From contig NZ_BCRT01000013.1 in the NCBI RefSeq assembly GCF_001552735.1, positions 124,001 to 188,000 of the forward strand: a stretch of 64,000 nucleotides of DNA. The letters run 5' to 3'. The notes beneath the pieces were generated by a model. It was not told the DNA's origin. It saw nothing but the letters and a program-made list of their open reading frames with translations, and searched no databases. This stretch comes from Sanguibacter suarezii NBRC 16159 (GTDB lineage Bacteria > Actinomycetota > Actinomycetes > Actinomycetales > Cellulomonadaceae). This document shows positions 1-64,000 of this stretch, piece by piece. The position numbers and the translations under genes are program-made. The stretch's first letter is position 1, and every line of letters begins with the position of its first letter.

Positions 1-405
1 CCCTCCACCATCACCGTCGGACCACCCCACGGCTGGATCCCCGTCACCATGGCCACCATCGCCTACACCGACCCCCACCCCCAGACCCTCACCACCACCC
101 TCCTGGGCCAACCCGTCACCATCCGCGCCACCCCCACCCACTACACCTGGGACTGGACCGACGGCACCCCACCCACCACCACCACCGACCCCGGCCACCC
201 CTGGCCCCACCACACCCTCAGCCACACCTACACCACCACCGGCACCTACACCGTCACCATGACCACCACCTGGACCGGGGAATACTCCCTCGACAACGGG
301 ACCACCTACACCCCCATCACCGGCACCGCCACAACCACCACCACCGCCCCACCCCTGACCGTCCACGAGCTCCGCAGCCACCTCGTCGACACCCTCATCA
401 CCTGA
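1..405 (+). CDS. PKD-like Thr-rich protein, C-terminal part (5' end outside window)
   Basis: The reading frame is open from base 1 to a TGA at 403-405, so only the last 134 residues are visible and the true start lies to the left. The segment with YTWDWTDGTPP followed by HTYTTTGTYTVTM resembles a PKD-type beta-sandwich, where a D-G turn is followed by a HxY...G.Y.V strand; such domains usually sit in secreted or surface proteins. The protein is very rich in Thr and Pro, encoded mainly by ACC and CCC codons, and ends in a short non-repetitive tail. No signal peptide can be assessed. A strong hairpin follows immediately. The function is unknown; a surface or exported role is inferred from the domain type only. 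Confidence 0.6.
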   Translation, partial: PSTITVGPPHGWIPVTMATIAYTDPHPQTLTTTLLGQPVTIRATPTHYTWDWTDGTPPTTTTDPGHPWPHHTLSHTYTTTGTYTVTMTTTWTGEYSLDNGTTYTPITGTATTTTTAPPLTVHELRSHLVDTLIT

Positions 406-420
406 CACCACCCAGCACAC

Positions 421-459
421 GACAGCGCCACCCGGAGCGGTGCTCCGGGTGGCGCTGTC
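421..459. terminator. Bidirectional terminator hairpin between PKD-like gene and uvrA
   Basis: There is a perfect 18-bp inverted repeat, GACAGCGCCACCCGGAGC at 421-438 and its complement at 442-459, with a 3-base loop. It lies between the convergent stop codons of the PKD-like gene (405) and uvrA (490). It has no long T-run, as is common for actinobacterial terminators. Confidence 0.85.
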
Positions 460-489
460 ATGTGCTGCTGTCGTGCGTGGTGCGGTCCG

Positions 490-3438
490 CTACTCCTTGA
501 ACTTGGCGCGCGACCGGCTGGCCGGCTTCTTGGGCGCGGCCTTGACGGCTGCGGCCGCCTTGCGGGGCTTTCCGACAGGGACAGGCGCGTGCGCGGCGAG
601 CACCGGGCCGAGGAACCGCCCGGTGTGGCTCGCCTCAACCGTCGCGACGTGCTCGGGGGTGCCCTCAGCAACCACCAGTCCGCCGCCAGAACCACCCTCC
701 GGGCCCATGTCGATCACCCAGTCGGCATTCTTGATGACGTCCAGGTTGTGCTCAATGACCAGCACCGAGTTCCCCTTGTCGACGAGCGTCTGCAGCACCG
801 CGAGGAGCTTGCGGATGTCCTCGAAGTGCAGGCCGGTGGTCGGCTCGTCGAGCACGTAGATGGTGCGCCCGGTCGACCGCTTCTGCAGCTCGCTGGCGAG
901 CTTGACACGCTGAGCCTCACCACCGGAGAGCGTCGGGGCGGGCTGCCCCAGACGGACGTACCCGAGGCCGACGTCGACCAAGGTCTTGAGGTGGCGCGAG
1001 ATCGCCGGGACCGCGGCGAAGAACTCCGCAGCCTCCTCGATCGGCATGTTGAGGACGTCGGCGACGGTCTTGCCCTTGAAGTGCACCTCGAGGGTCTCGC
1101 GGTTGTACCGCGCGCCGTGGCACACCTCGCACGGCACGTAGACGTCAGGCAGGAAGTTCATCTCGATCTTGATTGTGCCGTCGCCGGAGCAGGCCTCGCA
1201 GCGCCCGCCCTTGACGTTGAAGGAGAACCGTCCCGGCAGGTACCCGCGGACCTTCGCCTCGGTGGTCTCGGCGAAGAGCTTGCGCACGTGGTCCCACACG
1301 CCGGTGTAGGTGGCGGGGTTGGACCGCGGGGTACGCCCGATGGGCCCCTGGTCCACGTGCACCACCTTGTCGAGGTGCTCCAGGCCGGTGACCCTCTTGT
1401 GCCGCCCGGCGACCTGGCGGGCGCCGTTGAGCTCGTTGGCCAGCACGGTGTAGAGGATCGAGTTGACCAGCGTGGACTTGCCCGAGCCGGAGACCCCGGT
1501 CACCGCGGTGAGCACACCCAGCGGGAAGGACACGTCGATCCCGGTGAGGTTGTGCTCGCGGGCGCCGATGACGGTGAGCTGACGCGACCGGTCGATCGCG
1601 CGGCGCTCAGCCGGCATGGGGATCGACCGGCGCCCGGCCAGGTAGGCACCGGTGACGGAGTCCTTGGCCTCGAGCAGACCGGCGTAGTCGCCGGAGTGGA
1701 CCACGTGTCCGCCGTGCTCCCCCGCGCCAGGACCGATGTCGACGATCCAGTCGGCGGCCCGGATGGTGTCCTCGTCGTGCTCGACGACGATGAGCGTGTT
1801 CCCCAGGTCCCGCAGCCGGGTGAGGGTCCCGATGAGACGGTGGTTGTCCCGCTGGTGCAGACCGATGCTCGGCTCGTCGAGGACGTAGAGCACCCCGACC
1901 AGGCCCGAGCCGATCTGCGTGGCGAGCCGGATGCGTTGCGCCTCCCCGCCGGACAGCGTGCCGGCCGGGCGCATGAGCGAGAGGTAGTCGAGCCCGACGT
2001 CGAGCAGGAAGCCCAGGCGGTCCTGGATCTCCTTGAGCACCTGCACGGCGATGGCGCGCTCACGCGCGCCCAGCTGGAGGTCGTTGAGGAAGTCCCGGCA
2101 CTCGCGCAGCGGCAGCTCGCACACCTCGGCGATGGACTTGCCACCCACGCGGACGGCGAGGACCTCTGGCTTGAGCCGCGTGCCCTGGCAGACCGGGCAC
2201 GGGACCTCACGCATGTAGGCCTCGTACTTCTCCTTCGACCACTCCGACTCGGTCTCGGAGTGACGACGCTCGAGGAAGGTCATGACGCCCTCGAAGCCCG
2301 TGGAGTACTGGCGCTCGCGTCCCCACCGGTTGCGGTACTTGACCTGGACCTCGTGGTCCTCGCCGAACAGCACGGCGTGGCGGGCACGCTCAGGCAGCGC
2401 ACGCCAGGGCGTGTCCATGGAGAAGCCGAGGTCCGAGGCGAGGGCAGAGAGCACCCGGATGAAGTACTCCGAGGAGATCTGCGCCCACGGTGCCACGGCG
2501 CCCTCAGCGAGGGAGAGCTCCTCGTCGGGGACGACGAGCTCGGGGTCCACCTCCAGGCGCATGCCGATGCCGGTGCACTCCGGGCACGCGCCGTAGGGCG
2601 CGTTGAAGGAGAAGGTGCGCGGCTCGATCTCGTCGAGGGTGAGCACGTGGTCGTTGGGGCAGGCGCGGTGCTCGGAGAACCGGCGCTCGCGCTGAGGGTC
2701 GTCCGGGTCGGCGTCGACGAGCTCGACGACGACCAGACCGCCGGCGAGGCCGAGGGCGGTCTCGACCGAGTCGGTCAGACGCCGCTGGACGCCGTCGCGG
2801 GCGACGAGGCGGTCGATGACCACCTCGATCGTGTGCTTGAGCTTCTTCTCCAGCACGGGGGGCGAGGTGAGCTGGACAACCTCACCGTCCACCCGGGCGC
2901 GGGCGAAGCCCTTCGCCTGGAGCTCCTTGAAGAGGTCGGCGTACTCGCCCTTGCGGCCGCGCACCACCGGGGCCAGCACCTGGTAGCGGGTGCCCTCGGG
3001 CAGCTCGAGCAGCCGGTCGACGATCTGCTGAGGCGTCTGGGCGGTGACCCGCTCCCCGCAGACGGGGCAGTGCTGGGTGCCGGCGCGAGCGAAGAGCAGG
3101 CGCAGGTAGTCGTAGACCTCGGTGATCGTTCCCACCGTGGACCGCGGGTTGCGGTTCGTGGACTTCTGGTCGATCGAGACGGCCGGGGACAGGCCTTCGA
3201 TGAAGTCGACGTCAGGCTTGTCCATCTGCCCGAGGAACTGCCGGGCGTAGGCGGACAGCGACTCGACGTAGCGGCGTTGGCCTTCGGCGAAGATCGTGTC
3301 GAAGGCGAGAGAAGACTTCCCTGAACCGGACAGACCGGTGAAGACGATCAGCTTGTCTCTGGGAAGGTCGAGGTCGACGTTGCGGAGGTTGTGCTCACGG
3401 GCACCTTGGACGACGAGGCGGTCACTCACCTGACCCAT
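490..3438 (-). CDS. uvrA: Excinuclease ABC subunit A
   Basis: UvrA is the damage-recognition ATPase of nucleotide excision repair and loads UvrB at lesions. The 982-residue product has the family's usual length. The first ATP site has GLSGSGKSS at residues 35-43 and the second has GVSGSGKST. Both ABC signatures (LSGGEAQR) are present. The C-terminal zinc module shows CEAC and CEVC pairs, while the first zinc module uses a C-x3-H pair (CPNDH) with a later CPEC, a form common in actinobacteria. The ATG at 3438 was chosen; a GTG nine bases downstream (VSDRL) is a good alternative. A LexA-box-like sequence lies 21 bases upstream. The gene is divergent from the GH15 gene. Confidence 0.97.
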
Positions 3439-3458
3439 GGTAGGGCAGAAGCGCGCAT

Positions 3459-3474
3459 ACGTACACCTGTTCGA
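3459..3474 (-). promoter_or_regulatory. Possible LexA (SOS) box upstream of uvrA
   Basis: On the minus strand the sequence TCGAACAGGTGTACGT matches 10 of 12 fixed positions of the actinobacterial LexA consensus TCGAAC-N4-GTTCGA. It ends 21 bases before the uvrA ATG. One half-site is exact and the other has two mismatches, so this is a candidate only. Confidence 0.45.
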
Positions 3475-3537
3475 CGTCCCGAATTCTGCGAGCCGGGGAC
3501 CTGCACCGACACCCCACACCCGCCTCGACGTGCTCTG

Positions 3538-5409
3538 ATGCAGACTCTCAGCCAGACTCGGAGAATGCCTCACGACGACTCCCATGCCACCCCGATCGCC
3601 GACTACGCCGTCCTGGGCGACGGTTTCTCCTGTGCGCTGGTCAGCCGCCACGGCTCTGTGGACTGGCTCTGCCTGCCCGACTTCGACTCCCCCGCCTGCT
3701 TCGCCGCCCTGCTCGGCACACCCGACAACGGACGATGGCTGCTCACCGTGCCCGACGCGCACACCGTGACCCGCAGCTACCGCGGCGACTCCTTCGTCCT
3801 GGAGACGACGTACACCTCTGCGACCGGACGCGCCCGCGTCGTCGACGTCATGCCCGCCGGCGACGGCCGGGCGGACCTCGTCCGCGAGATCACCGTGCTC
3901 GAGGGCACGGTGACGATCGAGCACGAGTGGGTGGTGCGGTTCGGCTACGGCGCCTACGAGCCGTGGGTGCACCGGATCGAGGACGACCACGCCAGCGGCC
4001 GCCACGCCATCCTGGCGATCTCCGGACCGGACGCGATCCTGCTGCGCGGCACCCGGCTCCCCCACGCCAGCGACCACCGCCACCACGACCGCTTCCAGGC
4101 GAGCGCGGGCGAGACCCTGACCTTCTCCTCGACATGGACCCCGTCCTGGGCCCCCACCCCGGAACCGCTGTCGGTGCCCGACCGGATCGCCGAGACTGCC
4201 GGGCTGTGGCACGACTGGGCGCGACGCTCGGACTACCGCGGCCCCCACCGCGAAGCCCTGGTCCGGTCGCTGCTCGTCCTGCGCCTGCTCACCAGCGTCA
4301 AGACCGGCGGCATCGTCGCCGCGGCCACCACCTCCCTGCCCGAGGAGATGGGCGGGGAACGCAACTGGGACTACCGCTTCTGCTGGCTCCGCGACGCGGC
4401 CATGACCCTCGAGGCGCTCCTGGAGTCCGGGTACCACGACGAGACCACCCAGTGGCGTGACTGGCTGCTGCGCGCCGTGGCCGGGAACCCCGACGACCTG
4501 CAGATCATGTACGGGATCGACGGGCGACGCGACCTCCCCGAGAGCGAGCTGGACCACCTGCCCGGATACGCGGGCTCGCGCCCGGTGCGGATCGGCAACG
4601 CGGCCGTCAACCAGGTGCAGAACGACGTGCTCGGCGAGGTCATGCTCGCCCTCGACATGGCACGTGACGCGGGACTGCATGACTCCGTGGACTCCTGGTC
4701 GCTGCAGCGCCACCTCGTCCAGGCCCTCATCTCCCACTGGGACCGGCCCGACCGTGGCATCTGGGAGGTCCGCGGACCCGAACGGGACTTTGTGCACTCC
4801 CGGGTGATGAGCTGGGTCGCCATCGACCGGGCGATCCGCGCCGTCGAGGTCCACGGGCTGCCAGGACCCGTCGAGGCCTGGAAGCAGGTCCGCGGCGAGA
4901 TCCACGCCCAGGTGATGGAGCGCGGCTGGAACGAGGAGCTCGGGTCCTTCGTCCAGTACTACGGCGCCGGCCACACCGACGCCTCGCTGCTGCAGATGGC
5001 CCAGGTCGGCTTCCTCGACGCCACCGACCCGCGGTTCCTGGGGACCGTGGCCGCCATCCGCGCCACCCTCATGGACGACGCCGGGTTCACCAGGCGGTAC
5101 GAGACCGAGCACACCGCGGACGGTCTGGCCGGCGACGAGTCGCCGTTCCTCGTCTGCTCCTTCTGGATGGTCGACGCCCTGGCGCGATCCGGCGACGTCG
5201 ACGCCGCGAGCGACATGCTCGACCGGCTGGTCGCCTCCGCCAACGACCTCGGCCTCATGGCCGAACAGTTCGACGCCCAGGCGGACCGGATGACCGGTAA
5301 CTTCCCCCAGGCCTTCTCCCACCTCGGCCTCGTGCGCGCGGTGCACAGCCTCGACCGTGCGGTCGCGGCCCGGGAGGCGTCCCTCGTCCCGTGCGAGGTG
5401 GGCTCATGA
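3538..5409 (+). CDS. Glycoside hydrolase family 15 protein (glucoamylase/trehalase-like)
   Basis: The 623-residue protein has the typical actinobacterial GH15 layout. An N-terminal beta-sandwich starts with [18 protein letters not shown] and [14 protein letters not shown], and is followed by an (alpha/alpha)6 barrel with the conserved [12 protein letters not shown] segment. Family members hydrolyse alpha-glucosidic bonds, as glucoamylases or as acidic trehalases; the substrate cannot be fixed from sequence. No signal peptide is seen, so it is probably cytoplasmic. The ATG at 3538 was chosen. The ATG at 3565 (MPHDDSH), preceded by GGAG at close spacing, is a realistic alternative. The stop overlaps the start of the next gene in an ATGA, suggesting translational coupling. 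Confidence 0.9.
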
Positions 5410-6134
5410 CCTCCGACAAGCCCACCTCGGCCGCGGCACCGGACTACGACGGTCACGTCGTGGCAGGCGGCCCGACGGCGCTGCGCCGGCTCGACGACGT
5501 CGACATCCGCAAGGCGCAGGTCGGCCCGATGGGCAACAACGCCTACCTGCTCACGTGCCGGCGCACCGGTCATCAGGTGCTCATCGACGCCGCGGCGGAC
5601 TCCGACCGGCTGCTCGACCTCGTCCGCGAGGGCTCCTCGTCGAGCGCGCTGGACCTCATCATCACGACCCACCACCATCGGGACCACCACGGCGCCCTGG
5701 AAGATCTCGTCGCGGTGACCGGCGCGCACACCGCCGCCGGCGCCCCGGACGCCGACGCCATCGGGGTGCCCATCAAGCATCGCCTGCTCCCCGGTGAGAC
5801 TCTCGCCGTGGGATCCATCACCCTCGAGGTCATCGCGCTGCGCGGGCACACCCCCGGCTCGGTCGCCCTGCTGCTCACCGAGCCCGAGCAGGTGCACGAG
5901 CCCGGAGCAGTGGCCGGGCGAGCGCACCTGTTCACCGGCGACTCCCTCTTCCCCGGCGGCCTGGGCAACACCGAGCACGACCGGGCGCGGTTCGACCAGC
6001 TCTTCGAGGACGTCACGACGCAGGTCTTCGACCGCCTGCCCGACGACACGTGGGTGTACCCGGGGCACGGAGACGACACGACGCTGGGAGCCGAGCGCCC
6101 GCACCTGGACAGCTGGCAGGCGCGCGGCTGGTGA
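5406..6134 (+). CDS. MBL-fold metallo-hydrolase (glyoxalase II-like)
   Basis: The 242-residue protein carries the metallo-beta-lactamase signature THHHRDHHGAL (HxHxDH), then GHTPGSVAL, GDSLFPGG and YPGHGDDT, which supply the remaining metal-ligand histidines and aspartates. It most resembles glyoxalase II-like hydrolases that cleave thioesters or similar esters with a binuclear metal site. Residues 1-45 are a short extra N-terminus before the fold. The ATG at 5406 overlaps the GH15 stop by 4 bases, so the two are probably co-translated. The substrate is not known. Confidence 0.88.
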   Translation: MTSDKPTSAAAPDYDGHVVAGGPTALRRLDDVDIRKAQVGPMGNNAYLLTCRRTGHQVLIDAAADSDRLLDLVREGSSSSALDLIITTHHHRDHHGALEDLVAVTGAHTAAGAPDADAIGVPIKHRLLPGETLAVGSITLEVIALRGHTPGSVALLLTEPEQVHEPGAVAGRAHLFTGDSLFPGGLGNTEHDRARFDQLFEDVTTQVFDRLPDDTWVYPGHGDDTTLGAERPHLDSWQARGW

Positions 6135-6177
6135 CACACGAGATCGACGCCCCAGGGGCGCGTGCTTCAATGGCGCC

Positions 6178-6462
6178 ATGACCACTTACGCCGTGACCTA
6201 CGTCTACGACTCCCGCTCCGCCGAGCGCGACACCCACCGCCCCGCGCACCGCGGCTTCCTCGGCGGGCTGTACGCCGCAGGCGTGCTGCTCGCCTCGGGA
6301 CCGGTCTCCGACGGCGACATGCACGGCGCGCTGCTCATCGTCGAGGCCGACTCCCCCGAGAAGGTCGCGACGATCCTCGACACCGACCCGTTTGCGGTCA
6401 ACGGGCTCGTCGCCGACCGCGCGATCACCGAGTGGACTGTCGTCTTCGGTCCCTGGGCCTAG
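6178..6462 (+). CDS. YciI-family protein
   Basis: This 94-residue protein matches the YciI (dimeric alpha/beta barrel) family. It has an initial MTTYAVTYVYD strand, a conserved His in the RPAHRGFLGGL segment, GPVSDGDMHGALLI, and the DPFAVNGLV segment carrying the conserved Asp-Pro. Family members are small and poorly characterised, and some act as dehydrochlorinases. The TAG stop lies in a CTAG shared with the convergent kinase gene, so no terminator fits between them. Confidence 0.85.
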   Translation: MTTYAVTYVYDSRSAERDTHRPAHRGFLGGLYAAGVLLASGPVSDGDMHGALLIVEADSPEKVATILDTDPFAVNGLVADRAITEWTVVFGPWA

Positions 6463-7457
6463 GTCTGCAGAGCACCTGACGCGCGCTCGGGAAGCAGCGC
6501 CAGCCAGTCGCGCGGCCCCACCACAGAGCACCGCAGCGCGGCGACCGCCGCCGCCTGGGCGAGCTGGTCGGCGAAGGTCGCCGGTCCTCGCACGCTGGCG
6601 TAGGTGAAGGCACCATGGAAGGCGTCCCCGGCTCCCAGGGTGTCGACGGCCTCGACCGCCGGTACGTCGACCTCCCCGGACGTCTCGTCCGTCCACCAGG
6701 TCACAGCGCCGGCGCCGTGGGTCACTGCCCATCGCGTGGCCCGCTCTGTGTAGCGGTGTGTGGCCCGTTGCACGCCGGCGTCTGTCGTCCCAGCCATCGC
6801 CTCAGGCGTCGTCGGCACGGCCGAGGTCGACGGCGCGGCTGGCACTGCGCCGTCCGCGAGCCGGAAGTCCGCCGAGGCGATGACGGTGCTGGCGCGGGCG
6901 AGCAGCTCGGTCATGACCGGCTTCCATCGACCGGCGTCGATGATGACGGGGATGCCCGCCTGCTGGGCGGCAGCAGCGAGGGAGGTCGCCACCCGCGGGT
7001 GGTGGCCATCGAGCAGCATCACCTCACACCCCTCGACCAGAGCCGCAGGATCCTGCGGCGCAGGCAGGTCGACGGCGGCCGCGTCCATGGACAGCACCGA
7101 GCGGCTGCCGGTGCGGACATCGACACGGATCGCTGAGATGCCCAGGTCGAGGTCGGTTCCCTGAGCCAGGTCGACCACCTCGACTCCGTGCGCGGTCAGG
7201 TCCGCCCGAGCGATCGACGCCGCAGGCCCGTCGCCCAAGGCCGTGATCAGCCGCGCTCGCCCGCCCAGGGCCGCAAAGACCACCGCAGCGTTGGCCGCGG
7301 GTCCGCCGGCGGCCAGGTCCTGGCGCTCTGCCGTCATCTTCTCGTCCGGTCCTGGCGCCCGCCGCGCCCGGTGGATGACATCGAGGGTGGTCAGGCCGAC
7401 GAACACGCCCAGCGGGCCTGCGTCGCCAGCATGGTCGGGGGCGACCGGCGCGCTCAC
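6459..7457 (-). CDS. PfkB-family carbohydrate kinase
   Basis: The 332-residue protein belongs to the ribokinase/PfkB superfamily, which phosphorylates sugars or nucleosides with ATP. It shows [18 protein letters not shown] near residue 50, the first signature, and the C-terminal [13 protein letters not shown] segment, which contains the anion hole and catalytic Asp. The GTG start at 7457 overlaps the uvrB stop in GTGA, so it is translated from the uvrB mRNA. Its substrate cannot be told; the link with uvrB is an arrangement rather than a known functional partnership. Confidence 0.88.
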
Positions 7458-9550
7458 GCGGTCGCTGCCTGCATCTGGCGGAGCTCCTTCTTCAGGCCGG
7501 AGATCTCGTCACGCAGCCGGGCGGCGAGCTCGAACTGCAGCTCGCCCGCAGCCGCGTGCATCTGGTCGCTCAGCTCCTGGATGAGACCGACGAGGTCGTC
7601 CGCGGCTGCGACCGCCAACCGGTTCGTGGTGACGCCCGCCTTGGGGCCTCCGGGCACCGGCGCCTTGCCCTTGCCGGCGTTGCGGTACCCGCCCTTGAGC
7701 AGCTCCTGGGTGTCGATGTCCTCCCGGGCGAGCATGTCGGTCACGTCGCTGATCTTCTTGCGCAGCGGCTGCGGGTCGATGCCGTGCTCGAGGTTGTAGG
7801 CCACCTGCTTCTCACGGCGCCGGTCCGTCTCCTCCAGAGCCATTGCCATGGAGGGAGTGATCTTGTCGGCGTACATGTGCACCTCGCCGGAGACGTTACG
7901 GGCGGCACGCCCGATCGTCTGGATGAGGGAGGTGCTCGAGCGCAGGAAGCCTTCCTTGTCAGCGTCGAGGATGGAGACCAGGGAGACCTCAGGCAGGTCG
8001 AGGCCCTCACGCAGCAGGTTGATGCCGACGAGCACGTCGTACTCCCCCATGCGCAGCTCCCGCAGCAGCTCCACCCGGCGCAGCGTGTCGACCTCGGAGT
8101 GCAGGTACCGCACGCGCACGCCCTTGTCGAGGAAGTAGTCGGTGAGGTCCTCGGCCATCTTCTTGGTCAGCGTCGTCACGAGCACCCGCTCGTCGCGCTC
8201 GGCCCGCAGGCGGATCTCCTCGAGCAGGTCGTCGATCTGCCCGGTGGTCGGCTTGATGATGACGGCGGGGTCCACCAAGCCGGTCGGACGGATGATCTGC
8301 TCCACGAAGCCGTCGGACATCGACAGCTCGTACTTGCCCGGGGTGGCCGAGAGGTAGACGGTCTGGCCGATGCGGTCGACGAACTCCTCCCACCGCAGCG
8401 GCCGGTTGTCCATGGCGCTGGGCAGCCGGAAGCCGTGGTCGACGAGGTTGCGCTTGCGGGACATGTCGCCCTCGTACATGGCGCCGATCTGCGGCACGGT
8501 CACGTGGGACTCGTCGATGACGAGGAGGAAGTCCTCGGGGAAGTAGTCCAGCAGCGTGTGCGGCGCGGTGCCCGGACCACGGCCGTCGATGTGCCGGGAG
8601 TAGTTCTCGATCCCCGCGCAGGAGCCGATCTGCCGCATCATCTCGATGTCGTAGGTCGTGCGCATGCGCAGGCGCTGCGCCTCGAGCATCTTGTTCTGAC
8701 GCTCCAGCTCGGCCAGCCGCTCCTCGAGCTCCGCCTCGATCGAGGCGACGGCCCGCTCCATCCGTTCCGGACCTGCCACATAGTGGGTGGCCGGGAACAG
8801 GTTGACGGACTTCTCCGAGCGGACCACGTCTCCGGTCAGCGGGTGCAGCGTCTGGATCGCCTCGATCTCGTCGCCGAAGAACTCGATCCGGATGGCGAGC
8901 TCCTCGTAGACCGGGATGATCTCGACCGTGTCCCCGCGCACCCGGAAGGTGCCGCGGGTGAAGGCGATGTCGTTGCGGGTGTACTGCATGGCGACGAACT
9001 TGCGCAGCAGCGCGTCGCGCTCGACCGTGTCACCGACGTCCAGCCGGACCATGCGGTCCACGTACTCCTGCGGCGTACCGAGGCCGTAGATGCACGACAC
9101 CGAGGCCACGACGACGACGTCGCGCCGGGTGAGCAGGTTGCTCGTGGCCGAGTGGCGCAGCCGCTCGACCTCGTCGTTGACCGAGGAGTCCTTCTCGATG
9201 AAGGTGTCGGTCTGAGCGATGTATGCCTCGGGCTGGTAGTAGTCGTAGTAGGAGACGAAGTACTCGACCGCGTTGTTGGGCAGCAGCTCGCGGAACTCGG
9301 TGGCGAGCTGCGCCGCGAGGGTCTTGTTGGGCGCCATGACGAGGGTCGGCCGCTGCAGCTTCTCGATGAGCCAGGCCGTGGTGGCCGACTTTCCGGTACC
9401 GGTGGCCCCGAGCAGGACGACGTCCTTCTCCCCGCCTTGGATGCGTTGGGTGAGCTCGGCGATCGCTGTCGGCTGGTCACCGGACGGGGTGTAGTCGGAG
9501 ATGACCTCGAAGGGGGCGACGGTTCGCTGAAGATCGGTCACAGGGCGCAT
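7454..9550 (-). CDS. uvrB: Excinuclease ABC subunit B
   Basis: UvrB is the helicase-like core of nucleotide excision repair that verifies damage and recruits UvrC. The 698-residue product has Walker [14 protein letters not shown], the beta-hairpin segment [11 protein letters not shown], helicase motifs including IDESHVT, and the C-terminal UVR coiled-coil (about residues 655-692) that contacts UvrC. It starts at the ATG at 9550 ([11 protein letters not shown]). It lies 107 bases downstream of coaE on the same strand and is coupled to the following PfkB-type kinase. Confidence 0.97.
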
Positions 9551-9657
9551 AGGTCTACGGTACGACGTGCCACCGACACGACGCGTCTCACCGCCCCGCG
9601 ACAGCCCTCGACAGGCGCACCACGACCCTGGTCAGCCCCCGGGGGGCAGCCCGAGGG

Positions 9658-10275
9658 TCAGCCTGCTTCCTGGCTCACCTCGTCCTGCAGGCGGGTCCAC
9701 AGCGCGTCCACGGCGGCCCTGAGCTCGTCCTCGCTGCCGGAGCCGGAGACGATGACGTCGGCGGCCTCGCGTCGCGCCGAGTCCGTCGCCTGGACCGCGA
9801 CCCGCTGGCGCGCCTGCGGCAGCGTGAGCCCCCGGTTCTCCACGAGTCGCTGGATCCGCAGGTCAGCGGGGGTGTCCACGACGAGGAGGATATGGAAGTT
9901 GTCCTGCTGCCCGGTCTCCACCAGCAGCGGGATGTCATGCACGACGACGGCGCCGGAGTCGGCCGCGCCCGCTGCGGCCTCTCGCTCGGCGGCCAGCCGG
10001 GTGATCTCCGGGTGCACGATCGAGTTGAGGCGGCCGAGGGCCTCGTGGTTGCCGAAGACGATGTGCCCCAGGGCGTCACGGTCCAGGGCGCCGTTCGGGT
10101 CGAGCACCTCCTCGCCGAAGGCCTCCACGACGCGGTCGAGGCCCACCGTCCCGGGCGCGACGACCTCGCGGGCGAGGATGTCGTGGTCGATGACCACCGC
10201 ACCCAGCTCGGAGAACCGGGATGCTGCGACAGACTTCCCGGCAGCGATGCCTCCTGTCAGACCGATCCTGATCAT
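9658..10275 (-). CDS. coaE: Dephospho-CoA kinase
   Basis: CoaE phosphorylates dephospho-CoA at the ribose 3'-hydroxyl, the last step of coenzyme A synthesis. The 205-residue product starts MIRIGLTGGIAAGKS, with the P-loop at residues 7-15. It continues with the lid and CoA-binding helices and the segment RLNSIVHPEI. The ATG at 10275 has a GGAG ribosome site just upstream, so longer in-frame starts are not needed. The order rpsA - coaE - uvrB - uvrA is conserved in actinobacteria, although here an ABC exporter on the other strand lies between rpsA and coaE. Confidence 0.96.
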   Translation of the reverse strand: MIRIGLTGGIAAGKSVAASRFSELGAVVIDHDILAREVVAPGTVGLDRVVEAFGEEVLDPNGALDRDALGHIVFGNHEALGRLNSIVHPEITRLAAEREAAAGAADSGAVVVHDIPLLVETGQQDNFHILLVVDTPADLRIQRLVENRGLTLPQARQRVAVQATDSARREAADVIVSGSGSEDELRAAVDALWTRLQDEVSQEAG

Positions 10276-10480
10276 CGTGCTCCTCCATCCTCGCCGGGGC
10301 GTGCACGCCGGCGTCCTGTCAGCGGCTAACCTCAAAGTAGCCTGTCCGGGCGACCTCGGCTCCGCGGCACGACACCTCGATCACACCGCCGCCCAGCCCT
10401 GAGCGCCCGTCCCGCGGCGCACCGACTACCACCGGTCAGCCACGTCCCGTCCAGCAGCACCGAGCCCACCAGGAGTCAGC

Positions 10481-12526
10481 ATGTCGATGTCAGGTGGCGG
10501 CCTCGGCGGCCCGGGCGGCGGCGGGTTCGGACCCGGATTCCGGTCCTTCCGCCAGGAACGGACCGTCACCTCGCACGAGCTGGCCCCCGGCACGGTCCGC
10601 CGGGTGCTGAGCTTCGCCCGCCCCTACCGGCGCCAGCTCACCGTCTTCCTCGTGCTCATCAGCATCGACGCGCTCATCGGCGCCGCGACCCCGCTGGTCT
10701 TCAAGGCCATCATCGACGACGGCATCACCCCCGGACGCCGCGACGTCGTCATCTGGTTGGCGGTCCTCGTCGCGGTGCTCGCGCTCGCCACCGGTGGGCT
10801 GGCCCTCGCGCAGCGCTGGTTGTCCTCGCGGATCGGGGAAGGTCTCATCTTCGACCTGCGCACCGCGGTCTTCGACCACGTCCAGCAGATGCCGCTCGCC
10901 TTCTTCTCCCGCACCCGCACCGGCGCGCTCGTCCAACGGCTCAACGGTGACGTGCTCGGCGCGCAGCAGGCCTTCACCTCGACCCTGTCCAACGTCTTCT
11001 CCAACTCCCTCACCGTGATCTTCGTGCTGGCGGCGATGCTCTCGATGTCGTGGCAGCTCACCCTGCTCTCGCTCGTGCTGCTGCCGGCGTTCGTCTTCCC
11101 CGCACGGTGGGTGGGCCCGCGGCTGGCGGCGATCTCACGCGAGGGCTACGCGATCAACGCGGACACCGCACAGATCATGACCGAGCGGTTCAACGTCGCC
11201 GGCGCGCACCTGGCCAAGACCTACGGCCGGCCCGAGGACGAGTCGGTGACCTACGCCGGCGCCGCCGCCCGGGCCCGTGACATCGGTGTCAAGCAGGCCA
11301 TGTACGCGACCATCTTCCGGGTGGCCCTGACGACCGTGGCGGCGGTCGCGGTGGCGATCGTCTACGGCGTCGGCGGTGTCATGGCGATCTCCGGCACCCT
11401 CACGGTCGGTGTGGTCGTCGCCCTCACCGCGTACCTGGCCCGCCTCTACGGTCCGCTCACGGCACTGTCCAACGTCCAGGTCGACGTCATGACAGCCCTG
11501 GTGAGCTTCGAACGGGTGCTGGAGGTGCTGGACCTGCCGCCCAGCGTCGTCGACGCCGACGACGCCACCGACCTGCGCGAGGACGTCGCGGCGCACGGCG
11601 CGAGCCTGGACCTCACGCACGTGTGGTTCCGCTACCCCACCGCCACCGAGGTCTCCCTCGCCTCGCTCGAGTCGGTCGCGGTGCTCAGCAACGACCCGGT
11701 CGCCGACACCCTCATGGACGTCACCTTCCACGTCGCCCCCGGCGAGATGGTGGCGATCGTCGGACCGTCCGGGGCGGGCAAGTCCACCCTGTCCCAGCTC
11801 ATCACGCGGATGTACGACCCGACCGCCGGCACGGTCGCCATCGCCGGGCGGGACCTGCGGGCCGTGACCCTGGAGTCGTTGCGCGCGGTCATCGGGACCG
11901 TCCCCCAGGACGCGCACATGTTCCACGACACGATCGCCGGCAACCTGCGCTACGCCCGCCCGGGCGCCACCGACGCCGACCTCGAGACAGCCCTGCGCGG
12001 AGCCCACATCTGGGATCTCGTCGCGTCGCTGCCCTCAGGGACGGCCACGGTCGTCGGCGACCGCGGGTACCGCCTCTCCGGTGGCGAGCGGCAACGTCTG
12101 GCCATCGCCCGACTGCTGCTCAAGGCCCCCGACATCGTCATCCTCGACGAGGCCACCGCGCACCTAGACTCCGAGTCCGAGGCCGCCGTCCAGCTCGCGC
12201 TGCGCACCGCGCTGCGCGGTCGCACCTCGGTGGTCATCGCTCACCGGCTGTCCACCATCCGTGAGGCGGACCGCATCATCGTGCTCGACGCCGGCCGCAT
12301 CGTCGCCCAGGGCACCCACACCGAGCTGCTCGCCGCCGGCGGCCTCTACGCCGACCTCTACCGCACCCAGTTCGCCGACGACGGCACGGACGCCCAGGGG
12401 TCGCCCGACGAGGCTGACGACGCCGACGACGCAGTCCCAGCCTCGGTCGCCGAGGCCGTCGCGGAGTCCGTCGCGGACCAGGCGACGAGCATCGCCGAGG
12501 ACGACGTCGACCCACGCCTGCCCTAG
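10481..12526 (+). CDS. ABC exporter, fused membrane and ATPase domains
   Basis: This 681-residue half-transporter has a Gly-rich N-terminus, six membrane helices between about residues 45 and 330, and an ATPase domain. The ATPase has Walker A GPSGAGKST near residue 427, signature LSGGERQRLAIAR near 531, Walker B IVILDEATAHLD near 553, and an intact H-loop IAHRLST. The catalytic Glu is present, so it can act as a homodimer. The tail after about residue 630 is acidic and low in complexity. The start has an AGGAG site eight bases upstream. It resembles lipid or drug exporters; the substrate is unknown. Confidence 0.9.
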   Translation: MSMSGGGLGGPGGGGFGPGFRSFRQERTVTSHELAPGTVRRVLSFARPYRRQLTVFLVLISIDALIGAATPLVFKAIIDDGITPGRRDVVIWLAVLVAVLALATGGLALAQRWLSSRIGEGLIFDLRTAVFDHVQQMPLAFFSRTRTGALVQRLNGDVLGAQQAFTSTLSNVFSNSLTVIFVLAAMLSMSWQLTLLSLVLLPAFVFPARWVGPRLAAISREGYAINADTAQIMTERFNVAGAHLAKTYGRPEDESVTYAGAAARARDIGVKQAMYATIFRVALTTVAAVAVAIVYGVGGVMAISGTLTVGVVVALTAYLARLYGPLTALSNVQVDVMTALVSFERVLEVLDLPPSVVDADDATDLREDVAAHGASLDLTHVWFRYPTATEVSLASLESVAVLSNDPVADTLMDVTFHVAPGEMVAIVGPSGAGKSTLSQLITRMYDPTAGTVAIAGRDLRAVTLESLRAVIGTVPQDAHMFHDTIAGNLRYARPGATDADLETALRGAHIWDLVASLPSGTATVVGDRGYRLSGGERQRLAIARLLLKAPDIVILDEATAHLDSESEAAVQLALRTALRGRTSVVIAHRLSTIREADRIIVLDAGRIVAQGTHTELLAAGGLYADLYRTQFADDGTDAQGSPDEADDADDAVPASVAEAVAESVADQATSIAEDDVDPRLP

Positions 12527-12607
12527 CCCGGCGCCACCCCGTGCGGTGCAGCCCTCGTCACGGCTGTTCTGACGAGAGCACGCAGCACACAGTAGGCAGC
12601 ACACACC

Positions 12608-12645
12608 AGAGCGGGCCGACCACCCAAAGGTGATCGGCCCGCTCT
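12608..12645. terminator. Bidirectional terminator between ABC exporter and rpsA
   Basis: An inverted repeat has AGAGCGGGCCGA at 12608-12619 and its complement at 12634-12645. An inner CACC/GGTG extends the stem past one mismatch, and the loop is CAAA. It lies between convergent stops and can serve both genes. Confidence 0.8.
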
Positions 12646-12680
12646 GCCATGCAGCTCGGGGCGCAGGCCCCGAGGGTGAA

Positions 12681-14162
12681 TCAGTTACCGGTGAGCTTCT
12701 CGCGCAGAGCAGCCAGCGCCTCGTCGGAGGCAAGGGTGCCGCCCGAGGTGGCCTCGACGGCCGGAGCCGAGGAGTAGGAGCTTGCGGAGCTGCTGCCAGC
12801 GTCGGACTCGCCCGACTCAGCAGCCTCGGCGTCAGCCTTGATGGCCTCGGCGACCTGCTTGCGGTGAGCCTCCCAGCGCTCGTGCGCCTTGGCGTACTGA
12901 GCCTCCCAGACCTCACGCTGTGCCTCGAAGCCTTCGAGCCACTCGTTCGTCTCGGGGTCGAAGCCCTCGGGGTACTTGTAGTTCCCCGCCTCGTCGTACT
13001 CAGCGGCCATGCCGTACAGAGCCGGGTCGAAGTCTTCGCTCTCGGGGTCGACGCCCTCGTTCGCCTGCTTCAGCGACAGCGAGATCCGGCGACGCTCGAG
13101 GTCGATGTCGATGACCTTGACGAAGACGTCGTCGCCGACGTTGACAACCTGCTCGGGCAGCTCGACGTGGCGCACGGCCAGCTCGGAGATGTGCACGAGA
13201 CCCTCGATGCCGTCCTCGACGCGAACGAACGCACCGAAGGGAACGAGCTTGGTGACCTTACCCGGCACGACCTGACCAATGGCGTGCGTGCGGGCGAAGG
13301 TCTGCCAGGGGTCTTCCTGCGTGGCCTTGAGCGAGAGCGAGACGCGCTCACGGTCGAAGTCGACGTCGAGAACCTCGACGGTGACTTCCTGACCGACCTC
13401 GACGACCTCACCCGGGTGGTCGATGTGCTTCCAGGACAGCTCGGAGACGTGGACGAGACCGTCGACCCCGCCGAGGTCCACGAAGGCACCGAAGTTGACG
13501 ATCGAGGAGACGACACCGGGGCGGACCTGGCCCTTCTGCAGCGTCTGCAGGAAGGTGGAACGAACCTCGGACTGCGTCTGCTCGAGCCAGGCACGGCGCG
13601 ACAGGACCACGTTGTTGCGGTTCTTGTCGAGCTCGATGATCTTGGCCTCGATCTCCTTGCCGACGTACGGCTGGAGGTCGCGGACGCGGCGCATCTCGAC
13701 GAGGGAGGCAGGCAGGAAGCCACGGAGGCCGATGTCGAGGATGAGTCCACCCTTGACCACCTCGATGACGGTTCCGGTGACGACGCCGTCCTCTTCCTTG
13801 ATCTTCTCGATCGTGCCCCAGGCGCGCTCGTACTGTGCGCGCTTCTTGGACAGGATCAGACGGCCTTCCTTGTCCTCCTTCTGGAGGACAAGAGCCTCGA
13901 CGACGTCGCCAACCTTGACGACCTCTCCGGGGTCCACGTCGTGCTTGATGGACAGCTCGCGGGAGGGGATGACGCCTTCGGTCTTGTAGCCGATGTCGAG
14001 GAGAACCTCGTCGCGGTCGACCTTGACGATGGTGCCTTCGACGATGTCACCGTCATTGAAGTACTTGATGGTGGCGTCGATGGCTGCAAGGAAGTCTTCC
14101 GCAGAGCCGATGTCGTTGATGGCGACCTGCGGTGCGGACTTCACGGGGGTAGAGATGGTCAT
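12681..14162 (-). CDS. rpsA: 30S ribosomal protein S1
   Basis: S1 helps bind mRNA to the 30S subunit. The 493-residue product has four S1 (OB-fold) repeats at about residues 35-105, 120-190, 210-280 and 295-365, seen as repeated GxVxxxxxxGxxVD-type segments such as GAFVDLGG and GAFVRVED. A long C-terminal tail rich in Ala, Ser and Glu follows, typical of high-GC Gram-positives, in place of the six repeats of proteobacteria. The ATG at 14162 (MTISTPVKSAPQ) was chosen, and a good promoter lies about 120 bases upstream. Confidence 0.96.
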   Translation of the reverse strand: MTISTPVKSAPQVAINDIGSAEDFLAAIDATIKYFNDGDIVEGTIVKVDRDEVLLDIGYKTEGVIPSRELSIKHDVDPGEVVKVGDVVEALVLQKEDKEGRLILSKKRAQYERAWGTIEKIKEEDGVVTGTVIEVVKGGLILDIGLRGFLPASLVEMRRVRDLQPYVGKEIEAKIIELDKNRNNVVLSRRAWLEQTQSEVRSTFLQTLQKGQVRPGVVSSIVNFGAFVDLGGVDGLVHVSELSWKHIDHPGEVVEVGQEVTVEVLDVDFDRERVSLSLKATQEDPWQTFARTHAIGQVVPGKVTKLVPFGAFVRVEDGIEGLVHISELAVRHVELPEQVVNVGDDVFVKVIDIDLERRRISLSLKQANEGVDPESEDFDPALYGMAAEYDEAGNYKYPEGFDPETNEWLEGFEAQREVWEAQYAKAHERWEAHRKQVAEAIKADAEAAESGESDAGSSSASSYSSAPAVEATSGGTLASDEALAALREKLTGN

Positions 14163-14279
14163 TGAGTCAGGTGCTCCGATGCGGACAGGGAATAGTAAGG
14201 GATATGAGATACATCTGTGGGGCTCAGGATCGTCGTTCGCACGGCATGGACCGCGCACGACCGTAGTGCACCGCCAGCA

Positions 14280-14309
14280 ACCCTACCGGCGGCGCACTGG
14301 GTCGGTCAA
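14280..14309 (-). promoter_or_regulatory. Promoter of rpsA (-35 TTGACC, -10 TAGGGT)
   Basis: On the minus strand TTGACC (14309-14304) is separated by 18 bases from TAGGGT (14285-14280). This is a good match to a housekeeping sigma-70 promoter. Transcription would start near 14273, giving a leader of about 110 bases before the rpsA ATG, which leaves room for control at the RNA level. Confidence 0.65.
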
Positions 14310-14319
14310 CGCGGGAGGA

Positions 14320-15345
14320 TCAGGCCAGAACCCGGGCAACCCGGAGCAAGTCCGCCGGCACGTGCTTGACCTTGCCCGCGATCTCCTCGAGGGGGACGAG
14401 GACGACCTCTTCGTTGCGCAGCGCAGTCATGACGTTCGTCTCACCGCGCGAGATGGCGTCGACAGCCTCGACACCGAAGCGCGAGCCGAGGATGCGGTCC
14501 GTCGGGGTGGGTGTGCCACCACGCTGGACGTGACCGAGGATCGTCAGGCGGGTGTCGAACCCGGTCCGCGTCGCGATCTCGTTGGCGACGCGCTCCCCGA
14601 TCGCACCGGCGATGATCTCGCCGAACTTGCCCAGTTGCGCCTCGTACTGCATCGAGCTGCCCTCCTTGGGGAGAGCCCCCTCGGCGACGACGACGATGGA
14701 GAAGTTCGCGTGCGACCGGTGACGGTGCTTGAGGAACTTGATGATCCGGTCCATGTCGAAGGGCTCCTCGGGGGCGAGCACCAGCTCGGCTCCACCCGCG
14801 ATCCCCGCGTTGACCGCGATCCAGCCGGCGTGGCGGCCCATGACCTCGACCACCATGACGCGGTTGTGGCTCTCCGCGGTGGTGTGGATCCGGTCGATCG
14901 CCTCGGTCGCGATGTTCACCGCGGTGTGGAAGCCGATGGACAGGTCCGTGCCATAGACGTCGTTGTCGATCGTCTTGGGGATCGCGACGATCTTCACGCC
15001 CTCTTCAGCGACCTTGCTCGCTGCGTGCAGCGTGCCGTCACCACCGATGCAGATGAGAGCCTCGATGCGCTCGGCCTCGAGGGTCGCCATGACCGCGTCC
15101 ATGCCGCCGTCGGCCGCGTGCGGGTGGTACCGGGCGGTGCCCAGGAGCGTCCCGCCCTGGGGCAGCACGTTGCGGATGTCCTCGCGGGACATGGTGCGGA
15201 CGTCGCCGTCGACGACGCCCTTCCAGCCGTTGTTGAAGCCGATGATCGTGTGCCCATACTCCCCCAGGCCCTGCTTGACCACGGCACGGATGGCCGCGTT
15301 GAGGCCTGGGCAGTCGCCACCACCGGTGAGCAGACCGATTCGCAT
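14320..15345 (-). CDS. pfkA: 6-phosphofructokinase (actinobacterial mixed-motif type)
   Basis: The enzyme phosphorylates fructose 6-phosphate in glycolysis. The 341-residue product has the N-terminal GLLTGGGDCPGLNAAIRA, the phosphoryl-donor loop GGDGT, the catalytic segment PKTIDND, and the substrate-binding EVMGRHAGW. The Gly in GGDGT is the ATP-type residue, while the Lys in PKTIDND is typical of PPi-type enzymes, so the donor is likely ATP but not certain. The ATG at 15345 follows GGAG at a good distance. It lies alone upstream of rpsA on the same strand. Confidence 0.94.
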   Translation of the reverse strand: MRIGLLTGGGDCPGLNAAIRAVVKQGLGEYGHTIIGFNNGWKGVVDGDVRTMSREDIRNVLPQGGTLLGTARYHPHAADGGMDAVMATLEAERIEALICIGGDGTLHAASKVAEEGVKIVAIPKTIDNDVYGTDLSIGFHTAVNIATEAIDRIHTTAESHNRVMVVEVMGRHAGWIAVNAGIAGGAELVLAPEEPFDMDRIIKFLKHRHRSHANFSIVVVAEGALPKEGSSMQYEAQLGKFGEIIAGAIGERVANEIATRTGFDTRLTILGHVQRGGTPTPTDRILGSRFGVEAVDAISRGETNVMTALRNEEVVLVPLEEIAGKVKHVPADLLRVARVLA

Positions 15346-15524
15346 TCGAACTCCCTCAAAAAAGTGGAACATGAGCGTCGAGATCACGCGTGCGCCCCGC
15401 CGGAGAGCGTGGCGCGTGATCTAACCCTACCCAGGACCTGCCCCTTCCCGGCGCCCCATTGGTCCTACGATTGCCGGCGCGTCGACATCGGCGGGCGCCT
15501 CGTCGTCCCTGGTGGAGGGCTGTC

Positions 15525-16400
15525 ATGGGTCAGACTGGAGGTGTGACACACGACCACATCACCCGCGCCGGCTACCAGCAGGTCCCTGACGAGGCAGGCG
15601 GTCGAGCGAGCCGCACCTGGTGGGACGAGAACGCACGCGACTACCTCGACGAGCACGGTGACTTCCTCGGCACCGCAGACTTCTGCTGGTGCCCTGAAGG
15701 TCTGCGTGAGGGAGATGCCCACCTGTTGGGACCGGCGCAGTCCCTGCGCAGGTCTCGCATCCTGGAGATCGGTTCGGGGGCCGCCCAGTGCGGACGCTGG
15801 CTCACCGCTCAGGGCGCCCAGGTGGTGTCCACCGACGTGTCCGCCGGGATGCTCCGTGAGAGCCGCCGGATCGATGCCGCCGAGGGCACCCACGTGCCGG
15901 TGCTGCAGGTCGACGCACGCCGCCTGCCCTTCGCCGACCAGAGCTTCGACACGGCCTTCACCGCCTACGGCGCCATCCCCTTCGTGCCCGACGCCGCGGC
16001 CGTCCACGCCGAGGTGGCCCGGGTGCTGCGACCGGGCGGGCGATGGGTGTTCTCGGTGACCCACCCGATCCGCTGGGCCTTCCCGGACGACCCGAGCGAC
16101 CGGGGCCTCACCGCGACGCGTTCGTACTTCGACCGCAGGCCGTACGCGGAGCGGGACGCCGACGGCTCGGTCACCTACGCCGAGTACCACCGCACCGTCG
16201 GCGACCACGTCCGCGAGGTGGTCGCCGCAGGCCTCGAGCTCATCGACATCATCGAGCCGGAGTGGCCCGAGGGCCACGAGCAGGCGTGGGGCGGGTGGAG
16301 CCCGGTCCGGGGCCGTCTCATCCCCGGGACCGCGATCTTCTCCACCCGCCGCCCGCAGCGCGCCACCGACGAGGACCGGCGGCTGCGGCCTGACCGCTAG
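15525..16400 (+). CDS. Class I SAM-dependent methyltransferase
   Basis: The 291-residue protein has the Rossmann methyltransferase motifs: ILEIGSGAAQCGRWL (motif I, SAM binding), VVSTDVSAGML with the acidic residue at the end of beta 2, LPFADQSFDTAFTAYG, and RVLRPGGRWVFSV. Its N-terminus (WWDENARDYLDEHG) resembles other methyltransferases of this actinobacterial group. The target is unknown. The ATG at 15525 has GGAGGG upstream; a GTG at 15543 is possible but badly spaced. The TAG stop lies in a CTAG shared with the end of polA. Confidence 0.85.
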   Translation: MGQTGGVTHDHITRAGYQQVPDEAGGRASRTWWDENARDYLDEHGDFLGTADFCWCPEGLREGDAHLLGPAQSLRRSRILEIGSGAAQCGRWLTAQGAQVVSTDVSAGMLRESRRIDAAEGTHVPVLQVDARRLPFADQSFDTAFTAYGAIPFVPDAAAVHAEVARVLRPGGRWVFSVTHPIRWAFPDDPSDRGLTATRSYFDRRPYAERDADGSVTYAEYHRTVGDHVREVVAAGLELIDIIEPEWPEGHEQAWGGWSPVRGRLIPGTAIFSTRRPQRATDEDRRLRPDR

Positions 16401-19099
16401 TGCCCGGCGTCGTGCCAGCTCGCGCCGATGCCGACGGAGACGTCGAGCGGGACGCGCAGCTGGGCGGCGGAGCCCATCTGCTCGCGGACCAGCGCCTCGA
16501 GCTCGGCGAGCTCGCCCGGGCCGACCTCGAGGACCAGCTCGTCGTGGACCTGCAGGAGCAGCCGGGACTTCAGACCGCGGGCGGCGATCTCCCGCTCGAC
16601 CCCGAGCATGGCGACCTTGATGATGTCCGCCGCGCTGCCCTGGATGGGGGCGTTGAGGGCCATGCGCTCGGCCATCTCCCGGCGCTGGCGGTTGTCGCTG
16701 GTGAGGTCGGGCAGGTAGCGGCGCCGGCCCATGATGGTCGCGGTGTAGCCGGTCGCTCGCGCCTCGTCCACCACCCCGGTGAGGTACGTGCGCACCCCGC
16801 CGAAGCGGGAGAAGTAGTCGTCCATGAGGGTGGCGGCCTCGCCCACCTCGATGCCGAGCTGCTTGGACAGCCCGAAGGACGACAGCCCGTACGCCAGACC
16901 GTAGGACATGGCCTTGATCTTCGACCGCTGGGCCGAGGTGACCTCGGTGGTGGGCACCCCGAAGACCCGAGAGCCGACGTAGCTGTGCAGGTCCTCCCCC
17001 GACCGGAAGGCCTCGATGAGTCCCTCGTCGCCAGACAGGTGCGCCATGATGCGCATCTCGATCTGGGAGTAGTCCGCGGTGAGCAGCGTCTCGTAGCCGT
17101 CGCCGACGACGAAGGCGCGCCGGATCCGGCGGCCTGCCTCGGTGCGGATCGGGATGTTCTGCAGGTTCGGCTCGGTCGAGCTCAGCCGCCCGGTCGCCGC
17201 GATGGTCTGCTGGAAGGTGGTGTGGATGCGTCCGTCGTCGGCGACCACCTTGAGCAGGCCCTCGACGGTCTGACGCAGCCGGGTGGCGTCACGGTGGGCG
17301 AGCAGGAACTCCAGGAAGGGGTGCTCGGTCTTGGCGAAGAGGTCCGCCAGGGCCGCCGCGTCCGTGGTGTACCCGGTCTTGATCTTCTTCGTCTTGGGCA
17401 TCGCCAGCTGGTCGAAGAGGACCTCCTGCAGCTGCTTGGGCGAGCCGAGGTTCACCTCCCGGCCGATGACGTCGTAAGCCGAGCGAGCCGCCTCGGCGAC
17501 GGTCTCACCGAAGTGCTTCTCGAGGTCACGCAGGTAGTCCACGTCCATCGCGATGCCGCGTCGCTCGATCTGGGCGAGCACCTCCGACAGCGGCAGCTCG
17601 AGGTTCGCCAGCAGGGCGTCGGCCCCGCGGTCCTTGAGCTCCCCGCCGAGCACCTCGGCCAGGTCCGTCAGGGACGCCGCGCGCACCGCGAGACGGTTGG
17701 CCTCGCTGTCCTCGGGGTCCTCTCCGACCGACAGGTCGAAGGCGCCCTGGTTCCCGGCTCCGGTCTCCAGCGCCAGCAGCTCATGACCGAGGTGGCGCTC
17801 GACGAGCTCACCGAGGTCGTAGCTGCGCTGGTCCGGGAAGCAGAGGTAGGCGGCGAGCTCGGTGTCGAAGTCGACGCCGCGCAGGTCGTAGCCGCGGGCG
17901 GCGAGCTCGTGCCAGACGGCCTTGCCACCATGGACCACCTTGCGGCGGGACTCGTCCTGGAGCCAGACCCCGAGGACCGCGTCGTCTGCCGGGGTGAGGT
18001 CCGCGAAGTCCGCAGCGACCGCTGACCCGTCTGCGTCGGCGATCGCGAAGGCCCAGGCGTCGCCGCCGGCGGGCACGCCACGGCCGGCCACCTCCAGGCC
18101 GAGGGACACGCCGGACCGAGCGTCGAGCCACTGCTCGAGGACGCCGGGCGCCAAGGTCACGACCTCGACCTCGGGGGCCGCCTGGGCGTTCTCCTGCGTG
18201 GAGTCGTCAGCAGCGGGGTGCATCGCGAAGAGGCGCTCACGCAGGGTGCGGAACTGCAGTGCGTCGAAGACGGCGTTCATCGCCTCCCTGTCCCAGGGCT
18301 GGACCCGCAGGTCGTCCGGGCCGTAGGGCAGCTCGACGTCGGTGAGCAGGTGGTTGAGCTGACGGTTGAGCCGCACCTGGTCGAGGTGCGCGCGCAGCGA
18401 CTCCCCCGCCTTGCCGCCGATCTCGTCGGCGTGAGCGAGGATCTCGTCGAGACCGCCGAACTGGTTGATCCACTTCGCCGCGGTCTTGGGGCCCACTCCC
18501 GGCACTCCGGGGATGTTGTCGCTGGTCTCTCCGACCAGCGCCGCCAGGTCCGGGTACTGGTGCGGGGCGACTCCGTACTTGGCCTGAACCGCGTCCGGGG
18601 TCATCCGGGCGAGCTCGGAGACGCCCTTGACCGGGTACAGCACCGTGACGTTGTCGTTGACGAACTGCAGCGAGTCGCGGTCGCCGGAGCAGACCAGGAC
18701 CTCCATGCCCAGACCGTCGGCCTGGGAGGACAGCGTCGCCAGGATGTCGTCCGCCTCGAACATGTCCTTCTCGAGGAAGGGGATGCGCATGGAGGTCAGG
18801 ACCTCCTTGATGAGCGGCACCTGCCCCTTGAACGGCTCAGGCGTCGCGTCGCGGGTGCCCTTGTACTGGGGGAAGCGCTCGGTGCGGAAGGTCGTCGAGC
18901 CGGCGTCGAAGGCGACGGCGATGTGCGTGGGCTCTTCGACCCGCAGCAGCGTCGCGAGCATCGAGATGAACCCGTGCACGGCGTTGGTGGGCTCACCGGT
19001 CGTGGTGGCGAACTTGTCCACCGGCAGGGCGAAGAATGCCCGGAATGCCATGGAGTGGCCATCGATCAACAGGAGTCTGGGTCGCGCAGAGTCGGTCAC
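16397..19099 (-). CDS. polA: DNA polymerase I
   Basis: PolA fills gaps and removes RNA primers during replication and repair. The 900-residue product has a 5'-3' nuclease domain (RLLLIDGHSMAFRAFFALP, then GTRDATPEPFK), a central 3'-5' exonuclease-like domain that is probably inactive as in other actinobacteria, and a polymerase domain with DYSQIEMRIMAHLSGD (motif A), the O-helix segment and LLQVHDELVLEV (motif C). The GTG at 19099 was chosen because a -10-like TAGATT lies seven bases upstream, fitting a leaderless mRNA. An ATG at 19120 would add seven residues but would share bases with the divergent thioesterase start. Confidence 0.95.
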   Translation of the reverse strand: MTDSARPRLLLIDGHSMAFRAFFALPVDKFATTTGEPTNAVHGFISMLATLLRVEEPTHIAVAFDAGSTTFRTERFPQYKGTRDATPEPFKGQVPLIKEVLTSMRIPFLEKDMFEADDILATLSSQADGLGMEVLVCSGDRDSLQFVNDNVTVLYPVKGVSELARMTPDAVQAKYGVAPHQYPDLAALVGETSDNIPGVPGVGPKTAAKWINQFGGLDEILAHADEIGGKAGESLRAHLDQVRLNRQLNHLLTDVELPYGPDDLRVQPWDREAMNAVFDALQFRTLRERLFAMHPAADDSTQENAQAAPEVEVVTLAPGVLEQWLDARSGVSLGLEVAGRGVPAGGDAWAFAIADADGSAVAADFADLTPADDAVLGVWLQDESRRKVVHGGKAVWHELAARGYDLRGVDFDTELAAYLCFPDQRSYDLGELVERHLGHELLALETGAGNQGAFDLSVGEDPEDSEANRLAVRAASLTDLAEVLGGELKDRGADALLANLELPLSEVLAQIERRGIAMDVDYLRDLEKHFGETVAEAARSAYDVIGREVNLGSPKQLQEVLFDQLAMPKTKKIKTGYTTDAAALADLFAKTEHPFLEFLLAHRDATRLRQTVEGLLKVVADDGRIHTTFQQTIAATGRLSSTEPNLQNIPIRTEAGRRIRRAFVVGDGYETLLTADYSQIEMRIMAHLSGDEGLIEAFRSGEDLHSYVGSRVFGVPTTEVTSAQRSKIKAMSYGLAYGLSSFGLSKQLGIEVGEAATLMDDYFSRFGGVRTYLTGVVDEARATGYTATIMGRRRYLPDLTSDNRQRREMAERMALNAPIQGSAADIIKVAMLGVEREIAARGLKSRLLLQVHDELVLEVGPGELAELEALVREQMGSAAQLRVPLDVSVGIGASWHDAGH

Positions 19100-19106
19100 A
19101 CCTGCA

Positions 19107-19116
19107 AATCTATCGT
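19107..19116. promoter_or_regulatory. Overlapping divergent -10 elements of polA and the thioesterase gene
   Basis: The sequence AATCTATCGT reads TAGATT on the minus strand (19112-19107), placed for a transcript starting at the polA GTG. It also reads TATCGT on the plus strand (19111-19116), placed for a transcript starting around the thioesterase start. No convincing -35 elements are seen. Confidence 0.45.
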
Positions 19117-19118
19117 CC

Positions 19119-19529
19119 ATGACTGACATGGACACCACCGACATGCTCGCGGCCTCTGCACGCGGGACCCTCATCGAACGCATGGGCATCACGCTGCTCG
19201 AGGCGACCCCGGACCGGGCGGTGGGAACCATGCCGGTGGCTGGGAACACCCAGCCTGCGGGGCTGCTGCACGGCGGGGCGAGCGTCGTGCTGGCGGAGAC
19301 CCTCGGGTCCTTCGCCGCCCAGCTGCACGCCGGAGCGGGACGTCAGGTGGTGGGGATCGAGATCAACGCCACACACCACTCAGCGGCCCGAGAAGGGATC
19401 GTCACAGGCGTTGCCACCGCGATCCACCGCGGGCGCACGACCGCCAGCTACGAGATCGTCATCACCGACGCCGCGGGCCGGCGGATCTGCACCGCTCGGC
19501 TAGCCTGCCTGGTGCTCTCGGGAGCCTGA
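19119..19529 (+). CDS. PaaI-family hotdog thioesterase
   Basis: The 136-residue protein has the hotdog-fold thioesterase pattern: TLIERMGITLLEATPDRAVG, NTQPAGLLHGGASVVLAET with the conserved His-Gly-Gly, and VGIEINATHHSAAREG. Family members hydrolyse acyl-CoA thioesters, often aromatic or menaquinone-pathway intermediates such as DHNA-CoA. The ATG at 19119 was chosen; in-frame ATGs at 19128 and 19143 are possible if the transcript is leaderless. The 3' end overlaps the convergent acetyltransferase gene by 30 bases. It is divergent from polA. Confidence 0.85.
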   Translation: MTDMDTTDMLAASARGTLIERMGITLLEATPDRAVGTMPVAGNTQPAGLLHGGASVVLAETLGSFAAQLHAGAGRQVVGIEINATHHSAAREGIVTGVATAIHRGRTTASYEIVITDAAGRRICTARLACLVLSGA

Positions 19530-20207
19530 CAGCCCGTCGCCGAGCTCGTCGCCACCGTGCCGCGCGGCGCGGTCGACGGCCTGCTCGGCCTGGCTGGCAG
19601 CCAGGCTGGCCTGGAAACTGCGCAGGTCCAGCGGACCGCTGTTGGTCTCGGTGCGGGCGCGCCGACGTCGCGCGATGAGGTCTTCGATGCCGCGAGCCTG
19701 CCGGCGTCCGGCGCCCTCGGCCGCGAGCTTGCGCTGCAGCACGGCGGTCGGCACCACTCGGTGGCTGGCGGCGGGAGCGAAGCCGAGACGAGCCAGGAAC
19801 CGTTGGACACCACGCGACCCGGGCAGCGGGACGGAGTAGACGTCGGCGGCACCGGCGGCAGCGGCGATCTCGCCGGCCTCGGTGAGCAGGGCGTGCCCCA
19901 CCCCGCGGCGACGGAAGGACTGGGAGACGTACAGGGCCTCGATGTAGACGGCCACCTCGTCGACGAACAGAGTGGGTTCCAAGACCCGGATGAGCATGAA
20001 GCCGACGGGCTCACCGTCGATGGCGGCAACCCGGATCTGCCCGCCCGGCAGGGCGGTCAGCATGGCCAGCTGACGCGCGATGCGCTCTTCGTCGCTCACG
20101 CACAGCTGCATCCCGGTTCCTGCTTCGTGCCGGGCGGCCATACTCAGCCTTGCCAGCACGGGAAGATCGGCGGCAACCGCAGGCCGCACGTCGACCATGG
20201 CACGCAT
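19500..20207 (-). CDS. GNAT-family N-acetyltransferase
   Basis: The 235-residue protein has an N-terminal GNAT domain ending in the acetyl-CoA site, with ALYVSQSFRRRGVGHALL (the R/Q-x-x-G-x-G/A type segment) and a downstream FLARLGFAPA strand. After about residue 160 there is an Arg-rich and Ala-rich extension (GIEDLIARRRRAR) of unknown role. The ATG at 20207 has GGAGAG seven bases upstream, better than the internal ATG at 20198. The target is unknown. Its end runs 30 bases into the convergent thioesterase gene. Confidence 0.8.
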   Translation of the reverse strand: MRAMVDVRPAVAADLPVLARLSMAARHEAGTGMQLCVSDEERIARQLAMLTALPGGQIRVAAIDGEPVGFMLIRVLEPTLFVDEVAVYIEALYVSQSFRRRGVGHALLTEAGEIAAAAGAADVYSVPLPGSRGVQRFLARLGFAPAASHRVVPTAVLQRKLAAEGAGRRQARGIEDLIARRRRARTETNSGPLDLRSFQASLAASQAEQAVDRAARHGGDELGDGLSGSREHQAG

Positions 20208-20372
20208 ACGAGCTCTCCATCTATGGGTAGTCACCACAGCTAGGGGCAGTCACCGCGGCGGCCCAGCGACCACAGCGGCGCCTAGGACATCGCGCCGTGC
20301 GCGTGACCTGTCCCTAGACTGCCCCCAACCGTCGTGCAGGTCAACCAGTGGGCCGCAACCCACAGGCTTCGC

Positions 20373-21065
20373 TCAGGCTTCGCCGACCTGCTCGATGACG
20401 GCGTCGGCAACCTCGCGCATGGTGAGGCGACGGTCCATCGACGTCTTCTGGATCCAGCGGAAGGACTCGGGCTCACTCAGACCCATCTTGGTCATGAGCA
20501 GGCCCTTGGCGCGGTCGACGCGCTTGCGGGTCTCGAAGCGCTCGGCGAGGTCAGCGACCTCGGACTCGAGAGCGGTGATCTGGGAGTACCGCGAGATCGC
20601 GATCTCGACCGCGGGAAGCAGGTCAGCGGGGCTGAACGGCTTGACTACGTAGGCCATCGCACCGGCGTCGCGCGCACGCTCGACGAGCTCAGCCTGAGAG
20701 AAGGCAGTGAGCAGCACCACAGGGGCGGCGTGCGCCTTGGCGATGCGCTCAGCAGCGGAGATGCCGTCGAGCTCGGGCATCTTCACGTCCATCACGACGA
20801 CGTCCGGCTTGAGCTCGAGCGCGAGGCGCACAGCGGTCTCGCCGTCGCCGGCCTCACCCACGACGTCGAAGCCGGCCTCGCGGAGGGTCTCGACGACGTC
20901 CATCCGGATGAGTGCCTCGTCCTCGGCCACGACAGCGCGACGCACGCGCCGAGCGGGGGCAGCAGGAACCTCCTCGGCCGCTTCGACCACCGGCTCGAGG
21001 AGCGGGGGAAGGTCAAGGGGAGGGACGATGCCTGGCGTGGAGTCGTTGTCTGTCACATGGGTCAT
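20373..21065 (-). CDS. pdtaR: ANTAR-domain response regulator (PdtaR-like)
   Basis: The 230-residue protein has an N-terminal extension of about 40 residues rich in Pro and Glu. A receiver domain follows (AVVAEDEALIRMDV, phosphoacceptor Asp in DVVVMDVKMPELDG, Lys in YVVKPFSP), then a C-terminal ANTAR RNA-binding domain (RVDRAKGLLMTKMGLSEPES). ANTAR regulators such as PdtaR bind paired hairpins in mRNA and prevent termination or expose ribosome sites. The cognate kinase (PdtaS type) is not in the window. The ATG at 21065 has no clear ribosome site, so a leaderless or slightly different start is possible. Confidence 0.92.
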   Translation of the reverse strand: MTHVTDNDSTPGIVPPLDLPPLLEPVVEAAEEVPAAPARRVRRAVVAEDEALIRMDVVETLREAGFDVVGEAGDGETAVRLALELKPDVVVMDVKMPELDGISAAERIAKAHAAPVVLLTAFSQAELVERARDAGAMAYVVKPFSPADLLPAVEIAISRYSQITALESEVADLAERFETRKRVDRAKGLLMTKMGLSEPESFRWIQKTSMDRRLTMREVADAVIEQVGEA

Positions 21066-21165
21066 CGTAATGGCTGCAGAAGGGCTAGCGCGCATCAAGA
21101 TCGATCGATGTGAAGATTGCCACGTCGATGTGGTTTCATTGTCGAGCACTTCAGCGGTGTTACCG

Positions 21166-21239
21166 GCCCCGGTAGCCCAACCGGCAGAGGCGTTCGGCTC
21201 AAACCCGATCCAGTGTGGGTTCGAATCCCACCCGGGGCA
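21166..21239 (+). tRNA. tRNA with CAA anticodon, short variable loop (Leu-type anticodon)
   Basis: The 74 bases fold as a cloverleaf. The acceptor stem is GCCCCGG/CCGGGGC with 7 perfect pairs and discriminator A at 21239. The T arm is GTGGG-TTCGAAT-CCCAC. The anticodon arm is TTCGG-CTCAAAC-CCGAT with a T-T first pair, and places CAA at 21200-21202. The variable loop is only 5 bases (21210-21214), unlike normal bacterial tRNA-Leu, which has a long variable arm. The D arm pairs GCCC with AGGC imperfectly. CCA is not encoded (ACCC follows). It is clearly tRNA-like; its amino acid identity is uncertain. Confidence 0.82.
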
Positions 21240-21297
21240 CCCTTCCTACCTGCGCAGAGCACCCACGCCCCGCCTCGAGCTTGTCGTACTGTCGAGC

Positions 21298-21684
21298 ATG
21301 GCAACGACGATGGCACCTCCCCGGTCGCGCACCCTCGGACAACCCCTCGCCGCCCTGATTGTCGTAGCGGCCCTGGTCGGCATCGTGGTGGCGGCTCTAC
21401 CGTCCGTGCTGCGCGTACTCGATCCACCCGATCAGTGGTTCTGCCCCGCAATCTTGCCGCCGGCCACCAGTTGCGCGCCCCAAGGTCACCTCGTCGTGGT
21501 CGGAGGCGCAGTCGTCGTCCTGATCGCTGCTTGGCTGACAGCGCACGTCGCGCTCCCCCGGGTTGCTAGCCCGCCAGCCCGCGCAGGTGTCGTTGCCGCG
21601 TTGGTGGTAGTCGCACTGGTCGCATGGTCAGCCGCTCGAGAGCCGCAGCCGTACTTCGCCGCGTTGTCCAGGCTGTTCGGCTGA
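21298..21684 (+). CDS. Small membrane protein, function unknown
   Basis: This 128-residue protein starts 58 bases after the tRNA. Three hydrophobic segments are visible, at about residues 14-35, 62-84 and 96-113 (the last contains GVVAALVVVALVAW). The loop between the first two holds two Cys residues (WFCPAILPPATSCAP), which could form a disulfide on the outer face. No family is recognised. The ATG at 21298 is the only reasonable start. The next 240 bases up to the GrpB-like gene show no gene I can support. Confidence 0.6.
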   Translation: MATTMAPPRSRTLGQPLAALIVVAALVGIVVAALPSVLRVLDPPDQWFCPAILPPATSCAPQGHLVVVGGAVVVLIAAWLTAHVALPRVASPPARAGVVAALVVVALVAWSAAREPQPYFAALSRLFG

Positions 21685-21924
21685 CGGGAAGGTCGAACAC
21701 CAGCGTCGACGAGCGTCTACGCAGCCGTAGCTGCGGTCTCCGGCTTGTACGAGACGCTGCTGGCCGACGATCTGGCCCGGCGCCTGCCCGCGGCGTTCTC
21801 CCGGCGCGATCCTGCGCGACTGCGCAACCCGGCATTCGAGTTGGATGCTGGACCGCCGTGTTCACGGCCAAGCACGGCCAGGCGCCGCGTCGGGTGGACA
21901 CGGTCCCGGTGGGAGGATGTCCGC

Positions 21925-22497
21925 ATGAGGGACGAACGCATGCCACGCCGACCAGATGCCACGTCGGTCGAGCTGGTCGGGGGCACCGAGGCCCTCGAGG
22001 TCTCGCTGCACACCCATGACGACCGGTGGGCCGGCATCTATGAGGATCACCGGCGGCGGATCCACGATGCCCTCGCGCCGGTCGCTGTGGAGATCGAGCA
22101 CATCGGTTCCACCTCGGTCCCCGGACTGGCCGCGAAGCCGATCATCGACATCGTGGTCACGGTGGACGACATCACCGCCGAAGAGGACTACCTCGATGCG
22201 CTGCTGGCGCAGGGATACGAGCTCCGGGTCCGCGAGCCGCGGCATCGCCTCGTGCGCACACCGGCGCGCGACGTCCATGTCCACATCTACGAGCGAGACG
22301 ATCCTGCCGTGGACGAGTACCTTCTCCTTCGCGATCGGCTGCGCTCCCACGCGGGAGACCGCGCCCTCTACGAGGAGACGAAGAGGGTCCTGCTGAGCAG
22401 CCGGTGGGACGACATGAATGCCTACGCCGATGCCAAGACGGACATCATCCTCGAGATCAAGGCACGAGCGAGAGCCGCTCGCGGCCAGGGCTCCTGA
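21925..22497 (+). CDS. GrpB-family (UPF0157) nucleotidyltransferase-like protein
   Basis: The 190-residue protein matches the GrpB/UPF0157 family, which has a nucleotidyltransferase fold. The hallmark IEHIGSTSVPGLAAKPIID is present, followed by acidic VVTVDD and HVHIYERDDP. The C-terminal EYLLLRDRLRSH and YEETKR segments are also typical. In some genomes this domain is fused to dephospho-CoA kinase. The catalytic activity is not established. The ATG at 21925 has GGGAGGA ten bases upstream. A 21-residue N-terminal stretch precedes the domain. Confidence 0.85.
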   Translation: MRDERMPRRPDATSVELVGGTEALEVSLHTHDDRWAGIYEDHRRRIHDALAPVAVEIEHIGSTSVPGLAAKPIIDIVVTVDDITAEEDYLDALLAQGYELRVREPRHRLVRTPARDVHVHIYERDDPAVDEYLLLRDRLRSHAGDRALYEETKRVLLSSRWDDMNAYADAKTDIILEIKARARAARGQGS

Positions 22498-22589
22498 CAC
22501 ACCGAGGCAGCACGACCACGGAACCACCCGTCGACCGACACGCCCTCCTCGCCGCATGGGCAGCTCCCCTCGGCCGCTATGGTCAGACC

Positions 22590-23189
22590 ATGCGAATTCG
22601 CTCAGAACTGGTGATAGGTGCGTTGTTCGGCTCTCTCTGCCTGGCCGGTTGCGCAGCCGACAGCGAGGCCAGCGATCCCAGCTATCCCAGCGATGGAGCA
22701 GCCAGCGTTCCCACTGTTGCGGCAAGCAGCGAGGCACCGTCCGACTCGAGCAGCACAGATCCAGCGGCACAGGCACAAGCCCAGGCCTGGCTGGACGCCG
22801 CTGTCCTCCCACCGGGAGCGGTCAGCGCCACTGCGAGCGTGGCCACCTTCAACTCCTACCAGGGGTGGCCGTGCGGCCCCGTCGAGGAGCTCGAAGCATT
22901 CTGGACGATCCCTGACGCGACCGTCAGCGAGACCGCCAACTGGCTGCGGGAGAACCCGGCTGCGGACCTCAACACGACGTCACTGGTGCCCATGACGGGT
23001 GATTCGACAGCGACCCAGACGACAGTCGGATTCATCCCTGCACCGGAGGCGCAAGAAGGCATCGTCTACACGATCATGGCGAGGGACGACGGCGTCGTCG
23101 TACGAGCCGAGATCGCAGCCCAAACCGAGGCGGCTGTCTGTCCCACGCTGCCTGACGGTGTGTTGCGAGGCGCTCCCGGCCAGGGCTAG
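22590..23189 (+). CDS. Putative lipoprotein, function unknown
   Basis: The 199-residue protein begins with a type II signal peptide: MRIRSELV, a hydrophobic core, and a lipobox LAGC with Cys 21 as the lipidation site. A Ser/Ala/Asp-rich linker follows (about residues 22-60). The globular part contains two Cys (WPCGPVEEL and AAVCPTLPDG) that may pair. No enzymatic motif is recognised, and the size and layout suggest a small cell-surface protein. No clear operon partner is present. Confidence 0.6.
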   Translation: MRIRSELVIGALFGSLCLAGCAADSEASDPSYPSDGAASVPTVAASSEAPSDSSSTDPAAQAQAQAWLDAAVLPPGAVSATASVATFNSYQGWPCGPVEELEAFWTIPDATVSETANWLRENPAADLNTTSLVPMTGDSTATQTTVGFIPAPEAQEGIVYTIMARDDGVVVRAEIAAQTEAAVCPTLPDGVLRGAPGQG

Positions 23190-23323
23190 CCCGCTGGACC
23201 AGGCGTAGACCCTGCGGGTACCAGGTGCTTGCGACTTCAGGCAACTGGCCGTTCCTGGCGCGCGACGGTCCCGGGCACCGGCTTACTTTGAGCCGAAGAG
23301 CCGACGCACCTGATCGCCGGCGA

Positions 23324-23342
23324 GGCATGTCCAGCACATGCC
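23324..23342 (+). promoter_or_regulatory. Inverted repeat in the cbiM leader
   Basis: GGCATGT-CCAGC-ACATGCC forms a 7-bp stem with a 5-base loop, ending 19 bases before the cbiM start and just before its AGGAG ribosome site. It could be a repressor site or a short RNA hairpin. I see no cobalamin riboswitch features around it. Confidence 0.35.
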
Positions 23343-23361
23343 CTCAGGACAGGAGCCCGCC

Positions 23362-24339
23362 ATGCACGTTCCCGATCATTTCCTCAACGACGCCACGTCG
23401 ATCACCACCGGCCTGGCGGCCGTGGCCGCCGTCGGCTATGCCGCCTACCGCGCACGGTCGGAGGTGACGCGCGACCGGATCGTCATGGCCGCGGCCACGA
23501 CCGGCTTGGTCTTCGCCGTGCAGATGCTCAACTATCCGGTCTCATCGGGGACGAGCGGTCACCTCATGGGCGGTGCCCTCGCGGCGGCCCTCGTGGGGCC
23601 GTGGCTCGGCATGCTCTCGGTGACGGTCGTCCTGCTCGTCCAGTCCCTGGTCTTCGCCGACGGCGGGATCACGGCACTGGGCACCAACGTGCTGCTCATG
23701 GCGGTGGTCGGGACACTCGTGGGCTGGACGGTCACCCGCGTGGCCCTGTTCCTGCTGCGTGGCCGGGCCGCTCCCCTGGCAGCCGGAGCGGGTGCGTTGG
23801 TGAGCGTGCCGGTCTCCGCCGCGGTGTTCGTCGTCCTGTTCGCGGTGGGTGGCACGGTGGCTGTGCCGGTCGGCGAGCTCGCCTCGCAGATGCTCGGGGT
23901 ACACCTGGCCATCGGCGCAGGTGAGGCGTTGATCACCGGCGGCGTCGTCGCTCTGGTCATGGCTGTCGCGCCGGGTGCCGCCCACATCGAGTCCGCCGTG
24001 GCCCTGGAGAGCGGCCAGCCGGCACGTGTCGCGTCCGGCAGCCGTCGCCCTGTGGCAGTCCTCGGTGCGGGGGCGGTCGTGGCGGCGGTGCTGCTGTCCT
24101 CTTTCGCGGCCTCCTCCCCCGACGGGCTGGAGGCCACGGCCTCAGCCGTGGGCTTCGCCGGCGCTGCCCGCGACCACGCCCTGAGCGGCCTGCCGCTGGC
24201 CGACTACGGGGCGGCAGGCGGAGTCTTCGTGGGTCTGGCCGGGCTCATCGGCGTCGCGCTGTGCGCGGCGATCGCCGCCCTCGCCCTGGCCGCGCTGCGG
24301 CGCAGCACTCCGGTCGCCGTCCCGGTGACCGCCGGCTGA
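23362..24339 (+). CDS. cbiM: CbiM-like ECF transporter substrate-capture protein
   Basis: CbiM-type proteins are the substrate-specific membrane part of energy-coupling factor importers for cobalt or nickel. The 325-residue protein starts MHVPDHFL, keeping the N-terminal Met-His that contributes to metal binding in the family. It has about seven hydrophobic segments, then a C-terminal section with SSFAASSPDGLEA, resembling the CbiN/PDGLE module fused to CbiM. The ATG at 23362 has AGGAG upstream. The CbiQ and CbiO partners are absent here: the next gene is a convergent TetR regulator behind a terminator. Confidence 0.85.
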   Translation: MHVPDHFLNDATSITTGLAAVAAVGYAAYRARSEVTRDRIVMAAATTGLVFAVQMLNYPVSSGTSGHLMGGALAAALVGPWLGMLSVTVVLLVQSLVFADGGITALGTNVLLMAVVGTLVGWTVTRVALFLLRGRAAPLAAGAGALVSVPVSAAVFVVLFAVGGTVAVPVGELASQMLGVHLAIGAGEALITGGVVALVMAVAPGAAHIESAVALESGQPARVASGSRRPVAVLGAGAVVAAVLLSSFAASSPDGLEATASAVGFAGAARDHALSGLPLADYGAAGGVFVGLAGLIGVALCAAIAALALAALRRSTPVAVPVTAG

Positions 24340-24373
24340 CAGCGCCTGCCACCGGACCGCATCACCAGGACGG

Positions 24374-24418
24374 ACGACGACGCCCTCCACGCCCTGCCGG
24401 CGTGGAGGGCGTCGTCGT
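24374..24418. terminator. Bidirectional terminator between cbiM and tetR-type gene
   Basis: A perfect 20-bp inverted repeat (24374-24393 with 24399-24418) surrounds a 5-base loop CTGCC. It lies between convergent genes and is among the strongest hairpins in the window. Confidence 0.88.
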
Positions 24419-24444
24419 GCCTGGCGTCGTCGTGCGCGGCGGGG

Positions 24445-25017
24445 TCACGCCGGGCCGCTGATCTCACCCAGCCCGACCAGCTCCATGGCGCGCGCGGCCG
24501 AGCGGTGCGCCTCGGCGTCGTCATGGGCGGTGACCACGACGCCGTAGACCATGCGCTGGACCAGGACGAGGTCGTCCACGGTCAGGGTCGCGGGGACCTC
24601 CTCGGCCTGGTGCGCACGTGCCAGCAGCGGCGTGATCATCCGGCGCAGGCGCTGGCCGCCGTCGTAGTCCTCCTGGGTGCGCCGGGCATCGACGACCATC
24701 TCGACGAAGGCCGAGTCGGTGACCGTCAGGTCCACGACCCGGTTCCAGAACCGGGCGAAGGCCCCTGGGGTCTCGTCGGCCGCGATGCCCTCGAGCTCGG
24801 TGAAGTTCGCTTCGAAGACGGCGTGGGCGAGGTCCAGCCGAGTCGGGAAGTGCCGGTAGAGCACGCCCTGGCCGACGCCGGCCTCACGGGCGATCGCGCT
24901 CAACGGGACCCGGTAGCCGCGCTCGGTGAACAGGCGCCGGGCCGCCAGCAGGATCGCCCGGCGGTTCTCCGGAGCAGCCGCGGGCCCGCGGTTGCTCCGC
25001 TCTGGTCTGTGAGCCAT
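24445..25017 (-). CDS. TetR-family transcriptional regulator
   Basis: The 190-residue protein has the TetR DNA-binding domain at its N-terminus (AILLAARRLFTERGY, then the helix-turn-helix PLSAIAREAGVGQGVLYRHF) and a C-terminal ligand-binding domain with no recognised class. It is divergent from a flavin-dependent dehydrogenase gene, and two perfect palindromes lie between the two starts, so it very likely represses both. The ATG at 25017 was chosen; a GTG nine bases further upstream is possible. Confidence 0.9.
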   Translation of the reverse strand: MAHRPERSNRGPAAAPENRRAILLAARRLFTERGYRVPLSAIAREAGVGQGVLYRHFPTRLDLAHAVFEANFTELEGIAADETPGAFARFWNRVVDLTVTDSAFVEMVVDARRTQEDYDGGQRLRRMITPLLARAHQAEEVPATLTVDDLVLVQRMVYGVVVTAHDDAEAHRSAARAMELVGLGEISGPA

Positions 25018-25022
25018 GTCTC

Positions 25023-25034
25023 TCACTATAGTGA
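25023..25034. promoter_or_regulatory. Palindrome TCACTATAGTGA in tetR/flavoprotein intergenic region
   Basis: This perfect 12-bp palindrome lies six bases upstream of the TetR-type ATG. It contains a -10-like TATAGT on either strand, so it may be a promoter core, an operator, or both. Confidence 0.5.
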
Positions 25035-25037
25035 TCT

Positions 25038-25051
25038 GGACAACGTTGTCC
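25038..25051. promoter_or_regulatory. Palindromic operator GGACAACGTTGTCC
   Basis: This perfect 14-bp palindrome lies between the divergent TetR-type gene and the flavin dehydrogenase gene. Its size, symmetry and position fit a TetR-family operator that blocks both promoters. Confidence 0.7.
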
Positions 25052-25072
25052 GGTTCGAGGATGGAGAAGCTC

Positions 25073-26713
25073 GTGTCCCAGTCGTTCGATCACAGCTATG
25101 ACGTCGTGGTGGTAGGTACGGGAGGCGCGGGGTTCGCCACCGCGCTGGCCGCCGTGGACGAGGGCCTCAGCGTCCTCATGCTCGAGAGCACCGAGAAGTG
25201 GGGCGGGTCCACCGCCATGTCTGGCGGCGGGATGTGGCTCCCCAACAACCCGCTCATGCAGCGCGCCCAGGTCGGGGACTCCCGCGAGGAAGCCCTCACC
25301 TACCTCGAGGCCAGCGTCGGCGACGCCGGACCGTCCACGTCCACCCCGCACAAGGAGGCCTTCGTCGACTCGATCGAGGACTTCGTCACGACCGCCGAGA
25401 AGCACGGGATGGTCTTCACCCGCGCGACCGACTACCCCGACTACTACCCCGAGCTGCCCGGCGGCAAGATCGGCCGCGGCATCGAGGTCAAGCCCTTCAA
25501 CTCCAAGAAGCTCGGCGACCTGTACAGCTCGATGCGCATCATGATGGCGCTGCCGATCAAGACCGACGACGTCTGGCTGCTCGGGCGCGCCTGGTCCACC
25601 CCGTCCGGCTTCGTCCGCGGTGCCCAGCTCGTCCTGCGCACCCTGGGTGGCGCGGTCGCCGGTCAGCGCCTGACCGGGATCGGCGCCGGGCTCATCGCGT
25701 CCTTCGGCCACGCCGTCCTGGTCAACAACGAGGTACCGATGTGGGTGAGCTCACCGGCTGAGGAGCTCATCGTGGAGGGCGACCGGGTGGTCGGCGTCCG
25801 CTTCTCCAAGGACGGGCGCTGGGTGACCGTGGGGTCCCGGCGCGGCGTGATGCTCGCCGGCGGCGGCTTCGACCACAACACCGACTGGCGCCAGAAGTAC
25901 CACGGGATCTCCGGCAACCCGTCGGGCAACCCCGGCAACCTCGGCGGCCCCATCGCCATGGCCCAGGACGTCGGCGCGCAGGTGAGCCTCATGGACGACG
26001 CCTGGTGGGGGACCTCGATCGCCCCGGTCCAGGGCGGCGACCCGACCTTCCTCGTCGGGGAACGGTCCCTGCCGTACTCGATCATCGTCGACGCCGAGGG
26101 CAACCGGTTCGCCAACGAGGCGGAGTCCTACGTGGACCTCGGCCACCACATGCTCTCCCACGATGCCGGCGGCGCGTTCTGGTTCATCCTCGACTCGCGG
26201 CATGCCAAGCGCTACCTGCGGTCCTTCGCCCTGGACCCGCGGGCCAACAAGGCGATGAAGGAGCAGGGCATCCTCGTCAAGGCCGACACCCTGGCCGAGC
26301 TCGGCGAGGTCCTGGGTCTCGACGCCACCACCTTCCGCGCCACCATCGAACGGTTCAACGGCTTCGCCCGGTCGGGGCGCGACCAGGACTTCAGCAAGGG
26401 CGACTCCGCCTACGACCGCTACTACGGTGACCCGACCGTGCACCCCAACCCCTGCCTCGGCCCCATCGAGAAGGGGCCGTTCCTCGCTTACCGCCTCGTC
26501 GTGGGCGACCTCGGGACCAAGGGCGGGGTCCTCACCGACCCGGACGGGCGCGCGCTGCGCGAGGACGGCTCGGTGATCGAGGGACTCTACGCGGCGGGCA
26601 ACACCTCCGCCTCTGTCATGGGTAACACCTACCCCGGCCCTGGCTCCACGATCGGCCCCGCGACGGTCTTCGGGATGCGCGCCGGACGGCACATGGCGCG
26701 TCACCCCAGGTAG
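25073..26713 (+). CDS. FAD-dependent dehydrogenase, 3-ketosteroid delta1-dehydrogenase-like
   Basis: The protein belongs to the fumarate reductase/KstD flavoprotein superfamily. It has the dinucleotide-binding DVVVVGTGGAGFATALAA near the N-terminus, GGSTAMSGGGMWLPNN, the GDLGTKGG segment, and the C-terminal FAD-binding GLYAAGNTSASVMG with TYPGPGSTIGP. KstD enzymes desaturate the A-ring of 3-ketosteroids, but no other steroid genes are nearby, so the substrate may differ. The GTG at 25073 has GGAG six bases upstream; the ATG at 25061 (MEKLV) is the alternative. It is probably repressed by the divergent TetR protein. Length is 546 residues. Confidence 0.85.
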   Translation: MSQSFDHSYDVVVVGTGGAGFATALAAVDEGLSVLMLESTEKWGGSTAMSGGGMWLPNNPLMQRAQVGDSREEALTYLEASVGDAGPSTSTPHKEAFVDSIEDFVTTAEKHGMVFTRATDYPDYYPELPGGKIGRGIEVKPFNSKKLGDLYSSMRIMMALPIKTDDVWLLGRAWSTPSGFVRGAQLVLRTLGGAVAGQRLTGIGAGLIASFGHAVLVNNEVPMWVSSPAEELIVEGDRVVGVRFSKDGRWVTVGSRRGVMLAGGGFDHNTDWRQKYHGISGNPSGNPGNLGGPIAMAQDVGAQVSLMDDAWWGTSIAPVQGGDPTFLVGERSLPYSIIVDAEGNRFANEAESYVDLGHHMLSHDAGGAFWFILDSRHAKRYLRSFALDPRANKAMKEQGILVKADTLAELGEVLGLDATTFRATIERFNGFARSGRDQDFSKGDSAYDRYYGDPTVHPNPCLGPIEKGPFLAYRLVVGDLGTKGGVLTDPDGRALREDGSVIEGLYAAGNTSASVMGNTYPGPGSTIGPATVFGMRAGRHMARHPR

Positions 26714-26744
26714 GGACCCTGCGCTGAGCTGAATCTCCCTCATC

Positions 26745-26778
26745 GAGGCCTCGGTGGCCGTGCGACCACCGAGGCCTC
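26745..26778 (+). terminator. Terminator after flavin dehydrogenase gene
   Basis: GAGGCCTCGGTGG at 26745-26757 pairs perfectly with 26766-26778 (13 bp, loop 8 bases), 31 bases after the stop. A weaker 7-bp repeat, GCGTCCC/GGGACGC, follows at 26781-26804. Confidence 0.8.
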
Positions 26779-26931
26779 TGGCGTCCCGGAGCCCTCTGGG
26801 ACGCCCTCCCAGATTGACTCTCTCGAACAGATGTCCATAGAGTTGGCGCCTCATCCAGACCGAGAGACAGAGGCCATCATCACGCGTTCGCAGCTCCTCG
26901 CCCACCGTTCCGACGCTGCGAGGCGCTCCGC

Positions 26932-27699
26932 ATGATGGGTGCGCACCACGCGATCTCAGGCTCAGCAGCCTGGGTCGCGGTCGCCGGCACGGGTCCGCTC
27001 ATGCTCGGCCTCTACCCTGCCTCCGACTCCGGCATCCTCATCGGGGCCGTCGTCTGCGCCGGCGCCGCCCTGTTGCCCGACGCCGACCACCACAACGGCA
27101 CCATCGCCTCCTCCCTGCCCCCGCTGTCCACCGTGGTCACCCGAGCAGTGGCTCGGGTGAGCGGCGGGCACCGCAACGGCACCCATGGGTTGCTGGCCAT
27201 CCCCCTCGCCGTCCTGCTCGCCGTCGGAGCCGGGCTCATCGGGCTGGAGACCGAGGCCTTCGGCCGGGTGGCCCTCGGTGCGGGGGTGCTCTCGCTGCTG
27301 CTCGTCGCCTACGCCGCGAAGGCCCTGAGGATCACCAATGACGGCAGCTGGGTGCGCTCGTGGGGCCTCGCGCTCATCATCTCGACTCTGGTGACCCTCT
27401 ACGCGCCGCAGGAGTGGGAGTGGCTGCCGCTCGCCGTCGGGCTCGGCGTGGCGGTGCACATCGCCGGTGACATGCTCACCACGGGTGGGGTCCCGCTGCT
27501 GTGGCCGCTGCGGATGCGCCCACCGCGCTGGTGGCGCCGGACGCCCGTCCTCAACGACGTGTGGCTGTCCAGCGGACGCCTCTCGCTACCCGTCCTGGGA
27601 GACACCGGATCGATCCGGGAATGGGCCTTGGCTGTGCCCCTGACCGTCTACACCGTCTATGGGTGCCTGGGCGCCGTCGCGGGCCTCCTCCAGTCCTGA
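26932..27699 (+). CDS. YdjM-like membrane-bound metal-dependent hydrolase (DUF457)
   Basis: The 255-residue membrane protein shows the DUF457/YdjM pattern: an N-terminal GAHHAISG, LLPDADHHNGTI, GHRNGTHGLLA, and HIAGDMLTTGGVPLLWPL. These provide several His and Asp residues suited to metal binding, spread between about six membrane segments. Family members are called membrane-bound metal-dependent hydrolases, but few have been tested; YdjM of E. coli is SOS-linked. Two tandem ATG codons (26932 and 26935) are possible starts. It stands alone, with 101 bases before the next gene. Confidence 0.82.
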   Translation: MMGAHHAISGSAAWVAVAGTGPLMLGLYPASDSGILIGAVVCAGAALLPDADHHNGTIASSLPPLSTVVTRAVARVSGGHRNGTHGLLAIPLAVLLAVGAGLIGLETEAFGRVALGAGVLSLLLVAYAAKALRITNDGSWVRSWGLALIISTLVTLYAPQEWEWLPLAVGLGVAVHIAGDMLTTGGVPLLWPLRMRPPRWWRRTPVLNDVWLSSGRLSLPVLGDTGSIREWALAVPLTVYTVYGCLGAVAGLLQS

Positions 27700-27800
27700 C
27701 GGCCCGGCTCGATCGGTCCGTGGTGGCCGCGGCGCTGCCAGGACGCACGCCTGCATCGCTGCACCGTGCGTGACCCACCCGCCGCACGTACGATCCACAG

Positions 27801-28706
27801 ATGAGCGCTCCGGTGCAGGATACGCGGACGATCGTCGTGACGGGAGCCGCTGGTCCCGCAGGACGGGCCCTCGGTGCGCAGTTCTCCCGTCACCCCGGAG
27901 CTGGCACCCTTCACGTCGTCGGCGTGGACCTCGCCCCCGCTCCTGTCCCAGGCTTCGAGACCGTCGAGGCCGTCCCGGCGGCGACCGATCCCGCCTACGA
28001 GCGGGCGACCATCGACCTTCTCTCCCGGCACCGACCCGACCTGCTCCTACCGACGGTGTCCGAGGAGCTCCCGCGCCTCGCCGTCCTCGCACACGCCGTG
28101 GGGCTGGGGAGCACCGTCGTCCTCTCGGCGCCAGGTCCGACCGCGGTCGCCGGGGACAAGCTCCTCACCATGTGGGACCTGGCCCGGCACGGCGTCGCTG
28201 TGCCGCGGCACATGGCGAGCACGGACGTCCGCTCCGCCTCCGCCGCTCTTGACTGGGCGGGAGGCCAGCCGATCGTCGTCAAGCCGCGCACGTCACGCGG
28301 CGGACGGGGTGTCCACGTCGTCGAGGACCCGCAAGACCTCGTGTGGGACCGGTTGGACGGGTCCTGGATCGTCCAAGAGTTCGCTCCCGGCGACGAGTAC
28401 AGCCCGCAGGTCTACCGCTCCCCCACCTCCGGCCGGTGCGTCGTCGTGGTCCTCCAGAAGACAAGGCTCGAGCGCGGACGGGTAGGCAATGCGACCGCGG
28501 TCGAACGAGTGGAGGGGGCAGACGACGTCGCCGCGCTGGCGACGCAGGCTGTCGAGGCACTGGACCTCGTCGGCCCGCTGGACGTCGACGTGCGGCGACT
28601 CGTCGATGGCACGCCGGTCATCCTCGAGATCAACGCACGCTTCGGTGCGGTCTCGGCTGCTGCACCCGAGCTGCTCGAGGCGGTCCTCGCCGACTGGCCA
28701 GGCTGA
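27801..28706 (+). CDS. ATP-grasp ligase
   Basis: The 301-residue protein has a Rossmann-like N-terminus (TIVVTGAAGPAGRALGAQF) that resembles the pre-ATP-grasp domain. An ATP-grasp core follows, with PIVVKPRTSRGGRGV (nucleotide-binding loop), WIVQEFAPGDEYSPQVY, and VILEINARFGAVSA carrying the metal-binding Glu-x-Asn. It is closest in style to carbamoyl-phosphate synthetase and D-Ala ligase-like enzymes that form amide bonds through acyl phosphates. The glycosyltransferase starts two bases after its stop, so the two are coupled. The substrate is unknown; ligation of an acyl or amino acid to a sugar precursor is inferred from context. Confidence 0.82.
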   Translation: MSAPVQDTRTIVVTGAAGPAGRALGAQFSRHPGAGTLHVVGVDLAPAPVPGFETVEAVPAATDPAYERATIDLLSRHRPDLLLPTVSEELPRLAVLAHAVGLGSTVVLSAPGPTAVAGDKLLTMWDLARHGVAVPRHMASTDVRSASAALDWAGGQPIVVKPRTSRGGRGVHVVEDPQDLVWDRLDGSWIVQEFAPGDEYSPQVYRSPTSGRCVVVVLQKTRLERGRVGNATAVERVEGADDVAALATQAVEALDLVGPLDVDVRRLVDGTPVILEINARFGAVSAAAPELLEAVLADWPG

Positions 28707-28708
28707 CG

Positions 28709-29989
28709 GTGACAGCCGTCTTCACGTCGCTGCTGTTCGTGCTCGGCGTCACGGTGCTGGTCGCCGGGTTCGTGCGACTCCTCCTCGTCCCCTTCGCCCT
28801 CGTGTTCGAGCTGCGTGAGCGGCGTGCTCGACCAGGCCCGGCAGGGTGCGGTCCCTCGTTCGCCGCTGCTCCACAGGTGAGCGTCGTCGTCCCTGCCTAC
28901 AACGAGGCGGTCGTCGTCGAGAACTGCGTGCGCTCGATCCTGCGCAGCGACCACCCGCGCCTCGAGGTCGTGTGCGTCGACGACGGGTCCTCAGACGGCA
29001 CCTTCGACGTCCTGGCGCGCCTTGCGGGCAAGGATCCGCGGGTGACGGCCCTCCGCCAGGAGAACTCCGGCAAGGGCGCCGCGCTCAACCGGGGGATCGC
29101 CCATGCACGCGGAGAGATCATCCTTCTCGTCGACGCCGACGGGCTCTTCCGGCGTGACACCATCACCCACCTGCTGCGGGGATTCCGGGACTCCCGCGTC
29201 GGTGCCGTCTGCGGGAACGACCGTCCCGTCAACCTCGATCGTGTGCTGCCCCGCCTGCTCTGCCTCATCAGCCACCTGGGAACCGGCCTCATGCGCCGCG
29301 CCCTCGACGTGCTCGGCTGCCTCCCGGTGGTCTCTGGCAACGTCGGAGCCTTCCGGCGCGAGGTCCTCGATGCGGCCGGGCCGCTGCGCACCGACACCCT
29401 CGGCGAGGACCTGGAGCTGACGTGGCGGATCCACCGCGAGCGGTACGCGGTCACCTTCGCCCCCGACGCGCTCGTCTATGCCGAGTCGCCGTCGACCGTC
29501 CGCGGCCTGTGGCGCCAGCGTGTGCGGTGGGCCCGCGGTCTGCTGCAGGTCACCGGGATCCACCTGCGGATGGTCGGCAACCCTCGGTACGGAGCGTTCG
29601 GCCTCTACCTCCTGTACAACTCGTTCAGCCAGATCGTCGTGCCCTTCCTGCAGGTGCTCGCTGCCATCACGCTCGCCGTCCTCGCCGGCGTCGACGGCGT
29701 AGCGTGGTTGCCGGACGACTGGTGGTCCTGGGTCCTCTTCGTGGGGTTGCCGGTCTCGGTGGGGCTCCTGCTGCTCTCGATCCTGCTCGACCGGGCACCG
29801 GGGGATCTGCGTCATGTCTGGACCGTCCCGCTGTGGCCCGTGTACTCCACCCTCATGACCTTCGTCATGCTCGACGCCGCCAGGCTCGAGCTCCAGAACG
29901 CGGAGGAACGATGGAACAAGCTCGACCGCAGCGGGACAGTGTCCGTGGCGGGTCTCCTCGACGACGACGATGGCCGTGGGTCGTCATGA
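28709..29989 (+). CDS. Membrane family 2 glycosyltransferase (processive type)
   Basis: The 426-residue protein begins with one membrane helix, then a cytoplasmic GT2 domain. The domain has SVVVPAYNE, VDDGSSDGT, LLVDADG (the DxD metal site), the acceptor-side TLGEDLELTWRI (ED) and QRVRWARG (a QxxRW-type motif). Two or more membrane helices close the protein. This layout matches processive synthases of the cellulose, hyaluronan and poly-N-acetylglucosamine (PgaC/IcaA) group, which polymerise a sugar and move it across the membrane. The GTG at 28709 starts two bases after the ATP-grasp stop. Its 3' end overlaps the next gene by 79 bases. Confidence 0.88.
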   Translation: MTAVFTSLLFVLGVTVLVAGFVRLLLVPFALVFELRERRARPGPAGCGPSFAAAPQVSVVVPAYNEAVVVENCVRSILRSDHPRLEVVCVDDGSSDGTFDVLARLAGKDPRVTALRQENSGKGAALNRGIAHARGEIILLVDADGLFRRDTITHLLRGFRDSRVGAVCGNDRPVNLDRVLPRLLCLISHLGTGLMRRALDVLGCLPVVSGNVGAFRREVLDAAGPLRTDTLGEDLELTWRIHRERYAVTFAPDALVYAESPSTVRGLWRQRVRWARGLLQVTGIHLRMVGNPRYGAFGLYLLYNSFSQIVVPFLQVLAAITLAVLAGVDGVAWLPDDWWSWVLFVGLPVSVGLLLLSILLDRAPGDLRHVWTVPLWPVYSTLMTFVMLDAARLELQNAEERWNKLDRSGTVSVAGLLDDDDGRGSS

Positions 29990-31134
29990 TTCTCGCCCCG
30001 CTGGTCGCCGCTGCGCTGGTCGCTCTTCTCCTCGCCCGCCCGTGGGAGGACGTCCCGCCTCTCCTCGGACCGGTGGACCCACCGGAGCACATACGATCGC
30101 TGAGCATCGACTTCGGCATCGTGACCGACCCAGCGACTGACTGGAGCGTCGTCAACGACCGGCTGGACGAGGTGGCTGCCACGTCCGTCGACCTCAATGC
30201 GGGCCGGGTGGAGTTCACCGGGTTCGACTGGGAGGCGTACCCCGATGCCGCCGCTGAGCCGGGCAGGGATCACATCGCCAGGGCCGCGCGCGCCCTGCGC
30301 ACGATGGCCGACGGGTCACCGCGCCAGATCGGTCTTGTGGTGGACGCCTACGTCCCGGAGTGGATCCGGCAGGATCCCTCGGTCGCCGGCAAGGACGCCG
30401 CCGGACAGCCCGGCCCCTACCAGCCGTCCGCCACCGCGCTCACCGACGGCCCCGTCGGGCAACGGCTCGTCGAGTACGTAGCAGCCCTCGGCGAACGCTA
30501 CGGCCCGAGCCAGATCACGATCACTGAGCTCTTCCTCGACCGGTACAGCTATGGCGACGACGATCTCGCGCTGTACCGGGAGATGACCGGAGCCACCGAC
30601 TGGCCGCGTGGCGCCGACGGGCAGATCGACGAAGGGGCACCAGAGCTCGGTACCTGGCGGTCCGAGGTGCTGGCCAGCCTCCTGGCGCGCATGCGGACAG
30701 CACTTGACGAGGTCCGGGACGGTGAAGGCAAGCAGATCGAGCTCGCGATGGACGTCCGCGTCAACTGGGCCGACCTGGCGAGCGGCGACGCGTCCAGCGG
30801 CCATGACTTCGAGATCCTGCTCCGGTCCGTCGACCGGTTGGTCGTGTGGGCCTACATCGGTGTCCTCCAACGGTCGGTCGACGAGGTCGGTGCCCTCACA
30901 GCAGCCCTCGCCGCGAGCGACATCGACTCGGACCGCATCACCGTCTCGGTCGGCCTCTGGGGCCCCGACGGAGTCCAGCCGATCCCGGTCGAGACGATGG
31001 CCGAGGCGGTCACCCTTGCAGGGACCAACGGGATCAGGGCCGTCCATGTCACGCCGTACTCGCTCATGTCGGAGCCGTACTGGACGGCGCTGGCAGGAAT
31101 CTGGGTGCCGCAGGCGGAGGCTGAAGGCGACTAG
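29911..31134 (+). CDS. Membrane-anchored TIM-barrel glycoside hydrolase-like protein
   Basis: This 407-residue protein has an Arg-rich cytoplasmic head, a single helix at about residues 25-42 and a large outside domain. Regular strands such as IGLVVDAYVPEW, ITITELFLDRYSYGDDD, IELAMDVRVNW, LVVWAYIGV and RAVHVTPYS suggest a TIM barrel, with acidic residues in ITELFLDRY and AMDVR as possible catalytic groups. It recalls the hydrolase domain of PgaB that acts on poly-GlcNAc, but the match is by layout only. The ATG at 29911 has GGAGGA upstream and lies inside the glycosyltransferase gene; an ATG at 29986 would lack the head. The stop shares CTAG with the sensor kinase gene. Confidence 0.7.
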   Translation: MEQARPQRDSVRGGSPRRRRWPWVVMILAPLVAAALVALLLARPWEDVPPLLGPVDPPEHIRSLSIDFGIVTDPATDWSVVNDRLDEVAATSVDLNAGRVEFTGFDWEAYPDAAAEPGRDHIARAARALRTMADGSPRQIGLVVDAYVPEWIRQDPSVAGKDAAGQPGPYQPSATALTDGPVGQRLVEYVAALGERYGPSQITITELFLDRYSYGDDDLALYREMTGATDWPRGADGQIDEGAPELGTWRSEVLASLLARMRTALDEVRDGEGKQIELAMDVRVNWADLASGDASSGHDFEILLRSVDRLVVWAYIGVLQRSVDEVGALTAALAASDIDSDRITVSVGLWGPDGVQPIPVETMAEAVTLAGTNGIRAVHVTPYSLMSEPYWTALAGIWVPQAEAEGD

Positions 31135-32819
31135 CTCGCTGCGTCGGGACGCGCCTCCCCCGATCGCGGGAGATCCGGGAGCAGCACGTCGACCTGGGTA
31201 CCGACGCCGGGCTCGCTGCTCAGTGTCATCGTGCCGCCGTGCGTGTCGACGATTCTCTGGACGAGGGACAGCCCGAGCCCGACGCCTCGCACCCGGAGCT
31301 GCCGGGTGGCCCGCGTGCGGTAGAAGCGTTCCGTGACGTGCTCCAGCTCGTCGGCAGCGATGCCCCTGCCCTCGTCGCTCACGCGGATGTGCGCCCGCCG
31401 TGCCCCGCTCACGTCAGCCTCCGCGGTCACGGTAACCTGCACGTGCCCTCCCCGAGAGCTGTACTTCACCGCGTTGCTCACGAGGTTGTCGACCACCTGG
31501 GCCAGGCGCTGCGCGTCGGAGACGAGCGGCACCGTCACATCGCCGTCGACGAGGACGCTGACCCCTGCGGCCTCGGCTGCCGGCCGCTGGCTCTCGACGA
31601 TCCCTTGGACCACCGTCACCACATCCACGTCCTCCGGCCTCAGCAGGTCCGCGCCAGCAGCCATCTGGGCACTGGTGAGCAGGTCGTCCACGAGCGTCTG
31701 GAGCCTGTGCGCGCTGCGCTCCACGACATCGAGGTACCTCTGCTGCTCGGCGTCGAGCCTGCCTTCCTCCAGACGGAGGAGGTCGACGTATCCGAGGATC
31801 GACGCGAGCGGGGTGCGCAGCTCATGGCTGACGAGGCCGATGAACTCGTCCTGTGCATTCTGTTCCTCGTGGCGCCCCGTGACGTCCGTGGCGACGAAGA
31901 GATAGCCCGGGGGCAGCTCCGGGGCGGTCCCGGCGAGCGGAGGCCGCGGCGTCACGACGATCTCCAGATACCGGCGTGTCCCGTCCGGCAGCAGCACGTC
32001 CCACTCTCCCACCTCTGTCCCTCCGTCCGCGGCCTCCCCCAGGAGGAGCCGCCCGACCGACCCCGTGCCCCCTTCGACCTGGTCGGCGGCGACGAGCTCT
32101 GTGACAGGGCGACCGAGGAGATCCGCCGCGGAGCGGCCGAAGACCTTCTCCGCACCGGTGTTGACCGAGACGATCACGCCCTGCGCGTCCGTCGCGAGGA
32201 AGCCCTGCTCGGTGGCCGAGGCCAGGATGCTCGCGAGGGTGTCCCGGGAGTCTCGGACCTCTTGGGCGGCGACGGCGAGGGCGTCCCGCGCAGCGGCGAG
32301 CTGCTTGGCCTGACCGACGGCCATGTCGACGACCAGGTGCACGCCCACGACGAGCGGCGCGATGATGAGGAACGTGACACAGGCGCGAAGCACGGCGTAC
32401 TCACGGCCGATGTCGACGACCACCGGGACGAGGAGGATGAAGGCGAATCCCACGAGCGAGAGGACCACTGCTGACCGACCCGGACGGACCGCGAGGCTCA
32501 CGACGGGGAGGAGGGCCAGTGTGTCAAAGTTCGGGCTCGCCGTCCCGGTGCCCACGTCGAGAAGCGCCACAGCCACCATCTGCACGAGCGGGAGAGCCTT
32601 CCGCCAATCCGCAGGCCAGCGGGACCAGTCGCCCAGAAGACCGAAGACCATCACGGAGACGGACAGCGCGGCAGCCAGCATGACGATCGCCGGGTGAGCG
32701 GGCTTGAACGCGACACTCACGAGCACGGCGCACACCACGATCCCTACCGTGGCGGGGACTTCCCTCCTGCCGACCGCGTCGTCCTCGAACCACCACGTCC
32801 AGCGCACCGGCACGACCAT
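31131..32819 (-). CDS. Membrane sensor histidine kinase with PAS domain
   Basis: The 562-residue protein has about six membrane helices in residues 20-165 with only short loops, so it probably senses an in-membrane or cytoplasmic signal. A coiled linker and a PAS domain follow (about 195-320, GFLATDAQGVIVSVN). Then come HisKA with the phospho-His in VSHELRTPLASI and a HATPase domain with DNLVSNAVKYS and VSDEGRGIA. The ATG at 32819 overlaps the response regulator stop by one base (TGATG), so the two are co-translated. The end meets the hydrolase-like gene at a shared CTAG. Confidence 0.92.
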   Translation of the reverse strand: MVVPVRWTWWFEDDAVGRREVPATVGIVVCAVLVSVAFKPAHPAIVMLAAALSVSVMVFGLLGDWSRWPADWRKALPLVQMVAVALLDVGTGTASPNFDTLALLPVVSLAVRPGRSAVVLSLVGFAFILLVPVVVDIGREYAVLRACVTFLIIAPLVVGVHLVVDMAVGQAKQLAAARDALAVAAQEVRDSRDTLASILASATEQGFLATDAQGVIVSVNTGAEKVFGRSAADLLGRPVTELVAADQVEGGTGSVGRLLLGEAADGGTEVGEWDVLLPDGTRRYLEIVVTPRPPLAGTAPELPPGYLFVATDVTGRHEEQNAQDEFIGLVSHELRTPLASILGYVDLLRLEEGRLDAEQQRYLDVVERSAHRLQTLVDDLLTSAQMAAGADLLRPEDVDVVTVVQGIVESQRPAAEAAGVSVLVDGDVTVPLVSDAQRLAQVVDNLVSNAVKYSSRGGHVQVTVTAEADVSGARRAHIRVSDEGRGIAADELEHVTERFYRTRATRQLRVRGVGLGLSLVQRIVDTHGGTMTLSSEPGVGTQVDVLLPDLPRSGEARPDAAS

Positions 32820-33892
32820 CAGGTCGCCCCGTGGTCCGCGTCTGCCCCCTGCCCGTCCACCGCGGGTGCAGCTGTCACCGACGAGCCGGCGACCGCCACC
32901 GTCTCGCTCGCGCGCACGGTCTCGAGCGGTTCGACCTCACGGGCCGGGCTGAAGCGCGCCCAGTAGCGGGCCGTGGCACGCACCACGTCGGGCTGCATGT
33001 ACTCGCGATGCGCCTGGGAGACATAGGCCGCGAGCATCTCGAGCTTGGTGTCGATGAAGCCGTCGATGTCGACAAAGCGGTTGGGCGCGAAGGCGACTGT
33101 CGCCGACGGGCTCTGGAAGCACCACACGTTCTTGACCTGCCGTGCCGCCACCTCCACCGCCTCGTGCACCGCACGATGGTCCTGGTGGCGGTCGTGGGCG
33201 CTGTGGGTGTAGATCCTGTCCGGCTGCATCTCGAACACCACCTCCTCGATCGCCGTGATGAGACCCGCGGCCGGGTCGAGGCGGGTGTCGGGGAAGTCGA
33301 GATGGATGAGCCGCGCACCGACCACGGACGCAGCCGCCGCCGCCTCGGAACGCCGCGCCGACGTGCTCCCGCCCACGGCCCCACCGGAGAGCGTGAGGAT
33401 GACGAGCTCATCACCGGCTGCGGCGTGCGCGGCCAGCGTCCCACCCGCAGCGATCTCGACATCGTCTGGGTGGGCACCGACCGCGAGGACCCGTTGGCGA
33501 GACTCCGTGCGAACGGCGCGGGCCCGCTGAGCGAGCTCGGTGGCCCGCTGCACGAGCACCGCGGTCGTGACGGGCTTGATGAGAAACTCGTCCGCAGCGC
33601 TGCGGAGGGCATCGATCGCGTGATCGACGGTCGGGTAGGCGGTGACGATCATGATCGGCAGGGTCGGGTCGAGGGCACGCACCTCAGGGATGATCTGCAG
33701 GCCGGAGGCCCCCGGGAGCTGGATGTCGCTGACGAGCACGTCGTAGGTGCTCCTGCCCAGTGCAGCAAGCGCCTCCTCGGCTGAGGCCGCGACGTCGACG
33801 CTCATCCCACCGTGACGTTCAAGTGCGATCCGCATGAATTCGGCTGCGTCGGCGTCGTCCTCCAGAACGAGCGCCCTGAACGTCTCGGCCAC
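32819..33892 (-). CDS. Response regulator fused to PIG-L/LmbE-type zinc deacetylase
   Basis: The 357-residue protein joins a receiver domain (residues 6-120: acidic EDD at 11-13, phosphoacceptor Asp 56 in DVLVSDIQLPG, Lys 106 in FLIKPV) to a PIG-L/LmbE domain. The latter has AHPDDVE at 140-146, supplying His 141 and Asp 144 as zinc ligands, and HSAHDRHQDH at 230-239, supplying further His. Proven members (MshB, PIG-L) remove acetyl from GlcNAc-type sugars. No DNA-binding domain is present, so phosphorylation probably controls the enzyme directly. The GTG at 33892 has GGAGG six bases upstream. It is the first gene of a two-gene operon with the sensor kinase. Confidence 0.9.
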   Translation of the reverse strand: MAETFRALVLEDDADAAEFMRIALERHGGMSVDVAASAEEALAALGRSTYDVLVSDIQLPGASGLQIIPEVRALDPTLPIMIVTAYPTVDHAIDALRSAADEFLIKPVTTAVLVQRATELAQRARAVRTESRQRVLAVGAHPDDVEIAAGGTLAAHAAAGDELVILTLSGGAVGGSTSARRSEAAAAASVVGARLIHLDFPDTRLDPAAGLITAIEEVVFEMQPDRIYTHSAHDRHQDHRAVHEAVEVAARQVKNVWCFQSPSATVAFAPNRFVDIDGFIDTKLEMLAAYVSQAHREYMQPDVVRATARYWARFSPAREVEPLETVRASETVAVAGSSVTAAPAVDGQGADADHGAT

Positions 33893-33988
33893 GTGTGCCT
33901 CCTCGATCGGCGGGTGATCCCACCGTACCCGGACACCTCACTCACGGCGCGGGGTTGCAGGCACAGGCCCTGGCCTGCGCCAGGACGA

Positions 33989-34024
33989 CGAAGCGCCCCC
34001 GGTCCGAGGACCAGGGGCGCTTCG
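33989..34024 (-). terminator. Terminator after pyk
   Basis: CGAAGCGCCCC at 33989-33999 pairs with 34014-34024 (11 bp), with an inner GGTC/GACC extension past one mismatch. It lies 23 bases downstream of the pyk stop and 97 bases before the response-regulator start. Confidence 0.75.
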
Positions 34025-34047
34025 ACGTCGAGCGGGTCGTGCGTGGA

Positions 34048-35466
34048 TCAGACCTCGTCGCCGATGCGGTGAACGAGGATCGAGTTGGTCGTGCCCGAGA
34101 CGCCGACCGGTGCGCCGGAGACGACGACGACGAGGTCGCCGACCTCGGCGAGGCCGTTGGCCTGCAGGGTCGTGTCGACCTGGCGGACCATCGCGTCGGT
34201 GCTGTCGACCGAGGGAACCTCGTAGGACTGGGTGCCCCAGGTCAGCGACAGGACGTTGCGGACGTCCTGGCGGGGGGTGAAGGCCAGCAGCGGCAGAGCC
34301 GAGCGCAGGCGAGACATCCGGCGAGCCGAGTCACCGGACTGGGTGAAGGTCACGAGGTACTTGACGCCGAGGATCTCACCGATCTCGGCAGCGGCACGCG
34401 TGATCGCGCCACCGCGGGTGTGCGGGGTCGAGCCGAGCGGGGCGATCCGCTCGCGGCCGAGCTCCTCGGTGCTCTCGATGATGCGAGCCATGACGCGCAC
34501 GGCCTCGATCGGGTAGTCACCGACAGACGTCTCACCGGAGAGCATGACAGCGTCTGCACCGTCGAGGACGGCGTTGGCGCAGTCCGAGGCCTCGGCGCGG
34601 GTCGGGCGGGGAGCGGTGATCATGGACTCGAGGACCTGGGTGGCCACGATGACCGGCTTGGCGGCGCGGCGAGCGAGCTCGATCGCGCGCTTCTGCACGA
34701 GGGGGACCTGCTCGAGGGGCAGCTCGACACCGAGGTCGCCACGGGCGACCATGATGCCGTCGAAGGCGTCGACGATCTCGACGAGGTTCTCGACAGCCTG
34801 CGGCTTCTCGATCTTGGCGATGACGGGAAGGACGCGGCCTTCCTCTTCCATGATGCGACGAACGTCGTCGTAGTCGGCCGCGCTGCGCACGAACGACAGG
34901 GCGATGATGTCCGCGCCCAGGCGCAGGGCCCAGCGGAGGTCAGACTCGTCCTTGTCGGACATGGCCGGCACGGAGACGGCGACGCCGGGGAGGTTGAGTC
35001 CCTTGTTGTTGGAGACGGGGCCAGAGACCTCGACGCGGGTGACGACGCGGGGGCCTTCGACCGCGGTGACGCGGACGAGCACGCGGCCGTCGTCGATGAG
35101 GATCGGGTCGCCGACGCGGGCGTCGTTCGGCAGGCCCTTGTGCGTGGTGGAGACGAGCTCCTTGGTGCCCACGACGTCTTCGGTGGTGATGGTGAAGGTG
35201 TCACCGACGTTGAGCCACTGCTTCTCGTCGTTGGCGAAACGTCCCAGACGGATCTTGGGGCCCTGCAGGTCGACGAGCACGGCGACGGAACGGCCAGAGG
35301 CCTTCGCGGCGGCGCGCACGTTGTGGTAGACGGCTTCGTGCTCTTCGGGCTCCCCGTGGCTACGGTTGATCCGGGCGACGTCCATTCCGGCGTCGACCAG
35401 GTTCTGCAGCTGCTCGAGGGAGGCGGTTACGGGTCCGATGGTGCAAACGATCTTTGCTCTGCGCAT
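34048..35466 (-). CDS. pyk: Pyruvate kinase
   Basis: Pyruvate kinase converts phosphoenolpyruvate and ADP to pyruvate and ATP. The 472-residue product has MRRAKIVCTIGP at the N-terminus, active-site INRSHGEPEEH, the catalytic Lys in VIAKIEKPQAV, metal-site Glu and Asp around [11 protein letters not shown], and SGETSVGDYP. A C-terminal regulatory domain follows. A -10-like TAGGCT lies exactly six bases before the ATG at 35466, which suggests a leaderless mRNA; the intervening GGAG would be too close for a ribosome site. It lies downstream of gltBD on the same strand. Confidence 0.96.
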   Translation of the reverse strand: MRRAKIVCTIGPVTASLEQLQNLVDAGMDVARINRSHGEPEEHEAVYHNVRAAAKASGRSVAVLVDLQGPKIRLGRFANDEKQWLNVGDTFTITTEDVVGTKELVSTTHKGLPNDARVGDPILIDDGRVLVRVTAVEGPRVVTRVEVSGPVSNNKGLNLPGVAVSVPAMSDKDESDLRWALRLGADIIALSFVRSAADYDDVRRIMEEEGRVLPVIAKIEKPQAVENLVEIVDAFDGIMVARGDLGVELPLEQVPLVQKRAIELARRAAKPVIVATQVLESMITAPRPTRAEASDCANAVLDGADAVMLSGETSVGDYPIEAVRVMARIIESTEELGRERIAPLGSTPHTRGGAITRAAAEIGEILGVKYLVTFTQSGDSARRMSRLRSALPLLAFTPRQDVRNVLSLTWGTQSYEVPSVDSTDAMVRQVDTTLQANGLAEVGDLVVVVSGAPVGVSGTTNSILVHRIGDEV

Positions 35467-35472
35467 AGCTCC

Positions 35473-35478
35473 AGCCTA
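35473..35478 (-). promoter_or_regulatory. -10-like TAGGCT placed for a leaderless pyk transcript
   Basis: TAGGCT on the minus strand is followed by six bases and then the pyk ATG. Transcription would therefore start at or next to the A of the start codon. The -35 region is weak. Confidence 0.45.
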
Positions 35479-35520
35479 GTTGCTTGTGTAAGTACTGCAG
35501 TCGGGACGAAAGTCTTGCGG

Positions 35521-35545
35521 CGCCCCAGCATGCCAGCTCGGGGCG
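35521..35545 (-). terminator. Weak hairpin after gltD
   Basis: CGCCCCAGC (35521-35529) pairs with GCTCGGGGCG (35536-35545) apart from one bulged base, starting 6 bases after the gltD stop. It may end the gltBD transcript before pyk. Confidence 0.35.
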
Positions 35546-35550
35546 TGAGG

Positions 35551-37017
35551 TCAGGGCCGCAACGCGACGGTGGTGGCCTTGACGGGCGCCGGGAGCTCGG
35601 TGCTGCCCTGCAGGTATGCATCTACCGTAGCTGCCGTTGCCCGTCCTTCGGCAATGGCCCACACGATGAGAGACTGCCCGCGACCTGCGTCTCCGGTGAC
35701 GAACACACCCGGGACCGAGGAGGAGAAGTCCGGCCGGCGTGCCAGCAGGCCCCGTGACGTGACCTCCGAGCCTGCCTGGGCGACGATCGACTCGGTCTCC
35801 GGACCGGTGAAGCCCATGGCGATGAGCACGAGGTCGGCCGGGATGATCCGCTCGGTTCCCGGCGCCGGTGCGCGCCGCCCGTCGGGCAGGTACTCGGTCG
35901 TGGCGACCTTGAGCGCGACGAGCTTGCCCTCAGAGTTGCCGATGAACTCCACGGTCGAGGCGAGGTAGTCCCGCTCCCCGCCCTCCGCGTGCGAGCTGGA
36001 CACCTCGAAGAGCAGCGGGTCGACCGGCCACGGCTGGCTCGCGGGGCGCTGCAGCGGCGGCCGCTTGCCGATGGCCAGCGTGGTCACCGATGCCGCACCC
36101 TGACGCAGCGAGGTGCCGATGCAGTCCGACCCGGTGTCCCCGCCACCGATGACGATGACGTGCTTGCCGGTCGCCAGGATCTGGTCCGGGACCTCCTTGC
36201 CGGCCACCACGGCGTTCGCCTGGGGCAGGAAGTCCATGGCGAAGTGCACGCCGTCCAGGTCCTTGCCGGGGATCTCCAACGCACGCGGGACGGTCGCCCC
36301 GGTGGCCACGATGACCGCGTCGAAGCGGGCGCGCAGCTCCTCCCAGGTGAGGTCGACGCCGATCTCCACACCGGCACGGAACCGGGTGCCCTCAGCCTTC
36401 ATCTGCGCCAGACGGCGGTCGATGTGGCTCTTCTCGAGCTTGAAGTCGGGGATGCCGTAGCGCAGCAGCCCGCCGATGGCGTCGTCGCGCTCGTAGACCG
36501 CGACGGTGTGCCCGGCCCGGGTGAGCTGCTGGGCGGCGGCCAGCCCGGCCGGGCCGGAGCCGACGACGGCCACGGTCTTGCCGGTGAGGCGCTGCGGGAT
36601 CTTCGGCACGACGTAGCCGCGCTCGAAGGCCTCGTCGATGATCGACACCTCGACGTTCTTGATGGTCACCGCCGGCTGGTTGATGCCCAGCACGCAGCTC
36701 GACTCGCACGGCGCCGGGCACACCCGACCGGTGAACTCGGGGAAGTTGTTCGTCGCGTGCAGACGCTCGATCGCGTCCTCCCACTCCCCTCGCCAGACCA
36801 GGTCGTTCCAGTCCGGGATGAGGTTGCCCAGCGGGCAGCCCTGGTGGCAGAACGGGATGCCGCAGTCCATGCAGCGTCCGGCCTGGACGGTGACGAAGGC
36901 CGAGTTCTCGACTCGGTGCTCGTGCACCTCGCGCCAGTCCAGCAGCCGCACCTCGACGGGGCGGTACGCCGGCAGCTCGCGCTGACGAACCTTCAAGAAA
37001 CCACGTGGATCAGCCAC
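35551..37017 (-). CDS. gltD: Glutamate synthase small subunit
   Basis: GltD passes electrons from NADPH to GltB, which makes two glutamates from glutamine and 2-oxoglutarate. The 488-residue product has N-terminal iron-sulfur Cys clusters ([14 protein letters not shown] and CPAPCESSC), FAD-binding [15 protein letters not shown], and NADPH-binding [13 protein letters not shown]. The GTG start at 37017 overlaps the end of gltB by 8 bases, so the two subunits are translated together. The GTG gives the standard start [10 protein letters not shown]. Confidence 0.96.
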
Positions 37018-40000
37018 GGGAGCCCTCCAAAATCTCTTCCCAGACGCCGGGCGCGGACAGGTCGACACCGTCGGCGTCAGCCTGCGCGAGCGCCGTGCGG
37101 ATGCGTGCGTACTCCGTGGGCAGGATCTTCGTGAACCGCTCGCGAGCGGCTGCGAAGTCGGCGAGCAGCACGTCGGCCACCCGCGAGTGGGTCTCGTCGA
37201 GGTGCCTGCGCAGCAGGTCCTCCACGACGACCGCGTCGTCGTCGTCCAGACCGGAGAGCGTCAGCTCACCGCTGGCTGCCGCCGCGACGTTGAGCGCCTC
37301 CCGGCGCAGGTCCAGCACGTAGGCGACCCCACCGGACATCCCGGCGCCGAAGTTGCGACCTGTCCCGCCGAGCACCAGGACGGTGCCGCCGGTCATGTAC
37401 TCGCAGCCGTGGTCGCCCACGCCCTCCACGACGAGGGTCGCACCGGAGTTGCGCACCCCGAAGCGTTCCCCGACCGAGCCGCGCAGGAAGATCTCCCCCG
37501 ACGTGGCGCCGTAGCCGATGACGTTGCCGGCGATGACGTTGCTCGGGCCGGTGAGCACCGCGGAGCGGTCCGGGCGCACGATGATGCGTCCCCCGGACAG
37601 TCCCTTGCCGACGTAGTCGTTGGCGTCGCCGAACAGCCGCAGCGTGATCCCGTGAGGCAGGAAGGCCCCGAGGGACTGCCCGGCGGACCCGGTGAGCGTG
37701 ACGGAGATGGTGTCGTCGGGCAGGCCCGCTCCGCGGTAGCGCTTGGTCACCTCGTGCCCGAGCATCGTCCCGACGGTGCGGTTGACGTTGCGCACCGGCA
37801 GAGCGATCTCGACCGGCGCACCGGTCTCCAGAGCGTCCGCCGCGAGGGTGATGAGCTGGTTGTCCAGGGCCCGGGCGAGGCCGTGGTCCTGGGTCGTGGT
37901 GTTGCGCAGCGACGAGCCCTCGACCGGCTGGGGCACCTCGAGCACCGGAGCGAGGTCCAGGCCCTGCGCCTTCCAGTGGTCGATCGCGCGGCGGGCGTCG
38001 AGGGTCTCCACCCGGCCCACCGCCTCCTCGATCGAGCGGAAGCCGAGCGCGGCGAGGTGCTCGCGCACCTCCTGGGCGATGAACTCGAAGAAGTTCACCA
38101 CGAACTCGGGCTTGCCGGTGAAGCGGGCCCGCAGCTCGGGGTTCTGCGTCGCCACGCCCACCGGGCAGGTGTCCAGGTGGCACACCCGCATCATGACGCA
38201 GCCGGAGACGACCATCGGAGCGGTCGCGAAGCCGAACTCCTCTGCGCCCAGCAGGGCGCCGACGATGACGTCGCGGCCGGTCTTCATCTGACCGTCGACC
38301 TGCACCACGATGCGGTCGCGCAGGTTGTTGAGCACGAGGGTCTGCTGGGTCTCGGCCAGGCCGATCTCCCACGGGGTCCCGGCGTGCTTGAGCGAGGTGA
38401 GCGGGCTCGCGCCCGTGCCGCCGTCGTGCCCGGAGATGAGCACGACGTCCGCGTGCGCCTTGGACACACCGGCCGCGACCGTCCCGACGCCGAACTCGGA
38501 GACGAGCTTGACGTGGATCCGGGCGACCGGGTTGGCGTTCTTGGCGTCGTGGATGAGCTGGGCGAGGTCCTCGATCGAGTAGATGTCGTGGTGTGGCGGC
38601 GGGGAGATGAGCCCGACGCCGGGGGTCGAGTGGCGCGTCTTGGCGACCCACGGGTAGACCTTGTGCCCGGGCAGCTGACCACCCTCGCCGGGCTTGGCGC
38701 CCTGGGCGAGCTTGATCTGGATGTCGTCCGCGTTGGTCAGGTACTCCGAGGTGACGCCGAAGCGGCCGGAGGCGATCTGCTTGACCTTGCTGCGACGAGC
38801 CGGGTCGTACAGGCGCTCGGGGTCTTCTCCGCCCTCACCGGTGTTGGACCGTCCGCCGAGCTGGTTCATGGCGATCGCGAGGGTCTCGTGGGTCTCGGCC
38901 GAGATGGACCCGTAGGACATGGCTCCGGTGTTGAACCGCTTGACGATCTCCGAGATCGGCTCGACCTCGTCGATGGGCAGCGGCGGGCGCAGCCCTTCCT
39001 TGAACTCGAGCAGCCCGCGCAGCGTCATGAGGCGCTCGGTCTGGTCGTCCACGCGCTGGGTGTACTCGCGGAAGACGTCCATCTGCCGCGTGCGGGTGGA
39101 GTGCTGGAGCCGGAAGACCGTCTCGGGGTCGAAGAGGTGCTCCTCCCCGTCGCGCCGCCACTGGTACTCCCCGCCGGTGGCCAGGCGCTGGTGCGCCTGG
39201 AAGTTGCCCGACGCCGGGTAGGCGTCCGCGTGGCGGGCGGCGACCTCGGCCGCGATGACATCGAGCCCGACGCCGCCAAGCCGGCTCGTGGTGCCGGTGA
39301 AGTAGTCGCCGACGAGCTCGTGGGACAGGCCGATGGCCTCGAAGACCTGGGCACCACGGTAGGAGGCCATGGTGGAGATACCCATCTTGGACATGACCTT
39401 GAGCACGCCCTTGCCGAGCGCCTTGATGAGGTTGGTCACGGCCTTCTCGGGGCTGACCGTCACATAGCTCGTCGCGGCGAGGTCCTCGACGGTCTCCATG
39501 GCCAGGTACGGGTTGACCGCTGCCGCGCCGTAGCCGATGAGCAGCGCGACGTGGTGCACCTCGCGGACGTCACCGGCCTCCACGACGAGGGAGACCTGGG
39601 TCCGGGTGTGCTTGCGCAGCAGGTGGTGGTGCACGGCGCTGGTGAGCAGCAGCGACGGGATCGGTGCGAGGTCCTGGTAGGAGTCGCGGTCGGAGAGCAC
39701 GATGAAGCTCGTCCCGGCCTCCACGGCCGCGTCGACCTCGGCGAAGATCTCCTCCAGGCGGGCCCGCAGGGCCTGCCCTCCCCCGTCCACGCGGTACAGG
39801 CCGCGGACGGTGATCGCGCTGAACGTCCCGCCCAGGGACGGCGCCTTGTTGATGTTGATGATCTTGGCGAGGTCGTCGTTGTCGATGACCGGGAAGGACA
39901 GCACGACCTTGCGGGCGTGGTCCGGGGTGTCGGCGAGCAGGTTCGGCTCTGGGCCGATCGCTCCGCCGATCGCGGTGACCAGCTCCTCTCGGATCGCGTC

Positions 40001-41587
40001 CAGCGGCGGGTTCGTCACCTGCGCGAACATCTGCGTGAAGTAGTCGAAGAGCACCCGCGGGCGGTTGGAGAGCACAGCCACAGGGGTGTCGGTGCCCATC
40101 GCGCCGAGCGGCTCGGTCCCGGTGTTGGCCATCGGGGTGAGGAGGATCTTGACCTCCTCCTCGGTGTAGCCGAAGGCGCGCTGACGACGCTGCACGGACG
40201 CCGGGGAGTGGATGACGTGCTCGCGGTCAGGCAAGGAGTCCAGGTAGATCGAGTTCTCGGTGACCCACTGGTGGTACGGACGCTGTGCGGCGAGCTGGGA
40301 CTTGACCTCGTCGTCGGAGACGATGCGTCCGGCGGCGGTGTCGACGAGGAACATCTTGCCGGGCTCCAGGCGCCCCTTCTGCACGATGGTCGCGGGGTCG
40401 AGGTCCAGCACGCCGGCCTCGGAGGCGAGGACGACGAGGCCGTCCTCGGTCACCCAGAACCGGCCCGGGCGCAGTCCGTTGCGGTCCAGCACGGCGCCGA
40501 TGAGGGTGCCGTCGGTGAAGGTCAGGCACGCGGGACCGTCCCACGCCTCCATGAGGTTGGCGTGGTACTCGTAGAACGCCCGTCGCTCCGGTGACATCTC
40601 GGCGTGGTTCTCCCACGCCTCGGGGATCATCATGAGCACGGAGTGCGGCAGCGACCGCCCTCCCAGGTGCAGCAGCTCGAGCACCTCGTCGAAGGACGCG
40701 GAGTCGCTCGACCCGTCCGAGCAGATCGGCAGCAGCGAGCCGAGCTCTCCCAGGTGCTCGCTGTGCAGCTTGCCCTGACGGGCGGCCATCCAGTTCCGGT
40801 TCCCGCGCACGGTGTTGATCTCACCGTTGTGGGCGATCAGCCGGAACGGCTGGGCGAGCGGCCAGGACGGGAAGGTGTTGGTCGAGAAGCGGGAGTGGAC
40901 CAGCGCGATCTCGCTCGCGTAGCGAGGGTCGGACAGGTCCGGGAAGAACGGCTCGAGCTGGGCCGTGGTGAGCATGCCCTTGTACGTGAGCGTCCGAGCG
41001 GACAGCGAGGCGAAGAACAGTCCCAGCTCGTTCTCGGCCCGCTTGCGCAGGCGGAAGGTACGGCGGTCGAGCTCGATGCCGGAGAGCTCGCGGGACGGGT
41101 CGGCGAGCACGACCTGACGGAAGGTCGGCATGGATGCTCGAGCGCTGGGACCCACGAGGTCCGCGGTCACCGGGACGTCACGCCAAGCGAGGACGTCGAG
41201 CTTCTCCTCGGCGGCGATCGCCTCGACGGCGCGGGCGACCTCGTCGGCCTCCTGGCGGTCCTGGGGCAGGAAGGCCATGCCGATGGCGTAGGAGCCCAGC
41301 GGCGGCAGGTCCACCGCGACGACGTCGCGGATGAAGGCGTCGGGGATCTGGGTGAGGATCCCGGCGCCGTCACCGCTGTTCTCCTCAGCACCCACCGCAC
41401 CGCGGTGGTCGAGGTTGAGCAGCGCGGTCAGGCCTGCGTCGACGATGTCCCGGCCGGGTGTCCCCCGCAACGTCGCCACGAACGCCACACCGCAGGCGTC
41501 GTGCTCGGCGCGCGGGTCGTACAGCCCCTGCGCGAACGGTGCGTCTGGCCTAGGGGAACTGCTTGCACTTTTCAGCGGCGTGGTCAT
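37010..41587 (-). CDS. gltB: Glutamate synthase large subunit
   Basis: The 1525-residue subunit contains the glutamine amidotransferase, whose catalytic N-terminal Cys is Cys 32 ([13 protein letters not shown]) after removal of a 31-residue propeptide. A central domain, the FMN-binding synthase domain with [14 protein letters not shown], the 3Fe-4S Cys cluster ([15 protein letters not shown]) and a C-terminal beta-helix ([17 protein letters not shown]) follow. The ATG at 41587 follows GAGGA at a fair distance. A GlnR-like box lies about 100 bases upstream, so nitrogen control is likely. It is co-translated with gltD. Confidence 0.97.
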
Positions 41588-41689
41588 CAACACCGTCCTC
41601 ACGGAGGGCCTGCTTGACGCAGACTTTACTTTTCTGGGGGGATTTATGGGGCGCCTATGGCCCAAACGAGTCGACAGTACTGCGCGCTT

Positions 41690-41705
41690 GTTTCGACGAC
41701 GTTAC
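41690..41705 (-). promoter_or_regulatory. GlnR-like box upstream of gltB
   Basis: On the minus strand GTAAC-GTCGTC-GAAAC exactly matches one GlnR half-unit (GTnAC-N6-GAAAC). It ends 10 bases before a -10-like TACTGT at 41679-41674 and about 100 bases before the gltB ATG. It therefore overlaps the expected -35 region. Only one complete unit is clear; a second is too weak to claim. Confidence 0.55.
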
Positions 41706-41723
41706 GGGTCAGAGTCACTCAGG

Positions 41724-42710
41724 TCACACGCCGTGGGACTCTTTACCCTCGCCCGGTGCGGAGTCGGTCTCGGTGGCGGGGTGGGTAGCGGTGTCGGTTT
41801 CGGTGTGGGCGTCGGTGTGGGCGTCGGCCTCTGCGGCCTCGCGCGCGGCGGCAGCGCGACTCGGATCGGTGTAGACAGACTCTTCACGGCCACCGCCTCG
41901 ACGTCCCACGATGATGAAGGCGACGAGCGCCCCGAGGCCGACGATGATCGACGTCCAGACGTTGAGTCGCAGACCGAGGATGGTCTCGGCCGCGTCGATG
42001 CGCAGCAGCTCGATCCACAGGCGACCTGCCGTGTAGAACATGACGTACAACCAGAATACGCGGCCGTGCCCGAGGCGGAACCGGCGGTCGAGGTAGATGA
42101 GCAGGCCCGCCGCGGCGAGGTTCCACAGCATCTCGTAGAGGAAGGTCGGGTGGAACAACGTCCCGACCGGGTAGCCGGCCGGCAGGTGCTGCGCGCTGAT
42201 CTCCAGCCCCCAGGGCAGCGTCGTGGCGCTGCCGAAGAGCTCCTGGTTGAACCAGTTGCCGAGCCGCCCGATCGCCTGGGCGATGAGCAGTCCCGGGGCG
42301 AGGGCGTCGGCGAAGGCACCGAAGCTCACCCCGGCGCGGCGGCAGCCGATGTAGGCACCGACGGCACCGAAGGCGACGGCGCCCCAGATGCCGAGCCCGC
42401 CCTCCCAGATCGCGAAGGCCTTGAGCGGGTCGCCGCCCTCACCGAAGTACTTGTCCGGGGAGCTGATGACGTGGTAGATCCGCCCGCCGACGATGCCGAA
42501 GGGCACCGCCCAGTAGGCGATGTCGTAGACCTCGTCAGCGGTGCCGCCGCGGGCGACCCACCGCTTGGCGGTGAGCCAGGCGGCGACGAAGATGCCGATG
42601 AGGATCGAGAAGGCGTAGGCCCGCAGGGGCAACGGCCCCAGGTGCCACACGCCCGAGCTCGGGCTGGGGATCGAGGCCAGCACGGTCACGGCCTGCTCGG
42701 TGGCGCTCAC
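41724..42710 (-). CDS. lgt: Phosphatidylglycerol-prolipoprotein diacylglyceryl transferase
   Basis: Lgt moves diacylglycerol from phosphatidylglycerol to the lipobox Cys of prolipoproteins, in the cytoplasmic membrane. The 328-residue product has seven membrane helices, the conserved GGRIYHVI, the signature IGRLGNWFNQELFG, and HPTFLYEMLWN. The C-terminal 45 residues are a cytoplasmic tail of Ala, Thr, His, Asp and Glu (AHTDAHTETDTATH) in a short imperfect repeat. The GTG at 42710 overlaps the trpA stop in GTGA, so it is translated from the trp mRNA. Confidence 0.95.
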   Translation of the reverse strand: MSATEQAVTVLASIPSPSSGVWHLGPLPLRAYAFSILIGIFVAAWLTAKRWVARGGTADEVYDIAYWAVPFGIVGGRIYHVISSPDKYFGEGGDPLKAFAIWEGGLGIWGAVAFGAVGAYIGCRRAGVSFGAFADALAPGLLIAQAIGRLGNWFNQELFGSATTLPWGLEISAQHLPAGYPVGTLFHPTFLYEMLWNLAAAGLLIYLDRRFRLGHGRVFWLYVMFYTAGRLWIELLRIDAAETILGLRLNVWTSIIVGLGALVAFIIVGRRGGGREESVYTDPSRAAAAREAAEADAHTDAHTETDTATHPATETDSAPGEGKESHGV

Positions 42711-43525
42711 GCGCGGCCCGCTCCCGTGCGGGCAGAGCGGACGCCGTCGGCCAGGCCGCGGGCGACGTCGCTCATCGCGGCGAGGCGCTGGGCGAAGGGT
42801 GCATCGCCGAGCAGCGGCTTGACGAAGGCGGAACCGACGATGACACCGTCGGCGTACCGCCCGACCTCGGCGGCCTGCTCCGGGCGGGAGACGCCCAGAC
42901 CCACGCAGACGCGCTCTGCTCCGGCCGCCCGGGTGGCCGCCACGAGCTGCTCGGCCCGGCTGCCCACGGTCGCCCGCTCGCCGGTGACACCCATGGTCGA
43001 GGCCGCGTAGACGAAGCCGCGCGAGGCGGCCGCGGTCAGCGCGAGACGCTGGGGGGTCGAGCTCGGCGCGACGAGGAAGACCTTGTCGAGGTCGCGGGCG
43101 TCCGCCGCGGCGATCCACTCACCGGCCTCCTCGGGGATGAGGTCCGGGGTGATCAGCCCAGACCCGCCGGCTGCGGCGAGGTCCCGGGCGAAGGCGTCCA
43201 CGCCGTAGCGCAGCACCGGGTTGAAGTACGTCATGACGAGCACCGGTGCACCGAGCCCGGCGACCGCCTCGATGACGGTGAAGACGTCCTTGACACGCGC
43301 GCCGTTGTCCAGGGCGATGTTCACCGCGTCCTGGATCGTGGGGCCGTCCATGACCGGGTCGGAGTACGGGATGCCGAGCTCGAGGATGTCGGCGCCGGAC
43401 TCGATGAGGGTCCGCGCCGTCTCGATGGACTGCTCGACCGTGGGGAAACCAGTCGGCAGGTAGCCGATGAGCGCGGCGCGCCCCTCGGCCTTGAGCTCGT
43501 CGATCCGGGCGGCGGTGGCGCTCAC
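42707..43525 (-). CDS. trpA: Tryptophan synthase alpha subunit
   Basis: TrpA splits indole-3-glycerol phosphate and channels indole to TrpB. The 272-residue product carries [20 protein letters not shown], containing the catalytic Glu and Asp, and the phosphate-binding GVSRPEQ and GVIVGSAFV segments. It starts at a GTG at 43525 that overlaps the trpB stop in GTGA, and its own stop overlaps lgt in the same way. The trpC-trpB-trpA-lgt order is common in actinobacteria. Confidence 0.96.
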
Positions 43526-44769
43526 GCGTCTGCTCCTTCGGCACTGAGGTCGGTGTCGGCGTCGACGAGGTCGAACCACCGTGCGGCGGTGGCCACGTCC
43601 TTGTCGCCCCGGCCAGACAGGTTCACCAGGATGAGCTCGTCCTCCCGGCCGGCCTCGCGGGCCTCCAGGCCCAGCTTGATCGCGCCGGCGAGGGCGTGGG
43701 CGGACTCGATGGCCGGGATGATGCCCTCGGTCCGGCTCAGCAGGCGCAGCGCCTCCATGGCCTCGGCGTCGGTGATCGGGCGGTACTCCGCGCGCTTGAT
43801 GTCTGCCAGGTAGGAGTGCTCCGGGCCGACGCCCGGGTAGTCCAGCCCGGCGGAGATGGAGTGGCTCTCCTTCGTCTGGCCGTCGTCGTCCTGGAGCAGG
43901 TACGACCGCGCGCCGTGCAGCACGCCGGGGGCGCCACCGGTGATCGAGGAGGCGTGCCGCCCCGTCTCGACGCCGTCGCCGCCGGCCTCGAAGCCCACCA
44001 GGCGGACGCCGGCGTCGTCGAGGAAGGCGTCGAAGATGCCGATCGCGTTGGACCCGCCACCCACGCATGCGGCGACGACGTCGGGCAGGCGGCCGGTGAG
44101 GTCGAGGACCTGCTGGCGGGCCTCGACGCCGATGATCCGCTGGAAGTCACGGACCATGGTCGGGAAGGGGTGCGGGCCGGCAGCCGTGCCGAAGACGTAG
44201 TTGGTGCTCTCCACGTTGGTCACCCAGTCGCGCAGCGCCTCGTTGATCGCGTCCTTGAGCGTGCGCGAGCCGGTGGTCACCGGGATGACCTCGGCGCCGA
44301 GCAGACGCATGCGGGCGACGTTGAGAGCCTGGCGGCGCGTGTCCTCCTCGCCCATGTACACCACGCACTCGAGGTCGAAGAGCGCCGCGGCGGTGGCGGT
44401 GGCCACCCCGTGCTGACCCGCTCCGGTCTCGGCGATGACGCGCTTCTTGCCCAGCCGCTTGGTCAGCAGCGCCTGTCCGAGCACGTTGTTGATCTTGTGC
44501 GAGCCGGTGTGGTTGAGGTCTTCGCGCTTGAGGATGACGCGGGCGCCGCCGGCGTGCGCGGCGAAGCGGGGCACCTCGGTGATGATGCTCGGGCGTCCGC
44601 TGTAGGAGCGGTGGAGCTCGGCGAGCTCGGCGGCGAAGGCGGGGTCGGCGACGGCCTTGCGGTACTCGACGTCGAGCTCGTCGAGGGCGGCGATCAGCGC
44701 CTCCGGGACGTAACGTCCACCGAAGTCACCGAAGTAGGGACCTTGAAGGTTCTGCAGTGATTCAGACAA
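43522..44769 (-). CDS. trpB: Tryptophan synthase beta subunit
   Basis: TrpB is the PLP enzyme that joins indole and serine. The 415-residue product has the PLP Lys in HTGSHKINN, the phosphate-binding [10 protein letters not shown], and the early [16 protein letters not shown] segment. The TTG at 44769 (encoding [13 protein letters not shown], read as Met) was chosen because it gives the usual N-terminus. A GTG at 44847 would add 26 residues of Arg-rich sequence unlike TrpB. The 96 bases between trpC and trpB hold no gene I can support. Confidence 0.94.
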
Positions 44770-44865
44770 CGGATGGGGCCTTCCAGGGTTGCGACGGTCT
44801 GGCGCCTGACGGGCGCGCCGATGAGGTCGGACCACCCAGGAGGACACCGGGAGAGCTGAAGGGTG

Positions 44866-45678
44866 TCAGTGCCGGACGGCCCAGAGGGAGGGGTGGGAGC
44901 CGGCGGCGACCAGGTCGGCCACGGCGGAGCGGGGGGACTCTCCGGTGACCAGGGCCTCCCCCACGAGCACGGCGTCCGCGCCCGAGCGGGCGTAGTCCAT
45001 GACGTCGTGCGGGCCGCGGACACCGGACTCGGCGATCCGCACCACGCCTTCGGGCACGGCAGGGGCGAGGCGGGCGAAGGTCGTCCGGTCGACCTCGAGG
45101 GTCTTGAGGTTGCGGGCGTTGACCCCCACGAGGCGAGCCCCGGCGTCGACGGCGCGGGTGACCTCGTCGAGGGTGTGCACCTCCACGAGCGCGGTCATGC
45201 CCAGGGAGTGCACCCGCTCGATGAGCGACTCCAGCACCGGCTGCTCGAGGGCGGCGACGATGAGCAGGACGAGGTCCGCGCCGTAGGCACGGGCCTCCCA
45301 CACCTGGTACGGCGAGACGACGAAGTCCTTGCGCAGGATGGGGATGTCGACCGCGGCGCGGACCGCGGTGAGGTCGGCCAGGCTCCCGCCGAACCGGCGC
45401 TCCTCGGTGAGCACGGAGATGACGGACGCGCCGCCCTTCTCGTACTCCCGGGCGAGGGCAGCCGGGTCGGCGATGGCCGCGAGGGCGCCCTTGCTCGGGC
45501 TGGACCGCTTGACCTCGGCGATGACCGCGACGGCCGCCTCCTGGTTGAGCCGGCTGACGCACTCGAGCGCGTTCGGCTGGCGCAGCGCGCGTTCCTTCAG
45601 GTCAGCGAGCGGCGTGGCCGCCTCGCGGACAGCAAGATCTTCCCGAACACCGACGATAATGTCATCGAGCACCGTCAT
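44866..45678 (-). CDS. trpC: Indole-3-glycerol phosphate synthase
   Basis: TrpC closes the indole ring of tryptophan, forming indole-3-glycerol phosphate. The 270-residue TIM-barrel protein shows [14 protein letters not shown] with the catalytic Lys, [14 protein letters not shown], and the C-terminal [13 protein letters not shown] and VLVGEALV phosphate sites. The ATG at 45678 has GGAGAAGAGG upstream. Together with trpB, trpA and lgt it forms a minus-strand operon. A -10-like TACGAT lies about 90 bases upstream, suggesting its own promoter after the terminators at 45785-45840. Confidence 0.95.
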
Positions 45679-45784
45679 GACGCCTCTTCTCCCCGAACAT
45701 CGACCGCACCAGCTGAGGCACTCCCCACGGCGGTGTCCCGCATCCGCATCCAGCGGACCTGCTACCGGCCATCGTAGAGCCGAG

Positions 45785-45815
45785 ACGTGACGTGCGACTC
45801 ATCCGCACGTCACGT
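45785..45815 (-). terminator. Terminator upstream of trpC
   Basis: ACGTGACGTGCG at 45785-45796 and its perfect complement at 45804-45815 form a 12-bp stem with a 7-base loop. It lies just downstream of the HGxxPAAW gene and before the trpC promoter region. Confidence 0.75.
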
Positions 45816-45819
45816 GAGA

Positions 45820-45840
45820 CGCGCGGTCAGCGACCGCGCG
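45820..45840 (-). terminator. Hairpin overlapping the stop of the HGxxPAAW-type gene
   Basis: CGCGCGGTC (45820-45828) pairs with GACCGCGCG (45832-45840), loop AGC. The stop codon at 45827-45829 lies in the hairpin. With the next stem it forms a tandem termination region. Confidence 0.5.
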
Positions 45841-46075
45841 CGGCGGGCTGACCGTAGCCAGCGACGGAGAGGATCTTCCCACCCACCAGACCGACGACGA
45901 CGATCGCGGCACCCACCCACACCAGCCACATGGTCGAGATGCACAGCGCGACACCGGCGAGGATCGCCCCGACCACCACGGTGAGGGTGGTGAACCAGGC
46001 GGCCACGGTGTGACCGTGGTTCGCGGGCGGCGCGGCGGGCGGCAGGTACGGGGCCTGTGCGGAGCTGTCAGTCAT
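45827..46075 (-). CDS. HGxxPAAW-family small membrane protein
   Basis: The 82-residue protein has the short NHGHTVAAWF motif, a variant of HGxxPAAW, followed by two membrane helices (about residues 27-50 and 53-72). This small family is found in actinobacteria, often between trpE and trpC next to the Trp-associated membrane protein, as here. Its role is not known. A -10-like TAGGCT at 46106-46111 could start a short transcript about 25 bases upstream of the ATG. Confidence 0.85.
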   Translation of the reverse strand: MTDSSAQAPYLPPAAPPANHGHTVAAWFTTLTVVVGAILAGVALCISTMWLVWVGAAIVVVGLVGGKILSVAGYGQPAARGR

Positions 46076-46193
46076 GGGTCATGCCTTTCATGGAAATGTG
46101 GTCCCAGCCTATCCAATGCTGGCGTGTGCGGGTCACCGCTGGTGAGGGCGGGCAGTCAGGACCGATCGTGGACGCCGGTCGCGGGAGCAGCGG

Positions 46194-46907
46194 TCAGCTC
46201 GGGTCCTCGCCCTGGGTGAGGGCGTCCCACGCGTCGCGCTCGTCGAGGGCCGGCTCGTCGTCGGGCGCGGTGCCCGCGACCGCGGGCGTGTGCCCGTCGG
46301 CGCTGTCACCGGCCGGGCGCGGTGCGGACTGAGCGCCGGTCGTCCGCGGGCCGGCGCCAGCACCGCCCGTCTCGCCAGCTCCGGCTCCGGCTCCGGCACC
46401 GGCACCGGTGGCCGGGGTGTCGTACTTGGTGGTCCGGCTCCCCCAGTTGATCGGCGCCACGATCGACCGCACCACGACGGCCATGATCGCCACCCCGCAC
46501 AGCAGGGTGAGGTAGGGCGCCACGGACACCGACACGTCGCCGACGACGCCGATCACCCCGGTGGCCTCGGCCACCCCGGTGCGGGCGGCGGCCTCGGGCT
46601 CGCGGATGATGTTCAGCGCGGACCCGGCGATCACCACCCCGCCCAGGGCCACCACGGCCAGCGCGATCCAGCGGGCGACCCGCCCCACCAGCCCGAGGGC
46701 GAGCGCGGCGGCCACCACGACGAGCGCGGCGGCGCTGACGCCGGGTGCGGCGGTCGTGCCGGTGACCGTCACGGTCACCTGCTCATCGAGGACCGTCGAT
46801 GCGATGGTGGTCAGCCAGGTCGGTGCCGCGGTCGCCACGGCCGCCCCGCCGAGGACGACGAGCGGCAGGACGATCTGGCGCCGTCCCCCACGCGCTGCCC
46901 CGCTCAC
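46194..46907 (-). CDS. Trp biosynthesis-associated membrane protein (TIGR02234)
   Basis: The 237-residue protein matches the actinobacterial family found next to trpE: four membrane helices (about residues 12-30, 58-77, 82-100 and 127-150), then the conserved VAPINWGSRTTKYD. The last 75 residues are a low-complexity Gly/Ala/Pro tail ending in an acidic stretch. The GTG at 46907 overlaps the trpE stop in GTGA. Its role is unknown; the link to tryptophan synthesis rests on conserved position. Confidence 0.9.
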   Translation of the reverse strand: MSGAARGGRRQIVLPLVVLGGAAVATAAPTWLTTIASTVLDEQVTVTVTGTTAAPGVSAAALVVVAAALALGLVGRVARWIALAVVALGGVVIAGSALNIIREPEAAARTGVAEATGVIGVVGDVSVSVAPYLTLLCGVAIMAVVVRSIVAPINWGSRTTKYDTPATGAGAGAGAGAGETGGAGAGPRTTGAQSAPRPAGDSADGHTPAVAGTAPDDEPALDERDAWDALTQGEDPS

Positions 46908-48481
46908 GGCCGTGCTCGCAGCCGGCTCGCGATCTGCACGGACCGCACTGCGGCGGCCGCCTTGTTCCGCGACTCCTCGTACTCCAGGGCCGGGACGGAG
47001 TCAGCGACGATCCCGCCTCCGGCCTGGACGCTGGCCCGCTGGCCGCGGATGAGAGCGGTGCGGATCGCTATCGCCATGTCCATCGTCCCGTCGAAGCCGA
47101 AGTACCCCACGGTCCCACCGTAGATCCCGCGCGAGGCGGGCTCCACCTCGTCGATGAGCGCGATCGCTCGGGCCTTGGGCGCACCGGACAGCGTGCCGGC
47201 GGGGAAGGTCGCGGTGAGCACGTCCAGGGCCGTGACCTCCGGGCGCAGCCTGCCCACGACGGTGGAGCAGATGTGCATGATGTGGCTGAACCGCTTGATC
47301 GCCATGAACTCCACCACCTCGACGCTCGTCGGTGCGCAGACCTTGGCCAGGTCGTTGCGGGAGAGATCGATGAGCATGATGTGCTCGGAGCGTTCCTTCG
47401 GGTCGGCGAGCAGCTCCACGCCCAGGCGCTGGTCCTCCTCCGGCGTGGCCCCGCGCGGGCGGGACCCGGCGATGGGGAAGGTCACCACGCGACGGTCGGT
47501 CACCTTGGCCAGCGTCTCCGGGCTGGAGCCGACAACGGCGAAGTCGCGCCCTGCCGCGTCCACGAGCTGGAAGTAGTACATGTACGGGCTGGGGTTGATG
47601 GTGCGCAGCACCCGGTAGACGTCGAGCGGGTCGGCCGGGCAGTCGAGGTCGAGGCGCTGGGAGACCACCACCTGGAACACCTCGCCGTCGCGGATCGCGG
47701 CCTTGCCGGTCTCCACGGCCGCCTCGAAGTCCGCGCGTGCGGTGCGGAACTCGAGCTCGGGCTCAGGTGCGCCGTCGTCGAGCACGCGCAGCACGTCGCC
47801 GCCCCAGGCTCCGCCGGCGACGAGCTTGGCCTCCATGGCGTCCAGCCGCGCGACGGCGTCGGCGTGGGCCCACTCGACCCGCTCGTCGGTCGCGTCGAAG
47901 TTGATCGCGTTGGCGATGAGCCACACAGACCCGTCGATGTGGTCCACCACGGCGAGGTCGCTGGCCAGGCACAGCGTCATCTCCGGCACGCCGAGCTCGT
48001 CGGGGGCCGTCGCGGGCAGGGTGGGCTCCCAGCGGCGCACGAGGTCCCAGCCGAGCGCGCCGACCAGTCCCCCGGTGAGCGGCGGCAGGCCGTCGATGGC
48101 GTCGGTGTGCAGCACCCGCAGCGTCGCGTCGAGCACCTCGAGCGGGCTGCCCGACGTCGGCACGCCGGCGGGCACGTCGCCGCGCCACACCGCCTCGTCG
48201 CCGTCGACGGTCAGCGTGGCTCGGGAGTTCACGCCGATGAAGGAGTACCGCGACCAGCCGCCGTCGATCTCGGCGGACTCCATGAGGAAGGTGCCCGGTC
48301 GGCTCCCGGCGAGGGTGCGGTACAGGCTCACGGGCGTGACGTCGTCGGCCAGCAGGCGGCGTACCACGGGCACCACCCGGCGGTCTGCGGCCAGCTCGCA
48401 GAACTCCTGCACCTGCGGCCACGTCTGCCCCCAGGCGAGCGTCCCGACGGCGTGCGGACGAGACGTGGGCGCTGCGTTCAC
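46904..48481 (-). CDS. trpE: Anthranilate synthase component I
   Basis: TrpE converts chorismate to anthranilate with ammonia from TrpG, which is not in the window. The 525-residue product has the N-terminal tryptophan-feedback segment [19 protein letters not shown] and the chorismate-binding domain with [21 protein letters not shown] and [11 protein letters not shown]. The GTG at 48481 overlaps the hisI stop, and its end overlaps the membrane protein gene, so hisI, trpE and the membrane protein form one coupled unit. Confidence 0.96.
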
Positions 48482-48930
48482 GATGAGGACTCCTCTGGGG
48501 TGGGGTCGGGTGTGGCCGAGGGCGGGTCGACCGGCTCTGAGGTGACGCCGCCGACGACGGCACCGAGGTCTCCCCCGGTGATGAAGCAGGTCCGCTCCCC
48601 GGTGTGGCAGGCAGCACCCACCTGGTCGACCTCGACCAGGAGCGCGTCGCCGTCGCAGTCGATCGAGACGGACTTGACCCACTGCACGTGACCGGAGGTG
48701 TCGCCCTTGCGCCAGTACTCCTGGCGGGAGCGGGAGTAGAACGTCACGCGTCCTGACGTCAGGGTGCGGGCCAGGGCCTCGTCGTCCATCCAGCCGAGCA
48801 TGAGGACCTCGCGCGTGTCGTGCTGCTGCACGATCGCGGCGACCAGACCGGCGCCGTCGCGCTTGAGGCGCGCGGCGATCTCGGGGTCGAGGGAGCTGAC
48901 GGGGACGGGGGTGGGAGGAAGCGTCGACAC
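48478..48930 (-). CDS. hisI: Phosphoribosyl-AMP cyclohydrolase
   Basis: HisI opens the ring of phosphoribosyl-AMP in histidine synthesis, using zinc. The 150-residue product has the zinc and magnesium sites [15 protein letters not shown] and [10 protein letters not shown], and [15 protein letters not shown]. The C-terminal 30 residues are a Pro/Ser/Glu extension beyond the usual domain. The GTG at 48930 has GGAGG at a good distance, which favours it over an upstream ATG that would add 12 residues. It leads the coupled set with trpE. Confidence 0.94.
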
Positions 48931-48994
48931 CGGTGCATCCTCCCACGACCGCGCCCCGCCGAGCACACCCTGCCCATCCCGTCGGGGCCCGCCG

Positions 48995-50881
48995 TCAGTG
49001 GACCTGGGACACCCAGGCAGCGTGCATCCGCGCGTAGTGCCCGTCCCCCGCCACCAGCTCGCGGTGCGGGCCCACCTCGGCGATGCGCCCCTCGTGCACG
49101 ACGACGACGAGGTCAGCCGCCTCGGCCGTGGACAGCCGGTGCGCGATGGTGATGGTCGAGCGCCCGTGGGTCAAGGAGTCCAGCGCCCGGGCCACCCGCA
49201 CCTCCGTGGCCGGGTCCACCGCGCTGGTCGCCTCGTCGAGCACGAGCAGGTCTGCCCCGGCGAGGTAGGCGCGGGCGATGGCCACGAGCTGACGCTCCCC
49301 GGCGGACAGGGATTCCCCGCGCTGGCCGATCGGGGTGTCCAGGCCGGCCGGGAGGTCGCCCACCCAGTCGGACAGGCCGAGGTCCTCGACGGCCTGGTCG
49401 AGCAGCGCCTGCGGCGCGCGCTCAGGCGTGGTGCCCGCCGCGTCGTCGGGCCGGTAGCCGTAGGCGATGTTGTCCGCGAGGGTGCCGTCGAAGAGGAAGC
49501 CCTCCTGGGGGACCATGACCACCCTGGAGCGCAGGCTGGCCGCGCGGATGTCCCGCAGGTCGGTGCCGTCGAGCAGCACCCGACCGGCAGCAGGGTCCAT
49601 GAGGCGGGTGGCGAGCTTGGCGAGCGTCGTCTTGCCCGAGCCGGTGGCCCCCACCACCGCGACCCGCGTCCGGGCGGGCAGCACGAGGTCGATGCCGTGC
49701 AGCACGGGCTCACCGTCGGGGTAGGCGAAAGTCACACCGTCGAACTCGATGCCTGCCGGACCGCGCGGGCTGTCCACGCCGTCCGTGCCCGGGTCGGCGA
49801 CCAGGACCGGGGTCTCCAGCACCGCGAGCACCCGGCGCCACCCGGCCACCGCGTTCTGCAGCTCGTTGAGGATCTCGGTGGCCATCTGCACCGGACCGGT
49901 GAAGAGCTGGACGAGGAAGAGGAAGGCGAGCAGCTGCCCGATGGTCAGCGTGCCACCGACCCCCAGGTAGGTGCCGGCCACCACGACCGCGCTGAGCACG
50001 AGGTTGGCGACGAGCACCCCGGAGGAGAAGACCACCGAGACCAGGCTCTGCGCCCGGATCGCCGACCCGCGGTGGGTGTCGATCGCGGCGTCGATGCGTC
50101 GCTGGGTGCGCTTGCCCACCCCGTAGGCGCGGATCGTCTCCGCTCCCACGACGGCCTCCGAGACCGCCCCGAGCATCGCCCCGACCTTGGCGCGCACGGC
50201 GGTGTACGCAGCATTGACCTTCTTCTGGGCGGGCCGCAGCACGAAGAACAGCGGCACGAAGCAGACCCACACGACGATGGCCAGCTGCCAGGAGTAGATG
50301 GCCATGAGGACCGTCGCGGCGGCGATCTGCAGGATCGAGACGAGCAGCATGATGCCGCCCCACTGGACGAACATCGAGATGGTGTCGACGTCGCTGGTCA
50401 CCCGCGAGACGAGGGAGCCACGCCGCTCCGTGCTCTGGGAGAGCACCGAGAGGTCGTGCACGTGCCGGAAGGCCTTGACCCGCAGGGAGGCCAGGCCCGC
50501 CTCGGTGCTGCGGAACAGCCGGACGTTGACCAGGGCCGAGCACAGCCCCGCGACGACGAGCACGACCGCGGCGGCGCTGACCAGCCAGACCACGCGGGTG
50601 GTGTCGACCCCGCCGGGAGCAAGGATGCCGGTGTCCACCGTCTGCTGGACGGCGATAGGCACCACGACCCGCCCGCCTGCGGCCACGACCGCGAGCAGCA
50701 GCGTGATGACCACGCCGTCGAGGATCTCGGGCGAGACCTGGATGCCGCGGCGCAGCGTGGCGAAGACGCCGAGCTCGCTCGCCGAGGCGATCGCGCCGTG
50801 CCGGCGTCCCCCGGAGGGGGCTGCGTCTGGTGTGGTGGCGTCTGGTGTGGTGGCAGCCTTCGTGGCGCGGTCGCGGCTCAC
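48995..50881 (-). CDS. ABC exporter half, subunit with the intact ATP site
   Basis: The 628-residue protein has six membrane helices and an ATPase domain. The latter has Walker [10 protein letters not shown] (near residue 410), signature [13 protein letters not shown], Walker [13 protein letters not shown] with the catalytic Glu, and H-loop IAHRLST. Its own ATP site is therefore intact, but its signature loop has Ala for the second Gly. The partner encoded just upstream has the opposite pattern, so the two form a heterodimeric exporter. The GTG at 50881 overlaps the partner's stop in GTGA. The substrate is unknown; drug and lipid exporters share this layout. Confidence 0.9.
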
Positions 50882-52740
50882 GCGTCCCCTTCCCGTCGTG
50901 CGGCCTCACGCTGGTAGGCCAGCGCCAGGTCGCGGAATCCTGCGTCGCGGTCGAGGAGCTCGTGGGCCGGGCCGGTGTCCACGACCCTGCCGGACTCCAC
51001 GTGCACCACCCGGTCGGCGAGGCTCACGCTGGACATCCGGTAGGCGACCATGACCACCGTGGTCCCCGTCCCCGCACGCAGACCGGCCAGGATGCCCTGC
51101 TCGACCTCCGGGTCCACGGCGCTCGTGGCGTCGTCCAGGACGAGCAGCCGCGGGCGGCGGACCAGGGCGCGCGCGAGGGCGACGCGTTGGCGCTGGCCTC
51201 CGGACAGGTTCGCGCCGCTCTCTCCGAGCGGGGCGTCCAGCCCCAGCGGGAGCGCCCGCACGACATCGGCCACCCGGGCCAGCTCGAGGGCGGCCCACAC
51301 CTCGGCGTCGCTGGGACGCGTGGGGTCGTCGTCGTCGGCCAGGGTGATGTTGCCGCGGATCGTGTCCTCGAAGATGAAGGTCGTCTGGGAGGCAAAGGCG
51401 ACAGTGCCGGTGAGGTCGCGGGCGAGGACGTCGCGGACGTCCGCGCCGTCGAGCAGCACGCGGCCCTCGCTCGGGTCGGAGAGCCTGCTGAGCAGGGACA
51501 CGAGCGTCGTCTTGCCCGCCCCGGTGGAGCCGACGACCGCGACGGTCTCGCCGGCCGCGATGTCGAGGTCGATGCCGGAGAGCAGGTGCACGTCACCCGT
51601 CGCGGTGGGCACGCGGACCCCCACTCCCTCCAGCCGCACGGCCAGCCCCGCCGCCTCGTGCTCGGACGGGAGGGGACGGGTGCCCAGGGTCAGGGCGCCG
51701 CGGGCGTCGAGGACCTGGCTGATGCGCTCGTAGCCGACCACGCCGCGGGGCAGCTCACCGAGCACCCAGCCGAAGGCCCGCACCGGCACGGCCATCATGG
51801 TCAGCAGGTAGGCGGCTGAGACCACCTCGCCGGTCTCGACCGCGCCGGCCTGGACCCGGAAGGTGCCCACCACGAGGACGAGCAGCGTCCCCAGCGGAGG
51901 CAGGAACTCGATGATCGGGTCGAAGAAGGCGCGGACGGTGCCGACCCGGACGTTGGCCGCGCGCAGCGCAGCGGTGCGCTCGGCGAACCGGGCCTCCTCC
52001 CGCTCCTCGGTGCCCAGCGCCTTGACCAGCAGAGCCGCCTCGAAGCTCTCGTGGGCGACGTCGGCCACCTCGGCGCGCAGCTGCTGGGCGAGGGTGATGG
52101 CCGGGGACATGTACTTCTGGAAGACGAGGTTGACCAGCACGGCGATGGGCAGGACGCTCAGGGCCGCGACGGCCAGCCACACGTCGAGGTTGAACAGCGC
52201 GACCGCGGCGATGCCGATCATGACGCAGACCCCGAGGGCGAAGGGCAGCGGGTTGAACACCCCGGTCGCGGCCTCCACGTCAGAGCTGACGTTGGAGAGC
52301 AGCTGGCCTGTGGGGTGGGCCCGGTGCCAGGACATCGGCAGCTCGAGGTAGCGCGCGGTCACCGCGCGCCGGTGGTTGGCCTGCAGGTTCGCCACGCCGA
52401 TCCCGGCGAAGATCCGCCGGGCCGCGACGCTCAGCGCCAGCCCCAGCCCGACGGCGGCCAGCGCCGCCCCGCCGATCCACGCACGCCCGACCGGAGTCTC
52501 CAGGTTCACCGCTGGCACGACGATGGAGTCGGTGACCGCGCCGAGGACCTGGCTGACAGCGACCGTCAGGCCGCCGAAGAGCGCCGACGCGCCGATCGCC
52601 AGGATGTAGATACGCCACTCGGCGCGGATCCCGGCGCCCATGAGGGCGAGTGATCGCCGCGTGCGGCTGCCGGTGAGGGCATGGGTGGTCACGAGCAGAG
52701 CCGTCCTTACCGAGGGGAAGGTTGATCTTCTCACAGTCAT
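50878..52740 (-). CDS. ABC exporter half, subunit with the degenerate ATP site
   Basis: The 620-residue protein has six membrane helices and an ATPase domain with Walker A GSTGAGKTT and a normal signature LSGGQRQRVALAR. Its Walker B is LLVLDDATSAVD, with Asp in place of the catalytic Glu, and its H-loop is VAYRMSS, with Tyr in place of His. These changes mark the non-hydrolytic site of heterodimeric exporters such as TM287/288. The ATG at 52740 was chosen with a weak ribosome site; a GTG at 52692 with AAGGA upstream is an alternative. It is divergent from the TIGR03085-type gene. Confidence 0.9.
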   Translation of the reverse strand: MTVRRSTFPSVRTALLVTTHALTGSRTRRSLALMGAGIRAEWRIYILAIGASALFGGLTVAVSQVLGAVTDSIVVPAVNLETPVGRAWIGGAALAAVGLGLALSVAARRIFAGIGVANLQANHRRAVTARYLELPMSWHRAHPTGQLLSNVSSDVEAATGVFNPLPFALGVCVMIGIAAVALFNLDVWLAVAALSVLPIAVLVNLVFQKYMSPAITLAQQLRAEVADVAHESFEAALLVKALGTEEREEARFAERTAALRAANVRVGTVRAFFDPIIEFLPPLGTLLVLVVGTFRVQAGAVETGEVVSAAYLLTMMAVPVRAFGWVLGELPRGVVGYERISQVLDARGALTLGTRPLPSEHEAAGLAVRLEGVGVRVPTATGDVHLLSGIDLDIAAGETVAVVGSTGAGKTTLVSLLSRLSDPSEGRVLLDGADVRDVLARDLTGTVAFASQTTFIFEDTIRGNITLADDDDPTRPSDAEVWAALELARVADVVRALPLGLDAPLGESGANLSGGQRQRVALARALVRRPRLLVLDDATSAVDPEVEQGILAGLRAGTGTTVVMVAYRMSSVSLADRVVHVESGRVVDTGPAHELLDRDAGFRDLALAYQREAARREGDA

Positions 52741-52768
52741 CGACGCCGCTCACGTGCCACGATGGAGC

Positions 52769-53401
52769 ATGGCTGCTACCTGGAACATCGACGAACGCGC
52801 TCGCCTCGCCCACGTCCTGAGCGACCTCGGCCCCGGGCGTCCGACCCTCTGCGAGGGCTGGCAGACCCAGCACCTCGCCGCCCACGTCGTGCTGCGCGAC
52901 AGGGCCCCGTGGCGCCGGTCGGACCGCACGACCTCAGAGCTCGCGGCGCACTCCGAGGACAGGTCGAGCTTCGACGACCTCGTCGTCGAGGTGGCGCAGG
53001 GCCCACGGTGGCCGTCGGCGACGAGCCGGGTGGCCGAGACGATGAACCTGCTCGAGCTGTTCGTCCACACCGAGGACGTCGTGCGCGCCCAGCCCGGGGG
53101 CCTGCAGGTGGCGGCCGGCGAGGTCCGCAGCGCGGAGCACGAGGCCCAGCTGTGGTCGCAGTTCCGGCTTTTCGCACGGCTCATGTACCTCGCCGTCCCC
53201 ACCGGGGTGATCCTCGTGGTGACCGACGGTCCTCGGGCTGTCGCCCGCCGACCGCGCCGCGGTCACGGCACCGTCGTGGTCAGCGGTCCGGTGGGAGAGA
53301 TCATCATGCACGGCTTCGGCCGGGGTGCGGCGTCGAGCGTGCGGGTCGACGGGACGCCGCGTGACGTCGAGATCTTCAGTGAGAAGTTTCCCGGACCGTG
53401 A
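52769..53401 (+). CDS. TIGR03085-family protein (DinB/maleylpyruvate isomerase-like)
   Basis: The 210-residue protein matches an actinobacterial family with a four-helix DinB-like N-terminus: [31 protein letters not shown], where the His in the QTQHLAAH region is a metal-site candidate. The segment [21 protein letters not shown] holds the other conserved His and acidic residues. Related proteins use mycothiol or bind metal ions, but this family is uncharacterised. The ATG at 52769 starts 28 bases from the divergent ABC gene. Its 3' end overlaps hisF by 26 bases. Confidence 0.82.
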
Positions 53402-54158
53402 TCCCGTCGGCTGCCATCGCGTCCTTGACCTCGCGCACGGTCAGCCGTCCGAAGTGGAAGACGCTCGCGGCGAGCACGGCGTCCGCGCCCGCCCGTGCGG
53501 CGGCGGAGAAGTCCGCTGCGCTGGACGCGCCGCCGCTCGCGATGAGCGGCACGCTCACCCGGCTGCGCACGGCGCCGAACATCTCCAGGTCGAAGCCGTC
53601 GTAGGTGCCGTCCGCGTCCATCGAGTTGAGCAGGATCTCCCCCGCGCCGAGCTCAGCGGCCCGCACGGCCCATTCAACGGCGTCGATGCCTGTTCCCTGG
53701 CGACCACCGTGCGTGGTGACCTCGTAGCCGGACTCGGTCCGCACGTCCCCGGTCACCCGGCGGGCGTCGACCGACAGGACAAGCACCTGGCTGCCGAAGC
53801 GGTCGGCGATCTCGGAGAGCAGCTCCGGGCGGGCGATGGCCGCGGTGTTGACACCGACCTTGTCCGCCCCGGCGCGCAGCAGCCGGTCGACGTCGTCCGC
53901 GCTGCGCACGCCGCCGCCCACGGTCAGCGGGATGAAGACGGCCTCGGCGGTGCGGCGCACGACGTCGTAGGTCGTCTCGCGGTTGCCTGAGGAGGCGGAG
54001 ACATCGAGGAACGTCAGTTCGTCGGCGCCCTCGGCGTCATACTTGCGCGCCAGCTCGACGGGGTCCCCCGCGTCACGCAGGTTCGCAAAGTTCACGCCCT
54101 TGACCACGCGACCGGCGTCGACGTCGAGACACGGGATGACGCGGACAGACACAGACAT
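53376..54158 (-). CDS. hisF: Imidazole glycerol phosphate synthase subunit HisF
   Basis: HisF is the cyclase half of the enzyme that forms the imidazole ring and AICAR from PRFAR. The 260-residue TIM barrel has [18 protein letters not shown] with the catalytic Asp 11, [26 protein letters not shown] and the second catalytic Asp in [12 protein letters not shown]. The ATG at 54158 is the natural start. HisH is not in this window. The end overlaps the convergent TIGR03085-type gene by 26 bases. Confidence 0.96.
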
Positions 54159-54201
54159 GTTCCCTGCTTCCTCAGGCTGCGGACGACTAGGGCACGCTAC
54201 C

Positions 54202-55101
54202 TCATGCCGGCGGAGCAGCGGCGAGGATGTCGACCAGGTAGACGATGGTCTCGGTGGAGAGCTCGTTGCCCGTCGGGCCGAAGCCCAGGCCGGGTGGGAC
54301 GACGAGCATCACCTGGCTGCCGACGGGCAGGTCGACCAGGCCTTGGTCGAAGCCCTCGACGAGCTGGTCCGCCCCGACCGTGACGGTCTTGGGCAGTCGC
54401 CCCTCCCCCCAGGTGGTGTCGAAGACCTCACCGGTGGACCACTTCACCGCGACGAGCTGGATGACGACCTTGCTCCCGCTGGGCACCTGGGCGCCGGTGC
54501 CACGGATGACCTGACGCACCACGGGCTCGGTCGGCGCGGGCTGCTCCGCCGGGATGGTGACCGTCGGGGCGCCCGTGGCGTCGTGCGTGACAGTCGGCAT
54601 GCCCTCCTCGGGCTCGGTGGGGTCGCCGACTGCGCGGGTGGGCAGGATGTCGATGCTCATGACGGTCGGCACGCCGTCCGTCTCGACGGCGTGCAGGATC
54701 CGGACGCCCACCCGGTGCCCGGAGAGGACCGAGACGAGGTCGGAGCCGATCGACTCGGCCGTGAGCAGGTACGGCTTCGGGACGGAGAGGAAGTCGTCGC
54801 GCAGCACCGAGGCGTCCGTGCCGTTCTCGGTGTAGATCCGCAGCAGCACCGGGCCGCCCTCGACGACCTCGTCGCCGTCGCCCTCCCAGGCCACCTCGGT
54901 GATCGGGGCCTCCAGCGTCAGGGGGGTGGGATACGTCAGCTCTGGCGTCTGCGCGCTCGTGCCGGTGATGGTCACCGTGGGCGCTGCGGGCTGGGAGGCG
55001 GGAGCGTCGTCGGCAGACGGCCCGCACGCCGTGGCGAGGCTGAGCGAGCCGACCACCAGGCACGCCGATGCTGCGAGAGTTCTCAGGTTCCGTGGGCGCA
55101 T
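54202..55101 (-). CDS. FKBP-type peptidyl-prolyl isomerase lipoprotein
   Basis: The 299-residue protein has a lipoprotein signal peptide with lipobox LATAC and Cys 26. A variable N-terminal domain follows (about residues 40-160), then a C-terminal FKBP domain (about 195-297) with [24 protein letters not shown] and [13 protein letters not shown] domains catalyse cis-trans isomerisation of Xaa-Pro bonds, and this one would act at the cell surface. It lies downstream of pafA on the same strand, a placement often seen in actinobacteria, separated by a terminator-like hairpin. Confidence 0.85.
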
Positions 55102-55112
55102 AGGGGCTGATC

Positions 55113-55140
55113 CTACGAGACCGCCATGAAGGTCTCGTAG
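55113..55140 (-). terminator. Hairpin between pafA and the FKBP lipoprotein gene
   Basis: CTACGAGACC at 55113-55122 and its complement at 55131-55140 form a perfect 10-bp stem with an 8-base loop, 11 bases after the pafA stop. No T-run follows. Confidence 0.6.
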
Positions 55141-55150
55141 AGACAGACCC

Positions 55151-56515
55151 TCACATGCTCTCGATCAGCCGGTCCACCCGCTCGTCGACGCTCTGGAAGG
55201 GGTCCTTGCACAGCACCGTCCGCTGTGCCTGATCGTTGAGCTTGAGGTGCACCCAGTCGACCGTGTAGTCGCGCTTGGCCTCCTGGGCCTTGCGCACAAA
55301 ATCTCCTCGAAGCTTGGCCCGGGTGGTCTGCGGCGGGACGGCCGTGGACTCGAAGACCTCGATGTCGCTGGCCACCTTGTCCACGAGCCCGCGTGCGGCG
55401 AGCAGGTTGTACAGCCCCTCGGTCCGCGAGATGTCGTGGTAGGCCAGGTCGAGCCTGGCGATGCGCGGGTCGCCGAGGTCCAGAGAGTGCTTCTCCTGGT
55501 AACGGCGGATGAGCTGGTGCTTGATGACCCAGTCCAGCTCGCGCTCGACGCTGGAGAGGTCCCCCGACTCCAGCGCCGCCAGGCCGCGCTCCCACAGGTC
55601 GAAGACCTGCTTGTCCATCGGGGTGATCTCACCGCTCTCCTCGACGAAGGACCGCACCCGGGTGAGGTACTCCTGCTGGAGGTCGATGGCGGTGACGGTG
55701 CGTCCGGTGGCCAGCATGATGGGTGCCTTGCCGGTCATGTCGTGGCTGATCTCCCGGATCGCCCGCATGGGGTTCTCCAGTGCCATGTCCCGCATGGGGA
55801 TGCCGGCCTCGATGACGCGCAGCACCATGTCCGTCGCGCCGACCTTGAGCATGGTCGTGGGCTCGGCCATCGAGGAGTCACCGACGATGACGTGCAGGCG
55901 CCGGTACTTCTCGGCGTCGGCATGGGGCTCGTCGCGGGTGTTGATGATCGGCCGGGACCGCGTGGTGGCGCTCGAGACCGACTCCCAGATGTGGTCGGCC
56001 CGCTGGGAGAGGCAGAAGGTCGCGCCCTTGGGCGTGGCCATGATCTTGCCTGCCCCGGTGAGGATCTGGCGGGTGATGAGGAACGGCACGAGGATGTCGG
56101 CGAGGCGGGCGAAGTCGCCCTGGCGGCGCACCAGGTAGTTCTCGTGGCAGCCGTAGGAGTTGCCCGCGGAGTCGGTGTTGTTCTTGAACAGATGGATCCG
56201 ACCCGGGATGCCCTCCAGCTCCAGACGCTGCTGGGCGTCGGTGACCAGGCCCTCGAGGATCCGCTCCCCGCCGCGGTCGTAGGCGATCAGCTGGCGGACG
56301 TCGTCGCACTCGGCGGTGGCGTACTCCGGGTGCGAGCCGACGTCCAGGTACAGCCGCGAGCCGTTGCGCAGGAAGACGTTGGAGGACCTCCCCCACGCCA
56401 CGACCTTGCGGAAGAGGTACCGGGCCACCTCGTCGGCGGACAGTCCCTGGCCGTCGGGGGCGGCGCAGGTCACGCCGTACTCGGTCTCCAGACCAAAGAT
56501 TCGTCGAGTGCTCAT
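55151..56515 (-). CDS. pafA: Pup-protein ligase
   Basis: PafA joins deamidated Pup to Lys side chains of target proteins, marking them for the proteasome. The 454-residue product has [12 protein letters not shown] with metal-binding Glu 10 and Glu 12, [13 protein letters not shown] with catalytic Asp 58, [15 protein letters not shown], and [18 protein letters not shown]. The fold is that of glutamine synthetase. It lies downstream of prcA on the same strand, after a 75-base gap. Its paralogue Dop is at 62647. Confidence 0.96.
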
Positions 56516-56590
56516 GACGTCCTCACGTGGGTGTCGATCAGGTCGATCAGACCGGTCGCGGGGATCTCAGGGATCACCGCGACCGCCCTG

Positions 56591-57304
56591 TCAGGGTGCT
56601 GGTGTCAGGAGCTCGTCGAGCAGCGGACCGGCGAGACGCCGGAACGCACGCCGCGGGCGGGTGCGGTCCAGGACGGCGACCTCCAGGTGGGCCGCCGGGA
56701 TCTGGCGAGGTTCGGCCTCGGCAGACTTCGCACCGATCGGGGTGGCCAGGACGGTGCGCACCAGGGTGAGCACCTCCGCGAGCGTCATCCCGACGCGCCA
56801 TCCCTGCTCCATGACCTCGCCGAGGTGCTCGGCCTGGCCGCCCATGACGACGTAGCCGTGCTCGTCAGCGACCGAGCCGTCGTAGGACAGCCGGTAGATC
56901 TGGTCCAGCTCGTGGGTGAGCCCGACCTGCGCGACGACCAGCTCGACCTCGAGCGGCTTGGACTCGGTGGTGAACACCGTGCCCAGCGTCTGGGCGTAGG
57001 CGTTGGCCAGCCCGCGGGCGTTGACGTCGGAGCGGTCGTAGGAGTAGCCCCGCAGGTCTGCGTAGCGCACGCCAGCCACGCGGAGGTTCTCGAACTCGTT
57101 GTACTTGCCGACGGCTGCGAAGGCGATCCGGTCGTAGATCTCCGAGATCTTGTGCAGGGCCCGGGACGGGTTCTCGGTGGCGAAGGCGATGCCGTCGTCA
57201 TAGGCGGCGACGACCACGGACCGGCCGCGGGCGATGCCCTTGCGGGCGTAGTCCGCGCGGTCCTTCATGAGCTGTTCGGGCGAGACGTAGAACGGCATGC
57301 TCAT
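56591..57304 (-). CDS. prcA: Proteasome alpha subunit
   Basis: PrcA forms the outer rings of the 20S proteasome and gates substrate entry. The 237-residue product has [25 protein letters not shown] near its start, as in other actinobacterial alpha subunits, and the C-terminal [16 protein letters not shown]. It has no N-terminal catalytic Thr. The ATG at 57304 overlaps the prcB stop in ATGA, so the two subunits are translated together. Confidence 0.96.
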
Positions 57305-58158
57305 CGCAGGTCACCTCCGTGCTGCTTCCCGTGGGCCGCGCGGGCGTCGCGCACTTCTCGGATCCGCTCTGCGGCGATCGCGTCCACGACGGCCTCGAGC
57401 TCGGCGTCGGGCACGCGGCGGAAGCCGCCGGCGGTGACGGTGGCCACCACCGGCCAGATCTTGCGCACCGTGTCCGGACCACCGGTCGCGGAGTCGTCGT
57501 CGGCCGCGTCCACCAGGGACTCCACGGCCACGCGGACGGCGGCAGGGGCGTCCATGCCCGGTCGCCAGAGCTTCTTGAGCGCGCCGCGGGCGAAGACCGA
57601 CCCGGAGCCGACGCTGTGGTGCTCGTACTCCTCGTACCGGCCGCCGGTGACGTCGTAAGAGAAGATCCGGCCGCCGCCGTCGTCGAGGTCGTACCCGGCG
57701 AACAGCGGGATGACGGCGAGGCCCTGCATGGCCAGGCCGAGGTTGCCGCGGATCATGGTCGAGAGCCGGTTCGCCTTGCCGTCCAGGGACAGCAGCGTGC
57801 CCTCGATCTTCTCGTAGTGCTCGAGCTCCAGCTGGAACAGCCGGACCAGCTCGATCGCCAGCCCCGCGGTGCCCGCGATCCCGACGGCGGAGAAGTCGTC
57901 GGCCGCGAAGACCTTCTCGATCTCGCGGTTGGCGATCATCGATCCCATCGTCGCCCGCCGGTCACCGGCCATGACGACGCCGCCGTCGAAGGTCGCCGCC
58001 ACGATCGTCGTGGCGTGCGGAGTCACCGGCACGGTCCCGGCCGGCAACGGCCTCGACCCCGGGAGCAGGGTCGGGTCGTGCGCGGCGAGGAAGTCGGTGA
58101 AGGAGGCTGTCCCCGGCGTCAGGAAGGCTCGGGGGAACTTACCGGTGGGATCTGCCAT
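57301..58158 (-). CDS. prcB: Proteasome beta subunit
   Basis: PrcB is the proteolytic subunit of the 20S proteasome. The 285-residue precursor has a propeptide of about 49 residues followed by [11 protein letters not shown], whose first Thr (residue 50) becomes the N-terminal nucleophile after cleavage. The catalytic Lys region and [14 protein letters not shown] are typical. It starts six bases after the pup stop and its end overlaps prcA in ATGA, so pup, prcB and prcA form one operon. Confidence 0.97.
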
Positions 58159-58164
58159 CGCAGA

Positions 58165-58359
58165 TCACTGACCGCCCTTTTGGACGAACCCGCGGACGAA
58201 GGACTCGGCGTTGACCTCAAGGACGTCGTCGATCTCGTCCAGGAGAGCGTCCACCTCGGTGTCGCGCTCCTGCGCGGCGGCGGTCGGCGCGGGGGTCGGC
58301 TCGACCTCGTCGGGCTCACGGTCCTGCGACGCGTGCTGCTGATGTTCCTGGCTGGCCAT
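58165..58359 (-). CDS. pup: Prokaryotic ubiquitin-like protein Pup
   Basis: Pup is the small disordered tag attached to proteins bound for the proteasome. The 64-residue product is rich in Gln, Glu and Asp and ends in ESFVRGFVQKGGQ. The C-terminal Gln must be deamidated to Glu by Dop before PafA can use it. The helix that binds the Mpa coiled coil lies in DTEVDALLDEIDDVLEVN. The ATG at 58359 has GGAGG seven bases upstream. Confidence 0.97.
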   Translation of the reverse strand: MASQEHQQHASQDREPDEVEPTPAPTAAAQERDTEVDALLDEIDDVLEVNAESFVRGFVQKGGQ

Positions 58360-58380
58360 GTCATCCTCCTTGCGTCCGCA

Positions 58381-58399
58381 CCGCAGCTCGTCGCTGCGG
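58381..58399. other. Hairpin in the pup leader
   Basis: CCGCAGC-TCGTC-GCTGCGG forms a perfect 7-bp stem 22 bases upstream of the pup ATG, in the gap shared with the divergent membrane protein gene. It may affect pup translation; there is no direct evidence. Confidence 0.3.
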
Positions 58400-58507
58400 C
58401 TCGACGAACTCCCATCTAACCTCATCACACCCATCGCGGCAGAGGTTTGTCCACACCCACGTCGAGCGGTGTTGTCCATGCCGACCCATCCGGGGCATCA
58501 TGCCCAC

Positions 58508-61500
58508 ATGACCCCAATCGCACCGGACGGTGTCGCATCGGCCCGGTGGCTCAGCACGAGCCCTCTCACCGACCCCACACGCTGCCCAGCATGCGCGGCC
58601 CCGCTCGCCGGGCGCCGGTGCACCGTGTGCCGGTTCGACCCCTCCGGGCCACGGGGTCGCCAGCTGTGGGACCTGTCCAACGAGGCAGCGAGGGTGCTGG
58701 ACAGGCGGGCACAGCTCATCGCCCAGATGCGCCTCGAGTCGGCGACTGCCCAGGCTGCTCCGCCTCGACCGGTCCCGGGGCAGGCGGTGCCGGGTCGGCC
58801 TGCTCCCGTCCGCCCACCCGGGGTGCCGCTGGGCGCTCCTCTCGGACACGGACCTGTCCCCGCTCGACCGGGCTGGGGGCTGCAGACGATCCTCCAGGTG
58901 CTCGGCGCCGTCCTGCTCTGCGGAGCCGGGCTGGTCTTCACGGTCTTCGCGTGGGGGCACCTGAGCATGGCTGTCCGCGGGCTGATCCTCGTCGCGATCA
59001 CCGCGGCCGTGTTCGCCGGAGCGCACTGGGCCGCCCGGACCGGGCTCAAGACCGCTGCTGAGGTGGTCGCCGGCCTCGGGTCGTTCCTGGTCGTCCTGGA
59101 CGCCTGGGTGCTGTGGACCGCCGCTGTGGGTACACAAGAGACGTACGCCGAGCTCGGGACGGCCTGGACCGTCGCGCTCGTCGTGAGCGCCGTCGTGCTC
59201 ATCCCGCTAGGGCGGGCGCTCGCCCTCGTCACGGTGTCCCTGACAGGGCTGGTGTGCCTCACAGCCGCACCTGCGGTCCTCGCCCTGACGATCTCCTCGG
59301 CCCCTGGCTCGGCTGCGCTGCTCGCGCTCTGCGCCGTCCTGTGCCTGTACGCCCCGCAGGTGTTCGGTCCGCAGGTCGTCGTGGCAGGCGTCTCCGTCAT
59401 GGTGCGAGCCCGGGTGGTGCTGGCTTCGCTCGCGCCGTACTACGTCGGTGCCTCGTCCATCGCGGTGCTCGTCGCCCTCCTCGACGTCGGTGCCACACAG
59501 TCCGTGGCCCCGCTGCTCGCCCTGGCTGTGGTGTGCGGGTTGTGGGCAGCGGCCGCCGGACCGGGTGCCCGTCGCTGGTCGGCAGCAACCGGGTACGCCC
59601 TCGTGGCGGCCTCGACCGTCGGTGCGGTAGCACTGACGCCAACGGCGACGAGCGCGGCTGTGTGGACGCTGCCGCTGGGCGCCGCCGTCGGCTGCGGCGC
59701 GACTGTCGGGGTTCTGCGAGCGCTGCCCCGGGTCGGAGCGCCCGCCGCACGTGCCGCATGGACGGGCGTGCTGCTGGTTGGCGCGTTCCCGGTCTTCGTC
59801 GTCGCGGTGCTCGCGCTGGACGTCGTGAGCGAGCCCGCGGTCCTGAGAGAGGCGGGGAACCAGGAGGCGGTCCTGCCCACGCTGGTCGGGCTCGGGGTGA
59901 TCGTCGCGGCCCGGCCGCTGCTTCACCTGCTAGGCGCCCAGCCGCTCATCATGCGGCCCCAGGTCGCGGTGCCAGCAGGTCCCGTCCCCCTACCGGGCCA
60001 GCACCCGTCCCGTCCTCAGAGCGTGACCGTGCCGCGTCGTCCCAGCGTGCTGGTCGACCACCCGCTGGGCGCATCGGTCATCGCCGCGACGCTGCTGCTG
60101 CTCGGGTTGGCGCTGGTCATGCCCGGGGCCGGCTGGGCAACCGCCACGCTGCTGGTGGTGGCACTCTCGGCCGCTGTAGCCCGCGCCTCGCTCATCGGCT
60201 GGATCGCCAGCACGTCGGCGGCGATGGTCCCCGTCCGCGCCTTCAGTGACCGGATCACCTCTGTCATGCAGGTCTGCGTCGGCCTCGGCTCTGCCGTCGC
60301 CGTCACGGGAGCGGCCATCCTGTCCTTCGCTCTCGCCGCAGGTGCAGACAGCTCGGTCTCGCGCACCACCGGACAGTCGCTGGTCGCGGCGACCTTCCTC
60401 GTCGCCGGCCTGGTGCTGTGGGTCGCGCGTGAGTGGCTGCCCGCGAGCGACGCCCACCGCGTGGCCAACCGGGCCGCGCTCACCGGCGCCTCGCTGATCA
60501 TCTCTTCGGTGGGAGTGGGCATCGTCGCCCGTCTCGTCATCCCGCTGGACGCCGTCGGGTGGTATGCCGCGCCGTTCCCGCTCGTCCTTGCGCTCGTGCT
60601 GCTCGGCGTCCGCGACCGGGCGAGGACGGGTCAGGGCTCTCCGCTCGACCGCCCCGTGAGCGCCGACCGCCTTGCGGCGCTCTGGGCAGCGGCTCTGCTC
60701 TGCGCGCCGGGCTTCTTCCTCACCGCCCTCCGCGCACTGACCGACCCTGGGACCAGCACCGCCACCGGCCTCGAGCTGACCCAGTCGCTCGCCGTCGCGC
60801 TGCTCGCCACGGCGCTCCTGGTCACGACGGCCGTCCTCGTGTGGCAGCTGAGCTTCGCCCGCGCCGTGGGTGCGCACCTCCGGCTGCGCGCGACCGCCGG
60901 AGCGCTGCTCCCGCTCATCGTGGCGCTCACGCTGCTGAGCCTGCGGACCGTCGGCATGGCCGCGGAGCTGGATGTCGCCCGGATCGACTGGCTGCTTGCC
61001 ATCCTCGGGCTCCTGGCTGTCCTCGTCACGTGGGCGGGAGCTGCGACGTCCGGGCCTGCGCGCCTGGGCTTCGAGTGCAGCGGCGTGGCCCTTGCCGCCA
61101 CGACCACGCTGGCCGTCGTCGTCGTGGCGCAGGGAGACCCGAGCCGGGTCACCATCGCGCTGGCGATCGACGCCATCGGCACCCTGGCCTACGCCATGGC
61201 TGCCCGACGCCCGCAGCTGGGCTGGTTGGCGCTGTGCCTGGGCGTGGCCGCCTCCTGGGTGTCGCTCAACGGCTCCGGGCTCCCGGTGGAGATCTACACT
61301 GCTCCCGGCGCGACGGTCATGCTGGCCACCGGTGTGTGGCAGCTCGTGGCGTCCCAGCGCAGCCGCCGGTCCTCCGAGTCGAGCCTTGTCGCGGACCCGG
61401 GTTCCGACTCTCGTGCTGACTCTGGGCCCGGCCCTGGACCTGGCCCTGGACCGGACGCCGGTTCCGACCCGGGCCTGCATGCGGCGCGGCTCATTCTTGG

Positions 61501-62665
61501 CGGCCTGACGGTGCTCATCGTCCCCTCGGTCCTGCTCACCCCGGGAGCCGGCAACGGCGGGCGGGCGCTCGTCGTGGCCGTGGGCGTCGTCTGGCTCGGG
61601 GCGACCGCCTGGTTGCTCACCCGGACCGCGGTCGCCACGCGCCTGCGGCTCCTCGTCACCGGGATGACGGTGCTGGGGCTGGCGGGCGCGGTCGTCGGCC
61701 TCGGCGGGTATGGCGTGGCTCTGGCCACACGGGTCGCCTCAGGCTCGAGCACCTGGGGCCAGGCCGCCGGCTCCGACTCGACAACCGCCCTCATGACGAC
61801 CGTGTGGACCGCGGCGGCGGTCGCCGCGACCGCCGTGCTGGCAGCGCTGCTCACCCAGATGAGGTTCCAGCAGCCCGTCCCGCCTGGATCGCCCACCTCG
61901 ACGCTGGTCAGCGACCCGCGGGTCTGGGCGGTGACGGTGTGCACCGCGCTGGCCGCCCTTCCCGTCCTCGTGCTGGTGGCCGGAGGGTGGTTCGGTTCTG
62001 CGAGCACCCGGGTCTGCGCCGCCGCGGTGATCGTCTGGGGAGCGGCCGCCCTGCTGGGCACCCCTCCCGGGCTCCCCCGAGTCCGCACCTCCCGGGTGTT
62101 CCTCCTGCGGGCGGTGCCAGCTCTGATCGGCGCGTACGTCACGGCGCTGATCGGCGCGGGCGCTGCGCAGGCGTGGAGCAGGACCGCGGCGTCATCTGCG
62201 GCCGGCGCCGCTGCAGGTGAAGGCGGGAGCGCGTTGGCCGGGCTGCTCATCCTCGCGGGCGTGTTCGTCGCGGTCGTCACCGTGCGCGCCGCGCAGGTCG
62301 ATCCGACGAGGTCCACCTGGACCACCGTCATGCTGGGCGCGGTCGCGACGCTCCTCCCGCTCACCGTCGAGATGCTCCGCGAACCCAGCGGTGGGCGTGT
62401 CGCGGCAGCGATGGTCACCGCCGCTGTGTGGCTGGTGCTCGGTGTGCGGCTGCGCTGGCAGGCACCGGTGGCGTGCGGGATCGTCGCCCTGCTGGTCCAG
62501 GTCGTGGCGCTGGTCGGGCCACCTGCCCTGGCGGCGATGTCCGGCATGCTCGGCTGGATGGTCCTGGCAGTCGTGGGCGGCACGCTGCTGGCGCTGGGAC
62601 TCACCTATGAGCGGCAGATCGCCACCGCGCGCAAGGTGCTGCTGCACTACTCCGAGCTGCGCTGA
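58508..62665 (+). CDS. Very large polytopic membrane protein with N-terminal zinc ribbon (SCO7613-like)
   Basis: The 1385-residue protein begins with a zinc-ribbon-like pair of CxxC motifs (CPACAAPLAGRRCTVC, about residues 23-38). A helical segment and a Pro-rich linker follow, then roughly 30 or more hydrophobic segments to the end. One break is a soluble low-complexity stretch of Gly, Pro and Asp near residue 975. It resembles the SCO7613-type proteins of actinobacteria, which have no known function. The ATG at 58508 was chosen; an ATG at 58478 is possible. It is divergent from pup and its end overlaps dop by 19 bases. Confidence 0.75.
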   Translation: MTPIAPDGVASARWLSTSPLTDPTRCPACAAPLAGRRCTVCRFDPSGPRGRQLWDLSNEAARVLDRRAQLIAQMRLESATAQAAPPRPVPGQAVPGRPAPVRPPGVPLGAPLGHGPVPARPGWGLQTILQVLGAVLLCGAGLVFTVFAWGHLSMAVRGLILVAITAAVFAGAHWAARTGLKTAAEVVAGLGSFLVVLDAWVLWTAAVGTQETYAELGTAWTVALVVSAVVLIPLGRALALVTVSLTGLVCLTAAPAVLALTISSAPGSAALLALCAVLCLYAPQVFGPQVVVAGVSVMVRARVVLASLAPYYVGASSIAVLVALLDVGATQSVAPLLALAVVCGLWAAAAGPGARRWSAATGYALVAASTVGAVALTPTATSAAVWTLPLGAAVGCGATVGVLRALPRVGAPAARAAWTGVLLVGAFPVFVVAVLALDVVSEPAVLREAGNQEAVLPTLVGLGVIVAARPLLHLLGAQPLIMRPQVAVPAGPVPLPGQHPSRPQSVTVPRRPSVLVDHPLGASVIAATLLLLGLALVMPGAGWATATLLVVALSAAVARASLIGWIASTSAAMVPVRAFSDRITSVMQVCVGLGSAVAVTGAAILSFALAAGADSSVSRTTGQSLVAATFLVAGLVLWVAREWLPASDAHRVANRAALTGASLIISSVGVGIVARLVIPLDAVGWYAAPFPLVLALVLLGVRDRARTGQGSPLDRPVSADRLAALWAAALLCAPGFFLTALRALTDPGTSTATGLELTQSLAVALLATALLVTTAVLVWQLSFARAVGAHLRLRATAGALLPLIVALTLLSLRTVGMAAELDVARIDWLLAILGLLAVLVTWAGAATSGPARLGFECSGVALAATTTLAVVVVAQGDPSRVTIALAIDAIGTLAYAMAARRPQLGWLALCLGVAASWVSLNGSGLPVEIYTAPGATVMLATGVWQLVASQRSRRSSESSLVADPGSDSRADSGPGPGPGPGPDAGSDPGLHAARLILGGLTVLIVPSVLLTPGAGNGGRALVVAVGVVWLGATAWLLTRTAVATRLRLLVTGMTVLGLAGAVVGLGGYGVALATRVASGSSTWGQAAGSDSTTALMTTVWTAAAVAATAVLAALLTQMRFQQPVPPGSPTSTLVSDPRVWAVTVCTALAALPVLVLVAGGWFGSASTRVCAAAVIVWGAAALLGTPPGLPRVRTSRVFLLRAVPALIGAYVTALIGAGAAQAWSRTAASSAAGAAAGEGGSALAGLLILAGVFVAVVTVRAAQVDPTRSTWTTVMLGAVATLLPLTVEMLREPSGGRVAAAMVTAAVWLVLGVRLRWQAPVACGIVALLVQVVALVGPPALAAMSGMLGWMVLAVVGGTLLALGLTYERQIATARKVLLHYSELR

Positions 62666-64000
62666 ACCGGGCCCATGAGCGCGGCGAGGAACTCCCCGGC
62701 GTCGCGGTGCGCGGCGAACAGCGCACCGACGTGCTCCTGCGTTCCGCGCCACGGGTCCATCATCGGCACCCGTTGCAGGGACGGTGCCCCCGGGATGTCG
62801 AAGACGACCGAGTCCCAGCTCGCCGCAGAGATCTCCCCGGGGAAGCGGTCCATCGCCTCGCCCCGGAAGTAGGCCCGGGTGTCGGTCGGGGGGTGAGCCA
62901 CCGCGAGGGTCACCTCGGCGTCGGTCACCAGCCGCTCGACCGCTCCCGCAGCCACCAGGCGGTGATAGATGCTGCGTTCGGGTCGCACGTCGCTCCACTG
63001 CAGGTCCATCGCCCGCAGCCGCGGGTGGTCCCACGCGAGGCCGTCGCGGCTGCGTAGCCCCTCCAGCAGCCGGAGCTTGGCGACCCACTCCACGTCCTTG
63101 GCGCACGAGGCTCGGTCGGTGCCCAGCCGGGACAGGACGCTGGCCCAGCGGTCGGTCACCGCACGGGTCTCCTCGTCCCACCCGGTCACGTCCAGGACCC
63201 GCCGCACCACGTCGAGGTAGCCGTGCTGGACGTCCAGCGCCGTCATGCGCCGGCCGTCGGCCATCTCGAGCACAGCGGACAGCGACAGGTCCCGGCTCAC
63301 CCGGGCGACGTCGGTGACCGGGTCCTTGAGCCGCAGGCCGACGAGGTCAGCACGTGCCCCGGGCACCTCGTCGAGGTGCTCGAGCACCCACAGCACGGCC
63401 GAGGTCGTCCCGAGCTTGAGGTACGTCGCGGTCTCGAAGAGGTTCGCGTCACCGATGATGAGGTGCAGGCGCCGCCAGCGCAGCCGGTCGGCGTGCGGCT
63501 CGTCGCGGGTGTTGATGATCGGACGTCGCAGCGTCGTCTCCAGGCCTACCTCAGCCTCCATGTAGTCAGCCCGCTGGGACATCTGGAAGCCGGCCTCCGA
63601 CCCGGTCTGGCCGAGCCCGACCCGTCCTGACCCGGTGAACACGGTGCGCGTGACGAGGAAGGATGTGAGCAGCTCGATGATCGTGGAGAAGGGGACCTGC
63701 CGGTCGACGAGGAAGTTCTCGTGGGTGCCGTAGCTGGCGCCCTTGCCGTCGACGTTGTTCTTGTAGAGCTGGATGTCCAGGCCCATCGTCGCGGCCACCT
63801 CACGGGAGGCGGCCAGCATGACGCGTTCACCGGCGGTGTCCCACCGCACGCCGTCGAGGGGGTTGGTCACCTCGGGCGAGGAGTACTCCGGGTGGGCGTG
63901 GTCGACGTAGAGCCGGGCGCCGTTGGTGAGGATGGCGTTGGCGGCGCTGGGGTCGTCGTAGGTCTCGGAAGTCGGACGCACGATCGTCTGCAGCTCCTCG
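62647..64000 (-). CDS. dop: Pup deamidase/depupylase, 5' end outside window
   Basis: Dop converts the C-terminal Gln of Pup to Glu and also removes Pup from targets. The visible 450 residues cover all but the extreme N-terminus. Present are YVDHAHPEYSSPE with the catalytic Asp region, [36 protein letters not shown], and the C-terminal domain. The frame is open to the window edge, so the start (with the GIETEYG segment) is missing. It differs from PafA in the GTHEN form of the loop. The 3' end overlaps the large membrane protein gene by 19 bases. Confidence 0.93.
   Translation of the reverse strand, partial: EELQTIVRPTSETYDDPSAANAILTNGARLYVDHAHPEYSSPEVTNPLDGVRWDTAGERVMLAASREVAATMGLDIQLYKNNVDGKGASYGTHENFLVDRQVPFSTIIELLTSFLVTRTVFTGSGRVGLGQTGSEAGFQMSQRADYMEAEVGLETTLRRPIINTRDEPHADRLRWRRLHLIIGDANLFETATYLKLGTTSAVLWVLEHLDEVPGARADLVGLRLKDPVTDVARVSRDLSLSAVLEMADGRRMTALDVQHGYLDVVRRVLDVTGWDEETRAVTDRWASVLSRLGTDRASCAKDVEWVAKLRLLEGLRSRDGLAWDHPRLRAMDLQWSDVRPERSIYHRLVAAGAVERLVTDAEVTLAVAHPPTDTRAYFRGEAMDRFPGEISAASWDSVVFDIPGAPSLQRVPMMDPWRGTQEHVGALFAAHRDAGEFLAALMGPVQRSSE

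What the first reader, a model, noticed from the sequence alone, without database searches (positions are those of the whole stretch)
27801..33892. Convergent five-gene glycan locus with its own two-component system
Seen: an ATP-grasp ligase, a processive-type GT2 with QxxRW-like motif and a membrane-anchored TIM-barrel protein lie on the plus strand. A receiver-PIG-L fusion and a membrane sensor kinase lie on the minus strand, and the two units meet at a shared stop. Known: PgaC/IcaA-type GT2 enzymes, deacetylases and PgaB-type hydrolases work together on poly-GlcNAc. Inference: this could be a signal-controlled surface-glycan system in which amino-sugar deacetylation is set by phosphorylation and the ligase adds an acyl or amino-acid group. 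I know of no described system with this exact set.
Basis: partly seen in the sequence, partly recalled or inferred. Interest (0 to 1): 0.82.

Follow-up and report, generated by a model that had tools for sequence, protein, structure and literature searches.

The report
Kinase-controlled sugar-deacetylase polysaccharide gene locus
A bacterium (probably Sanguibacter) carries a compact gene set that seems to build a surface sugar polymer and to switch its chemical modification through a sensor protein that acts directly on the modifying enzyme.

Summary
The five genes are real and form one unit. All five recur in the same convergent layout in 18 of 44 family loci read (plus the window). In three of five sister genomes the flanking ydjM and pyk genes lie side by side, so the 6.3 kb block was gained or lost whole. 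Its heart is wider than the finding: a receiver-PIG-L fusion with intact signature residues, with an ATP-grasp ligase within 7 kb in 61 and a PgaC-like GT2 in 56 of 71 distinct loci, in Actinomycetota and Pseudomonadota. The unnamed barrel protein models as a PgaB C-terminal-like hydrolase, on moderate evidence. Best reading: a secreted amino-sugar polymer system whose cytosolic de-N-acetylase is switched by its own histidine kinase. In this variant the kinase/receiver-deacetylase pair seems joined to a ligase-synthase-hydrolase unit whose relatives sit beside a receiver-less PIG-L; the ligase tree supports this strongly, the GT2 and PIG-L tests do not decide. Polymer, substrate and phospho-control are inferred. 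Eight aimed literature searches, most with capped lists, showed no description.

The parts
27801..28706 (+). ATP-grasp ligase (ATP-grasp_3; nearest NCBIfam PRK12767 'carbamoyl phosphate synthase-like', below cut-off), 301 aa
   Evidence: Pfam ATP-grasp_3 1.2e-17; NCBIfam; best solved relative 2pn1; within 7 kb of receiver-PIG-L in 61 of 71 loci
28709..29989 (+). membrane GT2 glycosyltransferase, PgaC/IcaA-like, QxxRW, 426 aa
   Evidence: NCBIfam PgaC_IcaA 195 bits, cut-off 422; 32% to E. coli PgaC over 244 aa; three strong hydrophobic segments
29986..31134 (+). N-terminally anchored barrel protein, PgaB C-terminal-like putative glycoside hydrolase, 382 aa
   Evidence: model pLDDT 63, pTM 0.69 from two sequences; Foldseek ranks 1-7 are PgaB, best E 4.6e-10, TM by query 0.49-0.56, rmsd 7.3-8.0; GHL10 weakly in 5 of 18 family members; no Pfam match for the window protein
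31131..32819 (-). membrane sensor histidine kinase, PAS-HisKA-HATPase_c, 562 aa
   Evidence: Pfam; four hydrophobic segments; 37% over 518 aa to a variant-2 kinase, part of the membrane region included
32819..33892 (-). receiver domain fused to PIG-L/LmbE de-N-acetylase, 357 aa
   Evidence: Pfam Response_reg 2.4e-23, PIG-L 4.6e-26; model pLDDT 91.9, pTM 0.80; Foldseek BC1534, BshB, TT1542 first; conserved residues
26932..27699 (+). left flank: ydjM-like membrane protein, outside the locus
   Evidence: Pfam YdjM; 129-269 bp from pyk in three sister genomes
34048..35466 (-). right flank: pyruvate kinase, outside the locus
   Evidence: Pfam PK; empty site in three sisters

Best explanation
A locus that makes and modifies a secreted amino-sugar polymer, with two-component control placed on an enzyme instead of on transcription. 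Proposed order: the membrane kinase senses an envelope or polymer-related signal and phosphorylates the receiver of the receiver-PIG-L protein; this switches the cytosolic metal-dependent de-N-acetylase (inferred). The deacetylase frees the amine of an N-acetylhexosamine in a precursor, lipid-linked or nascent glycan at the membrane (inferred). The ATP-grasp ligase joins a carboxylate, such as an amino acid, to that amine (inferred; the least sure step). The PgaC-like GT2 polymerises and exports the glycan (inferred from family, motifs and partners). The anchored barrel protein binds or trims the polymer outside, as the PgaB C-terminal domain does (inferred from fold). Shown: gene content, linkage, intact signature residues, predicted folds, presence or absence as a unit. 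In this variant the kinase/receiver-PIG-L pair is combined with a ligase-GT2-barrel unit whose nearest relatives lie beside a receiver-less PIG-L.
For: Linkage: of 71 distinct receiver-PIG-L genes (95% clusters of 79), 61 have the ligase, 56 a GT2 and 61 a kinase within 7 kb on either strand; in 42 receiver-less PIG-L rows the counts are 20, 20 and 4. Residues in 38 aligned fusions (window plus 37): D56 in 37, T/S84 in 37, K106 in 35; PIG-L H141, D143, D144, H239 in 38. Barrel model nearest PgaB C-terminal domains; GT2 nearest PgaC. In seven proteobacterial loci (six beside a GT2) lies a protein with an outer-membrane-like C-terminus, TPR by Pfam in the three scanned, as expected for export. 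Unit: empty site in 3 of 5 sister genomes. Exchange: the ligase tree groups 17 five-gene rows with 6 receiver-less rows, support 100; the AU test rejects all receiver-associated ligases as one clade, p 7e-5; Arthrobacter L137 has receiver-less PIG-L, ligase, GT2 and barrel gene in a row.
Against: No step is measured. The best solved sequence match of the GT2 is a family-2 enzyme (6yv7), which I recall as an archaeal mannosyltransferase of lipid-linked glycans, so polymerisation is not proven. Profile comparison of the barrel family with PgaB gives no support (0.3%); its model rests on two sequences, with 134 of 382 residues under pLDDT 50 and rmsd over 7 to PgaB. AU tests do not reject the alternatives for GT2 (p 0.076) or PIG-L (p 0.10), and all three groups were named after the trees were seen. 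The family models used for counting were built from BLAST hits in the same loci. Eight of 71 loci have the kinase but no ligase or GT2 nearby, so the pair may serve other pathways. A cytosolic deacetylase is hard to square with a polymer exported during synthesis.
Confidence: 0.55

Rival explanations
1. The locus makes a modified glycolipid, not a polymer: the GT2 adds one or few amino sugars to a membrane lipid, the receiver-PIG-L removes the acetyl group as PIG-L does on GlcNAc-phosphatidylinositol (recalled), and the ligase adds an amino acid. The kinase tunes membrane charge.
For: Closest folds are BshB and chitobiose deacetylases, enzymes of small sugars. Five of six receiver-less PIG-L relatives checked have two or three N-terminal membrane segments, placing the enzyme at the membrane. 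Best solved match of the GT2 is 6yv7. No locus with a PHP-like gene has the barrel gene.
Against: PgaC-like GT2 with QxxRW; PgaB-like barrel fold; TPR and outer-membrane-like partner in proteobacterial loci, which a lipid would not need.
Confidence: 0.25
2. The deacetylase and ligase make a small metabolite (thiol-like or signalling conjugate), as in mycothiol and bacillithiol where a glycosyltransferase, a PIG-L deacetylase and a ligase act in turn, and the GT2 and barrel protein are loosely associated.
For: Same order of chemistry (recalled), and BshB1 as best NCBIfam model, 87.4 bits against a cut-off of 182.5.
Against: The glycosyltransferase here is a membrane GT2, near the fusion in 56 of 71 loci, not a soluble GT4 (recalled for MshA/BshA); the barrel protein is probably extracytoplasmic.
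Confidence: 0.1
3. The receiver only tethers or localises the enzyme, or the fusion acts as a signal sink or regulator; phosphorylation does not alter catalysis.
For: The receiver sits where five of six receiver-less relatives have membrane segments; some rows in the fusion clade did not score as having a receiver.
Against: Acceptor Asp, Thr/Ser and Lys in at least 35 of 38 rows; kinase within 7 kb in 61 of 71.
Confidence: 0.1

Closest known systems
pgaABCD / icaADBC poly-beta-1,6-GlcNAc systems
   Same: PgaC-like GT2; barrel partner with the fold of the PgaB C-terminal domain; a sugar de-N-acetylase; TPR and outer-membrane-like partner in proteobacterial loci
   Different: deacetylase is PIG-L, without signal or membrane segment, and receiver-fused, not periplasmic CE4; ATP-grasp ligase added; own histidine kinase; GT2 below the family cut-off
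LmbE/PIG-L deacetylases (BshB, MshB, chitobiose deacetylase, PIG-L)
   Same: fold and metal-site residues
   Different: N-terminal receiver; neighbours GT2 and ATP-grasp; the review PMC4101496 has no 'receiver' or 'response regulator' in its main text (word search)
Response regulators with enzymatic outputs (CheB, PleD, PorX; recalled; PleD and PorX also appear)
   Same: receiver fused to an enzyme
   Different: a PIG-L output, not seen described in the searches named
Response-regulator-activated exopolysaccharide synthesis (PMC12802240; listing and start of abstract only)
   Same: by its title, a receiver acts on polysaccharide synthesis by protein contact
   Different: there a single-domain receiver and a phosphoglycosyl transferase; here the receiver is fused to a deacetylase

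Membership tests
PNAG (pga/ica) system | PgaC/IcaA synthase | tested here: inconclusive
   32% over 244 aa to E. coli PgaC; TIGR03937 195 bits against cut-off 422
PNAG (pga/ica) system | CE4 polysaccharide deacetylase (PgaB N-terminus/IcaB) in the locus | tested here: not met
   none among the five genes by Pfam; PIG-L instead. The rest of the genome was not searched for CE4
PNAG (pga/ica) system | product is poly-beta-1,6-GlcNAc | not testable with these tools
   needs chemistry
GH153 / PgaB hydrolase domain | PgaB C-terminal fold | tested here: met
   Foldseek ranks 1-7, best E 4.6e-10, TM by query 0.49-0.56, rmsd 7.3-8.0; model of moderate quality
GH153 / PgaB hydrolase domain | sequence membership and catalytic Asp (D474 of Bordetella PgaB; PMC5933820, passages) | tested here: inconclusive
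   hhalign 0.3%; PF14883 over cut-off nowhere in the own genome; E181 after strand 4 is invariant in 18 rows but was not superposed
LmbE/PIG-L deacetylase | Pfam PF02585 over cut-off and AHPDD/HxDH metal site | tested here: met
   92.3 bits, cut-off 28.2; residues in 38 of 38
LmbE/PIG-L deacetylase | de-N-acetylase activity | not testable with these tools
   -
Two-component response regulator | receiver with acceptor Asp, Thr/Ser, Lys | tested here: met
   D56, T84, K106
Two-component response regulator | phosphotransfer from a cognate kinase | not testable with these tools
   proximity only: 61 of 71 loci
Mycothiol/bacillithiol pathway | soluble GT4, PIG-L, cysteine ligase (recalled) | tested here: not met
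   membrane GT2 and ATP-grasp instead

The most novel reading that the evidence does not exclude
A widespread, unnamed class of secreted-glycan systems in which a histidine kinase directly switches a cytosolic sugar de-N-acetylase through a fused receiver, so that polymer charge and further acylation change quickly without new transcription; the receiver stands in place of a membrane anchor, and the signalling pair can be combined with different synthase units.
Probability: 0.4. Interest if true: 0.85.

Novelty: new variant of a known kind. Interest (0 to 1): 0.68.

Why it matters
Control of exported polysaccharides is known mostly through transcription or cyclic di-GMP (general knowledge), with at least one reported case of a single-domain receiver acting by contact (PMC12802240, listing only). 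A receiver fused to a glycan-modifying enzyme would be a direct phospho-switch on polymer chemistry, with a PIG-L output that I did not see described for response regulators. The module occurs in Actinomycetota and Pseudomonadota, including harmless organisms that ordinary laboratories can handle, so it is testable. It would also give a role to a group of PIG-L and ATP-grasp genes without one.

Tried and rejected
Chance neighbourhood: rejected by recurrence and the empty site. Start of the barrel gene at 29911: set aside, since that stretch overlaps the end of the GT2 in another frame and the caller prefers the ATGA start. Solved structures for the barrel family by sequence: none convincing, best E 1. 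Sequence link of barrel and PgaB: none. A first gene caller by GC at codon positions picked many antisense frames and was replaced; its families served only to spot the PHP-like gene (25.7 bits, just under the Pfam cut-off 26.4). The second caller shortened the window ATP-grasp gene to 260 aa, and that short row is the one in the ligase tree; in L054 it missed the ligase that tblastn sees. Inside the fusion clade 8 of 79 rows did not score as fusions: L017 and L134 are cut by contig ends, L125 and L130 match the receiver by BLAST, and L066, L083, L123 and L129 were not studied.

A1 held 28 chosen rows; A3 the window plus 37 of 41 fusion genes listed (L095, L103, L110, L128 left out). Clusters and tree rows follow one representative per 95% cluster.

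Literature: ten searches. Eight aimed at this question, of which 33, 37, 74, 78 and 89 listed only part of their hits (25 of 876, 30 of 69, 25 of 2,492, 15 of 51, 10 of 12); two were for background (and with 12 of 38). The library lacks most subscription papers, so 'not described' is limited to what was listed. Papers: PMC5933820 and PMC3035225 passages; PMC7112194 and PMC4101496 word searches of the main text; all others listings.
Full report
What is there. The five genes lie as described, with ends 27801-33892. The plus unit is ATP-grasp, GT2 and a barrel gene, the last starting most likely at 29986 inside the GT2 stop (ATGA). The minus unit is receiver-PIG-L then kinase, coupled by a one-base overlap. 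Both units end in one CTAG. A member of the same genus, G003, has one contig of 4,253,413 bases, the size published for Sanguibacter keddieii (PMC3035225, passages), so the genus is very probably Sanguibacter.

The unit is discrete. In sister genomes G005, G004 and G002 the ydjM and pyk matches lie 269, 129 and 146 bases apart; in the window 6.3 kb with these five genes lie between them. G001 and G003 have the two genes in different places. None of the five sisters has the barrel gene. GC at third positions is 0.83-0.89 in the five genes and 0.90-0.94 in four neighbours, which fits gain, but loss in sisters is not excluded. The barrel gene was found strongly in 4 of 99 relatives, own genome included, and at E 4e-4 to 9e-4 in three more; in the phylum sample only the own genome of 296 matched.

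The family of loci. The PIG-L part matched 83 places in 75 of 221 genomes of the family. I read 44 of the 83 neighbourhoods, the window among them. Of the 43 fetched, 17 have all five genes convergently, 13 have a co-directional row of receiver-PIG-L, ATP-grasp, GT2 and kinase, 3 the same without kinase, 1 without GT2, 4 only the pair with a kinase, 3 the PIG-L match alone, and 2 a receiver-less PIG-L with ATP-grasp and GT2 (tblastn with the window proteins, E 1e-8). Many co-directional rows also have a PHP-like gene between ligase and GT2. A wider scan gave named loci in Cellulomonas, Promicromonospora, Blastococcus, Leifsonia, Microbacterium, Thermoleophilia, Legionella, Rhodospirillales, Myxococcales and others. 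In the class sample 15 of 394 genomes matched, 12 of them, own included, over receiver and PIG-L, three over the PIG-L part alone. Over all loci, 79 fusion genes fell into 71 clusters: ATP-grasp within 7 kb in 61, kinase in 61, GT2 in 56, PHP-like in 35, barrel gene in 18; PHP-like and barrel genes never together. In 42 receiver-less PIG-L rows the counts are ATP-grasp 20, GT2 20, kinase 4; the 34 of these outside the fusion clade have 14, 14 and 3. Flanks were cut short in part of the loci: 56 of 71 and 26 of 42 had full flanks. My reading is that the ligase and GT2 link is older than the receiver, while the kinase comes with the receiver.

Trees. The PIG-L domain tree has all 71 fusions, with 8 rows not scored as fusions, on one side of a branch with support 99; all 18 five-gene rows fall in one group of 19, support 91. 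The ligase tree instead puts 17 five-gene rows with 6 receiver-less rows (support 100), away from the 47 other receiver-associated rows; GT2 puts 18 with 6, support 96. These are quick trees, and the tool warns of long branches. The AU test rejects a single clade of receiver-associated ligases (p 7e-5) but not of GT2 (p 0.076), and does not reject five-gene PIG-L plus the six receiver-less ones as one clade (p 0.10). The groups were named after the trees were seen. Pairwise, the window ligase is 49% identical to that of Arthrobacter L137 and 33% to that of a variant-2 locus. L137 has receiver-less PIG-L, ligase, GT2 and barrel gene (34% over 337 aa) in one direction. My reading is that the kinase/receiver-PIG-L pair was combined with such a unit, which would also explain the convergent layout; support is strong for the ligase and moderate otherwise.

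Parts and mechanism. Receiver: acceptor D56 in 37 of 38, T/S84 in 37, K106 in 35; PIG-L H141, D143, D144 and H239 in 38 of 38. The model has pLDDT 91.9, with BC1534, BshB and TT1542 as nearest folds. No membrane segment was flagged in it, while five of the six receiver-less relatives that I checked have two or three before the PIG-L domain: the receiver sits where others have an anchor. GT2: PgaC_IcaA is the best NCBIfam model for the window enzyme and for two other loci, always below cut-off; 6yv7 is the best solved match. Barrel: model pLDDT 63, pTM 0.69 from two sequences; the first seven solved matches are E. coli PgaB, the ninth Bordetella PgaB, with rmsd above 7; Pfam GHL10 appears weakly in 5 of 18 relatives, best E 0.0011. 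By PMC5933820 (passages) the PgaB domain cleaves deacetylated PNAG and D474 is its probable catalytic acid. In the barrel family E181, just after strand 4 of the model, is invariant in 18 rows; that it is the acid is inference. In relatives L016, L062 and L087 the N-terminal hydrophobic stretch ends in a lipobox-like Cys, so the protein is probably outside. In seven proteobacterial loci (L113, L115, L116, L123-L126) a protein with an aromatic, outer-membrane-like C-terminus lies near the GT2, or in L124 beside the PIG-L gene with no GT2 seen; hydrophobic N-termini were flagged in four of the seven. The three scanned by Pfam have TPR repeats. This suits export through an outer membrane.

Literature. 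The eight aimed searches listed no paper that I recognised as being on a receiver-PIG-L fusion or this operon; five of them listed only part of their hits. PMC7112194, a survey of synthase-dependent operons, has no 'PIG-L', 'LmbE', 'ATP-grasp' or 'response regulator' in its main text (word search); PMC4101496 on LmbE proteins has no 'receiver' or 'response regulator'.

Verdict. A genuine, recurrent combination that I did not find described. What it works like: a pga-type system with a phospho-switched deacetylase. Whether it is a pga system: no, since the locus lacks the CE4 deacetylase and the synthase is below the family cut-off.

Noticed in passing
L017 (G000:C2:36131-46131): The same genome carries a second, co-directional locus (PIG-L, ATP-grasp, PHP-like, GT2) cut by the contig end, so two variants coexist.
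   Followed up: partly
L113, L115, L116, L123-L127: Proteobacterial PIG-L loci with ATP-grasp and, in most, GT2; seven have a protein with an outer-membrane-like C-terminus (TPR by Pfam in three scanned). Description only.
   Followed up: partly
L059-L061 and others, between ATP-grasp and GT2: A PHP-like gene that is never found together with the barrel gene in 71 loci, as if the two were alternatives.
   Followed up: partly
L088 4371-7244, and similar kinase hits in L016, L062, L065, L067: A large hybrid kinase (in L088 PAS, HisKA, HATPase_c, two receiver stretches) lies on the other strand near the receiver-PIG-L gene.
   Followed up: no
L073, L074, L076, L108, L112, L114, L117, L122: Receiver-PIG-L with a kinase but no ligase or GT2 within 7 kb.
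   Followed up: no
L138, L142, L151, L152, L157, L159, L162, L164, L165: Archaeal PIG-L relatives; L159, L164 and L165 have an ATP-grasp gene within 7 kb.
   Followed up: no
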